Assembly (NCBI RefSeq): GCF_038397775.1
Contig: NZ_CP151650.1
Location: forward strand, 5,146,001 to 5,210,000
Direction of reading: 5' to 3'
Length of the DNA stretch: 64,000 nucleotides
Origin: Pseudomonas sp. RC10
GTDB lineage: Bacteria > Pseudomonadota > Gammaproteobacteria > Pseudomonadales > Pseudomonadaceae
The notes under the pieces were generated by a model that made no database searches, had not been told where the DNA came from, and was given only the letters and a program-made list of their open reading frames with translations. Below, piece after piece: positions 1 through 64,000 of this stretch; position 1 is the stretch's first letter; each line of letters begins with the position of its first letter. The translations under genes were made by a program, and so were the position numbers.

Positions 1-189
1 GCAAGCGGGCCCCCGCAGAAGACTTTTCTCAAAGTATTGGAAAGAATTAAACATCTGATTTAACACCATTGGCGAACTGTAAGAAAAAAACCACCAAAAA
101 AGTCGATCATCAAAGCCTAATTTCCGATTGCCACAACAACCCGCTTTAACCAAACTGGTGCCTCTCCAATTCAGGGATCGAGAGAGCAT

Positions 190-783
190 ATGCGTACATT
201 GGTCATAGTCGCCCACCCCAACATCGCCACTTCCAGAGTTAATTCCAGCTGGCTGAATTCGCTGGTTAACGAGAAAAAATTCAAGATCAAGAACCTGATT
301 GAGCTTTACCCGAACTACGCCTTTGATATAGATCAAGAACAGCAAGACTTGTCTGAGGCAGAGCGCATTATTCTGCAGTTCCCGTTATTCTGGTATTCAT
401 GCCCGGCGATTCTGAAAAAATGGATGGATGATGTCTTTACACCCGGGTTTGCCTATGCTCGGCACGGTGACAAGCTGAAAGGCAAGGAACTTATGCTGTG
501 CATTTCCGTGGGAGCGCCGGAGGACGGCTATCGCGCCACCGGGTTCAATAATTTCACTCTGGATGAATTACTGCGTCCGTTTCAGCAAACGGCTAATTAC
601 ATCAAAGCCAGGTTTCTTCCCCCCTTCATATTCTACCAATCGGTCTTCGCCACTGACGAACAGATCGCCGATTCGACCCGAGCGATGGTCAATCATGTGA
701 CCGGTGCCTGCGAGCCGCCAAGTATTACCTACGAAAAACTGCTGTTAAGTGCCGAGGCCATGAACATCGCCTTGGTGTCATGA
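190..783 (+). CDS. NAD(P)H-dependent oxidoreductase, flavodoxin-like (KefF/YwrO type)
   Basis: The 197-residue protein opens with a beta strand and nucleotide loop (LVIVAHPN, residues 4-11) and carries the QFPLFWYSCPAILKKWMDD signature (about 63-81) of KefF/MdaB-type FMN quinone reductases. These soluble enzymes reduce quinones or nitro groups with NAD(P)H. It is the first gene of a nine-gene plus-strand run, and its stop overlaps the next start (ATGA). The 189 bases upstream are AT-rich compared with the rest of the window and probably hold the operon promoter, though no box is clear. A role as a redox step in the AfsA-linked pathway downstream is inferred from position only. Confidence 0.82.
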   Translation: MRTLVIVAHPNIATSRVNSSWLNSLVNEKKFKIKNLIELYPNYAFDIDQEQQDLSEAERIILQFPLFWYSCPAILKKWMDDVFTPGFAYARHGDKLKGKELMLCISVGAPEDGYRATGFNNFTLDELLRPFQQTANYIKARFLPPFIFYQSVFATDEQIADSTRAMVNHVTGACEPPSITYEKLLLSAEAMNIALVS

Positions 784-1304
784 TGGACAGCCGAAACGCC
801 ACAATCCACCGCAGCCAGCCACCTGCACCGGTCTCACTGGCCCAAGAGTATGACAGTGCGTACTACTCGGATTGCTTCGTATACTCACTGGGGTCATTGT
901 CCGGCAGTTCCGCGCTGACCCTCTACCGGCAGATGACTCACCTTGCACCCCCTTGGGTCAACCGGTTGCTGCACATCCGCGATCTGGCAACCGGAATACT
1001 GGGTATGACACCCACCCGTGGGTTCCAAGAGGTAGGATATCCAACTCGCACGTTCATTCAGCCCGGTGAAAAACTGGACTTCTTTGAAGTCGTTGCCAAC
1101 ATTGAACAAGAGCTAGTATTGAGGTTTGACGACCCACACTTCTTCGTATCGATCTCACTTTACATACAAAGAGAGCTAGAAGAAGACCGGCTTTATATCA
1201 CATCGATAGTCACGCCTTATAGCCAGAGAGGGAAACTGTACATCACTCTTATCGCTCCATTCCATCGCAAAATCGCGAAAACGATGATAAGCACGCTGGC
1301 CTGA
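780..1304 (+). CDS. DUF2867 family protein
   Basis: The protein has 174 residues. Its pattern fits DUF2867: a PPWVNRLLHIRDLATGILG segment (about 57-75), a FFEVV motif followed by an acidic DDPHFFVSISLY strand, and a C-terminal GKLYITLIAPFHRKI motif. DUF2867 proteins are small, of unknown reaction, and are sometimes fused to NAD-binding domains. The start overlaps the upstream stop by four bases, so translation is probably coupled. A second ATG lies one codon downstream. A gap of 23 bases separates it from the exporter gene. A role in handling a small hydrophobic substrate is possible but unsupported. Confidence 0.65.
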   Translation: MMDSRNATIHRSQPPAPVSLAQEYDSAYYSDCFVYSLGSLSGSSALTLYRQMTHLAPPWVNRLLHIRDLATGILGMTPTRGFQEVGYPTRTFIQPGEKLDFFEVVANIEQELVLRFDDPHFFVSISLYIQRELEEDRLYITSIVTPYSQRGKLYITLIAPFHRKIAKTMISTLA

Positions 1305-1327
1305 TTTAATTTTTACTGGAGCACCCG

Positions 1328-3664
1328 ATGAAACTGCTAACGCTCGCCGACCCGTACGTGTCGGCGTGGGCAGGTGCTATTCAGCGCCGGCCAAAACTCA
1401 TTGTGTTTATCTGCCTTCTAAGTACTTTACTGATGGGCATGGAATTGTCTGATCTGAAAATCGCCACTAACTACAAGGTGTATTTCTCAGACAGCAATCC
1501 CGAAGTTCTAACCTACGAAAGCTTTCAGTCCACCTACACCAAAGGTGACAACTTCTTTTTTGTGTTGATCCCCAAAAATGGCACTGTATTTTCCGAGCGA
1601 ACGCTACAGCTCGCACGCGAACTGACCCGCCGGGCATGGCAACTGCCCTACGCAAGCCGTGTCGATTCTGTGACCAACTTTCAGCATAGCCAGGCCAGCG
1701 GAGACGACGTCCAAGTAGCCGATCTGGTCACTCACACCCATGGACTGACATCTGGGCAGCTTGCCAAGCTACAGGGCATCGCGGTCAATGAACCCTTGCT
1801 AAATGGCTTGTTGCTGAGCCCTGACGCCAGTGCGATGGCGGTCAACGTCTCGCTCAAGTACCCGGAGGTGTCATTGCAGGAGGTGCCACAAGCGGCCGCA
1901 GCCGCCCAAAGCATGATCGATGCCTTGAGCGTCGAGTATCCTGACATCGAGATACTGCTGTCCGGCACCTCAATGCTGAACAACGCTTTTGCACAGGCCG
2001 GGCTGTACGATTTGCTGCATCTGACCCCCGCCATGTACCTGCTGCTGTTCGTCGCCATGTGGGTCATGAATCGCTCAGCGCTACAGGCGTCGTTGATCGG
2101 CGTGATCGTACTGTGTTCGTCGATCATAGCCATGGGCTATGCGGCCATGGCCGGCATCGAAATGTCGCCCATTTCATTTTCTGCTCCGGTCATCATCGCC
2201 ACCATCGCGGTGGCCAGCGCCAATCACATCCTGCTCGCAGCTCGGCAAAACATGCTACTTGGCGTGCCTGTGCACAGAGCGGTGCGCGAGGGTCTGGCGG
2301 AGAATTTTTTTGCTATCACCCTGACCGCCGCTTCAACGCTGCTGGGCTTCTTGGCGGTCAATGCGTCTGAATCCCCTCCGCTGCGGCATCTGGGGGTGAT
2401 TACTGCGGTGGGCATTGCCGCATCCTGGGTGCTGTTGATGACGCTGTTGCCTGCGCTGCTGAAACTGACAGGCATTTCACCCCGCTCCCTCGACCGGAGC
2501 ACGCCGAAAACGATGGAGCGCTACGCGAATGTCATCGTTGGCCATCGCAAGAAAGTCGCAGCTATCACATTGATGACGCTGTGCCTGCTGGCCTCCGCCA
2601 CCACGCAACTGCGCCTCAGCGACGACTGGTTCAAGTACGTACAGGAAGGCAACAGCTTTCGTGAGCAGTCAGACAGAATCATGCAGAAGTTCGGCCTTTC
2701 GCCGGTGGAGTTTTCGATTCCAGCCCAAGGGCCGGGAGGCGTCAGCGACCCTGCGTACCTGGCCCGTTTGCAAGCTTTCGTCCAGCACCTACAAGTCCAA
2801 CCAAATGTGGTGCATGTCTACGCCATCCCGGACATCCTCAAACGTCTGAACATGAACATGCACGGTGACGATCCCCTGGCACGACGCCTGCCGGAAACCA
2901 GCGACACGGCTGCGCAGTTCCTGTTGCTGTACGAAATGTCGCTGCCTTACGGCCTGGACCTGAATGACCGGATCAACATCGACAAATCCGCGTCCCGAGT
3001 CACGGTGATGCTGGGCGATGTCACCACTGAACAATCACGCGCCTTCATTCGCGATGCCGAGGCGTGGCTTGCCAACGCAGGCAACGGTATGCAGGCCCGA
3101 GCCACCGGCTCCACGGTCATGGTATCGATGATCTCCCAGCGCAACCTCGACAGCCTGGCCGAGAGCACGGTGTCAGCGGTGCTCGCCATCTGCGTGGTAA
3201 TCGCCCTGCTCTTGCGCAGTGCGCTGATGGGCGTGATCTGCCTGGTTTCCACCACGCTTCCGATCCTTGCCGCCTTTGGCGTCTGGGCATTAATCGAAGG
3301 CACCGTCGGCTTTTCCATCGCCGCCGTAGGCTCCATCTCCATCGGCATCATCATTGATGACACCGTGCATTTCCTGACCCGTTACACACGCGCCAAAGCG
3401 GTGCCCGGGACCAGCAGCGAGGAAGCCGCGCGGCTAGCGCTCACAGGGGTGGGGCCGACGATCCTGGCCAACACCGCGATCCTGATGCTGGGATTCTTCT
3501 CGCTATTTTTCTCGACCTTCAAATTGAACGTCGACATGGGCGTACTGACGTTCATGGCCATCGGTCTGTCGCTGGCTTCGTGTTTCTTGCTTGTCACCCC
3601 GCTGCTGGCAATGCAGCGCAACCGCGTACCCTCCCAAAAACCAGAGGTTCTGTCCCATGCTTGA
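1328..3664 (+). CDS. RND/MMPL family transporter
   Basis: The 778-residue inner-membrane protein has the MMPL layout: one N-terminal membrane helix (about 22-42), a periplasmic loop of about 170 residues, a bundle of five to six helices (about 225-380), a second helix and loop, then a closing bundle (about 610-760). The motif GIIIDDTVHFLTRY near residue 675 is the family's conserved transmembrane aspartate segment. Members export lipids or other hydrophobic molecules using proton motive force. A GGAG ribosome site precedes ATG. The next gene starts inside its last codons. The LolA-like protein and outer-membrane barrel that follow suggest a complete route out of the cell for the locus product. 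Confidence 0.88.
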   Translation: MKLLTLADPYVSAWAGAIQRRPKLIVFICLLSTLLMGMELSDLKIATNYKVYFSDSNPEVLTYESFQSTYTKGDNFFFVLIPKNGTVFSERTLQLARELTRRAWQLPYASRVDSVTNFQHSQASGDDVQVADLVTHTHGLTSGQLAKLQGIAVNEPLLNGLLLSPDASAMAVNVSLKYPEVSLQEVPQAAAAAQSMIDALSVEYPDIEILLSGTSMLNNAFAQAGLYDLLHLTPAMYLLLFVAMWVMNRSALQASLIGVIVLCSSIIAMGYAAMAGIEMSPISFSAPVIIATIAVASANHILLAARQNMLLGVPVHRAVREGLAENFFAITLTAASTLLGFLAVNASESPPLRHLGVITAVGIAASWVLLMTLLPALLKLTGISPRSLDRSTPKTMERYANVIVGHRKKVAAITLMTLCLLASATTQLRLSDDWFKYVQEGNSFREQSDRIMQKFGLSPVEFSIPAQGPGGVSDPAYLARLQAFVQHLQVQPNVVHVYAIPDILKRLNMNMHGDDPLARRLPETSDTAAQFLLLYEMSLPYGLDLNDRINIDKSASRVTVMLGDVTTEQSRAFIRDAEAWLANAGNGMQARATGSTVMVSMISQRNLDSLAESTVSAVLAICVVIALLLRSALMGVICLVSTTLPILAAFGVWALIEGTVGFSIAAVGSISIGIIIDDTVHFLTRYTRAKAVPGTSSEEAARLALTGVGPTILANTAILMLGFFSLFFSTFKLNVDMGVLTFMAIGLSLASCFLLVTPLLAMQRNRVPSQKPEVLSHA

Positions 3665-4460
3665 CCACGCGTTAACCCGCCTGTTGCCCATGCTGTTGAT
3701 TGGCCTAACGTGCCAGGCAGTCGCAAACCCTCCATCTGCGGTCGATGAAGGCTACGCCATCGCCGCCCTGTATGACATCAGCGATGCCGGATTCAAAGAC
3801 AGTCGTGTGAAGATGGAGATGATCCTGCACAACGCCGCAGCAGACTCAGTGTCGCGCCATCTGACGCTCAGCACCCTGGAAAAGTCCTCACCAAACACCG
3901 GCGACAAGACGCTGGTGGTGTTTTCCTCGCCCGCTGATGTACGCGACACCGCGCTGCTGAATCACCCCAAGATCACCAGCACCGACGACCAATGGCTATA
4001 CCTGCCTTCGATCAAGCGGGTGAAGCGCATTTCCACTGAAAACAAATCTGGCCCGTTCGTGGGTTCCGAGTTCGCTTTCGAAGATTTCACCTCCCAGGAA
4101 CTGGATAAATACAGCTACCGCTTCCTGCGCCGAGATCATCTTCAGGAGCGTGAAGTCAATGTAGTGGAGCGTGTGCCGCTGGATGTCAATTCCGGTTACA
4201 GCAAGCAAGTAGTGCACTTCGACATCGAACACCGCCAGCCGTTGAAGATCGAGTTTTTCGACCGCAAGCAGGCACCACTCAAAACGCTGGTGCTGAGTGA
4301 CTACCGCGAATACGACGGCGTCTGGCGTTCGCTGGATCAAAGGATGACCAACCACCAGACGGGCAAGTCCACCGACCTGCTACTCACCGACTATGAGTTC
4401 GACATCGGTTTGAGCAGCAATGACTTCGACAGCACAGCCTTGAAGCGCCTGACGCGATGA
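3657..4460 (+). CDS. LolA-like outer membrane lipoprotein-sorting protein
   Basis: The chosen start at 3657 gives 267 residues with a signal peptide (hydrophobic RLLPMLLIGLTCQAVA). It overlaps the end of the transporter gene by eight bases, which fits translational coupling. The longer upstream frame has no signal sequence and was not used. The mature part carries the hallmarks of the LolA_like family that accompanies MMPL exporters: KTLVVFSSPADVRDTALL, DDQWLYLPSIKRVKRI and GSEFAFEDFTSQELDKYSYRF. Such proteins are periplasmic and probably carry or accept a hydrophobic ligand between membranes. The stop overlaps the next start (ATGA). Confidence 0.8.
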   Translation: MLDHALTRLLPMLLIGLTCQAVANPPSAVDEGYAIAALYDISDAGFKDSRVKMEMILHNAAADSVSRHLTLSTLEKSSPNTGDKTLVVFSSPADVRDTALLNHPKITSTDDQWLYLPSIKRVKRISTENKSGPFVGSEFAFEDFTSQELDKYSYRFLRRDHLQEREVNVVERVPLDVNSGYSKQVVHFDIEHRQPLKIEFFDRKQAPLKTLVLSDYREYDGVWRSLDQRMTNHQTGKSTDLLLTDYEFDIGLSSNDFDSTALKRLTR

Positions 4461-5674
4461 CGCGCCCCCTGCCCTTGATCGGCATCAGCCTGTGGAGCGC
4501 AGCCACGGCCGCCAGCCCCGGCAGTTGGCAGTTACAGACGCAGGGCCATGTTGAATTGCAGAACCGCTCGTTCACCCATCAGGCAAAAGCACCGCAGGAC
4601 AACGATGAGCAGTTCAGCTACGCGCTAAGCCCGCAGCTCAAGGCCGTCTCGACGGATCGGCAGACTCGCCTGACGGCGACGGCGTTCTATCGCAACGATC
4701 AAAGGGATGACTGCCGAACCCACTGGGATATACGCGAGCTGAAACTGGATCGGCAATCAGGAGCAACGTCGCTGACCGCAGGCGTGGATCGAGTTTTCTG
4801 GGGCAAGGCCGAGTCGCAGAACCTGGTGGATGTCATCAACACCTCGGACAGCGTCGAGGGCGTATTCACCGATGAGAAACTGGGGCAACCCATGTTACGC
4901 GCACAGTATGCTCTGCCCGACGGCAACTTGGAGTTGTACTACCTGCCGTATTCGCGCAAGGCCACCTTCTCAGGCGCCGATGGCCGTCTGCGTACGCATC
5001 CGGGAATTGACGGTAGCAAGGCGCAGTACACGACATCGGCAAGGCAGTGGACGCCGGGATTCGCATTGCGCTGGGATACCCAGAACGGGGATCTGGAGAC
5101 TGGCGTCAGCGCCTTCCACGGGCTGTCCCGCGATCCATCGTTTATCGCCCTGCCTGAGCCCGGCGCGCTGGGTTACGCACCGGTGTACGGAGCGATCAGC
5201 CAACTGGGGCTGGATGCGCAATACGCTGGCACCGCCACGCTGTACAAACTGGAGAGTATCTACCGCTGGCGTCAATTGGACCTGCACCTGCGCGAACGCA
5301 ATTACCTGGCTTGGACCGCAGGCCTGGAGCACACGATTGGCGCTGTATTACTCGGAACGGGGGATCTGGGCCTGATCCTGGAATACAACCGCGATTCGCT
5401 GGGCCGCGCCTCAATCAACGCATTGCAAAACGACCTGGTAGTGGGGGCCCGCTACAGCCTCAACGACAGTGCCGATACTGATGCGCTGTTCACCGCCAGT
5501 CTTGACCAGACCTACGGCAGCCGCTTGTACGCATTCAAACTGGGGCGACGAATCGGGCAAGCCACGAGACTGAGCTTGGAGGCGTTCGTTCCGAAACTCG
5601 ATGCCCCAAGGGAATTCATCCATGGATACCGCGCCGACGCCGTGATCACCACTTCACTGCGCCACTACTGGTAA
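4457..5674 (+). CDS. Outer-membrane beta-barrel protein of the exporter locus
   Basis: The 405-residue protein has a short N-terminal signal (LIGISLWSAATAA), alternating amphipathic strands throughout, and a C-terminal aromatic RHYW, the usual outer-membrane barrel ending. The pattern resembles DUF1302/alginate-export-like barrels often found beside MMPL transporters and LolA-like proteins. The motif VDRVFWGKAESQNLVDVIN (about 114-132) is distinctive. Two cysteines are not expected for this class; one lies at about residue 85. It probably lets the product leave through the outer membrane, but its substrate is unknown. It overlaps the upstream gene by four bases. Confidence 0.68.
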   Translation: MTRPLPLIGISLWSAATAASPGSWQLQTQGHVELQNRSFTHQAKAPQDNDEQFSYALSPQLKAVSTDRQTRLTATAFYRNDQRDDCRTHWDIRELKLDRQSGATSLTAGVDRVFWGKAESQNLVDVINTSDSVEGVFTDEKLGQPMLRAQYALPDGNLELYYLPYSRKATFSGADGRLRTHPGIDGSKAQYTTSARQWTPGFALRWDTQNGDLETGVSAFHGLSRDPSFIALPEPGALGYAPVYGAISQLGLDAQYAGTATLYKLESIYRWRQLDLHLRERNYLAWTAGLEHTIGAVLLGTGDLGLILEYNRDSLGRASINALQNDLVVGARYSLNDSADTDALFTASLDQTYGSRLYAFKLGRRIGQATRLSLEAFVPKLDAPREFIHGYRADAVITTSLRHYW

Positions 5675-5699
5675 ATGGACTCAAAAAACAAGGACGACC

Positions 5700-6917
5700 A
5701 TGATCGACAGAAAACGTAAGATCGACAAAAACACCGTACACAAGACCCACGAAGATGACGTACTGCTTTATGACATGCGTCATCTGCTGCCCGCCTGGCT
5801 GCCATTGAACGTGCTGCAACAGGCGGCAGACCTTCCTGCGGCGCGGGAGGCGTTGGACGAGGCCTATCGTATCGAGTCCGAACGCCTGGTGCTGCGAACG
5901 CTGCCCGACTTTATCGGCCAAGAGCACGCCGACAGCACTGAACTCGCCGAACAGCTCCAATATCTGTACGAACCTTGCTTTCAAGGACTGAAGCTCAAGA
6001 GTCAGTGGGTGCTGGAACACATCCAGGCGCAGCTGTGCGTGCTGACTGACCGCCCGTCGATGCCCGACATTCCCAGCCGTCAGCGTCTGCACGAGAGCCT
6101 CAAGGCTTTGGCTGGCTATCCCCAAGGCGGTCCGCTGTACTTCACGATGTTCAACGACACCTCGAACTACTTCTTCTATCGCAAGCATCACGAACACGTA
6201 CCCGGAATGATGCTCATTGAAGTCGCGCGCCAAGCCATGTATGCCGAGTTCTACCAGCACAGCGGCTTCGCTCGTGGGGAAGTATCGATCTCGATCCTGG
6301 ACCTGACCTCGCGGTTCTCACGGTTTACCGAATCGTCCTACCAAGTGGACCTGGTGGTATCGGATAACGGGGCGCCCATGGAGCACAAACCGCGCAAGGT
6401 CGACAAGCGCGCGCAACTGTTTCAGAACGCGGCACAGGTAGCAGACATTCACCTGTACGGCGAGATCATCAAAATGCCGGTGTTCAAACGAATACGTAAT
6501 ATCAGCATTGATCCCGACCATTGGTTTCGACCGCTCAAGGGCATTCGCAAAGAAGTGCTGGTGCGCCTTGCTTGCGGTCGTCACCTAACTGGCGAGATGG
6601 TGCTGCTGTCAATGAACAGTTTACAAATCCTCTGCGCCGCCCGCGCAGGCACGCCAGCACAATCGGTCAACGGCCACATTTACCTCTATTTGGAGAGCGA
6701 TGGGCTGATGAGCTTGCCGGTGACAAGCATTCAGGACGTCGAGGGGCAGGACACCACCCTGCATTTGGCACTGGGGGAACTGAACTCCTCGCTGCGCTTC
6801 AACTGGCGTGAAGTGCTCAAGCAGTACAGCTATTTCTCCCACAGCAAGACCGAACACAGCAATTCAGGTGTAAATCTGTTTCACCGGGCATATACCGCAC
6901 CGAGAACACAGGCATGA
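5700..6917 (+). CDS. AfsA-type hotdog protein (putative butenolide synthase) with PilZ-like C-terminus
   Basis: The 405-residue protein carries EHVPGMMLIEVARQ at residues 165-178. This is the signature of AfsA, the Streptomyces A-factor enzyme that joins a beta-ketoacyl-ACP to dihydroxyacetone phosphate and yields a butenolide. The hotdog domain spans about 145-260. Residues 1-140 are unassigned. Classical AfsA has two hotdog halves in about 300 residues, whereas here only one is evident. The C-terminal part (about 283-375) has an RKEVLVR start and an LLSMNSLQIL strand pattern reminiscent of a PilZ domain, but the D/NxSxxG motif is not kept. An AAGGAC ribosome site lies upstream. The actual substrate cannot be told from sequence. 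Confidence 0.72.
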   Translation: MIDRKRKIDKNTVHKTHEDDVLLYDMRHLLPAWLPLNVLQQAADLPAAREALDEAYRIESERLVLRTLPDFIGQEHADSTELAEQLQYLYEPCFQGLKLKSQWVLEHIQAQLCVLTDRPSMPDIPSRQRLHESLKALAGYPQGGPLYFTMFNDTSNYFFYRKHHEHVPGMMLIEVARQAMYAEFYQHSGFARGEVSISILDLTSRFSRFTESSYQVDLVVSDNGAPMEHKPRKVDKRAQLFQNAAQVADIHLYGEIIKMPVFKRIRNISIDPDHWFRPLKGIRKEVLVRLACGRHLTGEMVLLSMNSLQILCAARAGTPAQSVNGHIYLYLESDGLMSLPVTSIQDVEGQDTTLHLALGELNSSLRFNWREVLKQYSYFSHSKTEHSNSGVNLFHRAYTAPRTQA

Positions 6918-8062
6918 GCGGCGATTATCCGCTGGCGACGCGACCACTGACCCTCAAGAATGGCCTGACGCTGAAAAACCGCCTGTTCTTCGCCTCCATG
7001 GGCGTCGACCTGGCAGACGAATCCGGTCGCGTCACCCCTGCACTGATCGATTTCTACCGGGGCATCCTGAGCGGCGGCTGCGGCTTGGCGTTCCTCGGTA
7101 ACACAACGGTCAGTGCCGAGTCTCGTCTGCAAGCGCGCGGCTTGGGACTGTTCGAACAGGGCCAGCAGGCCTCGCTCAAACCACTTCTCCAAATGGCTGC
7201 GCAACTGGAGGTACCGTTAGGCGTGCAACTTCAGCACTACGGCGGTCAGGGCGTGCTGACGGACTCTGATCAGGCATTGCTCACACCCAGCGCAATCCCG
7301 TGTGCCCGGACCGCTAGCCTATATCCGGATTACCGGGTTCAGGCAATGACCGAGGTGCAGATCGCGCAGGTAGTTGACGATTTCGGGAACTGCGCATGGC
7401 GCGCTTGGAGTGCCGGCGCACGAATCGTGCAATTGCAGGCCTCCAACGGGTATCTGCTGAGCAGCTTTCTCTCCCCCAGATTCAACCAGCGCACAGATCA
7501 CTACGGGGGCAACGAAGAAAACCGCTCACGGCTGTTGCTGCAAATCATCCGGGCCATCCGTCTGCGCACAAGCGACAGCCTGGCCATCACAGTGAGGCTG
7601 GGCATTGATGATTTGCTGGGCGATCAGGGGTTGCAGTTCACCGAACTTGGCGAAACCGTACAGGCGCTCTGCAACAGCGGTATTTCAGCCTTGGAATGTT
7701 CGTTTGGAGTGGGTGAGTCGTTCGGCCGACTGCTGACCTATTCCCAGGACATTGATGACTATCTGCAATGTGCGGTCAAAACCATCAAGGCTAGCGCCAC
7801 GGTACCGGTAGGTTACGCAGGATTCATCGCCAGCCTAGACAAGGCTGAGCGTTTGCTGGCCGATGGTGTCTGCGACCTGGCTGGCATGTCCAGGGCCCTG
7901 TTCGCTGACAACGCGCTAATTGCCAAGACGCTTCAGGGGCGCAGCAACGAAATCAACCGCTGCCTGTGGGATGGCAAATGCTTTGGCGACAAAAGCAATC
8001 CTCATTTGAGCCGGGTGCACTGCTGCGTGAACCCGGCCTATCTGCGACCTTCATTCAATTAA
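6914..8062 (+). CDS. NADH:flavin oxidoreductase, old yellow enzyme family
   Basis: The 382-residue TIM-barrel flavoenzyme has PLTLKNGLTLKNRLFFASM at the N-terminus, GVQLQHYGGQG (about 97-107) and SSFLSPRFNQRTDHYGG (about 184-200), all standard in the OYE/2-enoate reductase group. Members reduce activated C=C bonds with an FMN hydride. The length stops where the larger iron-sulfur members continue. The C-terminal tail keeps cysteines at about 350, 356, 370 and 371, a changed version of the CxxCxxxC cluster motif, so cluster binding is doubtful. Next to an AfsA-type gene, reduction of a butenolide double bond is an attractive inferred role. It overlaps the upstream gene by four bases. Confidence 0.85.
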   Translation: MSGDYPLATRPLTLKNGLTLKNRLFFASMGVDLADESGRVTPALIDFYRGILSGGCGLAFLGNTTVSAESRLQARGLGLFEQGQQASLKPLLQMAAQLEVPLGVQLQHYGGQGVLTDSDQALLTPSAIPCARTASLYPDYRVQAMTEVQIAQVVDDFGNCAWRAWSAGARIVQLQASNGYLLSSFLSPRFNQRTDHYGGNEENRSRLLLQIIRAIRLRTSDSLAITVRLGIDDLLGDQGLQFTELGETVQALCNSGISALECSFGVGESFGRLLTYSQDIDDYLQCAVKTIKASATVPVGYAGFIASLDKAERLLADGVCDLAGMSRALFADNALIAKTLQGRSNEINRCLWDGKCFGDKSNPHLSRVHCCVNPAYLRPSFN

Positions 8063-8073
8063 AGGATTTTTCG

Positions 8074-8847
8074 ATGTACGACTTCACAGGGAAAGTGTGC
8101 CTGGTCACGGGCGGCACAAGCGGGATAGGCCTTCGGGTCAGCGAACGGCTGATCGATGCGGGCGCACAACTGATTGTTCTAGGGCGCGATGCGTCCAAGG
8201 GCCAGGAGGTAGCACAGCGCCTGGGCGAGCGGTGCTTGTTCGTGCCTTGCGACGTAGCAGACGCGGCGCAGGTCGAGGACGTATTCCAAACTATCGACCG
8301 GCGCTACGGACTGCTCGATTGTGCGTTCAACAATGCCGGGGTGACGGCGCGCCATGCCGAGGTAGTCGAGTCATGCGCTCAAGACTGGGATAGGGTCATG
8401 GCGATTAACATCAGCGGCACGTACAACTGCATGAAACAGGAATTGCGGCTGATGCAGGCCCAAGGGCGACACGGTGCCATCGTCAATACCTCGTCCAGCG
8501 CCGGGGTGTTGCCGCTGGCCGGGCAAGTGGCCTATTCAGTCAGCAAGCAGGCGATTAACACCATGACCCAAGTGGCATCTATCGAAAATGCCCGCTTTGC
8601 GGACGGCGGTTGTATTCGGGTAAACGCCGTGGCACCTGGCCCGATTCTAGGCGGCATGAATACCCAGGAACGCCTGCTGGCGTCGCCGCGCAACACCCAA
8701 CGCAAAATCGACGTCACCTCCATGAAACGCTTTGGCCGAGCCGATGAGGTTGCTAACGCAGTGCTGTGGTTGCTCAGCGAACAGTCCTCTTACGTCACAG
8801 GGCACATTCTGTCAGTGGATGGTGGTTATGCCAGTGGCAAGTTCTGA
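8074..8847 (+). CDS. Short-chain dehydrogenase/reductase (first of two)
   Basis: The start at 8074 gives 257 residues and follows an AAAGGA ribosome site; the longer frame runs into the upstream gene. Classical SDR features are all present: TGGTSGIG (about 11-18), NNAGV (about 87-91), the catalytic YSVSK (about 156-160), a serine in the NTSSSAG strand, and the C-terminal VTGHILSVDGGYASGKF end. It is a soluble NAD(P)-dependent alcohol or ketone oxidoreductase. In gamma-butyrolactone pathways, a ketoreductase of this fold reduces the side-chain ketone; that role here is inferred from its neighbours. One base separates it from the next SDR gene. Confidence 0.88.
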   Translation: MYDFTGKVCLVTGGTSGIGLRVSERLIDAGAQLIVLGRDASKGQEVAQRLGERCLFVPCDVADAAQVEDVFQTIDRRYGLLDCAFNNAGVTARHAEVVESCAQDWDRVMAINISGTYNCMKQELRLMQAQGRHGAIVNTSSSAGVLPLAGQVAYSVSKQAINTMTQVASIENARFADGGCIRVNAVAPGPILGGMNTQERLLASPRNTQRKIDVTSMKRFGRADEVANAVLWLLSEQSSYVTGHILSVDGGYASGKF

Positions 8848-8848
8848 G

Positions 8849-9586
8849 ATGAAGACCGCATTCGTAACTGGGGTCAGCCAGGGCTTTGGTAAGGCAATGG
8901 CGGAAAAACTTCTCAGTGAAGGTTTCAGAGTCTTCGGCTGCTCGCGCACTGCGCCAGAGGGGTTGCAGGCCCATGAACGGTTTCATTGGGCAGCCGTCGA
9001 CTTGAGTCAGCTACGCTCGGTAGAGTTGCTTGTGTGCAGCATGCTTGAGGGGCATGGACGAATCGAATTCGATCTCGTGTTTCTAAACGCCGGACGATTC
9101 GGCCCTCCGCCTCGTCCGGCCACCGAAGTCCTACGAGATGAGTTCGTCGACGTACTGAACCTGAACCTTTTGGCCAATAAGGTGTTGCTCGATCTGTTGC
9201 TCAAAGAGCACGGAATTGCACAATGCGTGTTCTCGGCGTCAATTGCCGGGGTGAGAATGCGCGCAGGGATGTTGAGCTATTCGGTGTCCAAGGCTGCCCT
9301 GAACGCGCTCGCACAGATTTATGCTCTTGAACATCCCTCCACCTTTTTTGCTGTGCTGGGGTTGTGCAACCTGCATACCCAACTGTTACGCGATGCGTTG
9401 GCCGGAGAGTACGTCGACAGCTTTTCCGAAGTAGCGGCGCTTCGCGAGCGGGCCCGTGACGAGCGCTACCTAGCGTTGCCTTCGTTGCGCGCCGAGCAGG
9501 TGTGGGGACTGTATCAGGTGGGGTTCGACCGGTGCCTGACCTCGGGTGTATTCCAGGATATTCGCGGGGTGTTGCTTAGGGGATGA
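8849..9586 (+). CDS. Short-chain dehydrogenase/reductase (second of two)
   Basis: The start at 8849 (ATG just after the upstream stop) gives 245 residues beginning KTAFVTGVSQGFGKAMA. The Gly-rich loop, the NAG strand (FLNAGRFG, about 73-80) and the catalytic YSVSK (about 145-149) are present. The C-terminus differs from the first SDR: there is no DGG ending, so it is probably another subfamily. It is the last gene of the run that began at 190. Its substrate is unknown, and a second reduction step in the same pathway is inferred from the tight spacing. Confidence 0.83.
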   Translation: MKTAFVTGVSQGFGKAMAEKLLSEGFRVFGCSRTAPEGLQAHERFHWAAVDLSQLRSVELLVCSMLEGHGRIEFDLVFLNAGRFGPPPRPATEVLRDEFVDVLNLNLLANKVLLDLLLKEHGIAQCVFSASIAGVRMRAGMLSYSVSKAALNALAQIYALEHPSTFFAVLGLCNLHTQLLRDALAGEYVDSFSEVAALRERARDERYLALPSLRAEQVWGLYQVGFDRCLTSGVFQDIRGVLLRG

Positions 9587-9930
9587 TGACAGGCCGGACT
9601 TCTCTGATCGCCGCAATTGCCTGCTTTGGCAGGCGCGCTTGCCCGCGACGGCAATTCTTCAGCCAGCCGATGTAGCACAGAAAGATCGCGATCGCGGGTA
9701 GGCGTACTCCTACGGGGCTCAGGGGCGCCTGATGATTTTGGTTGTAGCCTCGCATCGCCACTACATGACCAACGGCCATCAATTAAAAGTCTGTTTGTCA
9801 TTTGTTGTGGGGTATCCTCCGTTTGCGTTTTTTGGACGCGCTGCCTGATCGGCAGCTCAGGGCAGTTCGCAGATGGGCCCACAACGCCTCCTACGGACTG
9901 AACACAGCAACTTGTGAGGAGCGACAGACG
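9587..9930. other. Intergenic stretch with REP-like palindromes
   Basis: No convincing gene was seen. Near 9612-9655 there is a nested inverted repeat (outer AATTGCC/GGCAATT, inner GCCTGC/GCAGGC) of REP type. Around 9700-9720 there is a CTCCTACGG motif like those that flank REPs elsewhere in the window. It probably ends transcription of the nine-gene run and carries the promoter for the small ORF at 9931. Confidence 0.5.
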
Positions 9931-10068
9931 ATGCATGAAATCCCAAACTTCCCCTTCCCAAGCCAAACCCAGCAAAGCGCAGCAGCCCGTCAGGAACTCG
10001 GTCAGCCGATCGAGATGAAAGCCGGTGCGAAACAGAGTGATAGCAAGAAAGCCCAAGGCCAACGCTAA
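9931..10068 (+). CDS. Small hypothetical protein (45 aa)
   Basis: The 45-residue frame starts MHEIPNFPF, is rich in Gln, Ala and Lys, and ends KKAQGQR. A GAGGAGCG ribosome site lies 10 bases before the ATG, which is the main support for translation. No signal peptide or membrane segment is visible, and I do not recognise the family. The gene lies alone between the AfsA-linked run and a second small ORF. Confidence 0.5.
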   Translation: MHEIPNFPFPSQTQQSAAARQELGQPIEMKAGAKQSDSKKAQGQR

Positions 10069-10078
10069 GGGTTGAATG

Positions 10079-10129
10079 TTCAGCCCCTATGCAAGAGCGT
10101 CTTCCAGGCGTACTTCCATAAGGGCTGAA
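10079..10129. repeat. Inverted repeat between two small ORFs
   Basis: TTCAGCCCCTATG and CATAAGGGCTGAA face each other across about 25 bases and form a 13-bp stem with one mismatch. There is no T-run, so it is not a standard terminator. It may stabilise or attenuate the transcript between the small genes. Confidence 0.5.
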
Positions 10130-10148
10130 TGCTCCGAGACCAGAACCC

Positions 10149-10328
10149 ATGACTGAATTCAAAGACCCCCAGGCTCAGGCCCTCATCGGCGCCGCCGAGA
10201 AGATGATCGAAATCTGGGCACGCCTCACCCCGGAAAAACAGCAGGCTTTGCTGGCGCGCTTCGGCACCCAGGAAAACGCCCTCGCTGCCTTGATCACGAC
10301 TCAGCTTGTGACACCTGCCGACAAATAA
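10149..10328 (+). CDS. Small hypothetical protein (59 aa)
   Basis: The frame encodes 59 residues starting MTEFKDPQAQALIGAAEKMI. It is predicted mostly helical, with a LTPEKQQALLARFG segment in the middle and acidic and polar ends. The amphipathic helices suggest a real small cytosolic protein, but the ribosome site is weak (GAG-like, 10-15 bases upstream). I do not recognise a function. It follows the hairpin at 10079-10129. Confidence 0.5.
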   Translation: MTEFKDPQAQALIGAAEKMIEIWARLTPEKQQALLARFGTQENALAALITTQLVTPADK

Positions 10329-10503
10329 TCCCAAGCATCGGCACTGCAAAATTCGCGCTTGATTCAGCGCAGCGTCAACCTTCGACTGCCCTGAACGGGA
10401 AACCCTCGTTATCATGTGGCATCGCTTGGCTTTCAAGCGTCTACGCTTCATCCAGTTTCTGCCCCCGCTGCACTTCCCCAGTCGTAACCGTGGATCTAGC
10501 CCC

Positions 10504-11718
10504 ATGCCAGACGCTTCAAGCGCCGAAACACAACGTCCTATCAAAGTCACCTTGCAGGTCGTTTCCATCGTTTTGTTCACCTTTATCGGTTACCTGAACA
10601 TCGGTATTCCGCTGGCCGTGCTGCCGGGCTACGTGCACACGGATTTGGGCTTTGGCGCGGTGACGGCCGGTCTGGTGATCAGTGTCCAGTACCTCGCGAC
10701 CTTGCTCAGCCGTCCCTACGCCGGGCGCATCATTGATAACAAAGGCCCCAAGAAAGCCGTGATCATCGGCCTGTTCGGCTGCGGCCTGAGCGGCGTGTTC
10801 ATGTTGCTGGCGGGTTGGCTCGATGCGTGGCCAATGGTGAGCTTGATCAGCCTGTTCGTAGGCCGTCTGGTGCTGGGCAGCGCCGAAAGTCTGGTCGGTT
10901 CGGGTTCCATCGGCTGGGGCATCGGCCGTGTGGGCGCGGCGAACACTGCCAAAGTGATTTCCTGGAACGGCATTGCCAGCTACGGCGCGCTGGCCATCGG
11001 CGCCCCGCTGGGCGTGTTGATGGTCAACGCGCTGGGACTGTGGAGCATGGGCGTCAGCATCATATTGCTGGCCGCGCTCGGCATTGCGCTGGCCTGGAAG
11101 AAGACACCGGCACCCATCGTGCACGGCGAGCGGATGCCATTCCTGCACGTGCTGGGTCGGGTGTTGCCCCACGGCACCGGCCTGGCGCTGGGCTCGATCG
11201 GCTTCGGCACCATCGCGACCTTCATTACCCTGTATTACGCCAGCCACACTTGGCCGAACGCGGTGTTGTGCCTGAGCCTGTTCGGCGCCTGTTTCATCGG
11301 GGCGCGGCTGCTGTTTGGCAACATGATCAACCGCATTGGTGGATTTCGCGTGGCGATTGCCTGCCTGTCGGTTGAAGCCCTGGGTTTGTTACTGCTGTGG
11401 CTGGCGCCAAACCCTAATCTGGCGTTGGCCGGTGCCGCGCTGACAGGGTTTGGTTTCTCGCTGGTGTTCCCGGCTCTAGGGGTAGAGGCCGTGAATCTGG
11501 TGCCCGCTTCCAGCCGAGGCGCGGCGGTTGGGGCTTATTCGCTGTTCATCGACCTGTCGCTGGGCATCACCGGACCGGTCGCTGGCGCCGTGGCGTCGGG
11601 CTTTGGCTTCGCGTCGATTTTTCTGTTCGCGGCGATGGCGTCGCTGGGCGGGTTGGGGTTGAGCATGTACCTGTACAAGCAGGCCAAGGTGATGCGGAAC
11701 AAGGCCACCGACTTGTAG
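10504..11718 (+). CDS. MFS transporter (YhhS/YfcJ-like)
   Basis: The ATG at 10504 gives 404 residues and drops a basic, non-membranous extension in the longer frame. About 12 hydrophobic helices are visible. The signature after helix 2 is [21 protein letters not shown], the MFS loop-2/3 motif (about 62-82). The [16 protein letters not shown] segment repeats it in the second half. It belongs to the drug or sugar efflux group resembling E. coli YhhS and YfcJ. It is an inner-membrane proton antiporter with unknown substrate and stands alone between small ORFs and a REP. Confidence 0.85.
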
Positions 11719-11850
11719 GAGCCGGCTTGCTGGCGAAGGCGTAGGAACAGCCCTGAAACCCTCTCGCGTAGGAGTGTCAGGAATCCCCGAGATCACCCGA
11801 TCTGCTGGCGCTTCGCACCAGATCGCGAGCAAGCTTGCTCCTACGGCCTT
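11717..11850. repeat. REP-like repeats after MFS gene
   Basis: Two half-elements are visible: TAGGAGCCGGCTTGCTGGCGAA at the gene end, and GATCGCGAGCAAGCTTGCTC near 11820, followed by CTACGGCCTTCGGCCAGAAT. They belong to the two REP subtypes seen elsewhere in the window. Confidence 0.65.
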
Positions 11851-11895
11851 CGGCCAGAATCAACAGCAGACCGCGTTCAGATCACGAGCAAACGG

Positions 11896-12309
11896 CTAAA
11901 AGTCGACCTTCCCCCGCCCCGCTTTGATCGACCCGCGTTTGGATTTGGATTCCAGGCGACGGGTTTTCGACCCCAGTGTCGGCTTGGTCGGGCGGCGCTT
12001 CTTCTCGACCTTTCCTGCGCTGACAATCAGCTCGCTCAACCGCTCCAGGGCGTCGGCACGGTTCTGTTCCTGCGTCCGGTATTGCTGAGCCTTGATGATG
12101 ACGACGCCGTCGGCGGTGATTCGACTGTCACGCAGGGCCAGCAGCCGCTCCTTGTAGAACGGCGGCAATGACGACGCGTTGATGTCGAACCGCAGGTGCA
12201 CCGCGCTGGACACCTTGTTGACGTTCTGCCCGCCCGCACCCTGTGCGCGAATGGCCGTCAATTCGACCTCGCTGTCGGGCAGGTGAACGTTGTTCGAGAT
12301 GATCAGCAT
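11896..12309 (-). CDS. arfB: Alternative ribosome-rescue factor / peptidyl-tRNA hydrolase ArfB
   Basis: The start at 12309 gives 137 residues starting [18 protein letters not shown]. The catalytic GGQ loop is present ([18 protein letters not shown], about 21-38), as in class I release factors but without a codon-recognition domain. The C-terminal tail is long and basic ([10 protein letters not shown] through [12 protein letters not shown]) and enters the mRNA channel of stalled ribosomes in the family. It hydrolyses peptidyl-tRNA on ribosomes lacking a stop codon. The longer frame upstream overlaps a REP and lacks homology. Confidence 0.92.
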
Positions 12310-12339
12310 AGGATGCCTGGCTAGAGATTCATGTTGCGA

Positions 12340-12432
12340 CTGTGGGAGCGAACTCATTCGCGAGAGGATCGTACAGCCGATGCATCCATGTCGTCTGTGC
12401 CTAAGTCTCGCGAATGAATTCGCTCCTACAGG
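12340..12432. repeat. REP-like inverted pair, type GCGAATTCATTCGCGA
   Basis: Two arms, GGGAGCGAACTCATTCGCGA and TCGCGAATGAATTCGCTCC, face each other across about 50 bases. Copies of the same pair are at 14107, 28502, 32889 and 36664. Confidence 0.75.
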
Positions 12433-12469
12433 GTTCAGCGGCGTACTGAAATCAGTGCACCGCCGTCAG

Positions 12470-13894
12470 CTACTTAATGATCGACGTCCTTTGAGCCATC
12501 GATTCGGCTTCGGCGTGGCGTTTGTTCTTGATGAGGTAGAACACCCACATCGCCACCAGCCACACCGGAATCGCATACACCGAGACCTGAATCCCCGGAA
12601 TCATCAGCATGATCCCAAGGATCAGCACCACGAACGCCAGGCACACATAGTTACCGTACGGATACCACAGCGCCTTGAACAGCGGTTGCAGGCCCTTGCG
12701 CGCCATGTGCTGACGGAACTTGAGGTGCGAGTAACTGATCATTGCCCAGTTGATCACCAGCGTCGCGACCACCAGCGACATCAGCAACTCCAGCGCATTC
12801 TGCGGGATCAGGTAGTTGAGCAGCACGGCGATCACCGTCACCGCAGCCGACACCAGAATCGCCCGCACCGGTACGCCCCGGCCGTCGACCTTGGCCAGCG
12901 AACGCGGCGCATCGCCCTGCTCGGCCATGCCGAACAGCATCCGTGCGTTGCAGTAGGTGCCGCTGTTGTACACCGACAGTGCGGCGGTCAGCACCACGAA
13001 GTTGAGAATGTGCGCCGCCGTGTTGCTGCCCAGCATCGAGAACACGTGCACGAATGGGCTGCCGCTGTAGGCATCGCCAGACGCGTTCAGGTCCACGAGC
13101 AACGCATCCCACGGGGTCAGCGACAACAGCACGACCAGCGAACCGATGTAGAAAATCAGGATGCGGTAGATCACCTGATTGATCGCTTTCGGGATGATGA
13201 CCTTCGGCTGATCGGCCTCAGCGGCGGTAAAGCCAAGCATTTCCAGGCCGCCGAACGAGAACATGATGAACGCCAGCGCCATCACCAGACCGCTGACACC
13301 GTTGGGGAAGAAGCCGCCGTGTTCCCAGAGGTTGCTCACCGATGCATGAGGGCCGCCGCTGCCGCTCACCAGCATGTAGCTGCCCAGGGCGATCATGCCC
13401 AGAATGGCCACGACCTTGATGATCGCGAACCAGAATTCGGCCTCACCGAACACTTTGACGTTGGCCAGGTTGATGACGTTGATCATCACGAAGAACACGG
13501 CCGCCGAGGCCCAGGACGGAATTTCCGGCCACCAGTACTGCACGTATTTGCCGACGGCGGTCAGCTCGGACATACCGACGAGGATGTACAGCACCCAGCA
13601 GTTCCAGCCGGACAGAAAGCCCGCGAAACCGCCCCAGTAAGTGTGTGCGAAATGGCTGAACGAACCGGCGACCGGCTCTTCGACGATCATTTCGCCCAGT
13701 TGACGCATGATCATGAAGGCGATGAAGCCGCACAGGGCATAGCCGAGAATCATCGACGGACCCGCCGACTTGAGCACCCCGGCCGATCCCAGGAACAGGC
13801 CAGTGCCGATGGCACCGCCCAAGGCAATCAGCTGGATATGGCGGTTTTTGAGACCACGCTTCAAATCTCCCGAATGGGACATGTTTTTACTCAT
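12470..13894 (-). CDS. Amino acid permease, AAT family (AroP/PheP-like)
   Basis: The 474-residue protein has about 12 membrane helices. It opens with the APC signature RGLKNRHIQLIALGGAIGTG and continues with PVAGSFSHFAHTYWGGFAGF, as in AroP, PheP and relatives that import aromatic or other amino acids with protons. The start at 13894 has an AAGGTG ribosome site eight bases upstream. An ATG four codons in is an alternative. The exact substrate cannot be assigned, since D-alanine, histidine and proline permeases share these motifs. A REP pair lies past its 3' end. Confidence 0.85.
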   Translation of the reverse strand: MSKNMSHSGDLKRGLKNRHIQLIALGGAIGTGLFLGSAGVLKSAGPSMILGYALCGFIAFMIMRQLGEMIVEEPVAGSFSHFAHTYWGGFAGFLSGWNCWVLYILVGMSELTAVGKYVQYWWPEIPSWASAAVFFVMINVINLANVKVFGEAEFWFAIIKVVAILGMIALGSYMLVSGSGGPHASVSNLWEHGGFFPNGVSGLVMALAFIMFSFGGLEMLGFTAAEADQPKVIIPKAINQVIYRILIFYIGSLVVLLSLTPWDALLVDLNASGDAYSGSPFVHVFSMLGSNTAAHILNFVVLTAALSVYNSGTYCNARMLFGMAEQGDAPRSLAKVDGRGVPVRAILVSAAVTVIAVLLNYLIPQNALELLMSLVVATLVINWAMISYSHLKFRQHMARKGLQPLFKALWYPYGNYVCLAFVVLILGIMLMIPGIQVSVYAIPVWLVAMWVFYLIKNKRHAEAESMAQRTSIIK

Positions 13895-14256
13895 TGAATA
13901 GTCACCTTGTTGTTCTTGTCTGTGACGGAATCGAACCCGACGCGCTCATGACGCGGCGGAATGAAACGGAGTGGGTAAACCCCGAATTGGCTGGCGTACA
14001 TACGCCGATGAATCACAGAAAAAACGCGCGGCATTGTACACCCTCAACCGCGCAGGTGGCCGTCAAAAAGCAGTGCGTCCTATCAGGTATGGGGTTGAAA
14101 TGCCCATTCCCTGCGGGGGCGAATTCATTCGCGAGAGGGCAGTACAGCCGATGCATGTCTATTGACCGAACGATCTTTCGCGAATGAATTCGCTCCCACA
14201 GGTAAACCGCGCGCGCCGGGAGAACTCGGTTGAGCAGGGAACGACAAACGGGCCGC
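13895..14256. other. Intergenic region upstream of permease, with REP pair
   Basis: No gene was seen. The stretch probably carries the permease promoter. From 14107 to 14203 it holds an inverted pair (GGGGCGAATTCATTCGCGAG / TTCGCGAATGAATTCGCTCC), the same type as at 12340. Confidence 0.6.
14107..14203. repeat. REP-like inverted pair
   Basis: The two arms of the GCGAATTCATTCGCG type are separated by about 55 bases that contain GTACAGCCGATGCATG, also found in the copy at 12340. The spacer is therefore partly conserved as well. Confidence 0.75.
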
Positions 14257-14292
14257 AAAAAAAAACGCCAGTCACAGGGACTGGCGTTTTTT
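14257..14292 (-). terminator. Rho-independent terminator of rluB
   Basis: An 8-bp GC stem (CGCCAGTC/GACTGGCG) with a 5-base loop is flanked by an A-run on one side and a T-run on the other, so it can end transcription on both strands. It lies just past the rluB stop. Confidence 0.9.
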
Positions 14293-14306
14293 ACTTCAAG
14301 CCACGA

Positions 14307-15524
14307 TCACTCAGGCTTGCGGCGACCGAAGCCTGGACGCTGACCTGCACCGGCCGGGGCGCCGCGACGCTTGCCCGATGGGGTCTTGTCGTCGTCGACC
14401 AGCTTGATGCCGGGACGCGAGGTCTTCGGTTTGGCCGGGCGCTTGTTCATCTCGCTCGGACGTTCCGCGACTGGCGTGCCACGGCTGCTGTCGCCACGGC
14501 TGTCACCACGACCGCCTGCGGCCGGACGCGGCGTGCGGGCCGGACGACCGCTTTCGGCAGGCTTGCGCGCTGGACGTTCGCCGTCCGCCACACGTGGCTC
14601 GCGAGGTGCACGCTCAACCGGTGCAGCATCCTTGGCCGGACGCAACTGACGCACGCGCTCGCCTTTGCCCAATGGACGCGAAGACTGGCGCTGCAAACGC
14701 TCCAGCTTGTCCTTGGTCTTCGCGGTCATTTGCGGCATGGCGACGGGTTTCAGGCCAACTTCGGCGCTGAGAATGTCGACTTCCTGCTGACTCATTTCGC
14801 GCCAGCGGCCCATCGGCAAGTCAGAGTTCAGGAACACCGGACCAAAACGCACGCGCTTCAGGCGGCTGACCACCAAGCCCTGGGATTCCCACAGTCGACG
14901 CACTTCACGGTTGCGGCCTTCCATCACCACGCAGTGATACCAGTGGTTGAAGCCTTCACCGCCCGGCGCTTGCTGGATGTCGGTGAAACGGGCCGGGCCG
15001 TCTTCGAGGATCACGCCGTTCTTCAGACGCAGCAGCATGTCGTCATCGACTTCTCCACGGACGCGCACGGCGTACTCGCGGTCCATTTCGAAGGACGGGT
15101 GCATCAGGCGGTTGGCCAGCTCACCGTCAGTGGTGAACATCAGCAGACCGGTGGTGTTGATGTCGAGACGACCGATGTTGATCCAGCGGCCTTCTTTCGG
15201 GCGCGGCAGGCGGTCGAACACGGTCGGACGGCCTTCCGGGTCGTCACGGGTGCAGATTTCGCCGTCGGGCTTGTTGTACATGATGACGCGGCGGACCGTT
15301 TCGGCAGCTTCTTCGCGTTTGATCACGCGGCCGTCGACGGTGATGGCGTCGTGCAGATCGACGCGCTGACCGAGACTGGCCTGTACGCCGTTGACCTTGA
15401 TGCGGCCTTCGCCGATCCAGGATTCGACGTCACGGCGCGAGCCCACGCCAATGCGCGCCAGCACCTTTTGCAGCTTTTCGCCTGCTGGGCCGATCTCTTT
15501 GTCCTGCTTGTCTTGTTCACTCAT
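14307..15524 (-). CDS. rluB: 23S rRNA pseudouridine(2605) synthase RluB
   Basis: The 405-residue enzyme has an N-terminal S4 RNA-binding domain (EKLQKVLARIGVGSRRDVES, about 15-34) and an RsuA/RluB/E/F catalytic domain. The catalytic motif GRLDINTTGLLMFTTDGEL is near 118-136, and its aspartate is the nucleophile. It converts U2605 of 23S rRNA to pseudouridine. The C-terminus (about 250-405) is long, basic and rich in Arg, Pro, Gly and Lys, common in pseudomonad RluB and likely unstructured RNA-binding tail. It ends 14 bases before a strong terminator. Confidence 0.93.
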   Translation of the reverse strand: MSEQDKQDKEIGPAGEKLQKVLARIGVGSRRDVESWIGEGRIKVNGVQASLGQRVDLHDAITVDGRVIKREEAAETVRRVIMYNKPDGEICTRDDPEGRPTVFDRLPRPKEGRWINIGRLDINTTGLLMFTTDGELANRLMHPSFEMDREYAVRVRGEVDDDMLLRLKNGVILEDGPARFTDIQQAPGGEGFNHWYHCVVMEGRNREVRRLWESQGLVVSRLKRVRFGPVFLNSDLPMGRWREMSQQEVDILSAEVGLKPVAMPQMTAKTKDKLERLQRQSSRPLGKGERVRQLRPAKDAAPVERAPREPRVADGERPARKPAESGRPARTPRPAAGGRGDSRGDSSRGTPVAERPSEMNKRPAKPKTSRPGIKLVDDDKTPSGKRRGAPAGAGQRPGFGRRKPE

Positions 15525-15708
15525 CTGGGCACCTCCCGGTGTGTCGAATCAGGGCGTGCGCGAGTGGGCACGGCCTGTTGCCCTGCTCCTGAACAGAAGC
15601 GCGGGGCGGAAACTGAAAACGCTTCGGCGAGTAGGGATCGCCAAAAGGTCGCGAATTATACGCTCATGGCGCGCGTTGCGCATCAGAGAGTAGATGAAAT
15701 CCGTCGGC

Positions 15709-15897
15709 TCATTTCTTTTTCCGCCGACCGGAGGATTTGAGCGTTTTCAGGCGCGAGGCCGATTCGGCAAGGACCGAGCGTTTCTCGTCCTTGTCCATCT
15801 TTTTCCACGACTTGATCTCGCGCTTGCTGCGCCCGCAGCCGATGCAGATGTCGTCGTCGAATTTACAAATGCTGATGCAGGGGTCTTTGGTGCTCAT
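15709..15897 (-). CDS. DUF1289 family protein
   Basis: The ATG at 15897 gives 62 residues starting MSTKDPCISICKFDD. Cysteines in DPCISIC and ICIGCGRSKREIKSW follow the DUF1289 pattern and probably bind a metal. The C-terminal end is strongly basic (SSGRRKKK). The ATG seven codons upstream is possible but adds only MSQSGPP. The function is unknown. It lies upstream of rluB in the same direction. Confidence 0.85.
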   Translation of the reverse strand: MSTKDPCISICKFDDDICIGCGRSKREIKSWKKMDKDEKRSVLAESASRLKTLKSSGRRKKK

Positions 15898-15921
15898 GGG
15901 GGGTCCTGATTGACTCAAGCC

Positions 15922-16011
15922 TGTAGGAGCCGGCTTGCTGGCGAAAGCGGCGTATCAGACGAAAAATGCCGCACAGCCCTACCGCATTCGCCAGCAAGCC
16001 GGCTCCTACAA
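15922..16011. repeat. REP-like inverted pair, type GGAGCCGGCTTGCTGGCG
   Basis: TAGGAGCCGGCTTGCTGGCG and CGCCAGCAAGCCGGCTCCTA are perfectly complementary and separated by about 50 bases. A second complete copy is at 23687 and a half copy at 11717. Confidence 0.8.
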
Positions 16012-16101
16012 TCGGACATCATTCACTCGCACTTTTGGGTGGGCCTTACGCCGCCAAATCGGCATAGAAGCGCGCTTGCCCGCCGCTACAAGATTAAGTC
16101 G

Positions 16102-16893
16102 TCAGCGAGGCTCGTCTTCATCCTGCGGCTCTTCTTCCCATTCAGACCCTTTATCCGGCTCATCGACCCATAAATCGTCGAAGTCAATTTTCAGGCCGGT
16201 TTCCATGGTGTCCAGTTCGGCCAGCAGGCTGCGGAAACTGGTTTCGTCTCTCGGTGCTTCCGGTTCGGCGTCAGGGTCCGGTTCCAGGCTGGCGTCGGCC
16301 AACGCCTGCAAGTGCGCCGGGACCGGGGCGTCGTCGAAGTCGAGGATCGGCTCGGCTTCCATTTCCCGCAGGTCGGCCAGAGGCGGCAGTTCGTCGAGAT
16401 TCTTCAGGTTGAAGTGATCGAGAAACGCTTTGGTCGTGGCGAACATCGCCGGTTTACCCGGCACGTCGCGATACCCGACGATCCTGATCCACTCGCGCTC
16501 CAGCAGGGTTTTGACGATGTTGCTGTTGACCGCCACGCCCCGCACGTCCTCGATTTCGCCCCGGGTGATCGGCTGGCGGTAGGCGATCAACGCCAGGGTT
16601 TCGAGCAAGGCGCGGGAATAACGCTGCGGGCGCTCTTCCCACAAACGGCCCACCCACGGCGCGAACTTTTCGCGGATTTGCAGGCGATAGCCCGAGGCGA
16701 CTTCCTTCAGTTCGAAGGCCCGGTTGTCGCAGGATTTGTTCAACAGCGTCAGCGCCTTCTTGAACACCGCAGGCTCCGGACGCTCGCTCTCTTCGAACAG
16801 CTCGTACAGCCGCTCCACGGATTGCGGCTTACCGGAGGCCAGCAGAAACGCCTCAAGCAATGGCGCAAGGTCGCGGGGTTCGTTCAGGTTCAT
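16102..16893 (-). CDS. scpB: Segregation and condensation protein B
   Basis: The 263-residue protein has the paired winged-helix fold of ScpB. Recognisable segments are LLEAFLLASGKPQSVERLYELF (N-terminal), YSRALLETLALIAYRQPITR and GEIEDVRGVAVNSNIVKTL, with a KPAMFATTKAFLDHFNL segment. It binds ScpA and SMC and helps to compact and segregate the chromosome. The C-terminal part (about 185-263) is unusually acidic and low complexity. It starts 17 bases after scpA, so both are probably one transcript. Confidence 0.93.
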   Translation of the reverse strand: MNLNEPRDLAPLLEAFLLASGKPQSVERLYELFEESERPEPAVFKKALTLLNKSCDNRAFELKEVASGYRLQIREKFAPWVGRLWEERPQRYSRALLETLALIAYRQPITRGEIEDVRGVAVNSNIVKTLLEREWIRIVGYRDVPGKPAMFATTKAFLDHFNLKNLDELPPLADLREMEAEPILDFDDAPVPAHLQALADASLEPDPDAEPEAPRDETSFRSLLAELDTMETGLKIDFDDLWVDEPDKGSEWEEEPQDEDEPR

Positions 16894-16910
16894 CGATCAG
16901 CTCTTGCTCT

Positions 16911-17729
16911 TTATTCGGCTCGCGCCCGCACATGAATGACAGCGAACGGTTCGTTCTGCACCAGCTCGACCAGTTGCTCCTTGACCAGCTCCAGCACCGC
17001 CATAAACGTCACGACCACACCCAGACGCCCCTCCTCTGCCGTGAACAACTCGGCAAACGGCACGAATCCGGCGCCTTTCAGACGTTCCAGCACATCGCTC
17101 ATGCGCTCCCGGGTAGACAGGGCTTCGCGGCTGACCTGATGGCTTTCGAACATGTCGCCGCGACGTAGCACGTCGGCCATGGACACCAGCAATTCTTCCA
17201 GCGCCACGTCCGGCAACAGTTTACGGGCGCGGGCTTCAGGGGCGTCGAGCTTGGGCACCACTACGTCGCGACCGACCCGGCTCAGCGTGTCGATGCCTTC
17301 AGCGGCGGCCTTGAAACGTTCGTACTCCTGCAAGCGTCGGATCAGCTCGGCGCGAGGGTCGTCCTCTTCCTCTTCGGCGGTTTCCGAGCGCGGCAGGAGC
17401 ATGCGCGATTTGATTTCGGCCAGCATCGCGGCCATCACCAAATATTCAGCCGCTAATTCGAGGCGCACGGTTTTCATCAGCTCCACGTAACCCATGTACT
17501 GCCGAGTGATTTCGGCCACGGGAATGTCGAGGATGTTGATGTTCTGTTTGCGGATCAGGTACAGCAGCAGGTCCAGCGGGCCTTCGAAGGCTTCGAGAAA
17601 GACTTCCAGCGCATCAGGGGGAATATAGAGGTCGAGCGGCATCTGCGTGACCGCTTGCCCATAGACCATCGCAAACGGCAGCTCCTGCTGGGCGTCGGCC
17701 TGCGGGTCCAGCGTCTGGGCGTCGGTCAC
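16911..17729 (-). CDS. scpA: Segregation and condensation protein A
   Basis: The 272-residue kleisin has the family core FEGPLDLLLYLIRKQNINILDIPVAEIT (about 48-75) and AAEYLVMAAMLAEIKSRMLLPR, followed by an acidic linker and a winged-helix C-terminus (about 190-270). It bridges SMC heads and binds ScpB. The start overlaps the upstream gene's stop by four bases, so translation is likely coupled with the YciO-type gene. Confidence 0.93.
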   Translation of the reverse strand: MTDAQTLDPQADAQQELPFAMVYGQAVTQMPLDLYIPPDALEVFLEAFEGPLDLLLYLIRKQNINILDIPVAEITRQYMGYVELMKTVRLELAAEYLVMAAMLAEIKSRMLLPRSETAEEEEDDPRAELIRRLQEYERFKAAAEGIDTLSRVGRDVVVPKLDAPEARARKLLPDVALEELLVSMADVLRRGDMFESHQVSREALSTRERMSDVLERLKGAGFVPFAELFTAEEGRLGVVVTFMAVLELVKEQLVELVQNEPFAVIHVRARAE

Positions 17730-18358
17730 TCGACTTCGACCTCGAATGGCGTCGGATCGCCACAGCCCACACGCACGACTTGCGGCTCGTCTTCGGACAG
17801 GTTGATGACCGTGGACGCCGAAATGCCGCCCTCGCCGCCGTCGATGATCAGATCGACGTGGTGTTCGAGGACTTGGCGCATCTCGTAGGGATCGCTCATG
17901 GGCAGGTCTTCACCCGGCATGATCAGGCTGACGCTCATCAACGGCTCGTTGAGCTCCTGCAACAGCGCCTGCGCAATGGGGTGCTGCGGCACGCGCAGGC
18001 CGATGGTGCGGCGCTTGGGGTGCAGCAACAGGCGCGGCACTTCGCGGGTCGCGCCGAGGATGAACGTGTACGGGCCGGGGGTGTGGGCTTTCAGCAGCCG
18101 GAACGCAGCGGTGTCCACCTTGGCGAAGAGCCCCAGTTGCGACAGGTCGCAGCACATCAGGGTGAAATTGTGCTTGTCGTCCAGATTGCGCAGGCGTCGA
18201 ATGCGGTCCAGCGCGCCTTTGTCGCCCATCTGGCAACCCAGCGCGTAGGACGAATCGGTCGGATACACCACCAGCCCGCCAGCCCGAATGATTTCCACGG
18301 CCTGTTTGATCAGGCGCGGTTGCGGGTTTTCCGGGTGGACCTGGAAAAATTGACTCAC
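17726..18358 (-). CDS. YciO/Sua5/YrdC family protein (L-threonylcarbamoyladenylate synthase type)
   Basis: The GTG at 18358 gives 210 residues starting SQFFQVHPENPQPRL, as in YciO. It has a GGAAGA ribosome site, whereas the ATG at 18394 would overlap the upstream gene by 23 bases. The core has VYPTDSSYALGCQM (about 28-41), LMCCDLSQLG and RRTIGLRVPQHPIAQALLQE, the dsRNA-binding-like YrdC fold. Sua5 and TsaC make threonylcarbamoyl-AMP for t6A in tRNA. YciO members share the fold, but their role in t6A is uncertain and TsaC is usually encoded elsewhere. It lies directly upstream of scpA. Confidence 0.85.
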   Translation of the reverse strand: MSQFFQVHPENPQPRLIKQAVEIIRAGGLVVYPTDSSYALGCQMGDKGALDRIRRLRNLDDKHNFTLMCCDLSQLGLFAKVDTAAFRLLKAHTPGPYTFILGATREVPRLLLHPKRRTIGLRVPQHPIAQALLQELNEPLMSVSLIMPGEDLPMSDPYEMRQVLEHHVDLIIDGGEGGISASTVINLSEDEPQVVRVGCGDPTPFEVEVE

Positions 18359-18371
18359 GGTATCTTCCTGT

Positions 18372-19232
18372 TCAGACGGCAGTAGGCTGGTCATGTTTGA
18401 ATCGTCCCCATAGTGGCGGCAGATCCTCCGGCAACGGGCGGTAGACGCCTATCTCGGACCAGGCGCCAGGCGCATGAAAATCACTGCCGGCGCTGACCAG
18501 CAGACCGAATTCACGGGCCAGAATGGCCAGGCTGCCCACCTGTTCGGCGGGTTGCAGGCCGTTGACCACTTCTATCGCATGACCGCCAGCCTGGATGAAA
18601 TCGGCGACCAGTTTGCGACGCTTGCTGCGGGTAAAGTCGTAATGCCACGGGTGCGCCAGACTGACCCACGCGCCCGCTGCGCGCAACGTCGCGACGGTGT
18701 CTTCGAGAGTGGGCCAGTGCTGTTTGACGTCGCCCAGCTTGCCAGCGCCCAGCCATTTGCGGAACGCTTCGGCGCGATCCTTCACGAAACCTTCATTGAC
18801 CAGAAAGTCGGCAAAATGCGGACGGGCCGGTGCATTGCCGCTGTCACCCAGTGCTTGCTGCACCGCACGGGCACCTTCCAGCGCGCCGGGCATACCTTTC
18901 ATCGCCAATTTGCGACTGATTTCTTCAGCGCGCAACCAGCGGCCAGTGTGCAATTGCTCAATAGCGTCGAGCAAAGGCCGGGCATCGACATTAAAGCCGT
19001 ACCCGAGAATATGGATGGTGGCACCGCCCCAAGTGCAGGACAGCTCGATGCCGTTGATCAACTGCATATCGAGTGCACGCGCCGCCGTGCGGGCTTCTTC
19101 GAGGCCTTCGATGGTGTCGTGATCGGTCAGCGCGAGCACCCGGACGCCGTTCTCATGGGCACGGGCGACGAGTGCCGCAGGCGCTAGGGCGCCGTCGGAA
19201 GCGGTACTGTGGCAGTGCAGGTCGACATTCAT
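18372..19232 (-). CDS. PHP-domain nucleotide phosphatase/RNase (YciV/RnaM)
   Basis: The 286-residue PHP protein carries metal ligands in DLHCHSTASDG (4-14), ALTDHDT (35-41), GIELS and AHPWHY, and near the C-terminus SDFHAPG. The family includes YciV (RnaM), reported to remove 5' nucleotides from short RNAs and to cleave 3',5'-bisphosphate nucleotides with Mn2+. The N-terminus starts MNVDLHCH. It is upstream of the YciO gene with a gap of 13 bases, the same order as in many gammaproteobacteria. Confidence 0.9.
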   Translation of the reverse strand: MNVDLHCHSTASDGALAPAALVARAHENGVRVLALTDHDTIEGLEEARTAARALDMQLINGIELSCTWGGATIHILGYGFNVDARPLLDAIEQLHTGRWLRAEEISRKLAMKGMPGALEGARAVQQALGDSGNAPARPHFADFLVNEGFVKDRAEAFRKWLGAGKLGDVKQHWPTLEDTVATLRAAGAWVSLAHPWHYDFTRSKRRKLVADFIQAGGHAIEVVNGLQPAEQVGSLAILAREFGLLVSAGSDFHAPGAWSEIGVYRPLPEDLPPLWGRFKHDQPTAV

Positions 19233-19297
19233 AGGGGCGCTTTCGCAGTCATTGATGTTTGTTATTATGCCGCCACATCCAGCTTCTGGCTCTTACT

Positions 19298-19906
19298 GTG
19301 AAACAATTCATCGATTTCATCCCGCTTATCCTGTTTTTCATCGTCTACAAAATCAGTCCCCAAGCCGTCGATATCCTTGGCCACAGCATCATGGTCGGCG
19401 GGATTTTCAGCGCCACCGCCGTGCTGATCGCCAGCTCCATCGTCGTCTACGGCATCCTCTACATCCAGCAAGGCAAGCTTGAGAAGAGCCAATGGCTGAC
19501 CCTCGCCGGGTGCCTGGTGTTCGGCAGCCTGACCCTCGCCTTTCACAGCGAGACCTTCCTTAAATGGAAGGCCCCGGTGGTCAACTGGATCTTCGCGCTG
19601 GTCTTCGCGGGCAGCCACTTCATCGGCGACCGCCTGCTGATCCAGCGGATCATGGGACACGCGCTGACCTTGCCTCAGTCAGTCTGGATCAAACTGAACA
19701 TCGCGTGGATCGTGTTCTTTCTGTTCTGCGGCGCTGCGAATTTGTACGTCGCGTTCACGTACCAGGATTTCTGGGTCGACTTCAAAGTCTTCGGCAGCCT
19801 AGGCATGACCCTGCTGTTCCTGATCGGCCAGGGCATCTACCTGGCCCGTCATCTTCACGATGCCGACCCATCGACCCAGCCTTCCACAAAAAAGACAGAG
19901 GACTGA
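19298..19906 (+). CDS. yciB: Inner membrane septation protein YciB
   Basis: The start is GTG at 19298, giving 202 residues beginning [19 protein letters not shown], as in YciB; the longer frame adds a non-conserved stretch. Five hydrophobic helices are visible. The protein sits in the inner membrane and is involved in cell-envelope synthesis and septation in enterics. It is divergent from the PHP gene, with a 65-base gap that should hold both promoters. The yciI gene follows after one base. Confidence 0.92.
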
Positions 19907-19907
19907 C

Positions 19908-20207
19908 ATGCTCTACGCCATCGTCGCAACGGACGTCGCCAACTCGCTGGAAAAACGCATTGAAGCGCGCCCTGCGCATCTGGAGCGCCTGACCGCGCTG
20001 AAAAACGAAGGCCGCATCGTGCTGGCAGGGCCGCTGCCTGCGGTCGACAGCAACGATCCCGGCGCTGCGGGTTTCACCGGCAGCCTGATCGTCGCCGAGT
20101 TCGCCTCCCTCAGCGCCGCACAGGCCTGGGCCGATGCTGATCCGTACATCAAGGCGGGTGTTTACGACCACGTCGTCGTCAAGCCGTTCAAGCAAGTCCT
20201 GCCTTAA
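19908..20207 (+). CDS. yciI: YciI family protein
   Basis: The ATG at 19908 gives 99 residues: [28 protein letters not shown], then [33 protein letters not shown] and [12 protein letters not shown]. The His and Asp in these strands define the YciI ferredoxin-like fold. The family has no settled role; a Haemophilus homologue has been linked to thiolase-like chemistry and others to stress. It is cotranscribed with yciB. Confidence 0.9.
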
Positions 20208-20218
20208 CCTCGCTTTAC

Positions 20219-20245
20219 GACCGGGCCGCTCTTGGATGCCCGGTC
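20219..20245 (+). terminator. Weak hairpin terminator after yciI
   Basis: GACCGGGC and GCCCGGTC form an 8-bp stem with an 11-base loop 11 bases after the yciI stop. No T-run follows, so termination is uncertain. The stretch 20246-20437 upstream of the next gene shows no other feature. Confidence 0.5.
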
Positions 20246-20437
20246 GCGTTCATACACCCTTCGGCCAGAATCAAATGCCCGAGCCAGCCGACCATTCGGC
20301 AGAAGCACATACCTCGCCACCCGCCTCCCGCCTTCACTCCTGTTGCTCATTATTCGCATCCCGATGCCGATAGCCTGCCAAACGCCCAATAAAACCGGCG
20401 CAGTCATCAGGTGCCGCCCGAACAATCAGGAGTTCAG

Positions 20438-20857
20438 ATGCGTCCACGTCAATGGTGTGTACTGGCGGTCGCGCTGACCGTTTCAGCGATCAGCGTCGAG
20501 ATTCGCGCCGACGATACGAACGATGCCGTCAGCCAGACGCTGCCCTTGCCCAGCACAGCGAGTCAGCTGACCGACCTGCGTCAGCGTCTGGCCGACAGCG
20601 AAAAACAACGGGAAGCGTTGACCCTTCAATTGCAGAATGCCGACACTGAACGTGAAAGTATTCTGGTCGGACGTCTGCGTCAGGAGAACCAAAGGCTTAA
20701 ACTGCAGCTCAAAGAAGCGCAGTCGGTCATGCCTGCGCGCGTACTGACCGAGCAACAACAATGGTTCGTCACAGGGGGCGGCGTTGCAATGATCGCCCTG
20801 CTGTGCGGTATCTTTGCCAGCGGCTGGCGTAGACAGCGTCGGCAATGGCTAAATTGA
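20438..20857 (+). CDS. Coiled-coil protein with C-terminal membrane anchor
   Basis: The ATG at 20438 gives 139 residues: a signal-like N-terminus (WCVLAVALTVSAISVEIRA), a long Leu/Gln/Glu coiled coil (about 40-95: LTDLRQRLADSEKQREALTL, then RQENQRLKLQLKEAQ), and a C-terminal helix WFVTGGGVAMIALLCGIFAS followed by a basic end WRRQRRQW. This layout matches the last part of YgiM-like SH3-and-anchor proteins, but the SH3 domain is missing. It is probably exported to the periplasm and anchored by its C-terminus. It lies eight bases upstream of the response regulator gene. Confidence 0.72.
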   Translation: MRPRQWCVLAVALTVSAISVEIRADDTNDAVSQTLPLPSTASQLTDLRQRLADSEKQREALTLQLQNADTERESILVGRLRQENQRLKLQLKEAQSVMPARVLTEQQQWFVTGGGVAMIALLCGIFASGWRRQRRQWLN

Positions 20858-20864
20858 GTGAGTC

Positions 20865-21542
20865 ATGAGCGAGCTGTTACTTATTGATGATGACCAGGAG
20901 CTGTGCGAGCTCCTGAGCAGTTGGTTGAGCCAGGAAGGCTTCGTGGTGCACGCTTGCCACGATGGCCAGAGCGCCCGCAAGGCGCTCGCCGAATCCTCCC
21001 CTGCCGCCGTGGTGCTGGACGTGATGCTGCCCGATGGCAGCGGTCTGGAGTTGCTCAAGCAATTGCGCACCGATCACCCCGACCTTCCTGTGCTGATGCT
21101 CTCGGCCCGCGGCGAGCCGCTGGACCGCATCCTCGGTCTGGAACTCGGTGCCGACGATTACCTGGCCAAGCCCTGCGATCCCCGTGAGCTCACCGCCCGC
21201 CTGCGCGCCGTGTTGCGCCGCAGTCACCCGACGGCGGTGTCTAGCCAGATCGAGCTGGGCGACCTGTGCTTCAGCCCGGCCCGGGGCGTAGTCACCATCG
21301 ACGACCAGGAATTCACCCTGACCGTGTCTGAAGCGCGCCTGCTCGAAGCCTTGCTCGGCCAACCCGGCGAGCCGCTGGAAAAGCAGGAACTCGCGCAACT
21401 GGCGCTAGGCCGCAAGCTGACCCTCTACGACCGCAGCCTGGACATGCACGTCAGCAACCTGCGCAAAAAGATCGGGCCCCATGCCGACGGCAGACCGCGA
21501 ATCGTGGCGTTGCGCAGCCGCGGCTATTACTACGCCCCCTAG
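20865..21542 (+). CDS. OmpR/PhoB-family response regulator (CpxR-like)
   Basis: The 225-residue regulator has a receiver domain (about 3-115) with the acidic pair LLIDDD, the phosphoacceptor in VVLDVMLPDGSG (about residue 51-52) and LGADDYLAKPCDPREL carrying the conserved Lys. A winged-helix DNA-binding domain follows (about 130-222), ending VALRSRGYYYAP. The closest pattern is CpxR. The kinase and a Spy/CpxP protein follow, and a CpxR-type box lies between. It probably responds to envelope stress. Confidence 0.88.
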   Translation: MSELLLIDDDQELCELLSSWLSQEGFVVHACHDGQSARKALAESSPAAVVLDVMLPDGSGLELLKQLRTDHPDLPVLMLSARGEPLDRILGLELGADDYLAKPCDPRELTARLRAVLRRSHPTAVSSQIELGDLCFSPARGVVTIDDQEFTLTVSEARLLEALLGQPGEPLEKQELAQLALGRKLTLYDRSLDMHVSNLRKKIGPHADGRPRIVALRSRGYYYAP

Positions 21543-21548
21543 CGGGAA

Positions 21549-21638
21549 AGCTGCGAGTTTTAAGCTGCAAGCTGCAAGTAAAAGCAGAAGCAGAGCCGTG
21601 CGCGGACAGCTTGTAGCTTGCAGCTCGAAACTCGCGGC
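21549..21638. repeat. Palindromic repeat GCTGCAAGCTGCAAG type
   Basis: AGCTGCGAGTTTTAAGCTGCAAG... faces CTTGTAGCTTGCAGCTCGAAACTCG across about 40 bases, giving an imperfect stem of about 30 bp right after the response regulator gene. Transcriptional read-through may be limited here. Confidence 0.6.
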
Positions 21639-21660
21639 GCCCCCCTTCCCTTGCATCTGA

Positions 21661-21698
21661 GTAAATACGCCGGGGCGCCGTCTTTACTCAGGCTTTAC
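21661..21698. promoter_or_regulatory. Putative CpxR boxes upstream of spy-like gene
   Basis: TTTACTCAGGCTTTAC (21683-21698), which on the other strand is GTAAA-N6-GTAAA, matches the CpxR consensus (GTAAA with 5-6 bases between half-sites). An extra GTAAA lies at 21661-21665. The site is 84 bases before the Spy-like ATG at 21782. No footprint is known. Confidence 0.6.
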
Positions 21699-21781
21699 GC
21701 ACGGCTGACCTCGCTTGACCTTGATCTCCCTAAACTGGCCACAACCGGCACAGAGCCGGATTCGAGACAAGGAGATACACC

Positions 21782-22228
21782 ATGCGTAAGACTCTGATGG
21801 CTTTGATGTTCGCCGCTGCCCTGCCTGCCGTTGCGATGGCTGCTGCGCCTACCGACGGCGGTCACATGGGTGGCCCTGGCGGTCCAGGCTTTGACGGTCC
21901 TGGCATGCACCACCACAAAGGCCCGTTCGACAAACTCAACCTGACCCCGGAACAGCGTCAGCAAGTCGGCAAGCTGATGGGCGATCAATGGCACAGCCGT
22001 TCCGACATCACCCACAAGTACCTGGCCAAGCTGTCGCCCGCCGACCAGAAAGCGATGAAGGATGAGATCGCGGCCAAACAGGCAAAAACCCAGGCCGACG
22101 TTCGCGCCCTGCTGACCCCGGACCAGCAAAAGACGTTTGACCAAATGCAGAAAGATCGCGAACAACGTCGCGCTGATCGCGCCGAGTTCGAAGCCTGGAA
22201 AGCGCAAAAGGCGCAGAAGACGCAGTAA
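21782..22228 (+). CDS. Spy/CpxP family periplasmic protein
   Basis: The 148-residue protein has a signal peptide (MRKTLMALMFAAALPAVAMA), a Gly/His-rich linker (about 27-45), and two LTxxQ motifs, the family hallmark: LTPEQRQQVGKLM (about 54) and LTPDQQKTFDQM (about 119). Spy and CpxP are periplasmic chaperones or Cpx feedback inhibitors; LTxxQ helices form the cradle. An AAGGAGATAC ribosome site is clear. It sits between the response regulator and histidine kinase genes, so a role in feedback on that sensor is likely. Confidence 0.88.
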   Translation: MRKTLMALMFAAALPAVAMAAAPTDGGHMGGPGGPGFDGPGMHHHKGPFDKLNLTPEQRQQVGKLMGDQWHSRSDITHKYLAKLSPADQKAMKDEIAAKQAKTQADVRALLTPDQQKTFDQMQKDREQRRADRAEFEAWKAQKAQKTQ

Positions 22229-22261
22229 CCCGCACCGCGGCGCTGCTTTACACTCCCCCAA

Positions 22262-22296
22262 CCCGACACGCTCTCCCCGGCGTGTCGGGCTGTTTT
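22262..22296 (+). terminator. Rho-independent terminator after spy-like gene
   Basis: The 10-bp stem CCCGACACGC/GCGTGTCGGG has an 8-base loop and is followed by CTGTTTT. It lies between the Spy-like gene and the kinase. Confidence 0.85.
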
Positions 22297-22324
22297 CATT
22301 GCGGGATCGGACCGAGGGCTACAC

Positions 22325-23656
22325 GTGCGTTCATTATTCTGGCGAATCCTGGCGAGCTTCTGGCTCGCGATCGCATTGGTGGCGGGTCTCTCGATCCTGC
22401 TGGGGCACATGCTCAATCAGGACGCCTGGATTCTCAGCCGCCACCCCGGCCTGCACAACCTGCCGGAGAAATGGACGACGCTGTACGAAGACCAGGGCGA
22501 AGGCCCGGCGCAGGACTTTCTGCAAAACCTCAAGCGCAAATACCATATTGACGTTCAGGTGCTGAACGACAGTGGCGAAGCGGTGATCCCCGGCACCTTC
22601 CCTCCCCGCGCAGCGGCCTTCGAAGCCCGTCAGAAGGACGACCCACGGCAATTGCCATGGCGCCGCCTGACCGCTGAATACACCAGCCCGAAAACCAGCG
22701 AAACCTACCTGCTGATCTACCGTATCCCGCATCCCGAATTGGACGCGTGGCATCGAGGCAGCCTGATCTGGCCGCTCAGTGCGCTGGGCATCGCGTTGGT
22801 GGTGCTGACCCTGTTCAGCCTGTTCGTCACGCTGTCGATCACCCGCCCCTTGAGCCGTTTGCGCGGTGCCGTGCATGACTTGGGACAGACGACGTACCAG
22901 CAGAACAGCCTCGCGCAGCTGGCCAACCGTCGCGATGAATTCGGCGTACTGGCCCATGACTTCAACCGCATGGGCGCACGCCTGCAAAGCCTGATCAGCA
23001 GCCAGCGTCAGTTGCTGCGTGACGTTTCCCACGAACTGCGCTCCCCGCTCGCACGCCTTCGCATCGCCTTGGCCCTCGCCGAGCGCGCCGGACCGGATGA
23101 ACGGGAAAAGCTGTGGCCACGATTGACCCGCGAATGCGATCGGCTGGAAGAATTGATCAGCGAGATTCTGGCGCTGGCACGACTGGACGCTGACATGGGT
23201 AATGCCGCGCCGATCGATCTGCCGGGGCTGTTGCATCACCTGAAAGCCGAAACCGAGCTGGGCGGCACCGAGCAAGTGGTGACGGTGAAATCGCAACCGG
23301 GGGCGCAGTTGCAAGGCTGGCCCAACGTGCTGGAACGGGCGCTGGATAACCTTTTGCGCAACGCCCTGCGCTTCAACCCGGCGGGACAGCCCATCGAGCT
23401 GAGCGCGCGGACCTCCGAAGAAGGGTTGCGTATCAGCGTGCGCGATCACGGACCGGGAGTGAGCGCCGAGCACCTGTCGCAGTTGGGCGAGCCCTTCTAC
23501 CGGGCGCCGAACCAGACCGCGCCGGGTTATGGCCTGGGCCTGGCCATCGCCAAACGCGCTGCGGAAAAGCATGGCGGAGTTCTGGTGTTCGAGAATCACC
23601 CGCAGGGCGGGTTTGTGGCGAGTATCGTGGTGCCGCGCGAACCGAACACCCCATAA
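22325..23656 (+). CDS. Sensor histidine kinase (CpxA-like)
   Basis: The start is GTG at 22325. The 443-residue protein has a first membrane helix (about 8-28), a periplasmic loop, a second helix (about 150-170), a HAMP segment with RPLSRLRGAV, the phosphoacceptor His in RDVSHELRSPLARLRI (about 238), and ATP-binding boxes NLLRNALRF (N), DHGPGVS (G1) and GYGLGLAIAKRAAEKHGG (G2). It is the cognate sensor of the CpxR-like regulator. A terminator separates it from the spy-like gene, so its own promoter probably lies within the 28 bases after that or read-through occurs. A REP pair follows. Confidence 0.88.
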   Translation: MRSLFWRILASFWLAIALVAGLSILLGHMLNQDAWILSRHPGLHNLPEKWTTLYEDQGEGPAQDFLQNLKRKYHIDVQVLNDSGEAVIPGTFPPRAAAFEARQKDDPRQLPWRRLTAEYTSPKTSETYLLIYRIPHPELDAWHRGSLIWPLSALGIALVVLTLFSLFVTLSITRPLSRLRGAVHDLGQTTYQQNSLAQLANRRDEFGVLAHDFNRMGARLQSLISSQRQLLRDVSHELRSPLARLRIALALAERAGPDEREKLWPRLTRECDRLEELISEILALARLDADMGNAAPIDLPGLLHHLKAETELGGTEQVVTVKSQPGAQLQGWPNVLERALDNLLRNALRFNPAGQPIELSARTSEEGLRISVRDHGPGVSAEHLSQLGEPFYRAPNQTAPGYGLGLAIAKRAAEKHGGVLVFENHPQGGFVASIVVPREPNTP

Positions 23657-23686
23657 CTGACACGCCCTGCTTCTGGCCGAAGGCCG

Positions 23687-23776
23687 TGGGAGCCGGCTTG
23701 CTGGCGAAAGCGGGAGCTCAGTAACATCGGCGGTGGCTGACACACCGCTTTCGCCAGCAAGCCGGCTCCCACAGGA
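23687..23776. repeat. REP-like inverted pair, type GGAGCCGGCTTGCTGGCG
   Basis: GGGAGCCGGCTTGCTGGCGA and TCGCCAGCAAGCCGGCTCCC are complementary across about 50 bases, as at 15922. The flanking GGCCGAAGGCC motif is also seen near other REPs. Confidence 0.8.
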
Positions 23777-23786
23777 TGTCTGGCGT

Positions 23787-24347
23787 TTACCCCTGCCACG
23801 CACTCACGAAATCCGCCACATCCGGCTTTTGCGCCTCACGAGGCGGGTTCTGAGGGGTGCCGAGGTACAGAAACGCGACCACCTCTTCATCCGCCGCCAG
23901 ACCCAATCCTTTCGCCACGTACGCCGAATACGAGAGCTCGCCCGTGCGCCAGACCGCGCCCACACCCAACGCATACGCTGCCAGCAGCACGCCATGGGCC
24001 GCGCAACCTGCGGTGATCACCTGCTCTTTCTTGGGCACCTTGTAGTGATCGGTCAGCTTGGCGATCACCACGACCACCAGTGGCGCACGCAATGGGCCGA
24101 GACGCGCTTTCTCCAGCGCCTTTTCATCCGCCGCGCCATCGCTTTCAAGCAGCGACTGAGCCAGCAGCTCGCCCATGCGATTGCGTGCGTCACCTTCCAC
24201 GGTCAGAAAACGATAGGGCCGCAAGCCGCCATGGTCAGGTGCCCGCAGGGCTGCGCCGAAGAGAATCTCGCGCTGTGCAGCGTCCGGGGCTGGCTCGACC
24301 AGCCGGGGAACAGACACGCGATTGAGCAATACGTCGAGCGCTTCCAT
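23787..24347 (-). CDS. Nitroreductase family protein (YdjA-like)
   Basis: The ATG at 24347 (MEALDVLLNRVSVPRL) gives 186 residues and has an AGGAGA ribosome site; the longer frame lacks homology. FMN-binding motifs typical for the YdjA group are present: ALRAPDHGGLRPYRFLTVEG (about 32-51) and GLGLAADEEVVAFLYLGTPQ (about 151-170). It is a soluble flavoprotein that reduces nitro compounds or quinones; the physiological substrate is unknown. It converges with the kinase gene across a REP. Confidence 0.87.
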   Translation of the reverse strand: MEALDVLLNRVSVPRLVEPAPDAAQREILFGAALRAPDHGGLRPYRFLTVEGDARNRMGELLAQSLLESDGAADEKALEKARLGPLRAPLVVVVIAKLTDHYKVPKKEQVITAGCAAHGVLLAAYALGVGAVWRTGELSYSAYVAKGLGLAADEEVVAFLYLGTPQNPPREAQKPDVADFVSAWQG

Positions 24348-24522
24348 TGAGTCGTCTCCTGAAAATTGATGGGGCATTGTAGTGCCGCAAACGCCTTCTT
24401 GAACTTCAATAACGAATGACAGTAGCAATTACTTACACGACACTCGGAAAAGCCCTCGTTTTACACGATTCGACTGCCGGGTAGAATGTGCGGCCTCCTC
24501 CTTCACAGATCAGAGCGACTGC

Positions 24523-25977
24523 ATGGCGTTGCCGACCCTCCGCATCATCGGCTTCATTATCGGCATCTTCCTCATCACCCTGGCCATCGCCATGGTCGTG
24601 CCCATGGTGACGCTGGTGATCTTCGACCGAACCCGCGACATGCCCTCGTTTCTCTGGTCGAGCATGATCACCTTTATCGCCGGGTTGGCGCTCGTGGGCC
24701 AGGGGCGGCCCGAACACGTGCACTTGCGTCCACGGGACATGTACCTGCTCACCGTCAGCAGTTGGGTGGTTGTCTGCATATTTGCGGCGCTGCCGTTTCT
24801 GTTGACCCAGCACATCAGCTACACCGATTCGTTTTTTGAGAGCATGTCCGGCATCACGGCCACCGGCTCTACGGTGCTGAGCGGGCTGGACACCATGTCG
24901 CCGGGGATTCTGATCTGGCGCTCGCTGCTGCACTGGCTCGGGGGCATCGGCTTCATCGGGATGGCGGTGGCGATTCTGCCCTTGCTGCGCATCGGTGGCA
25001 TGCGGCTGTTTCAGACCGAGTCGTCGGACCGTTCCGAAAAGGTCATGCCGCGCTCGCACATGGTCGCCAAGTTCATCGTGCTGGTGTACGTCGGCTTCAC
25101 CGTAATCGGCAGCGTCGCGTTCTGGTGGGCAGGCATGAGCCTGTTCGACGCGATCAACCACGCGATGTCGGCGATTTCCACAGGCGGTTTTTCCACCTCC
25201 GACCTGTCCCTCGCCAAATGGCCACAACCCTCCGTGCACTGGGTGGCGATCGTGATGATGATCCTCGGCAGCCTGCCCTTCACCCTGTACGTCGCGACGT
25301 TGCGCGGGCACCGCAAGGCGTTGATCAAGGATGAGCAAGTACGAGGTTTCATCGGTCTGCTGCTGGTGACCTGGCTGGTGATGACGCTCTGGTATTGGGC
25401 CACCACCGACCTGCCGTGGTACGACGCCCTGCGCCATGTGGCGTTGAACGTCACGTCGGTGATCACCACCACGGGCTTCGCGCTGGGCGACTACAGCCTG
25501 TGGGGCAATTTTTCGCTGATGTTTTTCTTCTACATCGGCTTCATCGGCGGCTGCTCGGGCTCGACAGCGGGTGGCGTGAAGGTGTTCCGGTTTCAGGTCG
25601 CCTACATCCTGCTCAAGGCCAACCTCAATCAACTGATTCATCCTCGGGCGGTGATCAAGCAAAAGTACAACGGCCATCGCCTGGACGAAGAAATCGTGCG
25701 GTCGATCCTGACATTCTCGTTTTTCTTTACGTTCACCATCTGCCTGATCGCATTGCTCCTGTCGTTGCTGGGGCTGGACTGGATGACCGCACTCACCGGC
25801 GCGGCAAGTACCGTGTCAGGCGTGGGCCCGGGCTTGGGCGAAACCATCGGCCCGGCGGGCAACTTCGCGACCCTGCCGGATGCGGCGAAATGGATCTTGT
25901 CGTTGGGGATGCTGCTGGGGCGGCTGGAAATCATCACCGTGCTGGTGCTGTGCGTTCCGGCGTTTTGGCGGCATTGA
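24523..25977 (+). CDS. TrkH/TrkI-type potassium uptake protein
   Basis: The 484-residue protein has about 10-12 membrane helices arranged as four M1-P-M2 repeats. Selectivity filter-like segments are visible: MSGITATGSTVLSG (about 106-119), AISTGGFSTSD, VITTTGFALGD and AASTVSGVGPGLG. These match the TrkH/KtrB family that moves K+ (with H+) across the inner membrane, regulated by cytosolic TrkA encoded elsewhere. An REP follows the stop. Confidence 0.92.
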   Translation: MALPTLRIIGFIIGIFLITLAIAMVVPMVTLVIFDRTRDMPSFLWSSMITFIAGLALVGQGRPEHVHLRPRDMYLLTVSSWVVVCIFAALPFLLTQHISYTDSFFESMSGITATGSTVLSGLDTMSPGILIWRSLLHWLGGIGFIGMAVAILPLLRIGGMRLFQTESSDRSEKVMPRSHMVAKFIVLVYVGFTVIGSVAFWWAGMSLFDAINHAMSAISTGGFSTSDLSLAKWPQPSVHWVAIVMMILGSLPFTLYVATLRGHRKALIKDEQVRGFIGLLLVTWLVMTLWYWATTDLPWYDALRHVALNVTSVITTTGFALGDYSLWGNFSLMFFFYIGFIGGCSGSTAGGVKVFRFQVAYILLKANLNQLIHPRAVIKQKYNGHRLDEEIVRSILTFSFFFTFTICLIALLLSLLGLDWMTALTGAASTVSGVGPGLGETIGPAGNFATLPDAAKWILSLGMLLGRLEIITVLVLCVPAFWRH

Positions 25978-25994
25978 AGCCTCGATTGGCCCCT

Positions 25995-26083
25995 GCAGGA
26001 GTGAGCTTGCTCGCGATTGCGTCCGCCCGCTCACGGCATCTGTGACTGACGCACCGCGATCGCGAGCAAGCTCACTCCTACAA
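25995..26083. repeat. REP-like inverted pair, type GGAGTGAGCTTGCTCGCGAT
   Basis: AGGAGTGAGCTTGCTCGCGA and TCGCGAGCAAGCTCACTCCT face each other across about 50 bases. It lies between convergent genes. Confidence 0.8.
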
Positions 26084-26094
26084 AACATCGACCG

Positions 26095-27102
26095 TCAGGC
26101 GATGGACTTCCTGATCCGATACTCCCCCGGGGTTTCATCGAACCAACGCCGGAACGCCCGGAAGAAGTTGCTCGGATCGGCAAACCCCAGCAGATACGCG
26201 ATCTTCAGCAGGGTCATCTGTGGTTGAGCCAGGTACTGCTCGGATAACTCTCGTCGGGTGTCATCCAGCAGGGTCTGAAAACTGGTGCCCTCCTCCTGCA
26301 AACGCCGCTGCAACGTGCGCTGGGACAGATGCAGGCTTTGCGCCACGGCCTCGCGTTTCGGCTCGCCTTGCGGCAGCAGCCGGCACAGCACTTGCCGCGC
26401 CTGATGGGTGACACGGTTGCTGGCGAAGCGGGCCAGAAACTCCCCGGCAAAGCGATCGTGCAGCTTGGCCATGGCCTCGTCGGCAGTGGGCAGTGGCGCT
26501 TCCATATCTGCCCGCTCGAACACCAGCGCATCGTACGGCGCGTTGAAGGTCAGGGGCGCATGGAAGAATTTCTTGTAGGGCTCGACGTTTTTCGGCTGGT
26601 CGCCCTGGATCAGCACTTGGCGGGGGTGCAGCGGACGTCCGGTCAACCACCCACAAAACGCGAGGGCAAAGGCCAGTGAGGCCTCAGCACTTTGCCGCGT
26701 TGGCGGCAGCAGGTCGCCATGCACCGTCAAAATCAGCGCGTAGCCTTCCGGCAGGAGTTTGAAACTCAGGTCGGCGCTGTCGGCAATGATGCGCTGATAC
26801 TTCACCAGCCGCTCGAACCCCTCTTTCAGGGTGCGACTCGACATCAAGGCATAACCGGCGACGCTGAAGGACGCAGGCCGCACCACTCGGGCCATGTTCA
26901 GGCCCACCGCAGGATTGCCAGACAGCTCGACGGCCCGCGTCCAGAGCCGGGTCATGGAATCCTGCGGGAAACGCGCGTCCGGGTTTTCGAGATCGGCGTA
27001 CACCAGCCCCAGTTCGGTGAACAAGGCGCGACAGTCCAGTCCGTCCATTTCGAGCGACTTGACGATCCCCATCGCCCAGCTTGAAGAAGTCGTTTTTTCC
27101 AT
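26095..27102 (-). CDS. AraC-family transcriptional regulator (arabinose-binding-like N-terminus)
   Basis: The 335-residue regulator has an N-terminal domain with PDARFPQDSMTRLWTRAVEL and VVRPASFSVAGYALMSSRTL (OruR/ArgR-like effector domain) and a C-terminal AraC DNA-binding domain (about 235-330). The second helix-turn-helix reads KIAYLLGFADPSNFFRAFRRW and ends ETPGEYR. It probably controls an adjacent operon in response to a small ligand, but its target and ligand are unknown. It is divergent from the DUF962 gene. Confidence 0.88.
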   Translation of the reverse strand: MEKTTSSSWAMGIVKSLEMDGLDCRALFTELGLVYADLENPDARFPQDSMTRLWTRAVELSGNPAVGLNMARVVRPASFSVAGYALMSSRTLKEGFERLVKYQRIIADSADLSFKLLPEGYALILTVHGDLLPPTRQSAEASLAFALAFCGWLTGRPLHPRQVLIQGDQPKNVEPYKKFFHAPLTFNAPYDALVFERADMEAPLPTADEAMAKLHDRFAGEFLARFASNRVTHQARQVLCRLLPQGEPKREAVAQSLHLSQRTLQRRLQEEGTSFQTLLDDTRRELSEQYLAQPQMTLLKIAYLLGFADPSNFFRAFRRWFDETPGEYRIRKSIA

Positions 27103-27237
27103 GGCAGCACTTCTACTTCCAGACCAGCCACCCCCTGCGACTGATAGCGGAAGGATACTACGTTGGCACCCATTGTCACTGACTGTCCGGAGTGCTGGTC
27201 TAGACTGAGGGCATTAAATCGACAAGAGAAGACCGCA

Positions 27238-27549
27238 GTGGATAACGTGAAGACGTTTGAGGGGTTCGCCGACTTTTACCCGTATTACCTGCAAGAGCAC
27301 CGGGACAGCACGTGCCGCCGTCTGCACTTCATCGGCACGACGCTGGTGCTGCTGATTCTGGCAACCGCCCTGCTGAGCGCCAGCTGGCTGCTGCTGTGGG
27401 TGCTGCCGTTGGCGGGTTACACCTTTGCCTGGGTCGGTCATTTCTTTTTCGAGAAGAATCGCCCGGCCACGTTCAAGCATCCGTTCTATAGCTTGCTGGG
27501 CGATTTCGTGATGTACAAAGACATGCTGATCGGCAGGGTTCCGTTTTAA
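27238..27549 (+). CDS. DUF962/Mpo1-like family protein
   Basis: The GTG at 27238 gives 103 residues. The pattern FADFYPYYLQEHRDSTCRRLHFIGT (His motif) and FAWVGHFFFEKNRPATFKHPFYS is that of the DUF962/Mpo1 family, whose yeast member is an iron-dependent dioxygenase in 2-hydroxy fatty acid breakdown. Two membrane helices lie between (about 38-75). It is convergent with the phosphoesterase gene. The start is less certain because the longer frame is open. Confidence 0.8.
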   Translation: MDNVKTFEGFADFYPYYLQEHRDSTCRRLHFIGTTLVLLILATALLSASWLLLWVLPLAGYTFAWVGHFFFEKNRPATFKHPFYSLLGDFVMYKDMLIGRVPF

Positions 27550-27563
27550 GCACCGAGCGCCTT

Positions 27564-28379
27564 TTAAACGGTTTCGGCCGCTGGTTGGGCGTCCAGGGTT
27601 TTGGCCTTGACGTGCGCGTCGGCCAGGCGAAACAGCTCGATGGTGCCGTCCCAGTGCTCGATCAGCGCGGTGCAGGATTCAACCCAGTCGCCGCAGTTGA
27701 GGTATTCCACCCCGCCCACCTGACGGATTTCCGCGTGGTGGATGTGTCCGCAGACCACGCCGTCCAACCCGCGCTTCACGCATTCATGGGCGATGGCTTC
27801 TTCGAAGTCGCTGATGAAGTTCACGGCCGTCTTGACCTTGTGCTTCAGGTACGCCGACAACGACCAATAGCCTTTGCCGTACTTGGCGCGCCAGTGATTG
27901 AGCCAGCGGTTGAGGGTCAGCGTGAATTCGTAGGCGGAGTCGCCGAGAAATGCCAGCCAGCGGTGATAGCGAGTGATGACGTCGAACTGGTCGCCGTGGA
28001 TCACCAGCAGACGACGGCCATCGGCGGTGACGTGTTCGGCCTCGTCCACCAACTGGATATTGCCGAGGATCAGCTTCGAGTAACGGCGCAGGAATTCATC
28101 ATGGTTGCCGGTGACGTAGATTACCTCGGTGCCGCGCTTGCTCATGGTCAGCAGGCGGCGGATAACGTTGGTATGCGCCTGAGGCCAATACATGCCGCCG
28201 CGCAGTTTCCAGCCGTCGATAATATCGCCGACCAGATAAATCCTGTCGGCCTGATACTGTTTGAGGAACGCGGACAGGTGTTCTGCCTGACAATCCCGGG
28301 TTCCCAGGTGTACATCAGAAATCCACAAGGTCCGGACACGCTGCTTACGACTGGGTTTCACGTTCTCGGCAATGCTCAT
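27564..28379 (-). CDS. Metallophosphoesterase (LpxH-like UDP-2,3-diacylglucosamine diphosphatase)
   Basis: The 271-residue calcineurin-fold protein has metal motifs WISDVHLGT (19-27), GDIIDGW (51-57), GNHDEFL (about 91-97), IHGDQFD and GHIHHAEI. LpxH cleaves UDP-2,3-diacylglucosamine in lipid A synthesis; this paralogue-like version has an extra basic N-terminus (SRKQRVRTLW) and may act on another pyrophosphate, so the LpxH reaction is inferred. The frame ends 14 bases before the convergent DUF962 stop. Confidence 0.8.
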   Translation of the reverse strand: MSIAENVKPSRKQRVRTLWISDVHLGTRDCQAEHLSAFLKQYQADRIYLVGDIIDGWKLRGGMYWPQAHTNVIRRLLTMSKRGTEVIYVTGNHDEFLRRYSKLILGNIQLVDEAEHVTADGRRLLVIHGDQFDVITRYHRWLAFLGDSAYEFTLTLNRWLNHWRAKYGKGYWSLSAYLKHKVKTAVNFISDFEEAIAHECVKRGLDGVVCGHIHHAEIRQVGGVEYLNCGDWVESCTALIEHWDGTIELFRLADAHVKAKTLDAQPAAETV

Positions 28380-28501
28380 GGATAGCCTCCACTCGGGTTT
28401 TCACAAGGGTGGACCGAGTGGGTGAAATGAACATGACGAGCAGATTGAAATTTGATGACAGCGGCTACAGTGCCGCCCTACAGGCACGCCGCAAGACACC
28501 T

Positions 28502-28593
28502 GTAGGAGCGAATTCATTCGCGAATCGGTTTTACAAACGACGCATCTCCATCGGATGTAACGGCTCTCGCGAATGAATTCGCTCCCACAGAGA
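28502..28593. repeat. REP-like inverted pair
   Basis: AGGAGCGAATTCATTCGCGA and TCGCGAATGAATTCGCTCC face each other across about 45 bases, the same type as at 12340 and 14107. Confidence 0.78.
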
Positions 28594-28628
28594 CCCCATC
28601 CGACCAGTGTCAGGGCGCGGCCGACGTG

Positions 28629-29528
28629 TCACGTCAACACGAAATCCACCGGTTCGAGCATCGGCGGCAGGGGCGTCACGCCCAGGGCATCGAGGACGTC
28701 GCGTTCTATCACCCGAACCAGCGCGTCCAGCGGCAGGTCGTTTTCGTCGTAGCCGAACGGGTCTTCCAGTTCGTTGCCGATGGCGTCCAGGCCGAAGAAG
28801 GTGTAGCTGACGATGGCCATGAACAGCGGGGTCATCCAGCCCAGCGGCTCGGCCATGGCGAAGGGCAGCAGAATGCAGAACAGGTAAATCGTACGGTGGA
28901 GCAGCAAGGTGTACGGAAACGGCAGCGGCGTGGTCTTGATGCGGTCGCAGGTAGCGATGACGCGACTGAGCACGCTCAGGTGATTGGCCAGCAAGGTGTA
29001 GCGCCACTCGTTGATCTCACCGTTTTCACTGGCGTCCGAGCATTGCCGGCCGACCTCGCGCAGGATGCGGTCGCAATAATTAGCGCTGTCCACCGACGGC
29101 GGGCGGCTCAGCCAATGCTGCGTGACCTTCTCGACATCCTGACGGCGCAACGTCGCACAGAGGGCGTGGGCAAAGCCGCACAGGTCTCGCAGGATGCTGC
29201 CCCGTAGCGCTTCGTCCTTGAGCACTTGGGTTTCCCGAATGATGGAGCGGGTTTCGGTGATCACGTCCCCCCAGGCCTTGCGCGCCTCGTACCAGCGGTC
29301 GTAACAGGCGTTGTTGCGAAAGCTCATGAAGATCGACAGCGACAGGCCGAGCAAGGTGAACGGCGTGGCGCTGACTTTCGCAAAATAGTCCGGGTGCAGG
29401 CTCTCGATCAGCACGATGCCGGCCGCCAGAAACGTCACCAGCGCCGCTCGGGAGGCAATGCGCCGGGCAATCGAACCTTTGAGCGTCAGAAGAACGCTCC
29501 GCAGATTGGGATGCGGTCGAACAATCAT
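28629..29528 (-). CDS. Bestrophin family membrane protein (YneE-like)
   Basis: The 299-residue protein has a membrane pair near 30-75 and another near 210-250. Family motifs are visible: PFTLLGLSLSIFMSFRNNACYDRWYEARKAWG and FFGLDAIGNELEDPFGYDENDLPLD, the latter a bestrophin acidic cluster. Bacterial members form pentameric anion or cation channels. It starts just after the SelW-like gene on the same strand, so both may be co-transcribed. Confidence 0.9.
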   Translation of the reverse strand: MIVRPHPNLRSVLLTLKGSIARRIASRAALVTFLAAGIVLIESLHPDYFAKVSATPFTLLGLSLSIFMSFRNNACYDRWYEARKAWGDVITETRSIIRETQVLKDEALRGSILRDLCGFAHALCATLRRQDVEKVTQHWLSRPPSVDSANYCDRILREVGRQCSDASENGEINEWRYTLLANHLSVLSRVIATCDRIKTTPLPFPYTLLLHRTIYLFCILLPFAMAEPLGWMTPLFMAIVSYTFFGLDAIGNELEDPFGYDENDLPLDALVRVIERDVLDALGVTPLPPMLEPVDFVLT

Positions 29529-29531
29529 GGA

Positions 29532-29831
29532 TCAATCCGGGGGTGGCGTGGCACTGCGGTCATTGTGTCCAAGGTCGCGATCCGGGTCGATCCGGTCGCG
29601 AACACGCTGCTTCAGTACCTTGGCTTCGGGAAAACCGCCGTCAGTCTTGCGCTCCCAAATCTGCACATCATCGCAAGTGATGCGAAACACTCCGCCCGTT
29701 CCCGGCACCAGGGAGACCTTGCCCAGATCGTCGCCGAAGGTGCTCAGCAGCTCCTGCGCCAGCCACGCCGCACGCAACAGCCATTGGCATTGCGTGCAGT
29801 AGGTGATGGTGATTTCGGCCTTGTCGCCCAT
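29532..29831 (-). CDS. SelT/SelW/SelH family (Rdx-type) protein
   Basis: The 99-residue protein begins with a beta strand followed by TYCTQCQWLLRAAWLAQELL, a CxxC redox site at about 12-15 in the thioredoxin-like selenoprotein W fold. VPGTGGVFRITCDDVQIWERK and GFPEAKVLKQRVRDRI match the rest of the family; here the second residue is Cys, not Sec. It lies three bases from each neighbour (bestrophin and FimV-like gene), suggesting one operon. Confidence 0.85.
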   Translation of the reverse strand: MGDKAEITITYCTQCQWLLRAAWLAQELLSTFGDDLGKVSLVPGTGGVFRITCDDVQIWERKTDGGFPEAKVLKQRVRDRIDPDRDLGHNDRSATPPPD

Positions 29832-29834
29832 GAA

Positions 29835-32159
29835 TCAGCCCAGCCCCGCCAACAAATCGCGGGCTGTCTGTTGCGGACCGTCATCGGACTCGGCGATGAC
29901 CTCTTCCAGCAGGCGCCGCGCTTCGTCGATGCTGCCCTCGTCGATCAACACCTGAGCTTCGTTGATCTTGCTCAGCGGCGCTTCGTCCTCGATGTCCATC
30001 AGATCGAACTCGGTGTCGTCGGTCATGAAACTGTCGAGAAAGGCGTCGTCCATCAAATCGCTGTTGCTCTGCGCCACCGATTCGGGCTCGGATTCGGTCT
30101 CGAAGCGCAGCTCCATGTCTGGCGACCCATCCTCTTCGGCGAAGTCGCTGAGGAACTGCTCCTCCGGCATTTCGAAGACTTCCGGCAGCTGCTTGAGGTC
30201 CGAGGCGAACAAGGGGTCCAACTCGGGCTCGGCATCCGGCGCAGGTTTGCGCGGGGCCGGGGCGCTGTCGAAGGGATCGACCAGGTCCCAATCGGCGTCC
30301 ATGGACAAGTCGTCCAGGTTGAGCTGGAAGTCGTCGATCGGTTCGGGGTTGAGCGCTGCAGCCGCATTTTCGTCCAACTGCGCAGGCGCTTTCTCATGAT
30401 TGACGGCGGCAGCGGCAGCCGCTGCGACCACCGCCGCCCCCGCCACGGCCGGTACGACCGATGAGGTTTTCTCGACCGAGACAGGCGCCAAGGCCGGTTT
30501 GAGTTTCGGATAACGGGCGCGAATTTCCTGCAACTTCTGAGGCTCGATGCCCTGGTTCAACAAGATCTTTTCTTCTTCGTCGAACCCGGCCAGGTCGCCT
30601 TGCTCGCCAAGCAACTCCAGGATGCGCAGGCGCACGTCGGTGCGTTGCGGCTGCCGATCAAGGGCTTCGCGGAGAATGGCCTGAGCCTCGGCAAAACGGC
30701 CATAGGCGATGTAAATGCTGGCGCCGTCGAGGGCATCCGTCGCCGCACCGGCCAGCCGCTGGCCGCCCGACGCAGCCGGGGTGGTGGCCGTTGTGGCCGC
30801 TGGACGTGGCGTGACCGCAGGCACTTCAAACACCGGGGTGACCGTTCCCTGCGCAGGTTTGATGATCGGTTCGACAGGCTCAAACCCTGCTCCCGGCTGA
30901 GCCCCTGACTCGACCAGCCGATTCTTGAGCCGATTGCGGCGCACCGACCAACCCAGCGCCAACAACAACACCAACAGCAACAGGCCAGCCAAAATCGTCG
31001 TCCACGGCAGCTCATCGTCCTCGACCACCGGCGCGGGAGCGGGCGCCGGGGCTGGAGCGGGTGTCGCCGCCGGTTCGGTTTTCTGCACCGGCGCAGTGGC
31101 AACGGGCGCAGGCGGTGGCACGGGTCTGGCCGCCAATGCCTTCATTTCGGCCAGTTGGGTCTGCAATTCGATGATCTGTTTGTTTTTCGCCGCGTCGTCT
31201 TCGGAAACCTGCGCGACCTGGGTTTTCAGGTCCTCGACCGTCTTGGCCAGTTGCTGGTTTTCCATGGCGGTGGCGGTCAACTGCTCGCCTGCGCTCTGCT
31301 TCACGGCGGGTGCGTTTGGCGCGGACACCGAAACGGAGGTTGGCGCGTTCGCCGCCGGAGCTGCGGCAGTTGCTGCACCCGCTGGCGCAGCAACCTTGGG
31401 TTCGGCGGCGTTGTCGGGGAGCAGCAGGCTCTGGCCGACTTTCAACTGGCTGCGGGTGCCTTGAGGGAACGCCTGGGGGTTGAGCGCTTGAAGCGCAACG
31501 ATCAGCTCGGCACTGGACGCCTTGCTGCCCGGCGCCTGAATCTGCCGTGCGATACCGGCCAGGGTGTCACCGGACACCACGGTGTAATGCTTGCCTTGCA
31601 CCGCTTTCGGCGGGGCAACGGGCAGGCGCGACGCATCCGTTTTAGCGGCCGTCGCAGGCGAGTTGGTGCGGCTGCGCGTGGCAGCCAGGCCAGCGGGAGA
31701 GTTTGGAGGGTCCAGCAGCACGGTGTATTCGTGGAACTGATCGCCGTTGGGGCGCGACAGGCGCACGACGAAATCCAGATAAGGCTCGGTGACAGCCTTG
31801 CGTGACTCCACATGGACGATGGCACGGTTGCCTCGGATCACCGGGGTGAAATGCAGGTCATTGAGGAAGAACACCCGCTCCACGCCCGCCTTGGCGAACG
31901 CTTCGGTCGAGGCCAGGGTGACCACGATTTCTTCAGGACTCAGGCCACCCGCCTCGATCAGCTCAATGTCCGCGTTGAAGGGCTGACCCTGCGCGGAATG
32001 CAGCGTGATATCGCCCAGGCCCAATGCAGCGGCCGTGGCGCTGTGCAGCATGGACGCTGAGGCGATTGCCAGCGTCAGCAACCCCGTGCGAAGACCCGAC
32101 TGAACGCGAAATGATCCGTAACTCCCGCGCCGACTACCGGCCTGAAAACTCTTCAGCAT
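29835..32159 (-). CDS. FimV/HubP-like polar peptidoglycan-binding protein
   Basis: The 774-residue protein starts with a signal-like segment and the FimV N-terminus (LGLGDITLHSAQGQPFNADI). A LysM domain (about 193-250, YTVVSGDTLAGIARQI) binds peptidoglycan. A Pro/Ala-rich linker, a membrane helix near 390-410 (TILAGLLLLVLLLALGWSV) and a cytoplasmic acidic part follow, ending in the FimV tail SKINEAQVLIDEGSIDEARRLLEEV. The family organises type IV pili and polar chemotaxis. In Pseudomonas aeruginosa fimV lies near asd and truA, not here, so this looks like a second copy. It starts 137 bases downstream of marR. Confidence 0.85.
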   Translation of the reverse strand: MLKSFQAGSRRGSYGSFRVQSGLRTGLLTLAIASASMLHSATAAALGLGDITLHSAQGQPFNADIELIEAGGLSPEEIVVTLASTEAFAKAGVERVFFLNDLHFTPVIRGNRAIVHVESRKAVTEPYLDFVVRLSRPNGDQFHEYTVLLDPPNSPAGLAATRSRTNSPATAAKTDASRLPVAPPKAVQGKHYTVVSGDTLAGIARQIQAPGSKASSAELIVALQALNPQAFPQGTRSQLKVGQSLLLPDNAAEPKVAAPAGAATAAAPAANAPTSVSVSAPNAPAVKQSAGEQLTATAMENQQLAKTVEDLKTQVAQVSEDDAAKNKQIIELQTQLAEMKALAARPVPPPAPVATAPVQKTEPAATPAPAPAPAPAPVVEDDELPWTTILAGLLLLVLLLALGWSVRRNRLKNRLVESGAQPGAGFEPVEPIIKPAQGTVTPVFEVPAVTPRPAATTATTPAASGGQRLAGAATDALDGASIYIAYGRFAEAQAILREALDRQPQRTDVRLRILELLGEQGDLAGFDEEEKILLNQGIEPQKLQEIRARYPKLKPALAPVSVEKTSSVVPAVAGAAVVAAAAAAAVNHEKAPAQLDENAAAALNPEPIDDFQLNLDDLSMDADWDLVDPFDSAPAPRKPAPDAEPELDPLFASDLKQLPEVFEMPEEQFLSDFAEEDGSPDMELRFETESEPESVAQSNSDLMDDAFLDSFMTDDTEFDLMDIEDEAPLSKINEAQVLIDEGSIDEARRLLEEVIAESDDGPQQTARDLLAGLG

Positions 32160-32296
32160 GCGAACCCTTATGAGGCAGGCTTCCCTGCAAATTTCGTTGT
32201 GCGGACACCATGTCCGGGCAGAATCAGTATGGGTGCAAATAGAACAGGATGTTTCGACAGGTTCAATGTATTTGTCGCTGGCGCAGGGCCATATCG

Positions 32297-32734
32297 TCAG
32301 GATTTTTCCAGATTGCCCAGAATTGTCGAGTGCACACGCATGCAGACCCGCAAATCTGCCTCGTCGATGCCCTCGAACAGCTCATGGCGCAGTGCGGTGG
32401 CAATGGTCTCGATTTTTTCGATCAACGGCCGGGCGGTGTCGCTCAACAGGATTTTCTTCGCACGGCGGTCTTCGACGACGGCCTGACGCTTGACCAGGCC
32501 CTGGCTTTCCAGGCTGTCGAGCAAACGCGCCAGTGTCGGCCCTTCCACACCCACGCTCTGTGCCAGCTCGCGCTGGGTAGGCGCCGCGTCCTTGAAACGC
32601 GCCAAATGCAGCAGCACCAGCCAGCGGGCCTGGGATAACCCGAGATCGGCCAATCGACGGTCCAGCTCCGCACGCCAGCCACGGGACAGATTGGCCAGTT
32701 GCATGCCAAAGCGGTGTTCTTCTGTTAACGGCAT
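32297..32734 (-). CDS. MarR-family transcriptional regulator
   Basis: The 145-residue winged-helix protein shows FGMQLANLSRGWRAELDRRL (dimerisation), QARWLVLLHLARF, a recognition helix region with TQRELAQSVGVEGPTLARLLDSL and the wing RRAKKILLSD, close to SlyA/HosA type. It probably binds a short palindrome and releases it on phenolic ligands. A FimV-like gene lies downstream on the same strand; regulation of it is possible but not shown. Confidence 0.9.
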   Translation of the reverse strand: MPLTEEHRFGMQLANLSRGWRAELDRRLADLGLSQARWLVLLHLARFKDAAPTQRELAQSVGVEGPTLARLLDSLESQGLVKRQAVVEDRRAKKILLSDTARPLIEKIETIATALRHELFEGIDEADLRVCMRVHSTILGNLEKS

Positions 32735-32888
32735 AGGTAACTCGATGGTTAAAGATGATTCCTAATTAATAGGCAGCTAACCATGGAGCATGGGACGAGG
32801 CAAGAGGCCGGATGTGGCGTTTCGTCGCACAGGGGAATGGGAACAAGCGTTCTATCGCAATGCTGCCGAGGCATGGATCGCAAAATGG

Positions 32889-32978
32889 CAGGAGCAAATT
32901 CATTCGCAAGGCGGCGGTGCGTCCGATCGAGATGCGCAAGGTGCACTGGCCCCTCGCGAATGAATTCGCTCCCACAGA
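32889..32978. repeat. REP-like inverted pair (diverged)
   Basis: AGGAGCAAATTCATTCGCAA and CGCGAATGAATTCGCTCCCA are complementary apart from single-base changes. The type is the same as at 12340. Confidence 0.72.
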
Positions 32979-33009
32979 GGGTGCGCACGCCTGAATATCG
33001 GCGTCCGGG

Positions 33010-35136
33010 TCAGACTTCGAATTCCGACTGCAACGCCGCGCGCACGCAGTACAGCACGCCTTCCGGCACCCGTCCTGTGAACAGTTCGGCAATCGCAGCC
33101 ACGGGCGGCAGTTCGCCTTCGCCGTCGAGGAAGGCGTCCTGGATTTCGGTAAGCAGGTCTTCTGGCAGGTCCAGCGCCTGTTCCAGCGACAACTGCTGCT
33201 TGCCGATCGCTTCGGCCAGCATCGTGTAGACGTTTTTTTCCGAGCATTGCAGTTGGCCGGCGATCTGCATCGGCGTCATGCCCGCGCGGGCGAGGCTGAT
33301 CAGCTCGTGACGCAGGTCGGTGACCACCCGTGGCGCCGGGGCCGCGCCGCCCAGCACTTCGAGGAACGCCTCGCCATAACGCTCCAGCTTGCGCGCACCC
33401 ACGCCGCTGACCCGCGCCATCTCGGCCATGGTGCCGGGCTGGCTGCGGAGCATTTCCAGCAGGGTCGAGTCCGGGAAGATGACGTACGGTGGCACGCCAT
33501 GTTCCTCCGCCAGCTTGCGGCGCAGCGCACGCAGGGCTTCCCATTGCTCGCGTTCTTCGCCACGCACCAACTGGCTCGCGGGGCTGCCGGACGCTTTCGC
33601 GGTGGTCTGGGGTTTGAGGTCGCGGCGCAACTCCAACGTGACTTCGCCGCGCAGCAGCGGGCGGCAGGTGTCGCTCAGGCGCAAGCCGCCGTAGCCTTCA
33701 AGGTCGGTGTCCGCGAGACCACGGGCCACCAGTTGACGGAACAGCGTGCGCCATTCGTTCTCACTGCGGCCCTTGCCGACGCCAAAAACAGCCAGTTTCT
33801 GATGCCCGAAGCTCTGAACCTTTTCGTTGTCCTTGCCCAGCAACACATCCACCAGATGACCGACGCCGTAACGCTGCCCCGTCCGATAGATCGCCGACAG
33901 TGCCTGACGGGCAGGTTCGGTGGCGTCCCAGGTCTGCACGTCGTCGACGCAGTTGTCGCAGTGGCCGCAGGGGTTGGGCATGTCTTCGTCGAAATAGGCC
34001 AACAGTGCCTGACGCCGACAGCGGGTTTCTTCGCACAGTGACAACATGGCATCGAGCTTGTGTTGCTCCACGCGCTTGTGGCGCTCGTCGCCTTCGGAGT
34101 TTTGCAGCATCTGCTTGAGCATCACCACGTCTTGCAGACCGTAGGCCATCCACGCGTCGGCGGGCAGACCGTCGCGCCCTGCCCGACCGGTTTCCTGATA
34201 GTAGGCTTCCAACGATTTGGGCAGGTCCATGTGCGCCACGAACCGGACGTTGGGCTTGTCGATGCCCATGCCGAACGCGATGGTCGCGACCATGATCAGG
34301 CCTTCTTCATTAAGGAAGCGGCGCTGATTCTCGGAGCGGGTCTCGATGGGCAGACCGGCGTGGTACGGCAACGCCGGATAGCCGTTGTCGCTCAGAAACG
34401 CGGCGGTTTCCTCGACTTTCTTGCGCGACAGGCAATAGACGATTCCGGCATCGCTGCGGCGCTCGGACAGGAACGCCAGCAGCTGTTTGCGCGGCTGTTC
34501 CTTGGGCACGATGCGGTAAAAGATGTTGGGACGGTCGAAGCTCGACAGGAAACGCTCGGCGTTCTGCAGGTGCAGGCGGGTGACGATTTCTTCGCGGGTG
34601 CGCTTGTCGGCGGTGGCGGTCAGGGCGATGCGCGGAACGTCCGGGAACAGCTCGGCCAGTTGCCCCAGTTGCAGGTATTCCGGGCGGAAATCATGACCCC
34701 ATTGCGACACGCAGTGGGCTTCGTCGATGGCGAACAGGGCGATCTTGAGGTTTTGCAGAAACGCCAGCATGCGCGGCTGCACCAGACGTTCCGGGGCGAG
34801 GTAGAGCATTTTGACTTCGCCCAGCCGGATGCGGTTGGCCAGGTCCCGCTGCTGTTCCGCGCTGAGCGTGGAATTCAGCGCCGCCGCCGACACGCCTAGT
34901 TCTTCGAGGGTCGCCACCTGATCGTCCATCAGTGCGATCAGCGGCGACACCACCACCGCCAGGCCATCGCGCAGCAGCCCGGGCACCTGAAAGCACAGGG
35001 ACTTGCCGCCACCGGTGGGCATCAAGACCAACGCATCACCACCGCTGGCCACGCGCTCGATAATGGCACCCTGGCGACCACGGAAGCTGTCGTAGCCGAA
35101 GATGTCTTTAAGTACGCGTTGAGCCTGGTCGAGCAT
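33010..35136 (-). CDS. recQ: ATP-dependent DNA helicase RecQ
   Basis: The ATG at 35136 ([15 protein letters not shown]) gives 708 residues; the longer frame is rejected. It has the helicase core: Walker [13 protein letters not shown] (about 45-56), DEAH box [15 protein letters not shown] (about 145-159), and the C-terminal RecA half with [16 protein letters not shown] zinc finger/RQC part ([24 protein letters not shown], about 375-398) and an HRDC domain (about 535-610) follow. It unwinds DNA at stalled or broken forks. It is divergent from the YecA-like gene across a palindromic element. Confidence 0.95.
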
Positions 35137-35282
35137 AAATACCCCGGATGGTGCCACGACAGCGGGTGAAACATCGCTGTTGAAATCGCAAAGCGCGGCA
35201 GTATACCGGAGCGTTTGAGTAGATAGGACAGCGGTGACACGAGCGGTCGAAATTATCAAAAAGCCGATTCCACGCGGGCTGT

Positions 35283-35405
35283 GTAAAACGTCGCGAGCGA
35301 AGGCAAGACAAGGCAAAAACAGGCAGGAAAGCGGAGTCTAGGGTTTTCTAAATGAGCATTTCCTGCCTGTTTTTAACGCAGTATTGCCGAGCGCAGCAGT
35401 TTTAC
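35283..35405. repeat. 123-bp imperfect palindromic repeat
   Basis: AAAAACAGGCAGGAAA (35315-35330) is perfectly complementary to 35359-35374. The outer parts also pair (GTAAAAC with GTTTTAC), giving an imperfect palindrome of about 123 bases with a 28-base centre. The shape is that of a non-autonomous MITE or large REP unit. It lies between recQ and yecA and probably includes both promoters' upstream part. Confidence 0.7.
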
Positions 35406-35489
35406 GCAGTCCGCGAAGGCCTCGGCGCTGGCATCTACAAGCCCCAGAGCCTAGAATTCAGCATCGTTTATTTCCAAGGTAGTCCGTCC

Positions 35490-36077
35490 ATGTCCTTCGC
35501 TGAGCAATTACACCGCCTGCAAGCCTTCCTCGATGCCGATGAGCTGCATGACGAAGCGCTGGACTATGTAGCCGCCCACGGCTACCTGACCGCGCTCTCG
35601 ATCTGTGCTGAAACCGTGCCTGACCGGGAGTGGATCGACGCGCTGTTCGCCGAGCCGCCGCACTACGCGGACAAGGCTCAGCACGAGGAAATCGAATCGA
35701 CGCTGATCCTGCTCAAGGCGCACATCGCCCGTCAGCTGGCGTCGGATGAAGAATTCGAACTGCCCTGCGATCTGGACCTGGGCGATGACCCGGACGACTC
35801 CGAACTGCGCGGCTGGTGCATCGGTTTCATGGAAGGTGTCTTCCTACGTGAATCGGCATGGTTCGAGAACGACGAGGAAGAAGTCAGCGAGATGCTGTTG
35901 CCGATCATGGTCGGTTCGGGTCTGTTCGACGAGCAGGCCGAGTTCGCTGACATCGCGGCGGATGCGAACCTGATGGACGACATGATCGTGCAGATTCCTG
36001 AAGCGCTGACCGCGCTGTATCTGCTGCTGCATGCGCCGGACGAGAAACCGGCGATCCTCAAGCCGCGTCACCACTGA
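35490..36077 (+). CDS. YecA/YgfB (UPF0149) family protein
   Basis: The ATG at 35490 gives 195 residues; upstream sequence is the palindrome. The helical, acidic pattern MSFAEQLHRLQAFLDADELHD, RGWCIGFMEGVFLRESAWF and VQIPEALTALYLLLHAPDEK is typical of UPF0149. The family is mostly of unknown function; the related YecA carries a C-terminal SEC-C motif that is missing here. The next gene starts 10 bases after the stop. Confidence 0.82.
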   Translation: MSFAEQLHRLQAFLDADELHDEALDYVAAHGYLTALSICAETVPDREWIDALFAEPPHYADKAQHEEIESTLILLKAHIARQLASDEEFELPCDLDLGDDPDDSELRGWCIGFMEGVFLRESAWFENDEEEVSEMLLPIMVGSGLFDEQAEFADIAADANLMDDMIVQIPEALTALYLLLHAPDEKPAILKPRHH

Positions 36078-36086
36078 GTCGCGCCT

Positions 36087-36500
36087 ATGGCGCCAGGCAG
36101 TTCCAGTCATTCCCCTTCCCGCACGAGTCGGTCCCGGCTCGTGCGGTTTCTGCTGCAGGGTGTCGGCTGGCTGAGTGTGGCGCTCGGCGTGATCGGGATT
36201 TTTCTTCCCGTCTTGCCGACGACGCCTTTTCTTCTCCTGGCGGCCGCCTGCTTCGCCCGCAGCTCTCCCCGTTTTTATCATTGGCTGGTCGATCACCCTC
36301 GGCTCGGTCCGTGGATTCGTGGGTATCTGGAGGGGGACGGGATTCCGCTGAAGGGCAAGGTCTATGCGATCGGTTTGATGTGGCTGAGCATCGGGTTTTC
36401 GTGCTGGCTGGTGCCGATGATTTGGGCGCGGGTCGGGATGGTGGTGTGCGCGGTGGGGGTGTCGGTTTATATCGCGAGGCAGAAGACGTTGAAGCGGTAA
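36087..36500 (+). CDS. DUF454 family inner membrane protein (YbaN)
   Basis: The 137-residue protein has a short basic N-terminus and three hydrophobic helices. The DUF454 signature is clear: VGWLSVALGVIGIFLPVLPT and TPFLLLAAACFARSSPRFYH, then a C-terminal hydrophobic hairpin. The function is unknown. It overlaps no neighbour and is probably translated with the UPF0149 gene. Confidence 0.88.
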   Translation: MAPGSSSHSPSRTSRSRLVRFLLQGVGWLSVALGVIGIFLPVLPTTPFLLLAAACFARSSPRFYHWLVDHPRLGPWIRGYLEGDGIPLKGKVYAIGLMWLSIGFSCWLVPMIWARVGMVVCAVGVSVYIARQKTLKR

Positions 36501-36504
36501 AGGC

Positions 36505-36570
36505 GGCGGTACGTCCGGTACATCTCCATCGCCTGAACCTCTTCGCGAATGAATTCGCTCCCACAGGGGT
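36505..36570. repeat. REP-like half element
   Basis: Only one arm (TTCGCGAATGAATTCGCTCC, about 36543-36562) is clear. The preceding GCGGCGGTACGTCCGGTACAT matches the spacer of the full element at 36664, so this looks like a shortened copy. Confidence 0.6.
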
Positions 36571-36663
36571 GTTGCGGCGCGTTTGAATCCTGTGAACGAC
36601 ACAATCCCGCCTCAGCAGCACCGCTACAGACTGCACAACCCTTGAACCCTGCGCAGTCTCCAC

Positions 36664-36757
36664 TGTGGGAGCGAATTCATTCGCGAAGGCGGCGGTACGT
36701 CCGATGCATCTCCATCGCCTGCCCATCCGTTCGCGAATGAATTCGCCCCTACAGAGG
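36664..36757. repeat. REP-like inverted pair
   Basis: TGGGAGCGAATTCATTCGCG and CGCGAATGAATTCGCCCCTA face each other. The spacer GGCGGCGGTACGTCCGATGC is shared with other copies. It lies between the DUF454 gene and the 3' end of the adhesin gene; no terminator is obvious. Confidence 0.78.
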
Positions 36758-36832
36758 TGTTGCAGCGTGGCTGAATGGTGCGGTGTTCAAGGCACACCGC
36801 AAGCCTTGCCGCCAATCCTCACATCCTGCCGA

Positions 36833-39800
36833 TCACACCGTGTCCACTTTCAGCGAATGATCCCCCAGCATCCCGTTGATAATCGATGCCGTGTCCGCCC
36901 CGCCTGCAACAGCGCCTCCGGCCCCTGGCGTGACGCCGTAGTGTTGGGCGAGGTTCACGCCGGCGAGGTCGATGGTTTGCGTTGCCGCACCACCCGCAAT
37001 GCTGCTGACGTCGATGGTCGAGACCAGCGATGACCCATTCCCGCTCACGCTGAAGTGCAGGAAGTTCTCCAGCGAGTTCGCATCCCCATGCTCGCCCTGC
37101 AACAGCTGCGAGAGGTCCAGTTTGTCGATGCCGAAGTTGAAATCGGTGATCGTGTCGTGCCCGGTGTTACCGGCCTGGTAAAGGAAAGTGTCGTGCCCCG
37201 GCCCGCCGGTCAGGGTGTTGTTGCCCGGGCCGCCAATGAGGGTGTCGTCGCCCGCCCCGCCGTTCAGCACGTCGTTGCCCAGCCCGCCATTCAACACGTT
37301 GTTACCCGAATCACCGGTCAGGTGGTCGTTGTAGTTCGAGCCGATCAGGTTCTGGATGTTCACCAGTGTGTCGGTGCCCGCCCCGCCTGTGTGCTGCGGC
37401 CCGGTTTCGGCGGTACTCACGGTCACGCCTGCCGTCGCCAGCGAGTAGTTGGCGGTGTTGTTGCCCGCGCCGCCGTCGAGCAGGTCGTTGCCCGGTCCGC
37501 TGAAGAGCGTGTCATTGCCGTTGTCGCCAAACAGCTCGTTGTTGCCCGGCCCCGCCACCAGCACGTCGTTGCCGTCGCCGCCGTGGAGTTCGCTGTTGGC
37601 CGCGCCGATCAACACGTCATCGCCTGTCGTGCCCAAGACGGTGTGACCGTCCTGATGGCTGATGTCGATGGGCGCCGTGCTGCTGCCGCCGTGGGCATCG
37701 GTGACGGTGTAGATGCTGTGGACATCCGGCGTGGTGTTGACCGCCGCCGTGTCGATGGACAAATGCAGCTCGTAGTTGCCCTGCAGGTCAGGGTCGGCCT
37801 GGTTGACCACGATCAGCCGATAGGTCCCGTCTTCGGTCGCGGTGAAGCTGCCGCCGTCGCTGAGGGTGTGGGCCGCGCCGTCTTCGAATTTCCAGGCCAT
37901 GCCCAGCACGTCGTTGGTCAGGTTGTGATCGACGGTGACGGTTTCCCCCGCTTTCAGCTGCACGCTGTACAGGTCCTGAGCATTGGAGGGTGATGCGTTG
38001 ACAGCCCCGAGATAGCCGCTGATCACCAACAGCGCCGTGGTGGCGGTGTTGCTGAAGAAGTCGCTGCGGCTGAGGTTTTTCAGCTGATTGACGTCGGTGT
38101 CGGAGGTGCCGCTGAAGTTAATGGTTTTCAGCGAACCGGCCTTGAAGTCCGCGCCGCGCAACGTCCAGCCCGTGGCGAAACTGCCGGGCGAAACGGTCAA
38201 CGCACCGCCATTGCCAGGCTGGTCATTGGCCGCCAGCGCCGCGCCGGGAATCACGATGCTCGACCCACTGAGGTTGGTGATGACGTTGTCAGCCACGGCC
38301 ACCGGTGCATCGTAGACCGGGGTGGGTGTCACTGGCGCACTGGCTTCGACGTGCACAACAAGATTGGCACCGGCCAGGTCGCCGTCGTAGTCGCTGAGCA
38401 CGTAGTGAATGTTGTCCGTCGCAGACTGCGTCAGGCCCGCCGCCGGGGTGTAGCTGTAGTCGCCGGTGTTCATGTTGACCACCAGCGTGCCGTGTTGGCC
38501 GGTCACGGTGAGGGTGTTGCTCATGCCCTCGAAGCTGCCGTGGTTCGGGCCGCCGCTGACGGTCACGCCGCCCTGATGGCTGTACGCCTGAGGGTTGAAT
38601 GTGTAGGTCGTGCCCTCGACGCTGATGGATTTGACGAAGCCCTGATCCGCGCCAAAGGTCCCGCCTTCCAGCAGGCTGCCCTGCACGCCACCCTGCACCG
38701 TGCCGCTGAGCACGGCGTTCAACTGGCCGAGGTCGGTAACGATCACCGCGCTGGTGTTGCTGCCCGTGGCGCCGTTGTAGGCGACGGGGTTCAGGTATTG
38801 GCTGCTGATGTCAGTGCCGACGCCAATCGCGAAAGCGTTGATGCCGTGACTGTCGAGGAAGTGGGTCCAGACGACTTCTTCGCTCGGGCTGATGCCGTCG
38901 CCGCGCCCCGGATTCGGCACATGGCTCGGATCGGAATGCTGTGGCGATACGGTCGGGTTGCCGTCCGAGAAGAAGTACGCCAGGTTCTGTGCCCCGGCGA
39001 GTGCGCCCTTCTGCACGAACGCGGTTTGCGCAGACGCCAGCGCCGCGTCGTAGTTGGTGCCGTTGCCGGCGGTGATCGCGTTGACCATGTTCTTGGCCGT
39101 GGCCACGTCGACCCACTGATCGCTGGCGATGTTGGCCTGGCTGTTGAACGTCACCAGTTGCACGCGCACGTCGCCGAGGGCTTCGTACTTGTCGAGCAGC
39201 GCGACGATGGCTTGTTTTTCCAGTCCCAGACGGGTCAGTCCGTTGACCCCTGAGGCCTCGTTCATGCTCGCCGAGTTGTCGACGATAAGCATCAGGTTGC
39301 TGTTGACCGGGTCAGTGGTGACGGTTTTTTCAAGGTTTGCGGCCTGAGGTTGGTCGTCCACGATGTTGACCACGATTTGCGCCGTCGACGACTGGCCCAG
39401 CGAGTCGGTCACGGTGTAGTTGAAGGCTTCGTGGGTGACGTTGGCCCCATCGTTGGCGGCAGGCGTGGTACTCGGCGGCGAGGTCAGGGTGTAGGTGTAG
39501 CTGCCATCTGTGTTCAGGTGCAGGACGCCGTATTGCCCTTGAACGGTGCCGTTCTGCGCGCCTTCAGCGGTGAAGGTCAGCGCACCGGTGCCGCCCTGCA
39601 CCGAGTTGGCGACGCTGCCGCTGCCGGTTTCTGCGGTGGAACCGGGATTGCTGCCGGTCACGATGCCGGGCGCCAGATCCTGCCCGTCTTTGTGGGTGTC
39701 GAGGGCGCTTTCCTGCACAGTGACGTCGTTGTCGTTGCAGGCCACCGGTGGGCACGGGGCGGCCACGTTGATGTTGACGGTGACGGTGGTGGTGCTGGTG

Positions 39801-42694
39801 TCGCCGTCGGCATCGCGAATGGTGTAGGTGAACACATCCTGCTCACCTTGCGGCCCGACGTGGGACGGGTCGCTGTGGTAGGTCGCGTTGCCCTGGTTGT
39901 CGACAATCAGCGTGCCGTACGCCCCGGTGATCACGCTGTTCAGCCCGCCGATGACAGGCGTGGTGGTGTCGCCACCGGCCCGTACGCCGACGATCAACCC
40001 GTTGGGACCGGCGCCATCCGCACCCGCGGTATCGTTGAGCAGCAAGTTGCCGCTGGTTTCGCCCCCTGCCACGACGTTGCCGATGTCGCTGTGCGCTTGG
40101 GGTGTGTCGTCGAGGATCTTGACCACAAGGGTGCCGTCACGCACGTCGCCATTGGTGTCCACGGCGTGCACGGGGATTGGGTCGCTCAGCGAAGTGCCGT
40201 CGCCCTGGTTGTGATTTTCCGCCTCATTCAGCGTGTAGGTGTAAGTCACGTCGCCGGTGGTGGGGTCGTAATGCAGCACGGTCAGCGAGTTGCCCGAGGG
40301 CAGCGTGGTGGACTGCGGTGACGACAGCGGCACGCCGTGATCGACCACGACGATGCCGCCAATGATCAGGTTTTGCACGCCGTCCGGCGCGGTCACCTTG
40401 ATCGTGCCGGTCTGGGTCAGCGCATCGTGATCCGGGTGCGAACCGCCCGGCAGGTTGGCTTCATCGACCGTGCAATCGCCGCCGCCAATCATCGGGCCGT
40501 CGTTGTGGTAGACGTTGACGGTGATCGTGGTGGTGCTGGTGTCGCCGTCCGCGTCACGAATGCTGTAGGTGAAGATGTCTTTCATGTCGCCATGCCCGCC
40601 CGAATTCGGGTTGGCCATATAGGACGCCTGCCCGCTGGCGTCCACGGTCAGGGTGCCGTACAGCCCCTGAATCACGGTTCCGACGCCACCGGTGACCGGC
40701 GTCGACGTGTCCTCGCCCGCGCGAACACCGATAATCAAGCCACCCGCCCCCGGACCATCGGCCCCGGCGTGGTCGTTGGCGAGGATGTTGCCGCTGGTTT
40801 CGCCGCCTTCTTTTACATAGCCAATGTCGGCGGTGGCTTGCGGCACGTCGTCGGTGACGTGGACGTTGATGTTGCCGTCGGCGGTGTCACCGTCATTGTC
40901 CACGGCATGCACGGCGATCTGTTCGTTGTTGACCGTGCCGTCGCCCTGATTGTGGGTTTCCGCACCATTGAGGGTGTAGCTGTAGGTGACCTCGCCGGTG
41001 GCCGGGTCGTAATGCAGCACTGTGAACGTGCTACCCGACGGCAAGGTGACGGATTGCGGCGACGTCAGCGGGTGGCCGTTTTCCACGACGTTGATGCCGC
41101 CGACGGTCAGGGTTTGCAGGCCATCCGGAGCGGTGATCTTGACCGTGCCGGTCTGGGTCAGCGCGGCGGCGTTCGGGTCAGTGCCGTCCGGCAGGTTGGC
41201 TTCGTTGAGGGTGCAGTCGCTGCCGCCGATGATCACGCCGTCGTTGTGGTAGACGTTGACGGTGACCGTGGTGGTGCTGGTGTCACCATCCGCATCGCGA
41301 ATGGTGTAGGTGAAGATGTCCTTCACGTCGTCGTGGCCACCCGAATTCGGGTTGGCGACGTAGGACGCCTGGCCGCTCGCATCCACGGTCAGGGTGCCGT
41401 AGAGCCCTTGAATCACCGTACCAACGCCACCGAACACCGGGGCAGAGGTGTTATCGCCCGCGCGCACGCCGACAATCAAACCGCCCGACCCAGGGCCGTC
41501 GGCACCGGCCACGTCGTTCCCCAGAATGTTGCCGCTGGTTTCGCCGCCCTCCTTGACGTAGCCGATGTCCGGATTGGCCTGAGGCACGTCATCGAGCACG
41601 TGCACGTTGATGCTGCCGTTGGCGGCGTCGCCGTTGCTGTCCACCGCGTGCACGGGGATCTGCTCGTCATTGACGGTGCCCGCGCCCTGATTGTGGGTTT
41701 CGGGGCCTGTGAGCGTGTAGGTGTAGCTGGCCTCCCCGGTGCTCGGGTTGTAGCCGAGGATCGTGAGGGTGTTGCCGGATGGCAGGGTGATGGTTTGCGG
41801 CGAACTCATCGGTACGCCGTTGACCACCACGTCGACGCCACCGATGGTCAGGGTCAGCAGGCCGTCCGGGGCGCTGACCTTGATCACGCCGTTCTGGGTC
41901 AACGCGCCCGAATTCGGCGCGCTGCCGTCCGCAAGGTTGGCCTCGTTCAGCGTGACCTCGCTGGCGCCCAGCGCGACGCCATAGTTCACGGGCGGCGGAG
42001 GCGGCTCGTCAGGCGGTGGCTGATCCGGTGGCGGTTGGTCAGGCGGAGGCTGGTCAGGCGGAGGTTGATCCGGCGGTGGCTGGTCGGGTGGCGGTTGATC
42101 AGGCGGCAGCGTCACCACAGGCGGTTCGTCCGGTGGGGTGACGATCGGCGGCAGGTTGTCGCCTGGGCTGCCATCACCAAAGCGGCCGACTTCACCCTCA
42201 GGCACGAGAAAAGTGGTGGTAATGCCGGCCGTCGGGAAGCCCACGACCGGGTTCACCACGCCAGCGGTTTCGGTCAGCAGCACGAAGGTGTGTCCGCCGC
42301 CCAGCGCGGAAGGTGAACCGCCAGGGTTGGCGGTGCCTGCGGCGGGCGCGTCTGTCACTTGGCTCGGGTCGGCACCGGCTGCGATCAGCTGTTGCAGCTG
42401 CTGCACGTCGGCCAGTTGCGACTGGCTCGGGGCCGTGGCGTCGGGGGTGTCCACATGGGTGGCGTGATTGGCGAGGATTTCCTGCGTCAGCGGCATGCTG
42501 CTGTCCCGTCCGAGGGTCAGTTCGCCCCCCTTGGCCAAGTGCACCGCCACGGCACCGGTCGCGCCGGTTTCCAGCAATTCACCGGCGAACACCTTGTCGC
42601 CTTCGATCACCAATCGCTTGGTGCCGTTGCTGGCCACCGCAAAAACATCCCCCACGACTGTCCGAACCGTACCGATCAACTTGGCCATATCCAC
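36833..42694 (-). CDS. Giant Lap-type biofilm adhesin (retention module, vWA, RTX)
   Basis: The 1953-residue protein starts with an N-terminal retention module (MAKLIGTVRTVVGDVFAVAS). A LapG-type di-alanine site PAAG lies at residues 117-120. A Pro-Asp-Gln linker (197-235) follows, then three 246-residue repeated domains (about 237-977), a further cadherin-like region, a vWA domain with a MIDAS start (DNSASMNEAS near 1135), a PPC-like domain near 1540-1660, RTX calcium repeats (about 1700-1830) and a type I secretion C-terminus. LapD and LapG are not in the window and must act from elsewhere. The adhesin should be held in the outer membrane until LapG cuts it. The secretion genes are encoded divergently. 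Confidence 0.9.
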   Translation of the reverse strand: MDMAKLIGTVRTVVGDVFAVASNGTKRLVIEGDKVFAGELLETGATGAVAVHLAKGGELTLGRDSSMPLTQEILANHATHVDTPDATAPSQSQLADVQQLQQLIAAGADPSQVTDAPAAGTANPGGSPSALGGGHTFVLLTETAGVVNPVVGFPTAGITTTFLVPEGEVGRFGDGSPGDNLPPIVTPPDEPPVVTLPPDQPPPDQPPPDQPPPDQPPPDQPPPDQPPPDEPPPPPVNYGVALGASEVTLNEANLADGSAPNSGALTQNGVIKVSAPDGLLTLTIGGVDVVVNGVPMSSPQTITLPSGNTLTILGYNPSTGEASYTYTLTGPETHNQGAGTVNDEQIPVHAVDSNGDAANGSINVHVLDDVPQANPDIGYVKEGGETSGNILGNDVAGADGPGSGGLIVGVRAGDNTSAPVFGGVGTVIQGLYGTLTVDASGQASYVANPNSGGHDDVKDIFTYTIRDADGDTSTTTVTVNVYHNDGVIIGGSDCTLNEANLPDGTDPNAAALTQTGTVKITAPDGLQTLTVGGINVVENGHPLTSPQSVTLPSGSTFTVLHYDPATGEVTYSYTLNGAETHNQGDGTVNNEQIAVHAVDNDGDTADGNINVHVTDDVPQATADIGYVKEGGETSGNILANDHAGADGPGAGGLIIGVRAGEDTSTPVTGGVGTVIQGLYGTLTVDASGQASYMANPNSGGHGDMKDIFTYSIRDADGDTSTTTITVNVYHNDGPMIGGGDCTVDEANLPGGSHPDHDALTQTGTIKVTAPDGVQNLIIGGIVVVDHGVPLSSPQSTTLPSGNSLTVLHYDPTTGDVTYTYTLNEAENHNQGDGTSLSDPIPVHAVDTNGDVRDGTLVVKILDDTPQAHSDIGNVVAGGETSGNLLLNDTAGADGAGPNGLIVGVRAGGDTTTPVIGGLNSVITGAYGTLIVDNQGNATYHSDPSHVGPQGEQDVFTYTIRDADGDTSTTTVTVNINVAAPCPPVACNDNDVTVQESALDTHKDGQDLAPGIVTGSNPGSTAETGSGSVANSVQGGTGALTFTAEGAQNGTVQGQYGVLHLNTDGSYTYTLTSPPSTTPAANDGANVTHEAFNYTVTDSLGQSSTAQIVVNIVDDQPQAANLEKTVTTDPVNSNLMLIVDNSASMNEASGVNGLTRLGLEKQAIVALLDKYEALGDVRVQLVTFNSQANIASDQWVDVATAKNMVNAITAGNGTNYDAALASAQTAFVQKGALAGAQNLAYFFSDGNPTVSPQHSDPSHVPNPGRGDGISPSEEVVWTHFLDSHGINAFAIGVGTDISSQYLNPVAYNGATGSNTSAVIVTDLGQLNAVLSGTVQGGVQGSLLEGGTFGADQGFVKSISVEGTTYTFNPQAYSHQGGVTVSGGPNHGSFEGMSNTLTVTGQHGTLVVNMNTGDYSYTPAAGLTQSATDNIHYVLSDYDGDLAGANLVVHVEASAPVTPTPVYDAPVAVADNVITNLSGSSIVIPGAALAANDQPGNGGALTVSPGSFATGWTLRGADFKAGSLKTINFSGTSDTDVNQLKNLSRSDFFSNTATTALLVISGYLGAVNASPSNAQDLYSVQLKAGETVTVDHNLTNDVLGMAWKFEDGAAHTLSDGGSFTATEDGTYRLIVVNQADPDLQGNYELHLSIDTAAVNTTPDVHSIYTVTDAHGGSSTAPIDISHQDGHTVLGTTGDDVLIGAANSELHGGDGNDVLVAGPGNNELFGDNGNDTLFSGPGNDLLDGGAGNNTANYSLATAGVTVSTAETGPQHTGGAGTDTLVNIQNLIGSNYNDHLTGDSGNNVLNGGLGNDVLNGGAGDDTLIGGPGNNTLTGGPGHDTFLYQAGNTGHDTITDFNFGIDKLDLSQLLQGEHGDANSLENFLHFSVSGNGSSLVSTIDVSSIAGGAATQTIDLAGVNLAQHYGVTPGAGGAVAGGADTASIINGMLGDHSLKVDTV
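39765..41985 (-). repeat. Three tandem 738-bp coding repeats in the adhesin
   Basis: About 738-bp units start near 41985, 41245 and 40507, each beginning with a DG(V/P)xxGGxxCTxxEANL motif. The first unit differs most, and units two and three are closest. They encode about 246 residues of cadherin/VCBS-like adhesive domain each. Such repeats can gain or lose units by recombination. Confidence 0.82.
41990..42106 (-). repeat. 15-bp tandem repeats encoding PPPDQ
   Basis: Seven or so degenerate 15-bp units encode PPPDQ and end in PPPDEPPPPPV. They form a stiff linker between the retention module and the repeated domains. The unit count may vary between strains. Confidence 0.8.
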
Positions 42695-43109
42695 TCCCTT
42701 GCTGCATAAACCGGATCAAAAAATGTTACGAATCCAACAAAAACTGTTCGATCGGCGCACAGAAATGGCTTGGAGCTACTATCCACCGACAATTTTATGT
42801 CGCTGAATCTTTTCAAGTTTTTTGCTCGAAAAACCACTTGATCAACCGCCGTCAAATTTCCGTTGAAACTCCCTTCGCAACCATAAGACGCCCGTAAAAC
42901 GTTGAATACAGGCAATTCCTGAATTTCACCTTCGCCTGAATTCATAAAATGACATAAGTTTTTTTTGGAATAAGGGATATGAAAAAAACGTCTGAGCATT
43001 TCCGAAAGTTGTTCTTAGCTGTGATGTTACAAACCTGATACGGTTTTAACAGCACCAATCGCCGGTTTTTTGGCGTACGCAGCACGACAATTATCCAGGG
43101 AGAGTTTCC
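42695..43109. promoter_or_regulatory. Divergent promoter region of adhesin and secretion operon
   Basis: This 415-base stretch is AT-richer than its neighbours and separates the two divergent units, so it must hold both promoters. A-tracts occur near 42725 and 42960. A possible FleQ-like half-site pair (GTCAA/TTGAA, near 42850) was considered, but its spacing does not fit. No operator can be named. Confidence 0.5.
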
Positions 43110-44465
43110 ATGCGCGATTTGACCCCGCTCTACAGTGCAGTTGTGTTGGCGGTGGCCTGCGCCCAAGCGCAAGCCATGTCGCTGAATCAAGCGATTCAGA
43201 ACACCATCGACAATCACCCGGAAATTCACTCCAACGTGAACAACCGATTGTCCGCCGACGAGGACGTGAAAATTGCCAAGGGAGGCTATCTCCCGACCGT
43301 GGATCTGGTGGCGGCATACGGTCGTGAACACACCGACAGCCCCACCACCCGTTTCGTGGGTAACCACAACGAAGAAACCCTGAACTACACCCAATCCGAG
43401 CTGCGTCTGCGGCAGATGCTGTTCGACGGGTTTAACACCAAGAACGAAGTCGGACGCACCCAGGCCGTCGTCAACTCCCGTGCGTATTACTTGCGCGGCA
43501 CCTCGGAAGACCTTGCCCTGCGGGCCATTGAGGTGTACCTGGAAGTGCTCAAGCGCCGTGAGCTGCTGGATCTGGCGAAGAACAATCTGCAAGCGCACCT
43601 GCGCATCAACGACCAGATCGGTCTGCGCACCAATCGCGGCATCGGCAGCAACGCTGACAGCGATCAGTCCAAGGCCCGCCGCGCCCTGGCCGAGAACAAC
43701 TACTACACCGCACAGGTCGATCTGGCCGACGCCGAAGCCAACTTCTTCAGCGCCGTGGGCAAGACGCCCGACGAGCTGGAAGCCCCGCCGTCCATCAGAG
43801 GGGAAGTGCCCAAGAGCCTGACCGACGCCAAGCAAAGCATGCTGGTGAACAACTCCTACCTGAAATCCGCCCAGGCCGACGTCAACGCTGCCGAGAAACA
43901 GTACGAGGTTGCCAAGTCGCCCTTTTACCCGCGTTTCGATGGCGAACTGGCTGTCGGCGCAAACAACAACATCGCCGGTGAGGAAGGCCACGACAACGAA
44001 TGGCGCGCCGCCGTGGTGATGAATTACAACCTGTTCAACGGCAATCGCGACAAGGCCCGCCTCAACTCGGACGCCTACAAGACCGGACAGGCAATGGACA
44101 TTCGCAATAACGCACTGCGGATGATCAACGAGAACCTGTCGCTGGCCTGGAACGCCATGAACAACGCGCGCGTTCAGACTCCGATTGCCCGGGAATACGC
44201 CGAAACCACCACCAAAGTCCGCGCCGCGTATCAGGATCAGTTCGGCCTCGGCCAGCGCACCCTGCTCGACTTGCTGGACAGTGAAAACGAGCTGTACAAC
44301 GCCGCCCGTCGCTACACCGAACTGCGTTACACCGAGGAATATTCGATGTACCGCGTACTGGCCACCGAAGGTGAGCTGTTGAGCAAGGCGCGTGTGGTTT
44401 TGCCCGCGGCTGCTGTTGCTCTGACGGAAGTCAAGAGCGAAGCCCGGCTGCCCGACCTGAAGTAG
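43110..44465 (+). CDS. TolC-family outer membrane protein of type I secretion (LapE-like)
   Basis: The 451-residue protein starts with a signal peptide (about 1-22) followed by the TolC repeat start MSLNQAIQNTIDNHPEIHSN. Long helices and a second copy of the same half-barrel follow (DAKQSMLVNNSYLKSAQADV, then YNLFNGNRDKARL). It is the outer-membrane channel of the adhesin exporter. A GGGAGAG ribosome site lies before ATG. A 44-base gap separates it from the ABC gene, so the three secretion genes form one operon. Confidence 0.92.
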   Translation: MRDLTPLYSAVVLAVACAQAQAMSLNQAIQNTIDNHPEIHSNVNNRLSADEDVKIAKGGYLPTVDLVAAYGREHTDSPTTRFVGNHNEETLNYTQSELRLRQMLFDGFNTKNEVGRTQAVVNSRAYYLRGTSEDLALRAIEVYLEVLKRRELLDLAKNNLQAHLRINDQIGLRTNRGIGSNADSDQSKARRALAENNYYTAQVDLADAEANFFSAVGKTPDELEAPPSIRGEVPKSLTDAKQSMLVNNSYLKSAQADVNAAEKQYEVAKSPFYPRFDGELAVGANNNIAGEEGHDNEWRAAVVMNYNLFNGNRDKARLNSDAYKTGQAMDIRNNALRMINENLSLAWNAMNNARVQTPIAREYAETTTKVRAAYQDQFGLGQRTLLDLLDSENELYNAARRYTELRYTEEYSMYRVLATEGELLSKARVVLPAAAVALTEVKSEARLPDLK

Positions 44466-44509
44466 TGAAGTAGCGATGTAGTCAAGCGCGCAAGCGCTGG
44501 GAGAAGTCT

Positions 44510-46684
44510 GTGACCAGCATGGAACTGCCTGATTTAGAACCGGCTCAGCCGTTCGACCCCCGTTCGAACTTCGACGACCCGCTGCTGGATGGCCTGCTCA
44601 TCCTCTGTCGGCTCCACGATTGCAACGCCAGCCGCAGCAGCCTCAGCGCTGGCCTGCCCCTGGCGCAGCAATCCCTGAGCGTCGATCTTCTCCCCCGCGC
44701 CGCTGCCCGCGCCGGTTTGCAAGCGCGCATTCTGCGCCGCGACCTCAACGCCATCGACGGCCTCAACCTCCCGGTTCTGCTGCTGCTCAAGGGCAACCGC
44801 TGCGCGATTCTCCGACGTTGGGAAGACGATGGACGCGCGCTGATTCTTCCGAGCGAAGCCGATGGCGGCGAGCAACGGGTCACCCGCGAAGAGCTGCAAA
44901 CGCTCTACACCGGCCAAGCCCTGTTCGCCCGCCCTCGTCATGAGCTGGAAAACCTGCGCGCGCCGCTGGTGCCGAGGGTCAACGCCTGGTTTCGCGACAC
45001 GATAAAGCTGTCTCGCGGGCTGTATGGCGATGCGATTCTGGCGAGCCTGCTGATCAACTTGCTCGGCCTGATGGTGCCGCTGTTCGTCATGCAGACCTAC
45101 GACCGCGTCGTGCCCAATCAGGCGACCTCGACCTTGTGGGTGTTGGCCATCGGGCTGTTGATCGGCACCGGCTTCGAACTGACCTTGCGACTGGTGCGTG
45201 CGCACCTGCTGGATCAGGCCGGGAAGAAGACCGACGTGATCCTCTCCGCGACCCTGTTCGAGCGCATCACCGGCATGGCGATGAAAGCGCGTCCGGCCAG
45301 CATCGGCGGCTTCGCCCAGAGCATTCACGACTTTCAGGGTCTGCGGGAATTCCTCACCGCCGTCACCCTGACCAGCATTATCGACTTGCCGTTCGCCGTG
45401 TTGATGCTGGCGGTGATCGGTCTGCTCGGCGGCTGGCTGGTGGTGATTCCGTTGGTGGCGTTCCCGGTCACCATTCTGTTCGCGTGGATCATCCAGATCC
45501 GCCTGCGCGACACCGTTGAACGCAGCCTGGCGCTCGGCGCAGAACGGCAAGCGCTGTTGGTGGAAACCCTCGGCGGCCTGGAAACTCTCAAGGCCTGCGG
45601 CGCCGAGAGCGAACGCCAGCACAAATGGGAATCGACCCACGGCGCCCTCACCCGCCTCGACAGCCACGCCCGTGACCTTTCGGCGCTGGCCAGCAACGGC
45701 ACGCTGTTCATCCAGCAGTTTTCGGGCATGGCGACCATCGTGGCCGGGGTCTACATCATCATCGCTGGCAACCTCAGCGTCGGTGCGCTGGTGGCCAGCT
45801 ACATGCTCGGCAGCCGCGTGCTCGCACCGCTCGGGCAAATCGCCGGGTTGATCACGCGCTACCAGCAGGCGCAGGTCACGATGAAAAGCACCGACGCGCT
45901 GATGGCCCTGCCTCAAGAACGCGAGCAAGGCAAAAACCCGCTGCAGCACACGCTGCTCAAGGGCGACATTCAGGTGGTCAACGCCAGCTTTGCCTACGGC
46001 GGGCCGGGCACAGCGGCGGCGTTGCACGACGTCAGCATCAGCATCAAGCCCGGCGAGCGCATCGGCATCATTGGCCGTAGCGGTTCGGGCAAAAGCACGC
46101 TGGCCCGTTTGATGATGGGGTTCTACGCCCCGGACGCGGGCCAGTTGCTGCTGGACGGCCTGGACCTGCGCCAGGTGGACGTGGCGGATTTGCGTCAACA
46201 AGTGGGATACGTCGCCCATGATCTGCCGCTGCTGGCCGGGAGCCTGCGGGACAACCTGACCCTCGGCGCCCGCTACGTCACCGATGCGCGGATGCTCGAA
46301 GTGGCGGAGCTGACGGGCGCGACCGAACTGGCGCGCAATCATCCCATGGGCTTCGATCGGCCGGTCGGTGAGCGTGGGCAGTTGCTGTCCGGCGGGCAGC
46401 GGCAGGCGGTGCTGATGGCGCGAGCCTTATTGCTTGACCCACCGATCATGCTGCTCGACGAACCCACCAGCCACATGGACAACGCCAGCGAAGACGTCCT
46501 GCGGCAGAAGCTGTTCGACCGGATGCAGGGCAAGACGCTGCTGCTGGTCACCCACCGCATGTCGATGCTCAGTCTGGTGGATCGGCTGGTGGTGCTGGAC
46601 AACGGCAAAGTCGTGGCCGACGGCCCCAAGGCGCTGGTCGTCGAAGCACTGCGCAAGGGCCGCGTCGGCCCGTCTTCGGTTTAA
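44510..46684 (+). CDS. Type I secretion ABC transporter (LapB-like)
   Basis: The GTG at 44510 is preceded by GGGAGAAG; an ATG nine bases on is the alternative. The 724-residue protein has an N-terminal C39-like domain without an evident catalytic Cys/His pair (about 20-140), a six-helix membrane part (about 170-450), and an ATPase domain with Walker [16 protein letters not shown] (about 523), the signature LLSGGQRQAVLMARALL and Walker B IMLLDEPTSHMD. It exports the adhesin through the inner membrane. LapB-type proteins lack the peptidase and keep the domain to hold the substrate, which fits here. Confidence 0.93.
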   Translation: MTSMELPDLEPAQPFDPRSNFDDPLLDGLLILCRLHDCNASRSSLSAGLPLAQQSLSVDLLPRAAARAGLQARILRRDLNAIDGLNLPVLLLLKGNRCAILRRWEDDGRALILPSEADGGEQRVTREELQTLYTGQALFARPRHELENLRAPLVPRVNAWFRDTIKLSRGLYGDAILASLLINLLGLMVPLFVMQTYDRVVPNQATSTLWVLAIGLLIGTGFELTLRLVRAHLLDQAGKKTDVILSATLFERITGMAMKARPASIGGFAQSIHDFQGLREFLTAVTLTSIIDLPFAVLMLAVIGLLGGWLVVIPLVAFPVTILFAWIIQIRLRDTVERSLALGAERQALLVETLGGLETLKACGAESERQHKWESTHGALTRLDSHARDLSALASNGTLFIQQFSGMATIVAGVYIIIAGNLSVGALVASYMLGSRVLAPLGQIAGLITRYQQAQVTMKSTDALMALPQEREQGKNPLQHTLLKGDIQVVNASFAYGGPGTAAALHDVSISIKPGERIGIIGRSGSGKSTLARLMMGFYAPDAGQLLLDGLDLRQVDVADLRQQVGYVAHDLPLLAGSLRDNLTLGARYVTDARMLEVAELTGATELARNHPMGFDRPVGERGQLLSGGQRQAVLMARALLLDPPIMLLDEPTSHMDNASEDVLRQKLFDRMQGKTLLLVTHRMSMLSLVDRLVVLDNGKVVADGPKALVVEALRKGRVGPSSV

Positions 46685-46696
46685 GGAGCGTCAACC

Positions 46697-48040
46697 ATGT
46701 CTTCCGCTCACCGTTATTTTCATCCGGGCCGTCAGGTCGATCTTGAGTTCATGCCCGAGGTCGCCGGCGTCGCCGCGCAGGATTCATCCCGAGGCGCCCG
46801 AATCACCGTGTGGATCGCCGCCGCGCTGATCGTCACCGCGCTGGTCTGGGCTAAATTCGCGGTGCTCGAAGAAGTCACCATGGGCGAAGGCAAGGCGATT
46901 CCGTCGAGCAAGGTTCAGGTGATTCAGAACCTTGAAGGCGGCATCGTCACCGAGATTTTCGTCCGTGAAGGACAGATCGTGAACAAGGGCGACACCCTGC
47001 TGCGCCTGGATGACACGCGGTTTCTGTCGAACAAGGGCGAGAGCGAGGTCGATAAATACACGCTGATGGCGCAAGTGGATCGGCTGTCGGCGGAGTCCGA
47101 AGGGCGTCCGTTCAAGCCGTCGGCCGTGGTGCTGAGCAAGGCGCCACAAGTCGCGGCGGACGAGCAGGCGTTGTACGACTCGCGCCAGCGGCGTCTGGCC
47201 AGCGAGCAGCGCACGTTGCAGGAACAGTTGCGGCAGAAGATGCAGGAAGTCGCCGAGTTTCGCTCCAAGCAGGATCAGTACCGCAATCAGCTGGGGTTCA
47301 TTCAGCAGGAGCTGAGCATGTCGGCGCCCCTGGTGAACAGCGGCGCGGTGTCGCCGGTGGAAATCATCCGGCTCAAGGGCAAAGCGTCCGAGGCGCGCGG
47401 GCAAATGGACGCGACCTCGCTGGCGATTCCCCGGGCTGAAGCGGCGATCAATGAGATCAAGAGCAAGATCCAGGAATCCCTCGACAGCTTCCGCTCGGAC
47501 GCTACAAAAGACTTGAACGACAAACGCTCGGATCTGGCCAAAGCCAGCGCCACCAGCATCGCCATCGACGACCGCGTGACCCGCACCACCGTCACCTCTC
47601 CGGTCAAAGGCATCGTGAAAACGCTCAAGGTCAACACCATCGGCGGCGTGGTCCAGCCTGGCAGCGACATGGTGGAAATCGTGCCGCTGGACGACAACCT
47701 GCTGATCGAAGCCAAAGTCCGCCCGCAAGACGTCGCCTTCCTCCACCCCGGCCAGAAAGCCATGGTCAAGTTCAGCGCCTACGACTACACCATCTACGGC
47801 GGCCTGCCCGCCAAACTGGAACTCATCGGCGCCGACACCACCACCGACGACAAGGGCAACACCTTCTACCTGATCCAGGTCCGCACCGACCGCAACCACT
47901 TGGGCAGCAACGAGAAACCCCTGCTGATCATCCCCGGCATGGTCGCGACGGTGGACATCATCACGGGTGAGAAGAGCGTGATGGATTATTTGCTGAAGCC
48001 GGTGTTGAAGGCGCGGACTGAGGCGTTGCGGGAGCGGTGA
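46697..48040 (+). CDS. HlyD-family membrane fusion protein (LapC-like)
   Basis: The 447-residue protein has one membrane helix (about 36-58, TVWIAAALIVTALVWAKFAV), a lipoyl/barrel-sandwich part (VQVIQNLEGGIVTEIFVREG, then RTTVTSPVKGIVKTLKVNTI near 295-315) split by a long coiled coil (about 120-285), and a C-terminal beta domain. It bridges the ABC protein and the TolC channel. An AAGGAGCG ribosome site lies seven bases before ATG. The gene ends 62 bases before an IS3 element. Confidence 0.93.
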   Translation: MSSAHRYFHPGRQVDLEFMPEVAGVAAQDSSRGARITVWIAAALIVTALVWAKFAVLEEVTMGEGKAIPSSKVQVIQNLEGGIVTEIFVREGQIVNKGDTLLRLDDTRFLSNKGESEVDKYTLMAQVDRLSAESEGRPFKPSAVVLSKAPQVAADEQALYDSRQRRLASEQRTLQEQLRQKMQEVAEFRSKQDQYRNQLGFIQQELSMSAPLVNSGAVSPVEIIRLKGKASEARGQMDATSLAIPRAEAAINEIKSKIQESLDSFRSDATKDLNDKRSDLAKASATSIAIDDRVTRTTVTSPVKGIVKTLKVNTIGGVVQPGSDMVEIVPLDDNLLIEAKVRPQDVAFLHPGQKAMVKFSAYDYTIYGGLPAKLELIGADTTTDDKGNTFYLIQVRTDRNHLGSNEKPLLIIPGMVATVDIITGEKSVMDYLLKPVLKARTEALRER

Positions 48041-48149
48041 GCGCGGGGTGTCAGACAGACCGCCTTCGCTGCCGTCGTAACCTCCGGCGTCTCCCACAGG
48101 ATGAACTGCCCCCAAGAAGTTGGACACCCATCCAACCCCTGGGGGATCT

Positions 48150-48662
48150 ATGATCAAGTACACCGAGCAGTTCAAGCTCACGGCGGTCACCGCCTACCTG
48201 AACGGCACCAACGGCTTCCGAACAGTGGCCAGACATTTTGGCATCGACTTCAGTCTCCTTCGACGCTGGGTCGCCAGTTATCGGACTGGCAACAGCATCA
48301 AGCCAATGTCGTATGCGCGGCGGTACAGCGAGGATTTCAAGCGCCAAGTCTTGACCTACATGCATGAGCATCGACTTTCGCTACGCCAGACCGCTGCGCA
48401 TTTTGACCTTGGGCGGTCCTCCCTGATAGGCATCTGGCAACGCCAGTATTACAGTGACAGTCCTGTCACCCCTACTGCCATCCAGCCAGCCGACACGCCC
48501 ATGAAAATCAAACCCGCCAAACCCACCGACACCAACGATGCACAAAAGCCACGAGAGCAGTTGATGGCTGAACTTGAGTACATGCGCATGGAGAACGCTG
48601 TCCTAAAGGAGCTCAAGGCCCTGCGCGAGGAAAAGGAGCGAACACGGGGGAAAAAGTCCTGA
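48150..48662 (+). CDS. IS3 orfA (HTH protein)
   Basis: The 170-residue protein starts MIKYTEQFKLTAVTAYLNGT and holds two helix-turn-helix parts (about 1-50 and 60-105, the second around RQTAAHFDLGRSSLIGIWQRQ), then a Leu-zipper-like end (EQLMAELEYMRMENAVLKEL). It binds the terminal repeats and inhibits or helps transposition in the family. The last codons overlap a slippery site. Confidence 0.9.
   Translation: MIKYTEQFKLTAVTAYLNGTNGFRTVARHFGIDFSLLRRWVASYRTGNSIKPMSYARRYSEDFKRQVLTYMHEHRLSLRQTAAHFDLGRSSLIGIWQRQYYSDSPVTPTAIQPADTPMKIKPAKPTDTNDAQKPREQLMAELEYMRMENAVLKELKALREEKERTRGKKS
48650..48656 (+). other. Probable -1 ribosomal frameshift site
   Basis: The heptamer GAAAAAG lies in the orfA frame as GGG AAA AAG. 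A slip of -1 at A AAG leads into the orfB frame, which is open from there (GEKVLIVRKLK). The fused product OrfAB is the active transposase in IS3 elements. Confidence 0.68.
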
Positions 48663-48691
48663 TCGTCCGCAAACTCAAGCACCGATTCCCA

Positions 48692-49498
48692 TTGCCCGAC
48701 CTCCTTGAGCTGGTCGGGCTGGCACGCAGCACCTTCTATTACCAGGTCAAGGCTGAGCAGAAACCGGACCGGCATGCGGCGCTCAAGGAACGGGTGCAGC
48801 AGGAATATCACAAGCAGAGAGGGCTGTATGGCTATCGGCGTATTGCGCTTGCGCTCAGAAAGGAAGGAACGCTGGTCAACAAGAAGGTCATCGAACGGCT
48901 GATGGCCGAACAGGGTTTGCAATCGGTCGTACGGCCCAAGAAATACCGTTCCTACCGGGGGACTGTTGGCAAAATCGCCGCGAACCTGCTGGAGCGTAAT
49001 TTTCATGCACCCCGGCCAAAACAGAAGTGGGTAACCGACGTCACCGAGTTCAAAGTGGGTCAGCAGAAGCTCTACTTGTCTCCTGTGATGGATTTGTACA
49101 ACGGCGAAATCATCGCGTACGAAACAGCCAGTCGGCCTTACTACGAATTGGTGGGGAACATGCTCGACAAGGCGTTGGCTTGCTTGGGAGACGCGCCCAA
49201 ACTGGTCGTTCATTCGGACCAGGGGTGGCACTACCAACAGCCACGCTATCGCCACGCACTCAGCGAAAAAGGCGTGAAGCAGAGCATGTCCCGCAAAGGC
49301 AATTGCCTGGATAATGCGGCGATGGAGAGTTTTTTCGGCACGCTGAAGTCAGAGTTTTTCTACCTGAAGCGTTTCGAGAGTGTGGAAGAATTGAAGGTCG
49401 GCCTGGATGAGTACATTCATTACTACAACCATGACCGCATCAAGCTGAGGCTCAATGGCATGAGTCCTGTTGAATACAGGACTCAGGCTGCGGCGTAA
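48692..49498 (+). CDS. IS3 orfB (DDE transposase)
   Basis: The 268-residue frame is open from further upstream and is probably made as OrfAB. It starts PDLLELVGLARSTFYYQVKA and has an HTH_21 region (YGYRRIALALRKEG). The catalytic DDE triad sits in WVTDVTEFKVGQQKLYLSPV, VHSDQGWHYQ and NAAMESFFGTLKSEFF. No separate start for orfB is convincing; the TTG at 48692 is only the first possible codon. It is intact. Confidence 0.9.
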   Translation: MPDLLELVGLARSTFYYQVKAEQKPDRHAALKERVQQEYHKQRGLYGYRRIALALRKEGTLVNKKVIERLMAEQGLQSVVRPKKYRSYRGTVGKIAANLLERNFHAPRPKQKWVTDVTEFKVGQQKLYLSPVMDLYNGEIIAYETASRPYYELVGNMLDKALACLGDAPKLVVHSDQGWHYQQPRYRHALSEKGVKQSMSRKGNCLDNAAMESFFGTLKSEFFYLKRFESVEELKVGLDEYIHYYNHDRIKLRLNGMSPVEYRTQAAA

Positions 49499-49636
49499 AC
49501 TGTCCAACTTTTGGGGGGCAGTTCAGGATTGGCGAAACCCTGGACGCTCGCGGCTGGCACCTGAGCGTTGTTGATTCTGGCAGAGGGCTGCGGGACTGAC
49601 TGGCACGGTCCAGGCTCTTGATTCTGGCCGAAGGCC

Positions 49637-49762
49637 GTAGGAGCTGGCTTGCCTGCGATCTGTTGCGAAGCGACAGCAGAATCAGAGACCTCTGTTGTAT
49701 CTGACACACTGTCATCCAATTTTGCGACTGCTGCGCAGCCGATCGCAGGCAAGCCAGCTCCT
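49637..49762. repeat. REP-like inverted pair that is the IS110 target
   Basis: AGGAGCTGGCTTGCCTGCGATC (start near 49639) faces GATCGCAGGCAAGCCAGCTCCT, ending at 49762 where the IS110 element begins. The usual continuation ACGGCCTTCGGCCAGAATCA of such REPs reappears only after the element (50989 onward, as ACGCCTTCGGCAGAATCA). Confidence 0.78.
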
Positions 49763-49814
49763 TGTATCTCGACTCTGGCGTTTCATCGCGCCATAGTTCT
49801 CGACTGATCATCGA

Positions 49815-49960
49815 GGGAGAGCCGGGAAGCTGTTCAGCTCCTAAGGCCTCAGAGCTTACAAAGTAGATAGAGCTCCGGTTCTCCAACCTCACTCGAAAAG
49901 TCCGAACGGTATCCAGTGCGCGCCTTCGGCGTGAGCACGCATGTACAAGGCAGGACCGGG
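49815..49960 (+). ncRNA. Predicted IS110 bridge RNA
   Basis: Two stem-loops are readable. The first has a GGAGAGCCGG/CCGGTTCTCC stem (49816-49825/49875-49884). Inside lie CAGCTCCT (49835-49842), identical to the target's left side (49755-49762), and GTAG (49863-49866), complementary to the core and first right bases (CTAC, 50987-50990). The second has a short stem GTCC/GGAC (49900-49903/49953-49956). Inside lie ACGGTATC (49906-49913), identical to the element's right end (50980-50987), and TACAAG (49944-49949), complementary to its left end (CTTGTA, 49761-49766). Exact RNA ends are not known. Confidence 0.75.
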
Positions 49961-49999
49961 TGACGCGATGATCGTGTGCAATCGACTCTGGAGAGCGCC

Positions 50000-50971
50000 A
50001 TGTCTGCTTTTGTTGGCATCGATATCGCCAAAAACTCATTTGATATCGCCACCCCGCTGGATAACGGGAAGTTCAGGACCAAAGCCAGGCTGGCCAATAA
50101 TCCCAAGGGTTATCAGGTGCTGCTCGACTGGCTTACCACCCACTCCGAGCCCCATGCCTGGGTCGTGATGGAAGCCACCAGCGTCTACCACCAGGGCGTT
50201 GCTGATTGCCTTCACGCTCACGGATACCGGGTGTGCATCGTCAACCCTGCGATCCTCCACCAGTACGGCAAGGATGAGCTGCGCCGGGTCAAAACCGACA
50301 AGGCCGATGCAAAGCTGATCGCCCGCTATGCGCAAGACAAGCACACCAGACTGCGCGAGTGGGTGCCGGAGCCCGCGCCACGTCGGCGCTTGCGCGCGTT
50401 GGTGCGTCGACTGGAAGATTTGCAGGAAATTCAGCAGATGGAAAGCAATCGTCTGGATGTCGCCGAAGACAAGGTCAAAGCGTCGATCGAGTCGGTGATC
50501 AGCCACGTCAAGCAACAGATCGACGAGACCAGGAAAGCGATCAAAGACAATATTGACGACGATCCTGACCTGCGCCAGAAGCGCGATCTGATCGTGACCA
50601 TCGACGGGCTGGGGGATACGACCGCAGCGCTGATCCTGGCCGAACTCGGCGACCCATTGGATTACAAGGGCCCCAAATCTATCGTTGCCTTTGCGGGCCT
50701 GGACCCACGTTGTGCTAGCTCGGGAGAGTCGGTAGGCCCGACCCATATATCCAAAACCGGCTCGAAAAGGCTGCGCGCCGGGCTTTACATGCCAGGCATG
50801 GCTGGCCTAAAGCACAACGCGGTGTTGCGAGAGCTAAAGACCCGGATGCGCGCCAATGGGAAAGCCCCAAAAGAGATCATCTGTGCAGCAATGCGAAAGC
50901 TGCTGCATCTGGTCTATGGCGTGCTGAAATCGGGCAAGCCGTTCGACGCAGAAATTGCGCTTGCCCGGTGA
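50000..50971 (+). CDS. IS110-family transposase (DEDD recombinase)
   Basis: The ATG at 50000 gives 323 residues. The RuvC-like DEDD domain shows FVGIDIAKNSFDIA (D at about 7), VVMEATSVYHQGVADCL (E) and KTDKADAKLIARYAQDKHTR (two D). A coiled-coil middle and the C-terminal Tnp_20 domain follow (VTIDGLGDTTAALILAELGD, then FAGLDPRCASSGESVGPTHI with the catalytic Ser). The protein uses a bridge RNA to join donor and target DNA in this family. It is intact. Confidence 0.93.
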   Translation: MSAFVGIDIAKNSFDIATPLDNGKFRTKARLANNPKGYQVLLDWLTTHSEPHAWVVMEATSVYHQGVADCLHAHGYRVCIVNPAILHQYGKDELRRVKTDKADAKLIARYAQDKHTRLREWVPEPAPRRRLRALVRRLEDLQEIQQMESNRLDVAEDKVKASIESVISHVKQQIDETRKAIKDNIDDDPDLRQKRDLIVTIDGLGDTTAALILAELGDPLDYKGPKSIVAFAGLDPRCASSGESVGPTHISKTGSKRLRAGLYMPGMAGLKHNAVLRELKTRMRANGKAPKEIICAAMRKLLHLVYGVLKSGKPFDAEIALAR

Positions 50972-51100
50972 TGGGCAAGACGGTATCTACGCCTTCGGCA
51001 GAATCAAAAGCCTGGACCGCGCCAGACCTACGCCTTCGGCCAGAATTAAAGGCCCGGAACGCACCTTTCCCACAGCGTCCGGCAGAATCAAAAGCGGCCA

Positions 51101-51185
51101 GATGTCAGCCGCGAGCATTGCGGACGCCGCCAATCCTGTGGGAGACGCCGGAGGTTACGACGGCAGCGAAGGCGGTCGAGCTGAC
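51101..51185. repeat. Intact copy of the palindromic repeat split by the IS3
   Basis: The segment around AATCCTGTGGGAGACGCCGG on the plus strand is the reverse complement of the sequence flanking the IS3 element (48061-48101 joined to 49526-49560). It is therefore an uninterrupted inverted copy of the same repeat. Confidence 0.78.
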
Positions 51186-51210
51186 ACACCTCACGCAGCC
51201 CAAACACCGA

Positions 51211-52710
51211 TCACCTCTTCTTATCCCCCTTCTCAAACGCCGCCTCCAGCGCATCGTTGATCGTGCGCAGCACTTTCACCCGCGCCCAGCGTTTGTCGTT
51301 GGCTTCGACCAGCGTCCACGGGGCGATTTCGGTGCTGGTGCGGTCGACCATGTCGCCCACGGCCTCACGGTATTGCGGCCATTTGCTGCGGTTGCGCCAG
51401 TCGTCGTCGGTGATCTTGTGGCGTTTGAAGGGGATCTTTTCCCGGGCCTTGAAGCGCTCCAACTGGGTCTGGTCGTCGATGGCCAACCAGAATTTAACGA
51501 CGACGATGCCCGCGTCAGTGAGCTGTTCTTCGAAGTCGTTGATCTCGCTGTACGCCCTCAGCCAGTCATCCTGTGAGCAGAAACCCTCGACCCGTTCCAC
51601 CAGCACCCGGCCATACCAGGAGCGATCGAACACGGTGAATTTTCCCCGCGCCGGTATCTGTCGCCAGAAACGCCACAGGTACGGTTGGGCCAATTCGTCC
51701 TGTGTCGGCGCGGCAATCGGCACGATGTGGTACTGCCGAGGATCGAGCGCCCCGGCCACGCGTTTGATCGCCCCGCCCTTGCCCGCCGCGTCGTTGCCTT
51801 CGAACACCGCGACCAGCGCGTGACGGCGCATGCGTTTGTCGCGCATCAGGCCAGACAACCGCGCCTGTTCGGTGATCAGTTGCTCGTCGTAGTCGTCCTT
51901 TTCCAGCGACAGGGTCATGTCCAGATTGTCCAGCAGGCTCAGTTCATCGGTGTTGCTCGGCAACGGCCCGATGTTGACCATGTTGGCGCTGCCTTCCGGG
52001 GTCTTCAGCGCGTTCTGCAAGCCTTCCAGCAGCAGGCGGCCAACGGTCAAGCTGCGGTAGTTCGCGTCCACCCCTTCGATCACGTGCCACGGCGCATAGT
52101 CGCGACTGGTGCGGCGCAACACCCGCTCGCCGAAGCGCACGAATTTGTCGTACGTCTGGGATTGTTGCCAGTCCAGCGGGCTGATGCGCCAGCTGTGCAG
52201 CGGGTCGTCCTTGAGGGTCTTGAGGCGCAGCTTCATCTGCTTTTTGGACAGGTGAAACCAGAACTTGAAGATCACTGCGCCCTCGTCGACGAGCATCTTT
52301 TCCAGACGTTCGGCGCCGTTGATCGCCTGGTCGAGCACGGGGTCTTTGAACTGCTTGTGCACCCGGCCCTGAATCATCTGGCTGTACCAGTTGCCGAAGA
52401 AAATGCCGATGCGGCCTTTCGGGGGTAGTTGGCGCCAGTAACGCCAGACCGGCGGGTGGGCCAGTTCTTCGTCGGTCTGTTGGTCGAAGGTGCGCACTTC
52501 GATGTAGCGCGGGTCCATCCAGTCGTTGAGCAGCTTGACGGTCTCGCCCTTGCCCGCGCCTTCGATGCCGTTGATCAACACGATGATCGGGCGCTTGGCC
52601 TGTTCGTGGAGTTCGTATTGGGCTTCCAGCAGGGCTTCGCGAAGGGCCGGGACCTGTGCGTCGTAGGTCTCGTCGTCGATGGTGTGGCCGATTTCAGCGG
52701 ATTCGAACAT
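51211..52710 (-). CDS. pap: Polyphosphate:AMP phosphotransferase
   Basis: The 499-residue protein is a two-domain PPK2. The first domain has Walker-like RPIIVLINGIEGAGKGETVK (about 39-58) and KGRIGIFFGNWYSQMI; the second has HALVAVFEGNDAAGKGGAIK and KFTVFDRSWYGRVLVERVEG. The second copy keeps the catalytic Asp and the lid Arg residues, as in PAP enzymes that make ADP from AMP and polyphosphate. It is divergent from mnmC with a 166-base gap. Confidence 0.92.
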   Translation of the reverse strand: MFESAEIGHTIDDETYDAQVPALREALLEAQYELHEQAKRPIIVLINGIEGAGKGETVKLLNDWMDPRYIEVRTFDQQTDEELAHPPVWRYWRQLPPKGRIGIFFGNWYSQMIQGRVHKQFKDPVLDQAINGAERLEKMLVDEGAVIFKFWFHLSKKQMKLRLKTLKDDPLHSWRISPLDWQQSQTYDKFVRFGERVLRRTSRDYAPWHVIEGVDANYRSLTVGRLLLEGLQNALKTPEGSANMVNIGPLPSNTDELSLLDNLDMTLSLEKDDYDEQLITEQARLSGLMRDKRMRRHALVAVFEGNDAAGKGGAIKRVAGALDPRQYHIVPIAAPTQDELAQPYLWRFWRQIPARGKFTVFDRSWYGRVLVERVEGFCSQDDWLRAYSEINDFEEQLTDAGIVVVKFWLAIDDQTQLERFKAREKIPFKRHKITDDDWRNRSKWPQYREAVGDMVDRTSTEIAPWTLVEANDKRWARVKVLRTINDALEAAFEKGDKKR

Positions 52711-52876
52711 GTAGGGCTCCTTTCCAGATCGCTCAAGACTAGCGGATCAGTACAAACGATGTGGGTTGTGACAATGAAACCCTGCCATGGGTCAATCGTC
52801 ATGCAGCAAGATCGAGGGCGCAGTGGGTTAATATGCCGACCTTGCACCTGCCCACGCGTCCTTTAGTAGCCCAACC

Positions 52877-54853
52877 ATGACCACCCTCCAGCACGCCCAG
52901 CTCGACTGGGATGAAAACGGCAACCCGATTTCCCGGGCCTTTGCCGACGTCTACTTTTCCAACGAATCAGGTTTGGCCGAGACGCGTCATGTGTTCCTGA
53001 CCCAGAACGCGTTGCAGGAACGCTTCACCGCGCTGCCTGCGAACGGGCGTCTGGTGATTGGCGAGACCGGGTTTGGCACGGGGCTGAATTTTCTCTGCGC
53101 CTGGCAACTGTTCGATGCCTGCGCGGCCCCCGGTGCGCGGCTGCACTTCGTCAGCGTCGAAAAATTTCCGCTCAGCCGCGCCGACCTCGTGCGCGCCCTG
53201 AACCTGTGGCCCGAGCTGAAACCCTTCGCCGACCCACTGCTCGCACAGTACGTCGCGATTCACGAAGGCTTTCAACGGCTGGTGTTCGACGGCGGGCGCG
53301 TGACCCTCACCCTGTTGATCGGCGATGCGCTGGAGATGCTGCCGCAACTGGACGGGCCCATCGACGCGTGGTTTCTCGACGGTTTCGCGCCCGCGAAAAA
53401 TCCGGAAATGTGGACCCCTGAACTGTTTGCCGAACTGGCACGTCTGGCCGCGCCGAACTCGACCATTGGCACGTTCACCAGCACGGGCTGGGTCCGTCGC
53501 GCCTTGAACGCGGCGGGTTTCAAGATGAAACGGGTGCCGGGCATCGGGCACAAATGGGAGGTTTTGCGCGGGGTGTTCGTGGGCTGGCCTGAAGCTGCTG
53601 CCGCTCCTGCGGCGGCGAAACCCTGGTTTGCTCGCCCCTCTTTCAAGCACGCGGAACGCAAGGCACTGGTGATCGGCGCGGGGCTGGCGGGCTGTGCCAC
53701 GGCGTCAAGCCTTGCGGCTCGGGGTTGGCAGGTCAGCCTGCTGGAACGTCATGACGACCTGGCGCAAGAAGCGTCGGGCAATCCGCAGGGCGTGTTGTAC
53801 CTGAAGCTCTCGGCCCACGGCACCGCATTGTCGCAGCTGATCCTCAGCAGCTTCGGCCACACCCGGCGTTTGCTGGAACGGCTTGAGCGAGGCGTCGATT
53901 GGGGCGATTGTGGCGTGCTGCAGTTGGCGTTCGACGCGAAGGAAGGCGAGCGACAGGCGCAATTGGCCGAGGCGTTTTCCCCCGGTTTGCTGCATGTGCT
54001 GAGTCAGTCTGACGCCGAAGCCGCTGCGGGCGTGGCGCTCCCCAGCGGCGGGCTGTTTTACCCGGAAGGCGGCTGGGTGCACCCGCCCGCGCTGTGTCGG
54101 CACCAGGCCAGCATGTCGAACATTCAATTGATGACGCACAACGACGTGGTCGACCTGCGCCGTGACGGTGATGTGTGGCAAGCGTGGGAGGGCCAGCACC
54201 TGCTGGATTCGGCCCCTGTCGTGGTGCTGGCCGGAGCTGCGGAGGTCAAACGCTTCCCGGCCAGCGCCGATCTGCCGCTCAAGCGCATTCGCGGGCAGAT
54301 CACCCGATTGCCCGAAACCGCCGCCAGCCAGTCGCTGAAAACAGTGGTCTGCGCCGAAGGCTACGTCGCGCCGGGTCGCCTGGGCGAACACACCCTCGGC
54401 GCCAGCTTCGACTTCAACAGCGACGACCTCACCCCCACCACCGCTGAACACTTGGGCAATCTTGAGCTGCTGCGGGAAATCTCCGCCGACCTGACCGAGC
54501 GTTTGCAGGCTGAGCAATTGCCTGTCGACCAGCTGCAAGGTCGCGCCGCCTTCCGCTGCACCAGTCCCGATTACCTGCCCATCGTCGGGCCGCTGGCGGA
54601 TCGCGAGGCGTTTTTCGAGGCCTACGCGGTCTTGCGCAAGGACGCCCGACAAATCCCCAAAACCGAATGCCCGTGGCTGGACGGGCTGTACGTCAACAGC
54701 GGCCACGGCTCACGAGGTCTGATCACCGCGCCGTTGTCCGGGGAATTGATCGCGGCGTGGCTGGACAACGAGCCGTTGCCGTTACCCCGCAGCGTGGCCG
54801 AGGCGTGTCACCCGAACCGGTTTGTGGTGAGGCAGTTGATCAGGGGGAAATGA
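52877..54853 (+). CDS. mnmC: tRNA 5-methylaminomethyl-2-thiouridine biosynthesis bifunctional protein MnmC
   Basis: The 658-residue protein joins an N-terminal S-adenosylmethionine methyltransferase (about 1-240; GRLVIGETGFGTGLNFLCAW, then DAWFLDGFAPAKNPEMW) to a C-terminal FAD oxidoreductase (about 260-655; KALVIGAGLAGCATASSLAA). The oxidoreductase removes the carboxymethyl group and the methylase restores a methyl on the wobble U34 of certain tRNAs. Motifs and length fit the family well. Confidence 0.95.
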   Translation: MTTLQHAQLDWDENGNPISRAFADVYFSNESGLAETRHVFLTQNALQERFTALPANGRLVIGETGFGTGLNFLCAWQLFDACAAPGARLHFVSVEKFPLSRADLVRALNLWPELKPFADPLLAQYVAIHEGFQRLVFDGGRVTLTLLIGDALEMLPQLDGPIDAWFLDGFAPAKNPEMWTPELFAELARLAAPNSTIGTFTSTGWVRRALNAAGFKMKRVPGIGHKWEVLRGVFVGWPEAAAAPAAAKPWFARPSFKHAERKALVIGAGLAGCATASSLAARGWQVSLLERHDDLAQEASGNPQGVLYLKLSAHGTALSQLILSSFGHTRRLLERLERGVDWGDCGVLQLAFDAKEGERQAQLAEAFSPGLLHVLSQSDAEAAAGVALPSGGLFYPEGGWVHPPALCRHQASMSNIQLMTHNDVVDLRRDGDVWQAWEGQHLLDSAPVVVLAGAAEVKRFPASADLPLKRIRGQITRLPETAASQSLKTVVCAEGYVAPGRLGEHTLGASFDFNSDDLTPTTAEHLGNLELLREISADLTERLQAEQLPVDQLQGRAAFRCTSPDYLPIVGPLADREAFFEAYAVLRKDARQIPKTECPWLDGLYVNSGHGSRGLITAPLSGELIAAWLDNEPLPLPRSVAEACHPNRFVVRQLIRGK

Positions 54854-54874
54854 GAGTGATGTGATGCTGGGCGT

Positions 54875-55396
54875 TCAACCCGGAGCGCCCCCCTGTCCAT
54901 TGAACGCCTGGATCAACGTAGCCGTCGAAAGCACTAGGCGAAGAGGATCGTGGATCGACGGCACGAATCCCAGCTTGACACGGTAATACTCAGCCGCGAC
55001 CTGATCCTTTGCGTCAACCACCACGAACGCCACCCCGGAGTGCCTCGACACGGCATGGACGCGACGGAAAACGTCAGACATGAGCCGTCGCCCCAAGCCC
55101 GTCCCCTGGACGGTGCAATCGACTGCCAACCGACTCAACAGCACCGCAGGCACCGGGTAGCGAGGCATCTTGCGTTTCTGCTCGTCGGGGAGATCACTCA
55201 GTGCGACTGAGGTATTCGCCAGCGCATAGTAGCCTTGCAAAGCCCCGTTTCCGACGTACATGAAGGTGCGTGACACATGACGTTTTTCGTCTTGGCCCGC
55301 GTGTTGGGAAATATAGGTATTTAACGAGGGATGACTTTTGCAATCGAATCCGATGCGATCCACCAATCGGTCAAAGCTGACAGTGATGAACTCCAT
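54875..55396 (-). CDS. GNAT acetyltransferase toxin (TacT-like)
   Basis: The 173-residue protein has the TacT-type layout: FDCKSHPSLNTYISQHAGQD (F-C-x-H-P-x-L), TFMYVGNGALQGYYALA, MPRYPVPAVLLSRLAVDCTV and the acetyl-CoA loop QGTGLGRRLM, then VVDAKDQVAAEYYRVKLGFV. Such toxins acetylate aminoacyl-tRNA and stop translation. Its ribosome site AGGAGG overlaps the upstream stop codon, so it is coupled to the upstream gene with a nine-base gap. The partner is the short upstream gene. Confidence 0.85.
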   Translation of the reverse strand: MEFITVSFDRLVDRIGFDCKSHPSLNTYISQHAGQDEKRHVSRTFMYVGNGALQGYYALANTSVALSDLPDEQKRKMPRYPVPAVLLSRLAVDCTVQGTGLGRRLMSDVFRRVHAVSRHSGVAFVVVDAKDQVAAEYYRVKLGFVPSIHDPLRLVLSTATLIQAFNGQGGAPG

Positions 55397-55405
55397 GAAG
55401 ACCTC

Positions 55406-55804
55406 CTAACGCACGTTCAGAAGGTCGCGAAGCTCATCTGTAGGTTCTGGGGGGTTATCCAACAGGTTAAAGGCGGTCTCGGCATCCAGTACAGTCATGC
55501 TGTCATCGAGTGTCGTGGTCTTTTCCTCATGAGCCATAGAACGAATTGCCAACGCCGCAACGATCTTTCTGAGTTCCGCCAGCTCCCGCTCGACATCAGA
55601 AAGATGCGGTGCTCGCGTAGAACGCGGCTTGGACTTCCCGCTCGCCCCATGAGCGCTTTTGGCAAAGCTGTTCCTGGCGTGCTGCTCAATCACGGCACTG
55701 GCACTCGAAAGCGCATCGCTGAATGGGAGCTGGTTCCCTTGGGACATTGACGTCTCTTTACCAGCGCCGATCCGCTGACGACGGGATTGAAAAGGTTTGC
55801 TCAC
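55406..55804 (-). CDS. Putative antitoxin with DUF1778-like neutralising tail
   Basis: The GTG at 55804 (with GGGAGA upstream) gives 132 residues; ATG at 55747 is an alternative. The C-terminal end AETAFNLLDNPPEPTDELRD (about 109-128) closely resembles the toxin-binding tail of DUF1778/TacA antitoxins (LDNPPEPNxxLRxLL). The N-terminal part, which in TacA is a ribbon-helix-helix, is different here: basic, Ser/Arg-rich, with an Ala/Leu helix (LSDVERELAELRKIVAALAI). DNA binding is therefore uncertain. It lies directly upstream of the GNAT toxin. Confidence 0.65.
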   Translation of the reverse strand: MSKPFQSRRQRIGAGKETSMSQGNQLPFSDALSSASAVIEQHARNSFAKSAHGASGKSKPRSTRAPHLSDVERELAELRKIVAALAIRSMAHEEKTTTLDDSMTVLDAETAFNLLDNPPEPTDELRDLLNVR

Positions 55805-56080
55805 GATGATGTCTCCCTACAAGACTGCAATGTACAACGTGCCGACTTGATAACAAACAACGGCATCGACGCCAAAAAGAGCATTGGTTCTTGATATTGC
55901 CGGAAACAGGTCCCATACGATGACGCCCCGAAATATCCGGCTTAGCGAGGGTTACACCAGCCCCTGGCAAAATCAGCTGGAAATGTATCTATTTCGCTAC
56001 CCATCTCAACCCGGCAGCTGTTTACATCTCCCCCAGCCAACCCGGTATGCTCCCCCCATCCTTCAATCAGGTGCCTGTCA

Positions 56081-56749
56081 ATGCTGCAAGTCCAAGGCGT
56101 GTTCAAGAGCTATGCCACGGCCCAAGGCCCGTTGGCAGTACTGCGCGGGGTGGATTTGCGGTTGGGCCAGGGCGAAAGTCTGGCGTTGATGGGCGAGTCT
56201 GGCAGTGGCAAGAGCACGCTATTGCACTTGGTGGCCGGTCTGGATCAGGCGGATCAGGGCAGCATCGAGATCGCGGGCAAGCGTCTGGATCAGATGAACG
56301 AAGCGCAACTGGCCAATTGGCGGCGCACTGAAATCGGTCTGGTGTTCCAGCAGTTCAACCTGATCGGCAGCCTCAAGGTCGAGGACAATCTTGCGTTTCA
56401 GGCGCGGCTGGCGGGGCGTCATGACGCGGTATGGCAGGCCGAGCTGGTCGAGCGACTGGGCCTTGGCGACTTGCTCAAACGTTACCCCGAGCAACTGTCC
56501 GGCGGCCAACAGCAGCGGGTCGCCATCGGTCGTGCCCTCGCCTCGCGTCCCGGCCTGTTGCTGGCAGACGAACCCACTGGCAGCCTTGATGAAAGCACCA
56601 GCGACGAAGTCCTGCAATTGCTGCTGGACCTGCTGGTCGACAGCCCCACCAGCCTGTTGATGGTCACTCACAGCCCGAGGGTCGCGGCGCGTCTGAACCG
56701 TCAGGTGGTGTTGCACTTGGGCCTACTCGCCGCTGAAGGCGAACGCTGA
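56081..56749 (+). CDS. ABC transporter ATP-binding protein (AttE/LolD type)
   Basis: The 222-residue ATPase has Walker [19 protein letters not shown] (about 39-56), the signature [17 protein letters not shown] (about 142-158) and Walker [13 protein letters not shown]. It is of the MacB/LolD/FtsE type. Its stop overlaps the permease ATG by one base. With the next two genes it forms the AttEFGH-like set, in which the two permease halves are here fused into one protein. Confidence 0.9.
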
Positions 56750-59229
56750 TGCCGGTGTTTTTCTGGACGCTCAAGGCGCTGCTTAGCCATTGGCGGCGCC
56801 ACCCCGTGCAGTTTTTCAGCGTGCTGACCGGCCTGTGGCTGGCGACCAGTTTGCTCACCGGCGTGCAGGCCCTGAACAGTCAGGCGCGAGAGAGTTACGC
56901 CAAGGCCAGTCAGTTGATCGGTGGCGAGCCGCAAAAAGTGCTGGTCGCGCCCAACGGCGCAAATTATTCCCAAGAGCTGTTCGTCAGCCTGCGCCGTGCG
57001 GGTTGGCCGGTGTCGCCTGCGTTGCGCGGTCGCATCACCCTGAAAGACATCCCCGATCAACGGCTGGTCTTGCTGGGCATCGAGCCGGTGACGCTGCCGG
57101 TCAACACGGCGCTGGCCGGGCAGACGCTGGACACCGCGCAGATCGTCGAATTTTTTACGCCGCCCGGCAGCACCTGGATTTCCCCGCAGACGATGCAAGC
57201 GCTGGGGCTGCATGAAGGCGACCGGCCGCTGAGTGAATCCGGCCAGACTCTTCCGCCGTTGCATGCGCAGCCGGACATGGCCCCCGGTCTGCTGCTGATG
57301 GACATCGGCTTCGTCCAACAACTGCTGAACCAGCCCGATCAGATCTCGCGGATGATCCTGCCCAGCGACTTCGCCGAAGACCCGCCGCCCCTGCCGGACG
57401 ACATGAAAGGCGAGCTGGTGATCCGCAAAAGCGGCGAAGACAACGACCTTGGGCGTCTCACCGAAAGCTTTCACTTGAACCTCGACGCGCTGGGTTTTCT
57501 GTCGTTCGTGGTGGGCCTTTTCATTGTCCACGCGGCGATTGGCCTGGCGCTGGAGCAACGTCGGGGGCTGCTGCGCAACCTGCGAGCCTGCGGGGTCAGT
57601 GCCCGGGGGCTTATCGCCAGTCTGGTGATCGAACTAGGTGCGCTGGCGTTGCTGGGCGGGATTGCCGGGGTCATCAGCGGGTATTGGCTGGCGAGCCTGC
57701 TGCTGCCCGACGTCGCCGCAAGCTTGCGCGGGCTGTACGGCGCGGAGCTGGCCGGGCACCTGAATTTGAGCCTCTGGTGGTGGCTCAGTGGTTTGGGTGT
57801 CTCGCTGCTGGGCGCCTTTCTCGCCGGGGCCAGCAGCCTGTTGCGGGCAGCGCGCCTGCCGTTGCTGGCCTTGGCCAACGCGCAGGCCTGGCATGACACC
57901 CACGCGGGCTGGTTGAAGCGCCAAGGCTGGATCGCGGGCATATCGGCCGTGATTGCGCTGCTCGCCGCGCTGTTCGGCAACAGCCTGGCGGTGGGCTTCG
58001 TGTTGATGGCGAGCCTGCTGCTCAGTGCCGCGCTGGGCCTGCCGGTGCTGCTCAACGCCCTGCTTAATGTGTTACTCGGCAAAAGCCGCTCGGTGCTGGG
58101 CCAGTGGTTTCTCGCCGATTGTCGTCAGCAATTGCCGGCCTTGAGCCTGGCGCTGATGGCGCTGCTGTTGGCGATGGCGGCGAACATCGGCGCGGGCAGC
58201 ATGACGTCGGGTTTCCGCCAGACCTTCACCCACTGGCTGGAGCAGCGCCTCAGCGCCGAGCTGTACATCAACCCGCAAACCCCCGCTCAGGCCGCGCCGT
58301 TGCAAAAATGGCTGAGCGAACAACCCCTGACCCGCGCCGTGCTGCCCAACTGGCAAGTGTCGCTGCAACTGCGCGGCTGGCCCGCCGAGCTGTACGGCGT
58401 GATCGACAATCCGCATTACCGTCAGCACTGGCCGCTGCTGGAGTCTTCCGGGGAGGACCCTTGGGGTCAATTGGCCAAGGACAACACGCTGATGCTCAGC
58501 GAACAGTTGGCGCGGCGGCTCAAGGTCAGCGTCGGCGATGAAGTGAAGCTCCCCGCGCCGGACGGCGACTGGCCGCTGAAAGTCGTCGGCATCTACGCCG
58601 ATTACGGCAATCCCAAAGGCCACATGCTGGTCAACGCCAACCACCTCCTCGAACATTGGCCGGACCTGACGCCCAACCGTTTCAACCTGCGCATCGACAC
58701 CCGTGCTATCCCGCAATTACTGCGGGTGTTGCACAACAAATTCACCATCGACGACAACCGCATCGTCGATCAGATCCAGCTCAAGGCGTGGTCGCGGCAG
58801 GTGTTCGAACGCACCTTTTCCGCGACCGCTGCGCTCAACAGCCTGACCCTGATGGTCGCAGGGGTAGCGCTGTTCATCAGCCTGCTGACCCAGAGCCAGA
58901 GCCGCCTCGGGCAACTCGCGCCGCTGTGGGCCTTGGGCGTGACGCGCAAGCAATTGATGCTGCTGAACCTGGCGCAAACCTGGCTGCTGGCGGTGCTCAC
59001 ACTGGTGCTGGCGATCCCGCTGGGGCTGTTGCTGGCGTGGTGCCTGGACGCGGTGATCAACGTGCAGGCGTTCGGCTGGCGGCTGCCGTTGCAAGTGTTC
59101 CCGATGCAGCTGCTGCGCCTGATGCTGCTGGCGATGCTCGCGACATTGCTCGCTTCCGCGTGGCCGTTGTATCGCCTGTACCGCACCCGCCCTGCTGATT
59201 TGCTGAGGACGTTCGCCAATGAAAATTAA
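56749..59229 (+). CDS. ABC transporter permease (FtsX-like, two-half fusion)
   Basis: The 826-residue protein has an N-terminal membrane helix (about 21-41), a periplasmic part, three helices near 250-370, a further pair near 395-450, a second periplasmic part and a last set of three helices (about 690-815). The end PLYRLYRTRPADLLRTFANEN is the FtsX-type motif. Two FtsX repeats in one chain resemble AttF plus AttG. It overlaps both neighbours, so the three genes are coupled. It may move a lipid or lipoprotein-like substrate outward. Confidence 0.87.
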   Translation: MPVFFWTLKALLSHWRRHPVQFFSVLTGLWLATSLLTGVQALNSQARESYAKASQLIGGEPQKVLVAPNGANYSQELFVSLRRAGWPVSPALRGRITLKDIPDQRLVLLGIEPVTLPVNTALAGQTLDTAQIVEFFTPPGSTWISPQTMQALGLHEGDRPLSESGQTLPPLHAQPDMAPGLLLMDIGFVQQLLNQPDQISRMILPSDFAEDPPPLPDDMKGELVIRKSGEDNDLGRLTESFHLNLDALGFLSFVVGLFIVHAAIGLALEQRRGLLRNLRACGVSARGLIASLVIELGALALLGGIAGVISGYWLASLLLPDVAASLRGLYGAELAGHLNLSLWWWLSGLGVSLLGAFLAGASSLLRAARLPLLALANAQAWHDTHAGWLKRQGWIAGISAVIALLAALFGNSLAVGFVLMASLLLSAALGLPVLLNALLNVLLGKSRSVLGQWFLADCRQQLPALSLALMALLLAMAANIGAGSMTSGFRQTFTHWLEQRLSAELYINPQTPAQAAPLQKWLSEQPLTRAVLPNWQVSLQLRGWPAELYGVIDNPHYRQHWPLLESSGEDPWGQLAKDNTLMLSEQLARRLKVSVGDEVKLPAPDGDWPLKVVGIYADYGNPKGHMLVNANHLLEHWPDLTPNRFNLRIDTRAIPQLLRVLHNKFTIDDNRIVDQIQLKAWSRQVFERTFSATAALNSLTLMVAGVALFISLLTQSQSRLGQLAPLWALGVTRKQLMLLNLAQTWLLAVLTLVLAIPLGLLLAWCLDAVINVQAFGWRLPLQVFPMQLLRLMLLAMLATLLASAWPLYRLYRTRPADLLRTFANEN

Positions 59230-60307
59230 GGCGATGGCCCTGCTGACGGTCGTGCTGTTGATGGCGGGCTGTGACGAAAAAACCGAGGAAGAAAAAGGCT
59301 TCGCAGGGCTGGCGGACGATGCGGCGAGCTATGCCCAAGTCACACCGGACAAGCATTTCGTGTTTCCGCTGGACCACGGCGCGCACAACGACTTCCGCAT
59401 TGAATGGTGGTACGTCACCGCCAACCTCAAGGACGCCGACGGCCAGTCATTCGGCGTGCAATGGACGCTGTTTCGCAACGCCCTGCCCCGCTCGAAAACC
59501 GGGCCGCAGGACAACCACGGCTGGAACAACCGCAACCTGTGGATGGGCCACGCCGCCGTGACCTCGGAGGACGAGCACTACGCCGCCGAGCGTTACGCCC
59601 GAGGTGGTGTGGGTCAGGCGGGCGTAACACTGGCGCCGTTGTCGGCATGGATCGACGATTGGGGTTTGACCAGCCATGCCAGCGTCGAAGACCCACTGGC
59701 CGACATGCAACTGGAAGCCCGTGGGCCGCATTTCAGCTATCGCCTGCACCTGACGTCGAGCAAGCCGCTGGTGCTGCAAGGCCACCAGGGTTTCAGCCAG
59801 AAATCCGAACAGGGGCAGGCTTCGTATTACTACAGCCAGCCGTTCTTTCAGGCCGAAGGCAGCGTCGAGATTGACGGCCAGACGTATCAGGTCTCCGGCC
59901 CCGCCTGGCTGGACCGCGAATGGAGCAGCCAGCCGCTGACGCAAAACCAGACTGGCTGGGACTGGTTTTCCCTGCACCTGAAAGATGGCTCGGACGTGAT
60001 GCTGTACCGCATGCGACAACGGCACAACGACCCTTACCTGACGGGCACCTGGATCAACGCCGATGGCAGCACGGAGCAATTGGCGGCGAAGGACATCGAG
60101 CTGGAACCTGAAGACACCACCGATGTGCAAGGCCGCGACATGCCCACCCGTTGGTCGGTGAAAATCCCCGGCAAGGGCGTGGACGTGATCGTTGAAGCGC
60201 TCAACTCACAAGCGTGGATGGACCTGCAGATTCCCTATTGGGAAGGCCCGGTGCGGGTGAGCGGGAGCCAGAAAGGCGTGGGGTATCTGGAGATGACGGG
60301 GTATTGA
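59219..60307 (+). CDS. AttH-like lipoprotein (CrtC/lipocalin-like fold)
   Basis: The 362-residue protein has a lipobox (LLMAGCDEK, Cys at about 18) and the AttH signature FPLDHGAHNDFRIEWWYVTANL (about 50-71). WNNRNLWMGHAAVTSEDEHY and GPAWLDREWSSQPL belong to the AttH/carotenoid-hydratase-like fold. AttH is linked to the ABC pair in Agrobacterium. It would be anchored to the periplasmic side of a membrane; the reaction is not known. It overlaps the permease end by 11 bases. Confidence 0.85.
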   Translation: MKIKAMALLTVVLLMAGCDEKTEEEKGFAGLADDAASYAQVTPDKHFVFPLDHGAHNDFRIEWWYVTANLKDADGQSFGVQWTLFRNALPRSKTGPQDNHGWNNRNLWMGHAAVTSEDEHYAAERYARGGVGQAGVTLAPLSAWIDDWGLTSHASVEDPLADMQLEARGPHFSYRLHLTSSKPLVLQGHQGFSQKSEQGQASYYYSQPFFQAEGSVEIDGQTYQVSGPAWLDREWSSQPLTQNQTGWDWFSLHLKDGSDVMLYRMRQRHNDPYLTGTWINADGSTEQLAAKDIELEPEDTTDVQGRDMPTRWSVKIPGKGVDVIVEALNSQAWMDLQIPYWEGPVRVSGSQKGVGYLEMTGY

Positions 60308-60659
60308 GCCTTGCGCACATGCAGCTTCTGCCCAGAGCGCAAATCGCTATTGATTCTGGCCGAAGGCCGTAGGAGCGTTGCTTGCTCGCGATCTGTTGCG
60401 AAGCGACAGCCAACCCTGTACACGCGGTGCTGACAGACACAACCGAGTTGCCTGATTTTACTGCCCCTTCGCGCCAGATCGTTGGCAAGCCAGCCTCCTA
60501 CGCCTTCGGCAAAATCACAAGCAGTTCGGCGGTGATCCGGCAGTCTCAGCACCCCCCTTATAACCGATCGTTCTAAAACTCTCGCAATCCGCACCGGTCA
60601 GTCTTTGGGTAGCCGGACTTCCCCGGCCACATTCCCCAACGGAAAACCGGTAAGGACTT
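60308..60659. other. Intergenic region with REP-like repeats upstream of NAGGN genes
   Basis: No gene was seen. REP-like arms lie near 60370-60410 (AGGAGCGTTGCTTGCTCGCGAT) and 60474-60505 (CAGATCGTTGGCAAGCCAGC), with TTCTGGCCGAAGGCC next to the first. The remaining 150 bases before 60660 should hold the promoter of the osmolyte operon. Confidence 0.55.
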
Positions 60660-62432
60660 ATGTGCGGATTAGCTGGTGAACTACGTTTCGACAATCAACC
60701 TGCGGATCTCGCCGCAGTAGAACGCATCACCCATCATCTGGCGCCCCGTGGCCCGGATGCCTGGGGTTTTCATAGTCAGGGGCCGATTGCCCTGGGCCAT
60801 CGTCGCCTGAAAATCATGGACCTGTCCGACGGTTCGGCGCAGCCGATGATCGACAGCCATCTGGGCCTGTCACTGGCCTTCAACGGTGCGATTTATAACT
60901 TTCCGGAATTGCGCGCCGAGCTGGAAAGCCTCGGCTATCAATTCCATTCCGGTGGCGACACCGAAGTGCTGCTCAAGGGCTATCACGCCTGGGGCGCCGA
61001 CATGCTCCCCAAGCTGAACGGCATGTTCGCCTTCGCCATCTGGGAGCGCGACAACAAGAGCCTGTTCATCGCCCGCGACCGGCTCGGCGTCAAGCCGCTG
61101 TACCTGTCGCGTACTGATAAACGCCTGCGTTTCGCCTCGACCCTGCCTGCCCTGCTCAAAGGCGGCGACATCAGCCCGATGCTCGACCCGGTCGCGCTGA
61201 ACCATTACCTGAATTTCCACGCCGTGGTCCCTGCCCCGCGCACCCTGCTCGCTGGCGTCGAGAAGATTCCGCCGGCCACCTGGATGCGTGTGAGCGCCGA
61301 CGGCAAGGTCGAACAAAAAGTCTGGTGGACGCTGCCTTACGGCCCTCACGCCGATGAAGCGAACCTGACCCTAGAAGACTGGCGCGACCGCGTGCTCGAC
61401 AGCACACGTGAAGCCGTGGCCATCCGCCAACGTGCCGCTGTGGACGTCGGCGTGCTGCTGTCCGGCGGCGTCGATTCCAGCATGCTCGTGGGCCTGTTGC
61501 GCGAAGTTGGCGTAAAAGACCTTTCGACGTTCTCCATCGGCTTCCAGGATGCGGGCGGCGAGCGTGGCGACGAGTTCCAGTATTCGGACTTGATCGCCAA
61601 GCACTACGGCACGAACCACCATCAGTTGCGCATCAAGGAAAGCGAGATCATCGAGCAGTTGCCTGCCGCGTTTCGCGCCATGAGTGAGCCGATGGTCAGC
61701 CACGACTGCATCGCCTTTTACCTGCTGTCCCGCGAAGTCGCCAAGCACTGCAAGGTGGTGCAGAGCGGCCAGGGCGCGGACGAACTGTTCGCCGGGTATC
61801 ACTGGTATCCGCAAGTCGATGGCGCCAGCGACCCGTATGCGGCCTATCGCGAAGCGTTCTTCGACCGCAGCTACGACGAGTACGCAGCCACGGTTGCCCC
61901 GCAATGGCTGACCCAGAACGACGCTGCCGGTGATTTCGTGCGCGAACACTTCGCCATGCCGGGCGCCGATGCGGGTGTGGATAAAGCCCTGCGGCTGGAC
62001 AGCACCGTGATGCTGGTGGACGACCCGGTCAAACGCGTGGACAACATGACCATGGCCTGGGGGCTGGAAGCACGCACGCCGTTCCTCGACTACCGCCTCG
62101 TTGAGTTGTCGGCCCGCGTTCCTGCGCGCTTCAAGCTGCCAGACGGCGGTAAGCAAGTGTTGAAGGAAGCGGCGCGTCTGGTGATCCCTTCCGAGGTCAT
62201 CGACCGCAAGAAAGGCTATTTCCCGGTGCCGGGCCTCAAGCATCTGGAGGGCGACACGCTGAACTGGGTGCGCGACCTGTTGCTCGACCCGAGTCAGGAC
62301 CGTGGCCTGTTCAACCCGACCATGCTCGATACGCTGCTGACCAACCCCGACGGTCAATTGACCCCGCTGCGCGGCTCGAAGCTGTGGCAGCTCGCGGCCC
62401 TGAACCTGTGGCTCAGCGAACAAGGACTTTGA
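60660..62432 (+). CDS. N-acetylglutaminylglutamine amidotransferase (asparagine synthetase-like)
   Basis: The 590-residue enzyme is an asparagine-synthetase type. The glutaminase domain starts with the catalytic Cys2 (MCGLAGELRF) and includes HRRLKIMDLS and FAIWERDNKS. The synthetase domain has the PP-motif LLSGGVDSSMLVGLL (about 264-278) and YHWYPQVDG. The closest family is the NAGGN amidotransferase, which turns N-acetylglutaminylglutamine into its amide, an osmolyte. The start is ATG at 60660 with a GGACTT run before it. The synthetase gene follows after three bases. Confidence 0.9.
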   Translation: MCGLAGELRFDNQPADLAAVERITHHLAPRGPDAWGFHSQGPIALGHRRLKIMDLSDGSAQPMIDSHLGLSLAFNGAIYNFPELRAELESLGYQFHSGGDTEVLLKGYHAWGADMLPKLNGMFAFAIWERDNKSLFIARDRLGVKPLYLSRTDKRLRFASTLPALLKGGDISPMLDPVALNHYLNFHAVVPAPRTLLAGVEKIPPATWMRVSADGKVEQKVWWTLPYGPHADEANLTLEDWRDRVLDSTREAVAIRQRAAVDVGVLLSGGVDSSMLVGLLREVGVKDLSTFSIGFQDAGGERGDEFQYSDLIAKHYGTNHHQLRIKESEIIEQLPAAFRAMSEPMVSHDCIAFYLLSREVAKHCKVVQSGQGADELFAGYHWYPQVDGASDPYAAYREAFFDRSYDEYAATVAPQWLTQNDAAGDFVREHFAMPGADAGVDKALRLDSTVMLVDDPVKRVDNMTMAWGLEARTPFLDYRLVELSARVPARFKLPDGGKQVLKEAARLVIPSEVIDRKKGYFPVPGLKHLEGDTLNWVRDLLLDPSQDRGLFNPTMLDTLLTNPDGQLTPLRGSKLWQLAALNLWLSEQGL

Positions 62433-62435
62433 CCG

Positions 62436-64000
62436 ATGAAAGCCAACGCTTCGATCTACAACCAGCGCCTGTTGCGCGGTCAGGCGCCGTCCTACGAGCG
62501 TTTGCAGGCGCGCTTCGCCGAAGACGGTAGCTCCCTCAATGACGAGCCCCTGGCCTTGCATTGCGGCTGGGGCCGTCTGCTGATCGGCCACACCTACCCT
62601 GATCCTGCGGCACTGGCGAACGAACTGCTTAACGAAAAACCCGGCGAGCGCGACATCGCGTTGTACATCGCGGCGCCGCAGCAGGTGCTGGCGCAATCGC
62701 CACAGCAACTGTTCCTCGACCCGTCGGACACCCTGCGCCTGTGGTTCAGCGATTACCGCCCTTCGCAGCGGGTATTTCGTGGCTTCCGGATTCGTCGTGC
62801 GCAGAACCAGGCCGACTGGGACGCGATCAACAACCTCTACATCGCGCGCGGCATGTTGCCGATCGACCCGACCCTGCTGACCCCCCGTCATCAGGGTGGT
62901 CCGGTGTACTGGATCGCCGAGGACGAGACCACTAATGCGGTGATCGGCAGCGTCATGGGCCTGAATCATCATAAGGCCTTCAACGACCCGGAAAACGGCA
63001 GCAGCCTGTGGTGCCTGGCCGTCGATCCGCAATGCACCCGGCCTGGCGTCGGCGAAGTGCTGGTGCGTCATCTGATCGAGCATTTCCAGAGTCGCGGTCT
63101 GGCCTACCTGGACCTGTCGGTGCTGCACGACAACCAGCAGGCGAAAAACCTTTACGGCAAGCTCGGTTTCCGCAACCTGCCGACCTTCGCCATCAAGCGC
63201 AAGAACGGCATCAACGAAAAACTGTTCCTCGGCCCCGGCCCGCAGGCGGATTTCAATCCGTATGCGCGGATCATCGTCGAAGAAGCCCATCGTCGCGGCA
63301 TTGAGGTGCAGGTGGACGACGCCGAAGCCGGGCTGTTCACGCTGATTCACGGTGGCCGTCGCATCCGTTGCCGTGAGTCGTTGAGTGATCTGACCACCGC
63401 CGTCAGCATGACCCTGTGCCAGGACAAGCGCCTGACCAATAAGGTACTGAAAGCGGCGGGCCTCGAACTGCCGGTGCAACAACTGGCGGGCAATGCTGAC
63501 GAAAACCTGGCGTTTCTCGACGAGCACGAACGGATCGTGGTCAAGCCGGTGGATGGCGAGCAGGGTCAGGGCGTTGCGGTCGATTTGCGCACCATCGAAG
63601 ACGTCCAGGCGGCGGTCGAACGTGCGCGGCAGTTCGACTCCCGCGTGTTGCTCGAAAGCTTCCACGATGGGTTCGACCTGCGCATTGTCGTCATCGGGTT
63701 TGACGTGGTGGCCGCCGCCATTCGTCGTCCTGCAGAAATCATGGGCGACGGGGGTCACACCATCGGCCAGTTGATCGAAGCCCAGAGTCGTCGTCGTGCT
63801 GCAGCGACCGGGGGCGAAAGCAAGATTCCGATGGACGACGAGACCCGGCGTACCGTCGAAGACGCCGGTTTCACCTTCGACAGCGTGCTGCCTGCCGATC
63901 AGCGCCTCGCGGTTCGCCGCACGGCCAATCTGCACACGGGCGGCTGCCTGGAAGACGTCACCGCCATCCTCCACCCGGTGTTGAAAGACGCCGCCATCCG
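62436..64000 (+). CDS. N-acetylglutaminylglutamine synthetase, cut by window end
   Basis: The frame is open from ATG 62436 to the end of the window (521 codons, no stop seen). It starts MKANASIYNQRLLRGQAPSY. A GNAT-like part (about 105-280; SSLWCLAVDPQCTRPGVGEV) is followed by an ATP-grasp part (about 320 on; DEHERIVVKPVDGEQGQGVA). This is the NAGGN synthetase, which makes the acetylated Gln-Gln dipeptide. The stop is outside; the full protein is about 580 residues in relatives. It is coupled to the amidotransferase gene. Confidence 0.9.
   Translation, partial: MKANASIYNQRLLRGQAPSYERLQARFAEDGSSLNDEPLALHCGWGRLLIGHTYPDPAALANELLNEKPGERDIALYIAAPQQVLAQSPQQLFLDPSDTLRLWFSDYRPSQRVFRGFRIRRAQNQADWDAINNLYIARGMLPIDPTLLTPRHQGGPVYWIAEDETTNAVIGSVMGLNHHKAFNDPENGSSLWCLAVDPQCTRPGVGEVLVRHLIEHFQSRGLAYLDLSVLHDNQQAKNLYGKLGFRNLPTFAIKRKNGINEKLFLGPGPQADFNPYARIIVEEAHRRGIEVQVDDAEAGLFTLIHGGRRIRCRESLSDLTTAVSMTLCQDKRLTNKVLKAAGLELPVQQLAGNADENLAFLDEHERIVVKPVDGEQGQGVAVDLRTIEDVQAAVERARQFDSRVLLESFHDGFDLRIVVIGFDVVAAAIRRPAEIMGDGGHTIGQLIEAQSRRRAAATGGESKIPMDDETRRTVEDAGFTFDSVLPADQRLAVRRTANLHTGGCLEDVTAILHPVLKDAAI

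Follow-up and report, generated by a model that had tools for sequence, protein, structure and literature searches.

An IS621-type IS110 insertion sequence in a Pseudomonas REP bears a conserved bridge RNA whose guides fit its insertion sites and co-vary with targets among relatives

The insertion sequence and its recombinase

The window, the stretch of 64,000 nucleotides from Pseudomonas sp. RC10 that was analyzed here, contains an insertion sequence of the IS110 family and the IS621 kind, which, at a probability that we put near 95%, is mobilized in circular form, guided by a bridge RNA that it encodes itself. Its boundaries, its guides, their fit to the occupied sites, the conserved RNA structure, the co-change of guide and target, and one co-change of guide and donor were observed in the sequences compared below. 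The host genome is a single contig of 6.71 Mb, and the features that delimit the element are as follows.

49761-50988, plus strand: IS110-family (IS621 kind) insertion sequence, both CT cores included, delimited by end-to-end matches across loci and present in seven genome copies
50000-50971, plus strand: IS110 recombinase of 323 aa, the sole gene of the element, assigned by Pfam, solved relatives and catalytic residues
49741-49762, plus strand: left half of the interrupted REP, with the left target CCAGCTCCT ending at the CT core 49761-49762
50987-50990, plus strand: CT core of the right end together with the right target CTAC, the latter present at all seven genome copies
49637-49652, minus strand: intact, uninterrupted target GCAAGCCAGCTCCTAC in the neighbouring mirror-image REP (G000:C1:5195637-5195652)

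Bases 1 to 1228 of 49761-50988 were aligned exactly in 36 of 46 loci (own copies counted), the other 10 being loci without one or both ends in the match, and each of the 36 full-length loci was bounded by CTTGTAT on the left and GGTATCT on the right; the element boundary is firm. The net insertion amounts to 1,226 bp, the interval 49761-50988 counting both CT cores. When the flanks of the element were joined, 57 of 61 positions (2 gaps) agreed with the mirror-image REP located about 110 bp leftward.

The recombinase was found to possess the Pfam domains DEDD_Tnp_IS110 (RuvC-like) and Transposase_20 with the conserved Ser, as is characteristic of the IS110 family, and its residues D8, E58, D100, D103 and S241 corresponded to D11, E60, D102, D105 and S241 of IS621. 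The transposases of IS621 and ISCro4 were the only solved relatives detected by sequence (E = 3e-64 and 3e-63, respectively). The left non-coding end is long (239 bp separate the first core and the ATG) and the right one short (15 bp separate the stop codon and the last core), in conformity with the layout of the IS110 group. Searches beyond chromosomes yielded no close copy of the element in the plasmid records (megablast) and no relative in the phage records (distant blastn); at the protein level 2,835 plasmid records matched, all with less than 60% identity.

The intergenic surroundings are themselves repetitive. After removal of two insertion sequences, 48038-49762 and 50989-51197 form a long imperfect palindrome, whose arms, in a search for repeats of at least 20 bases, were 48038-48102/51133-51197, 49524-49584/51078-51138, 49600-49626/50999-51025 and 49639-49682/49719-49762. 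Across the genome, the segment 49524-49760 was matched 64 times, and many of these matches surround REP sites. The other insertion sequence, at about 48099-49523, has HTH and rve open reading frames, terminal inverted repeats TGAACTGCCCCC.../...GGGGGGCAGTTCA and, as judged by eye, a likely 3-bp duplication GGA; we take it to be of the IS3 type.

Guides of the bridge RNA

In the non-coding region upstream of the recombinase gene, the first-pass annotation had placed a bridge RNA with four guide segments, the LTG and RTG in a target loop and the LDG and RDG in a donor loop. The segments as defined in the present analysis are listed below.

49796-49979, plus strand: part of the bridge RNA that binds target and donor, as matched by the covariance model (181.8 bits)
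49834-49842, plus strand: LTG UCAGCUCCU, 9 nt, matching the target at 8 of 9 positions
49863-49866, plus strand: RTG GUAG, complementary to CTAC at 50987-50990
49867-49868, plus strand: AU after the RTG, handshake bases fitting donor positions 6-7 (AT)
49906-49913, plus strand: LDG ACGGUAUC, 8 nt, equal to the right end
49941-49949, plus strand: RDG AU-GU-ACAAG, pairing discontiguously with CTTGTAT

The four segments lay where the annotation had put them, and their ordered pattern occurred once. The claimed complementarity of GTAG (49863-49866) to CTAC (50987-50990) held, as did the claimed identity of ACGGTATC in the donor loop (49906-49913) to the right end (50980-50987), and the two other readings required refinement. 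CAGCTCCT at 49835-49842 is indeed equal to 49755-49762, ending in the CT core 49761-49762, but the LTG proper is a 9-mer, the first base of which is mismatched (U versus C). Likewise, the complementarity of TACAAG (49944-49949) to CTTGTA (49761-49766) holds, but as a contiguous RDG this hexamer was set aside, since the relatives keep only AU..[A/G]CAAG while the left-out bases vary; the conserved pairing is thus the discontiguous form of IS621, AU--ACAAG, and the T of TACAAG is incidental. The guide layout being the same as in the IS621 structure paper, where the RDG comprises two plus four or five bases, two being left out, and is given as A157-U158/C162-G165 (PMC11208158), the segment was read as AU-(GU)-ACAAG. 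The overall arrangement, with the LTG and RTG in the first loop, the LDG and RDG in the second, and guides that include the core and would pair to the bottom and top strands, was that of IS621. According to the model of handshake bases following the guides that was described in the same paper (PMC11208158), the first base after the RDG (G) fits target position 7 (C), and the second base does not fit.

Among 20,000 dinucleotide shuffles of 49771-49999, none reproduced the four segments in order, even with loose spacing. The LTG 8-mer appeared in 157 of the shuffles and the LDG 8-mer in 41, both together in 1, whereas TACAAG appeared in 547 and GTAG in 11,263, so that GTAG alone is uninformative.

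Conserved structure of the RNA

As no Rfam family was detected at the gathering score anywhere in the window, a covariance model was built from relatives, using an alignment of 25 RNAs (23 distinct); the score of 181.8 bits given above is to be read with the window copy itself among these 25 sequences. The stems enclosing each guide pair, which had been proposed by eye, were backed by covariation, and the consensus fold leaves the LTG and RTG wholly unpaired; it draws three LDG bases paired with three RDG bases. In the covariance check that had been suggested for this region, the consensus structure formed pairs in 97.6% of cells versus 28-44% when slid along the alignment, a comparison that favours the unslid structure in that it was taken from the same alignment on which the pairs were counted. 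Changes on both sides were observed in 15 of its 36 pairs, and the covariation score was reached by none of 500 shuffles, the pair-type count, one of five measures, being reached by 16. The fold of the single sequence (z = -1.92, with 8 of 200 shuffles equally good) was not decisive, and the covariation over many sequences is the stronger evidence; this fold also predicted a stem-loop at about 49772-49796, ahead of the part matched by the model.

This model (R1), for which IS621 had not been used, detected the IS621 left end, located on an E. coli plasmid, with 43.9 bits and an E-value of 2.7e-12 (E-values are rough), and by this match the RNA is homologous in both sequence and structure to the bridge RNA of IS621. 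A relative from Xanthomonas, outside the model-building set, scored 127 bits with the same RNA model. Elsewhere in the window, a weak match to the bridge RNA model at 17749-17860 on the minus strand (11.4 bits, E = 0.033) is probably due to chance.

Proposed mechanism of transposition

Transcription, the RNA-protein complex, the circle and the chemistry are proposed here by analogy with IS621. Excision would join the right end to the left end around one CT, and the resulting circle junction would read across ACGGTATCTTGTAT and may form a weak promoter of the sigma-70 type. In the RNA from the left end, the donor loop would hold the circle junction ACGGTAT-CT-TGTAT and the target loop the REP site CCAGCTC-CT-AC, upon which the recombinase would exchange strands at the two CT cores, and the circle would be inserted without further duplication.

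50961-50988, plus strand: right-end half of the proposed junction promoter, comprising TTGCCC (50961-50966) and TATCT (50984-50988), which T at 49763 would complete in the circle

The candidate, TTGCCC-17-TATCTT, agrees with 8 of 12 consensus bases and is a weak match; the promoter scan of the linear insert revealed none at 9 of 12. TTGNNN was present 17 bases ahead of TATCTT in 22 of 22 distinct elements, a conservation that may be due to coding, since the TTG lies within recombinase codons.

Seven genomic copies and REP occupancy

The host genome contains seven copies of the element, all with open frames, which show no difference over 1,224 bp and whose flanks differ outside the REP region. 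The first-pass annotation had called the element a REP-targeting IS110 with its own guide set, and in agreement with this, all seven copies lie in a REP at GCAAGCC[A/G]GCTC-CT-AC and fit the guides, with one LTG mismatch over nine positions at six copies and two at the remaining one. The annotation had stated that this reading would fail if sister copies occupied sites that the target loop does not fit, or if the element ended elsewhere; both were looked for, and neither was found. The absence of a single difference among the seven copies implies recent movement, and from these sequences we can only infer that the element is active. The same copies bear on the notion that the element is a dead relic, which still carries its guides and whose copies multiplied through segmental duplication or REP-to-REP recombination: it lies in recombination-prone repeats, but the seven sites differ outside the REP region while the interiors remain identical and open, and the catalytic residues are kept, so that we consider such a relic very improbable.

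The REP occurs in two forms, of which the LTG spells the A form, the G form adding one LTG mismatch. Occupied sites made up 6 of 20 A-form sites (14 empty) versus 1 of 88 G-form sites (87 empty, 101 empty in all), a bias (Fisher p = 1.3e-4) of which the base itself is not isolated as the cause, since the forms may differ in wider context; the CGCCAGCAAGCC context, for instance, is shared by L006, an occupied A-form site, and L007, the occupied G-form site. GCAAGCCRGCTCCT occurred 112 times in the genome versus 0 for its reversed control. The bare 10-mer CAGCTCCTAC gave 27 empty occurrences, 14 of them in REP context, versus 69 for its reversed control and is therefore not enriched as such. If movement under guidance of the bridge RNA is the true model, the target CCAGCTCCTAC should be favoured over CCGGCTCCTAC.

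A second IS110-type element was noticed in the same genome in six copies (L054-L059, e.g., G000:C1:399313-399693), with a 325-aa open frame and a common stretch of 1,189 bp, either end of which consists in part of REP sequence. Each of the six sits in the REP described above, in its G form, at a CT located three bases leftward (GCAAGCCGG-CT ... CT-CC[C/T]ACA). The donor junction of this element is also AT-CT-TGTAT, and GAATCT and TACAAG upstream are possible donor guides. A division of the REP forms between the two elements was considered and found unconvincing, because the G form already accounts for 88 of the 108 sites, and the target guides of the second element are not clearly readable.

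Co-change of guides and targets among relatives

To the genomic copies were added relatives from the genus of the window and from Stutzerimonas, giving 22 distinct full elements, the one in the window included. When each LTG was compared with its own left target, 152 of 154 non-core positions agreed. For the 14 distinct LTGs the agreement was 97 of 98, compared with 100,000 permutations, ignoring relatedness, that averaged 51.6 and reached 85 at most. The set was then widened by sister copies, partial loci and one Xanthomonas relative to 57 distinct insertions with 18 distinct LTGs. Guides were obtained from 59 of 66 loci (nothing from L041-L044, L046, L060 and L080), 15 further loci (L017, L018 and L047-L059) having been left out as repeats of others or as the second element; the 59 rows represent 57 insertions (L069 = L032, L072 = L035), in 51 of which the right end was readable.

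In this wider set, the LTG had no mismatch over nine positions in 44 insertions, one in 12 and two in 1. The right target was CTAC in 49 of the 51 readable insertions, the deviants being L021 (CTGC) and L073 (CTAT), and the LDG equalled its own right end in all 51. The RTG was GTAG in 50 of 57 insertions, and AU followed it in every one of the 57. Seven copies of a 72%-identical element in P. batumici UCM B-321 (L008-L013 and L015) have the RTG ATAG at CTAC sites. In L022 and L025/L065 the last three LTG bases are CCG or CCA rather than CCT, which leaves the core T unpaired by the LTG, yet their sites have the CT core. Locus L074 shows two right-end-like matches 149 bp apart, with the same eight bases after each.

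Individual elements illustrate the co-change. L034, with the LTG ACAGCTGCT and the target ACAGCTG-CT, differs in two LTG bases from L020, L021, L023 and L028, which carry GCAGCTCCT, the proteins being 85-90% identical; its base after the RDG is C, facing G in the target. L031, whose target base is also G, keeps G after the RDG, which does not fit. The elements of genomes G182 and G348, whose LTG is CCGGCTCCT, occupy the REP of the window in its G form, and the changed right end of the G182 element, ACGATATC, is matched by its own LDG ACGATATC.

These observations bear on an alternative in which the recombinase itself reads the REP, as a sequence or as a hairpin, the matches at the left end being leftovers or a regulatory 5'-UTR structure as proposed for ISPpu9. 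A preference of several different ISs for REPs has been described (PMC1525189), as have regulatory small RNAs of ISPpu9, one of them from the region upstream of tnp (PMC8450116). Recognition by the protein is, however, difficult to reconcile with recombinases of 85-90% identity having different targets that track the LTG (L034 versus L020, L021, L023 and L028), with a bias between A and G forms that follows the LTG base within a single genome, and with the demonstration that IS621 is guided by RNA (PMC11208160), and we rate it as very improbable.

Host REP types and evolution of the guides

Three REP patterns drawn from the insertion sites were counted in 19 genomes, which we picked from the 54 with a match; the patterns counted were those fitting the elements of 11 of these genomes. 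GCAAGCCRGCTCCTAC occurred 101, 334, 243 and 47 times in its four fitting genomes, 0-8 times in 13 others and 82 times each in two others; CKKCGGCAGCTCCTAC 762, 273, 40 and 48 times in its four fitting genomes and 0 times in the 15 others; and AAGGCCGCTCCTAC 69, 346 and 428 times in its three fitting genomes, the rest giving 6 in one, 1 in another and 0 in fourteen. Some presence was expected, since each pattern had been derived from insertions in the genomes that it fits, whereas their near-absence elsewhere was not. In the three classes, guide and host repeat are thus largely associated, one class having two exceptions.

The counts are compatible both with guides that evolved in place and with elements that settled where they fit, and do not show which. 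We see an even chance that, in this Pseudomonas clade of IS621-type elements, the LTG, and at least once a handshake base, was rewritten to the REP of the host lineage while the RTG, the donor guides and the donor ends stayed nearly frozen. Sorting, by which elements with fixed guides persist only where the REP suits them, concerns evolution only and is compatible with RNA-guided movement; its odds appear to us equally balanced. LTGs cluster on the recombinase tree, and G164 and G078 each contain 82 sites of a REP form unsuited to the guides of their own elements, both of which favour sorting, while the two LTG bases and the base adjoining the donor guide in which L034 departs from its 85-90%-identical GCAGCTCCT relatives argue against it. 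If rewriting to the host REP did occur, REPs and IS110 elements would constitute a lock-and-key pair evolving in step and readable from genomes alone, and discrimination of single bases could be measured from occupied versus empty REPs.

Comparison with known systems

RNA guidance has been published (PMC11208160, PMC11208158, PMC11187229), as have target motifs agreeing with guides over 16 guide sets (PMC11208160) and a mention of natural reprogramming (PMC11187229), and Pseudomonas ISs targeting REPs, ISPpu9 and ISPpu10 included, have been in print since 2006 (PMC1525189). In the titles and abstract openings among the literature matches listed, neither a Pseudomonas retargeting series nor a count of occupied versus empty REPs was found. 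The element is therefore of a kind already known from IS621 and from ISPpu9/ISPpu10, and what is added here is a natural retargeting series and an occupancy test within one genome. Seven identical copies in a genome that also offers 101 empty REP sites, in two forms, provide a gauge of guide specificity in the wild, and the 18 natural LTGs, which occur over 57 insertions with related proteins, represent bridge RNAs that were retargeted by natural evolution. The series, which includes one changed handshake base and one changed donor guide, should help in understanding bridge recombinases in Pseudomonas and in engineering them.

The closest system, IS621 of E. coli, shares with the present element, as it is described, an LTG of 9, an RTG of 4 and an LDG of 8 nucleotides and a discontiguous RDG with two bases left out (PMC11208158), in addition to the CT core, the REP target, the two guide loops and the catalytic residues (PMC11208160, PMC11208158). 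The two differ in their proteins (about 39% identity), in the host, which is Pseudomonas for the element of the window, and in their guides (LTG AUCGGGCCU versus UCAGCUCCU; LDG ACAGUAUC versus ACGGUAUC), the different LTG meaning that a different REP is targeted. ISPpu9 and ISPpu10 of P. putida KT2440 resemble it by their descriptions in that all copies lie in REPs with a 2-bp direct repeat (PMC1525189, PMC8450116); the repeat AG of ISPpu9 is CT on the other strand, and ISPpu9 is likewise described as a member of the IS110/IS492 family with seven copies (PMC8450116). The published interpretation of ISPpu9 centres on two small RNAs as regulators of tnp (PMC8450116). The seekRNA systems of ISPa11 and the IS1111 group are also RNA-guided DEDD transposases, and ISPa11 chooses REPs (PMC11187229); the IS1111 group is, however, described with sub-terminal inverted repeats of 11-13 bp, a reversed guide order and a non-coding region that follows tnp (PMC11187229), whereas the element of the window has its non-coding region upstream of the gene and its guides in the order of IS110.
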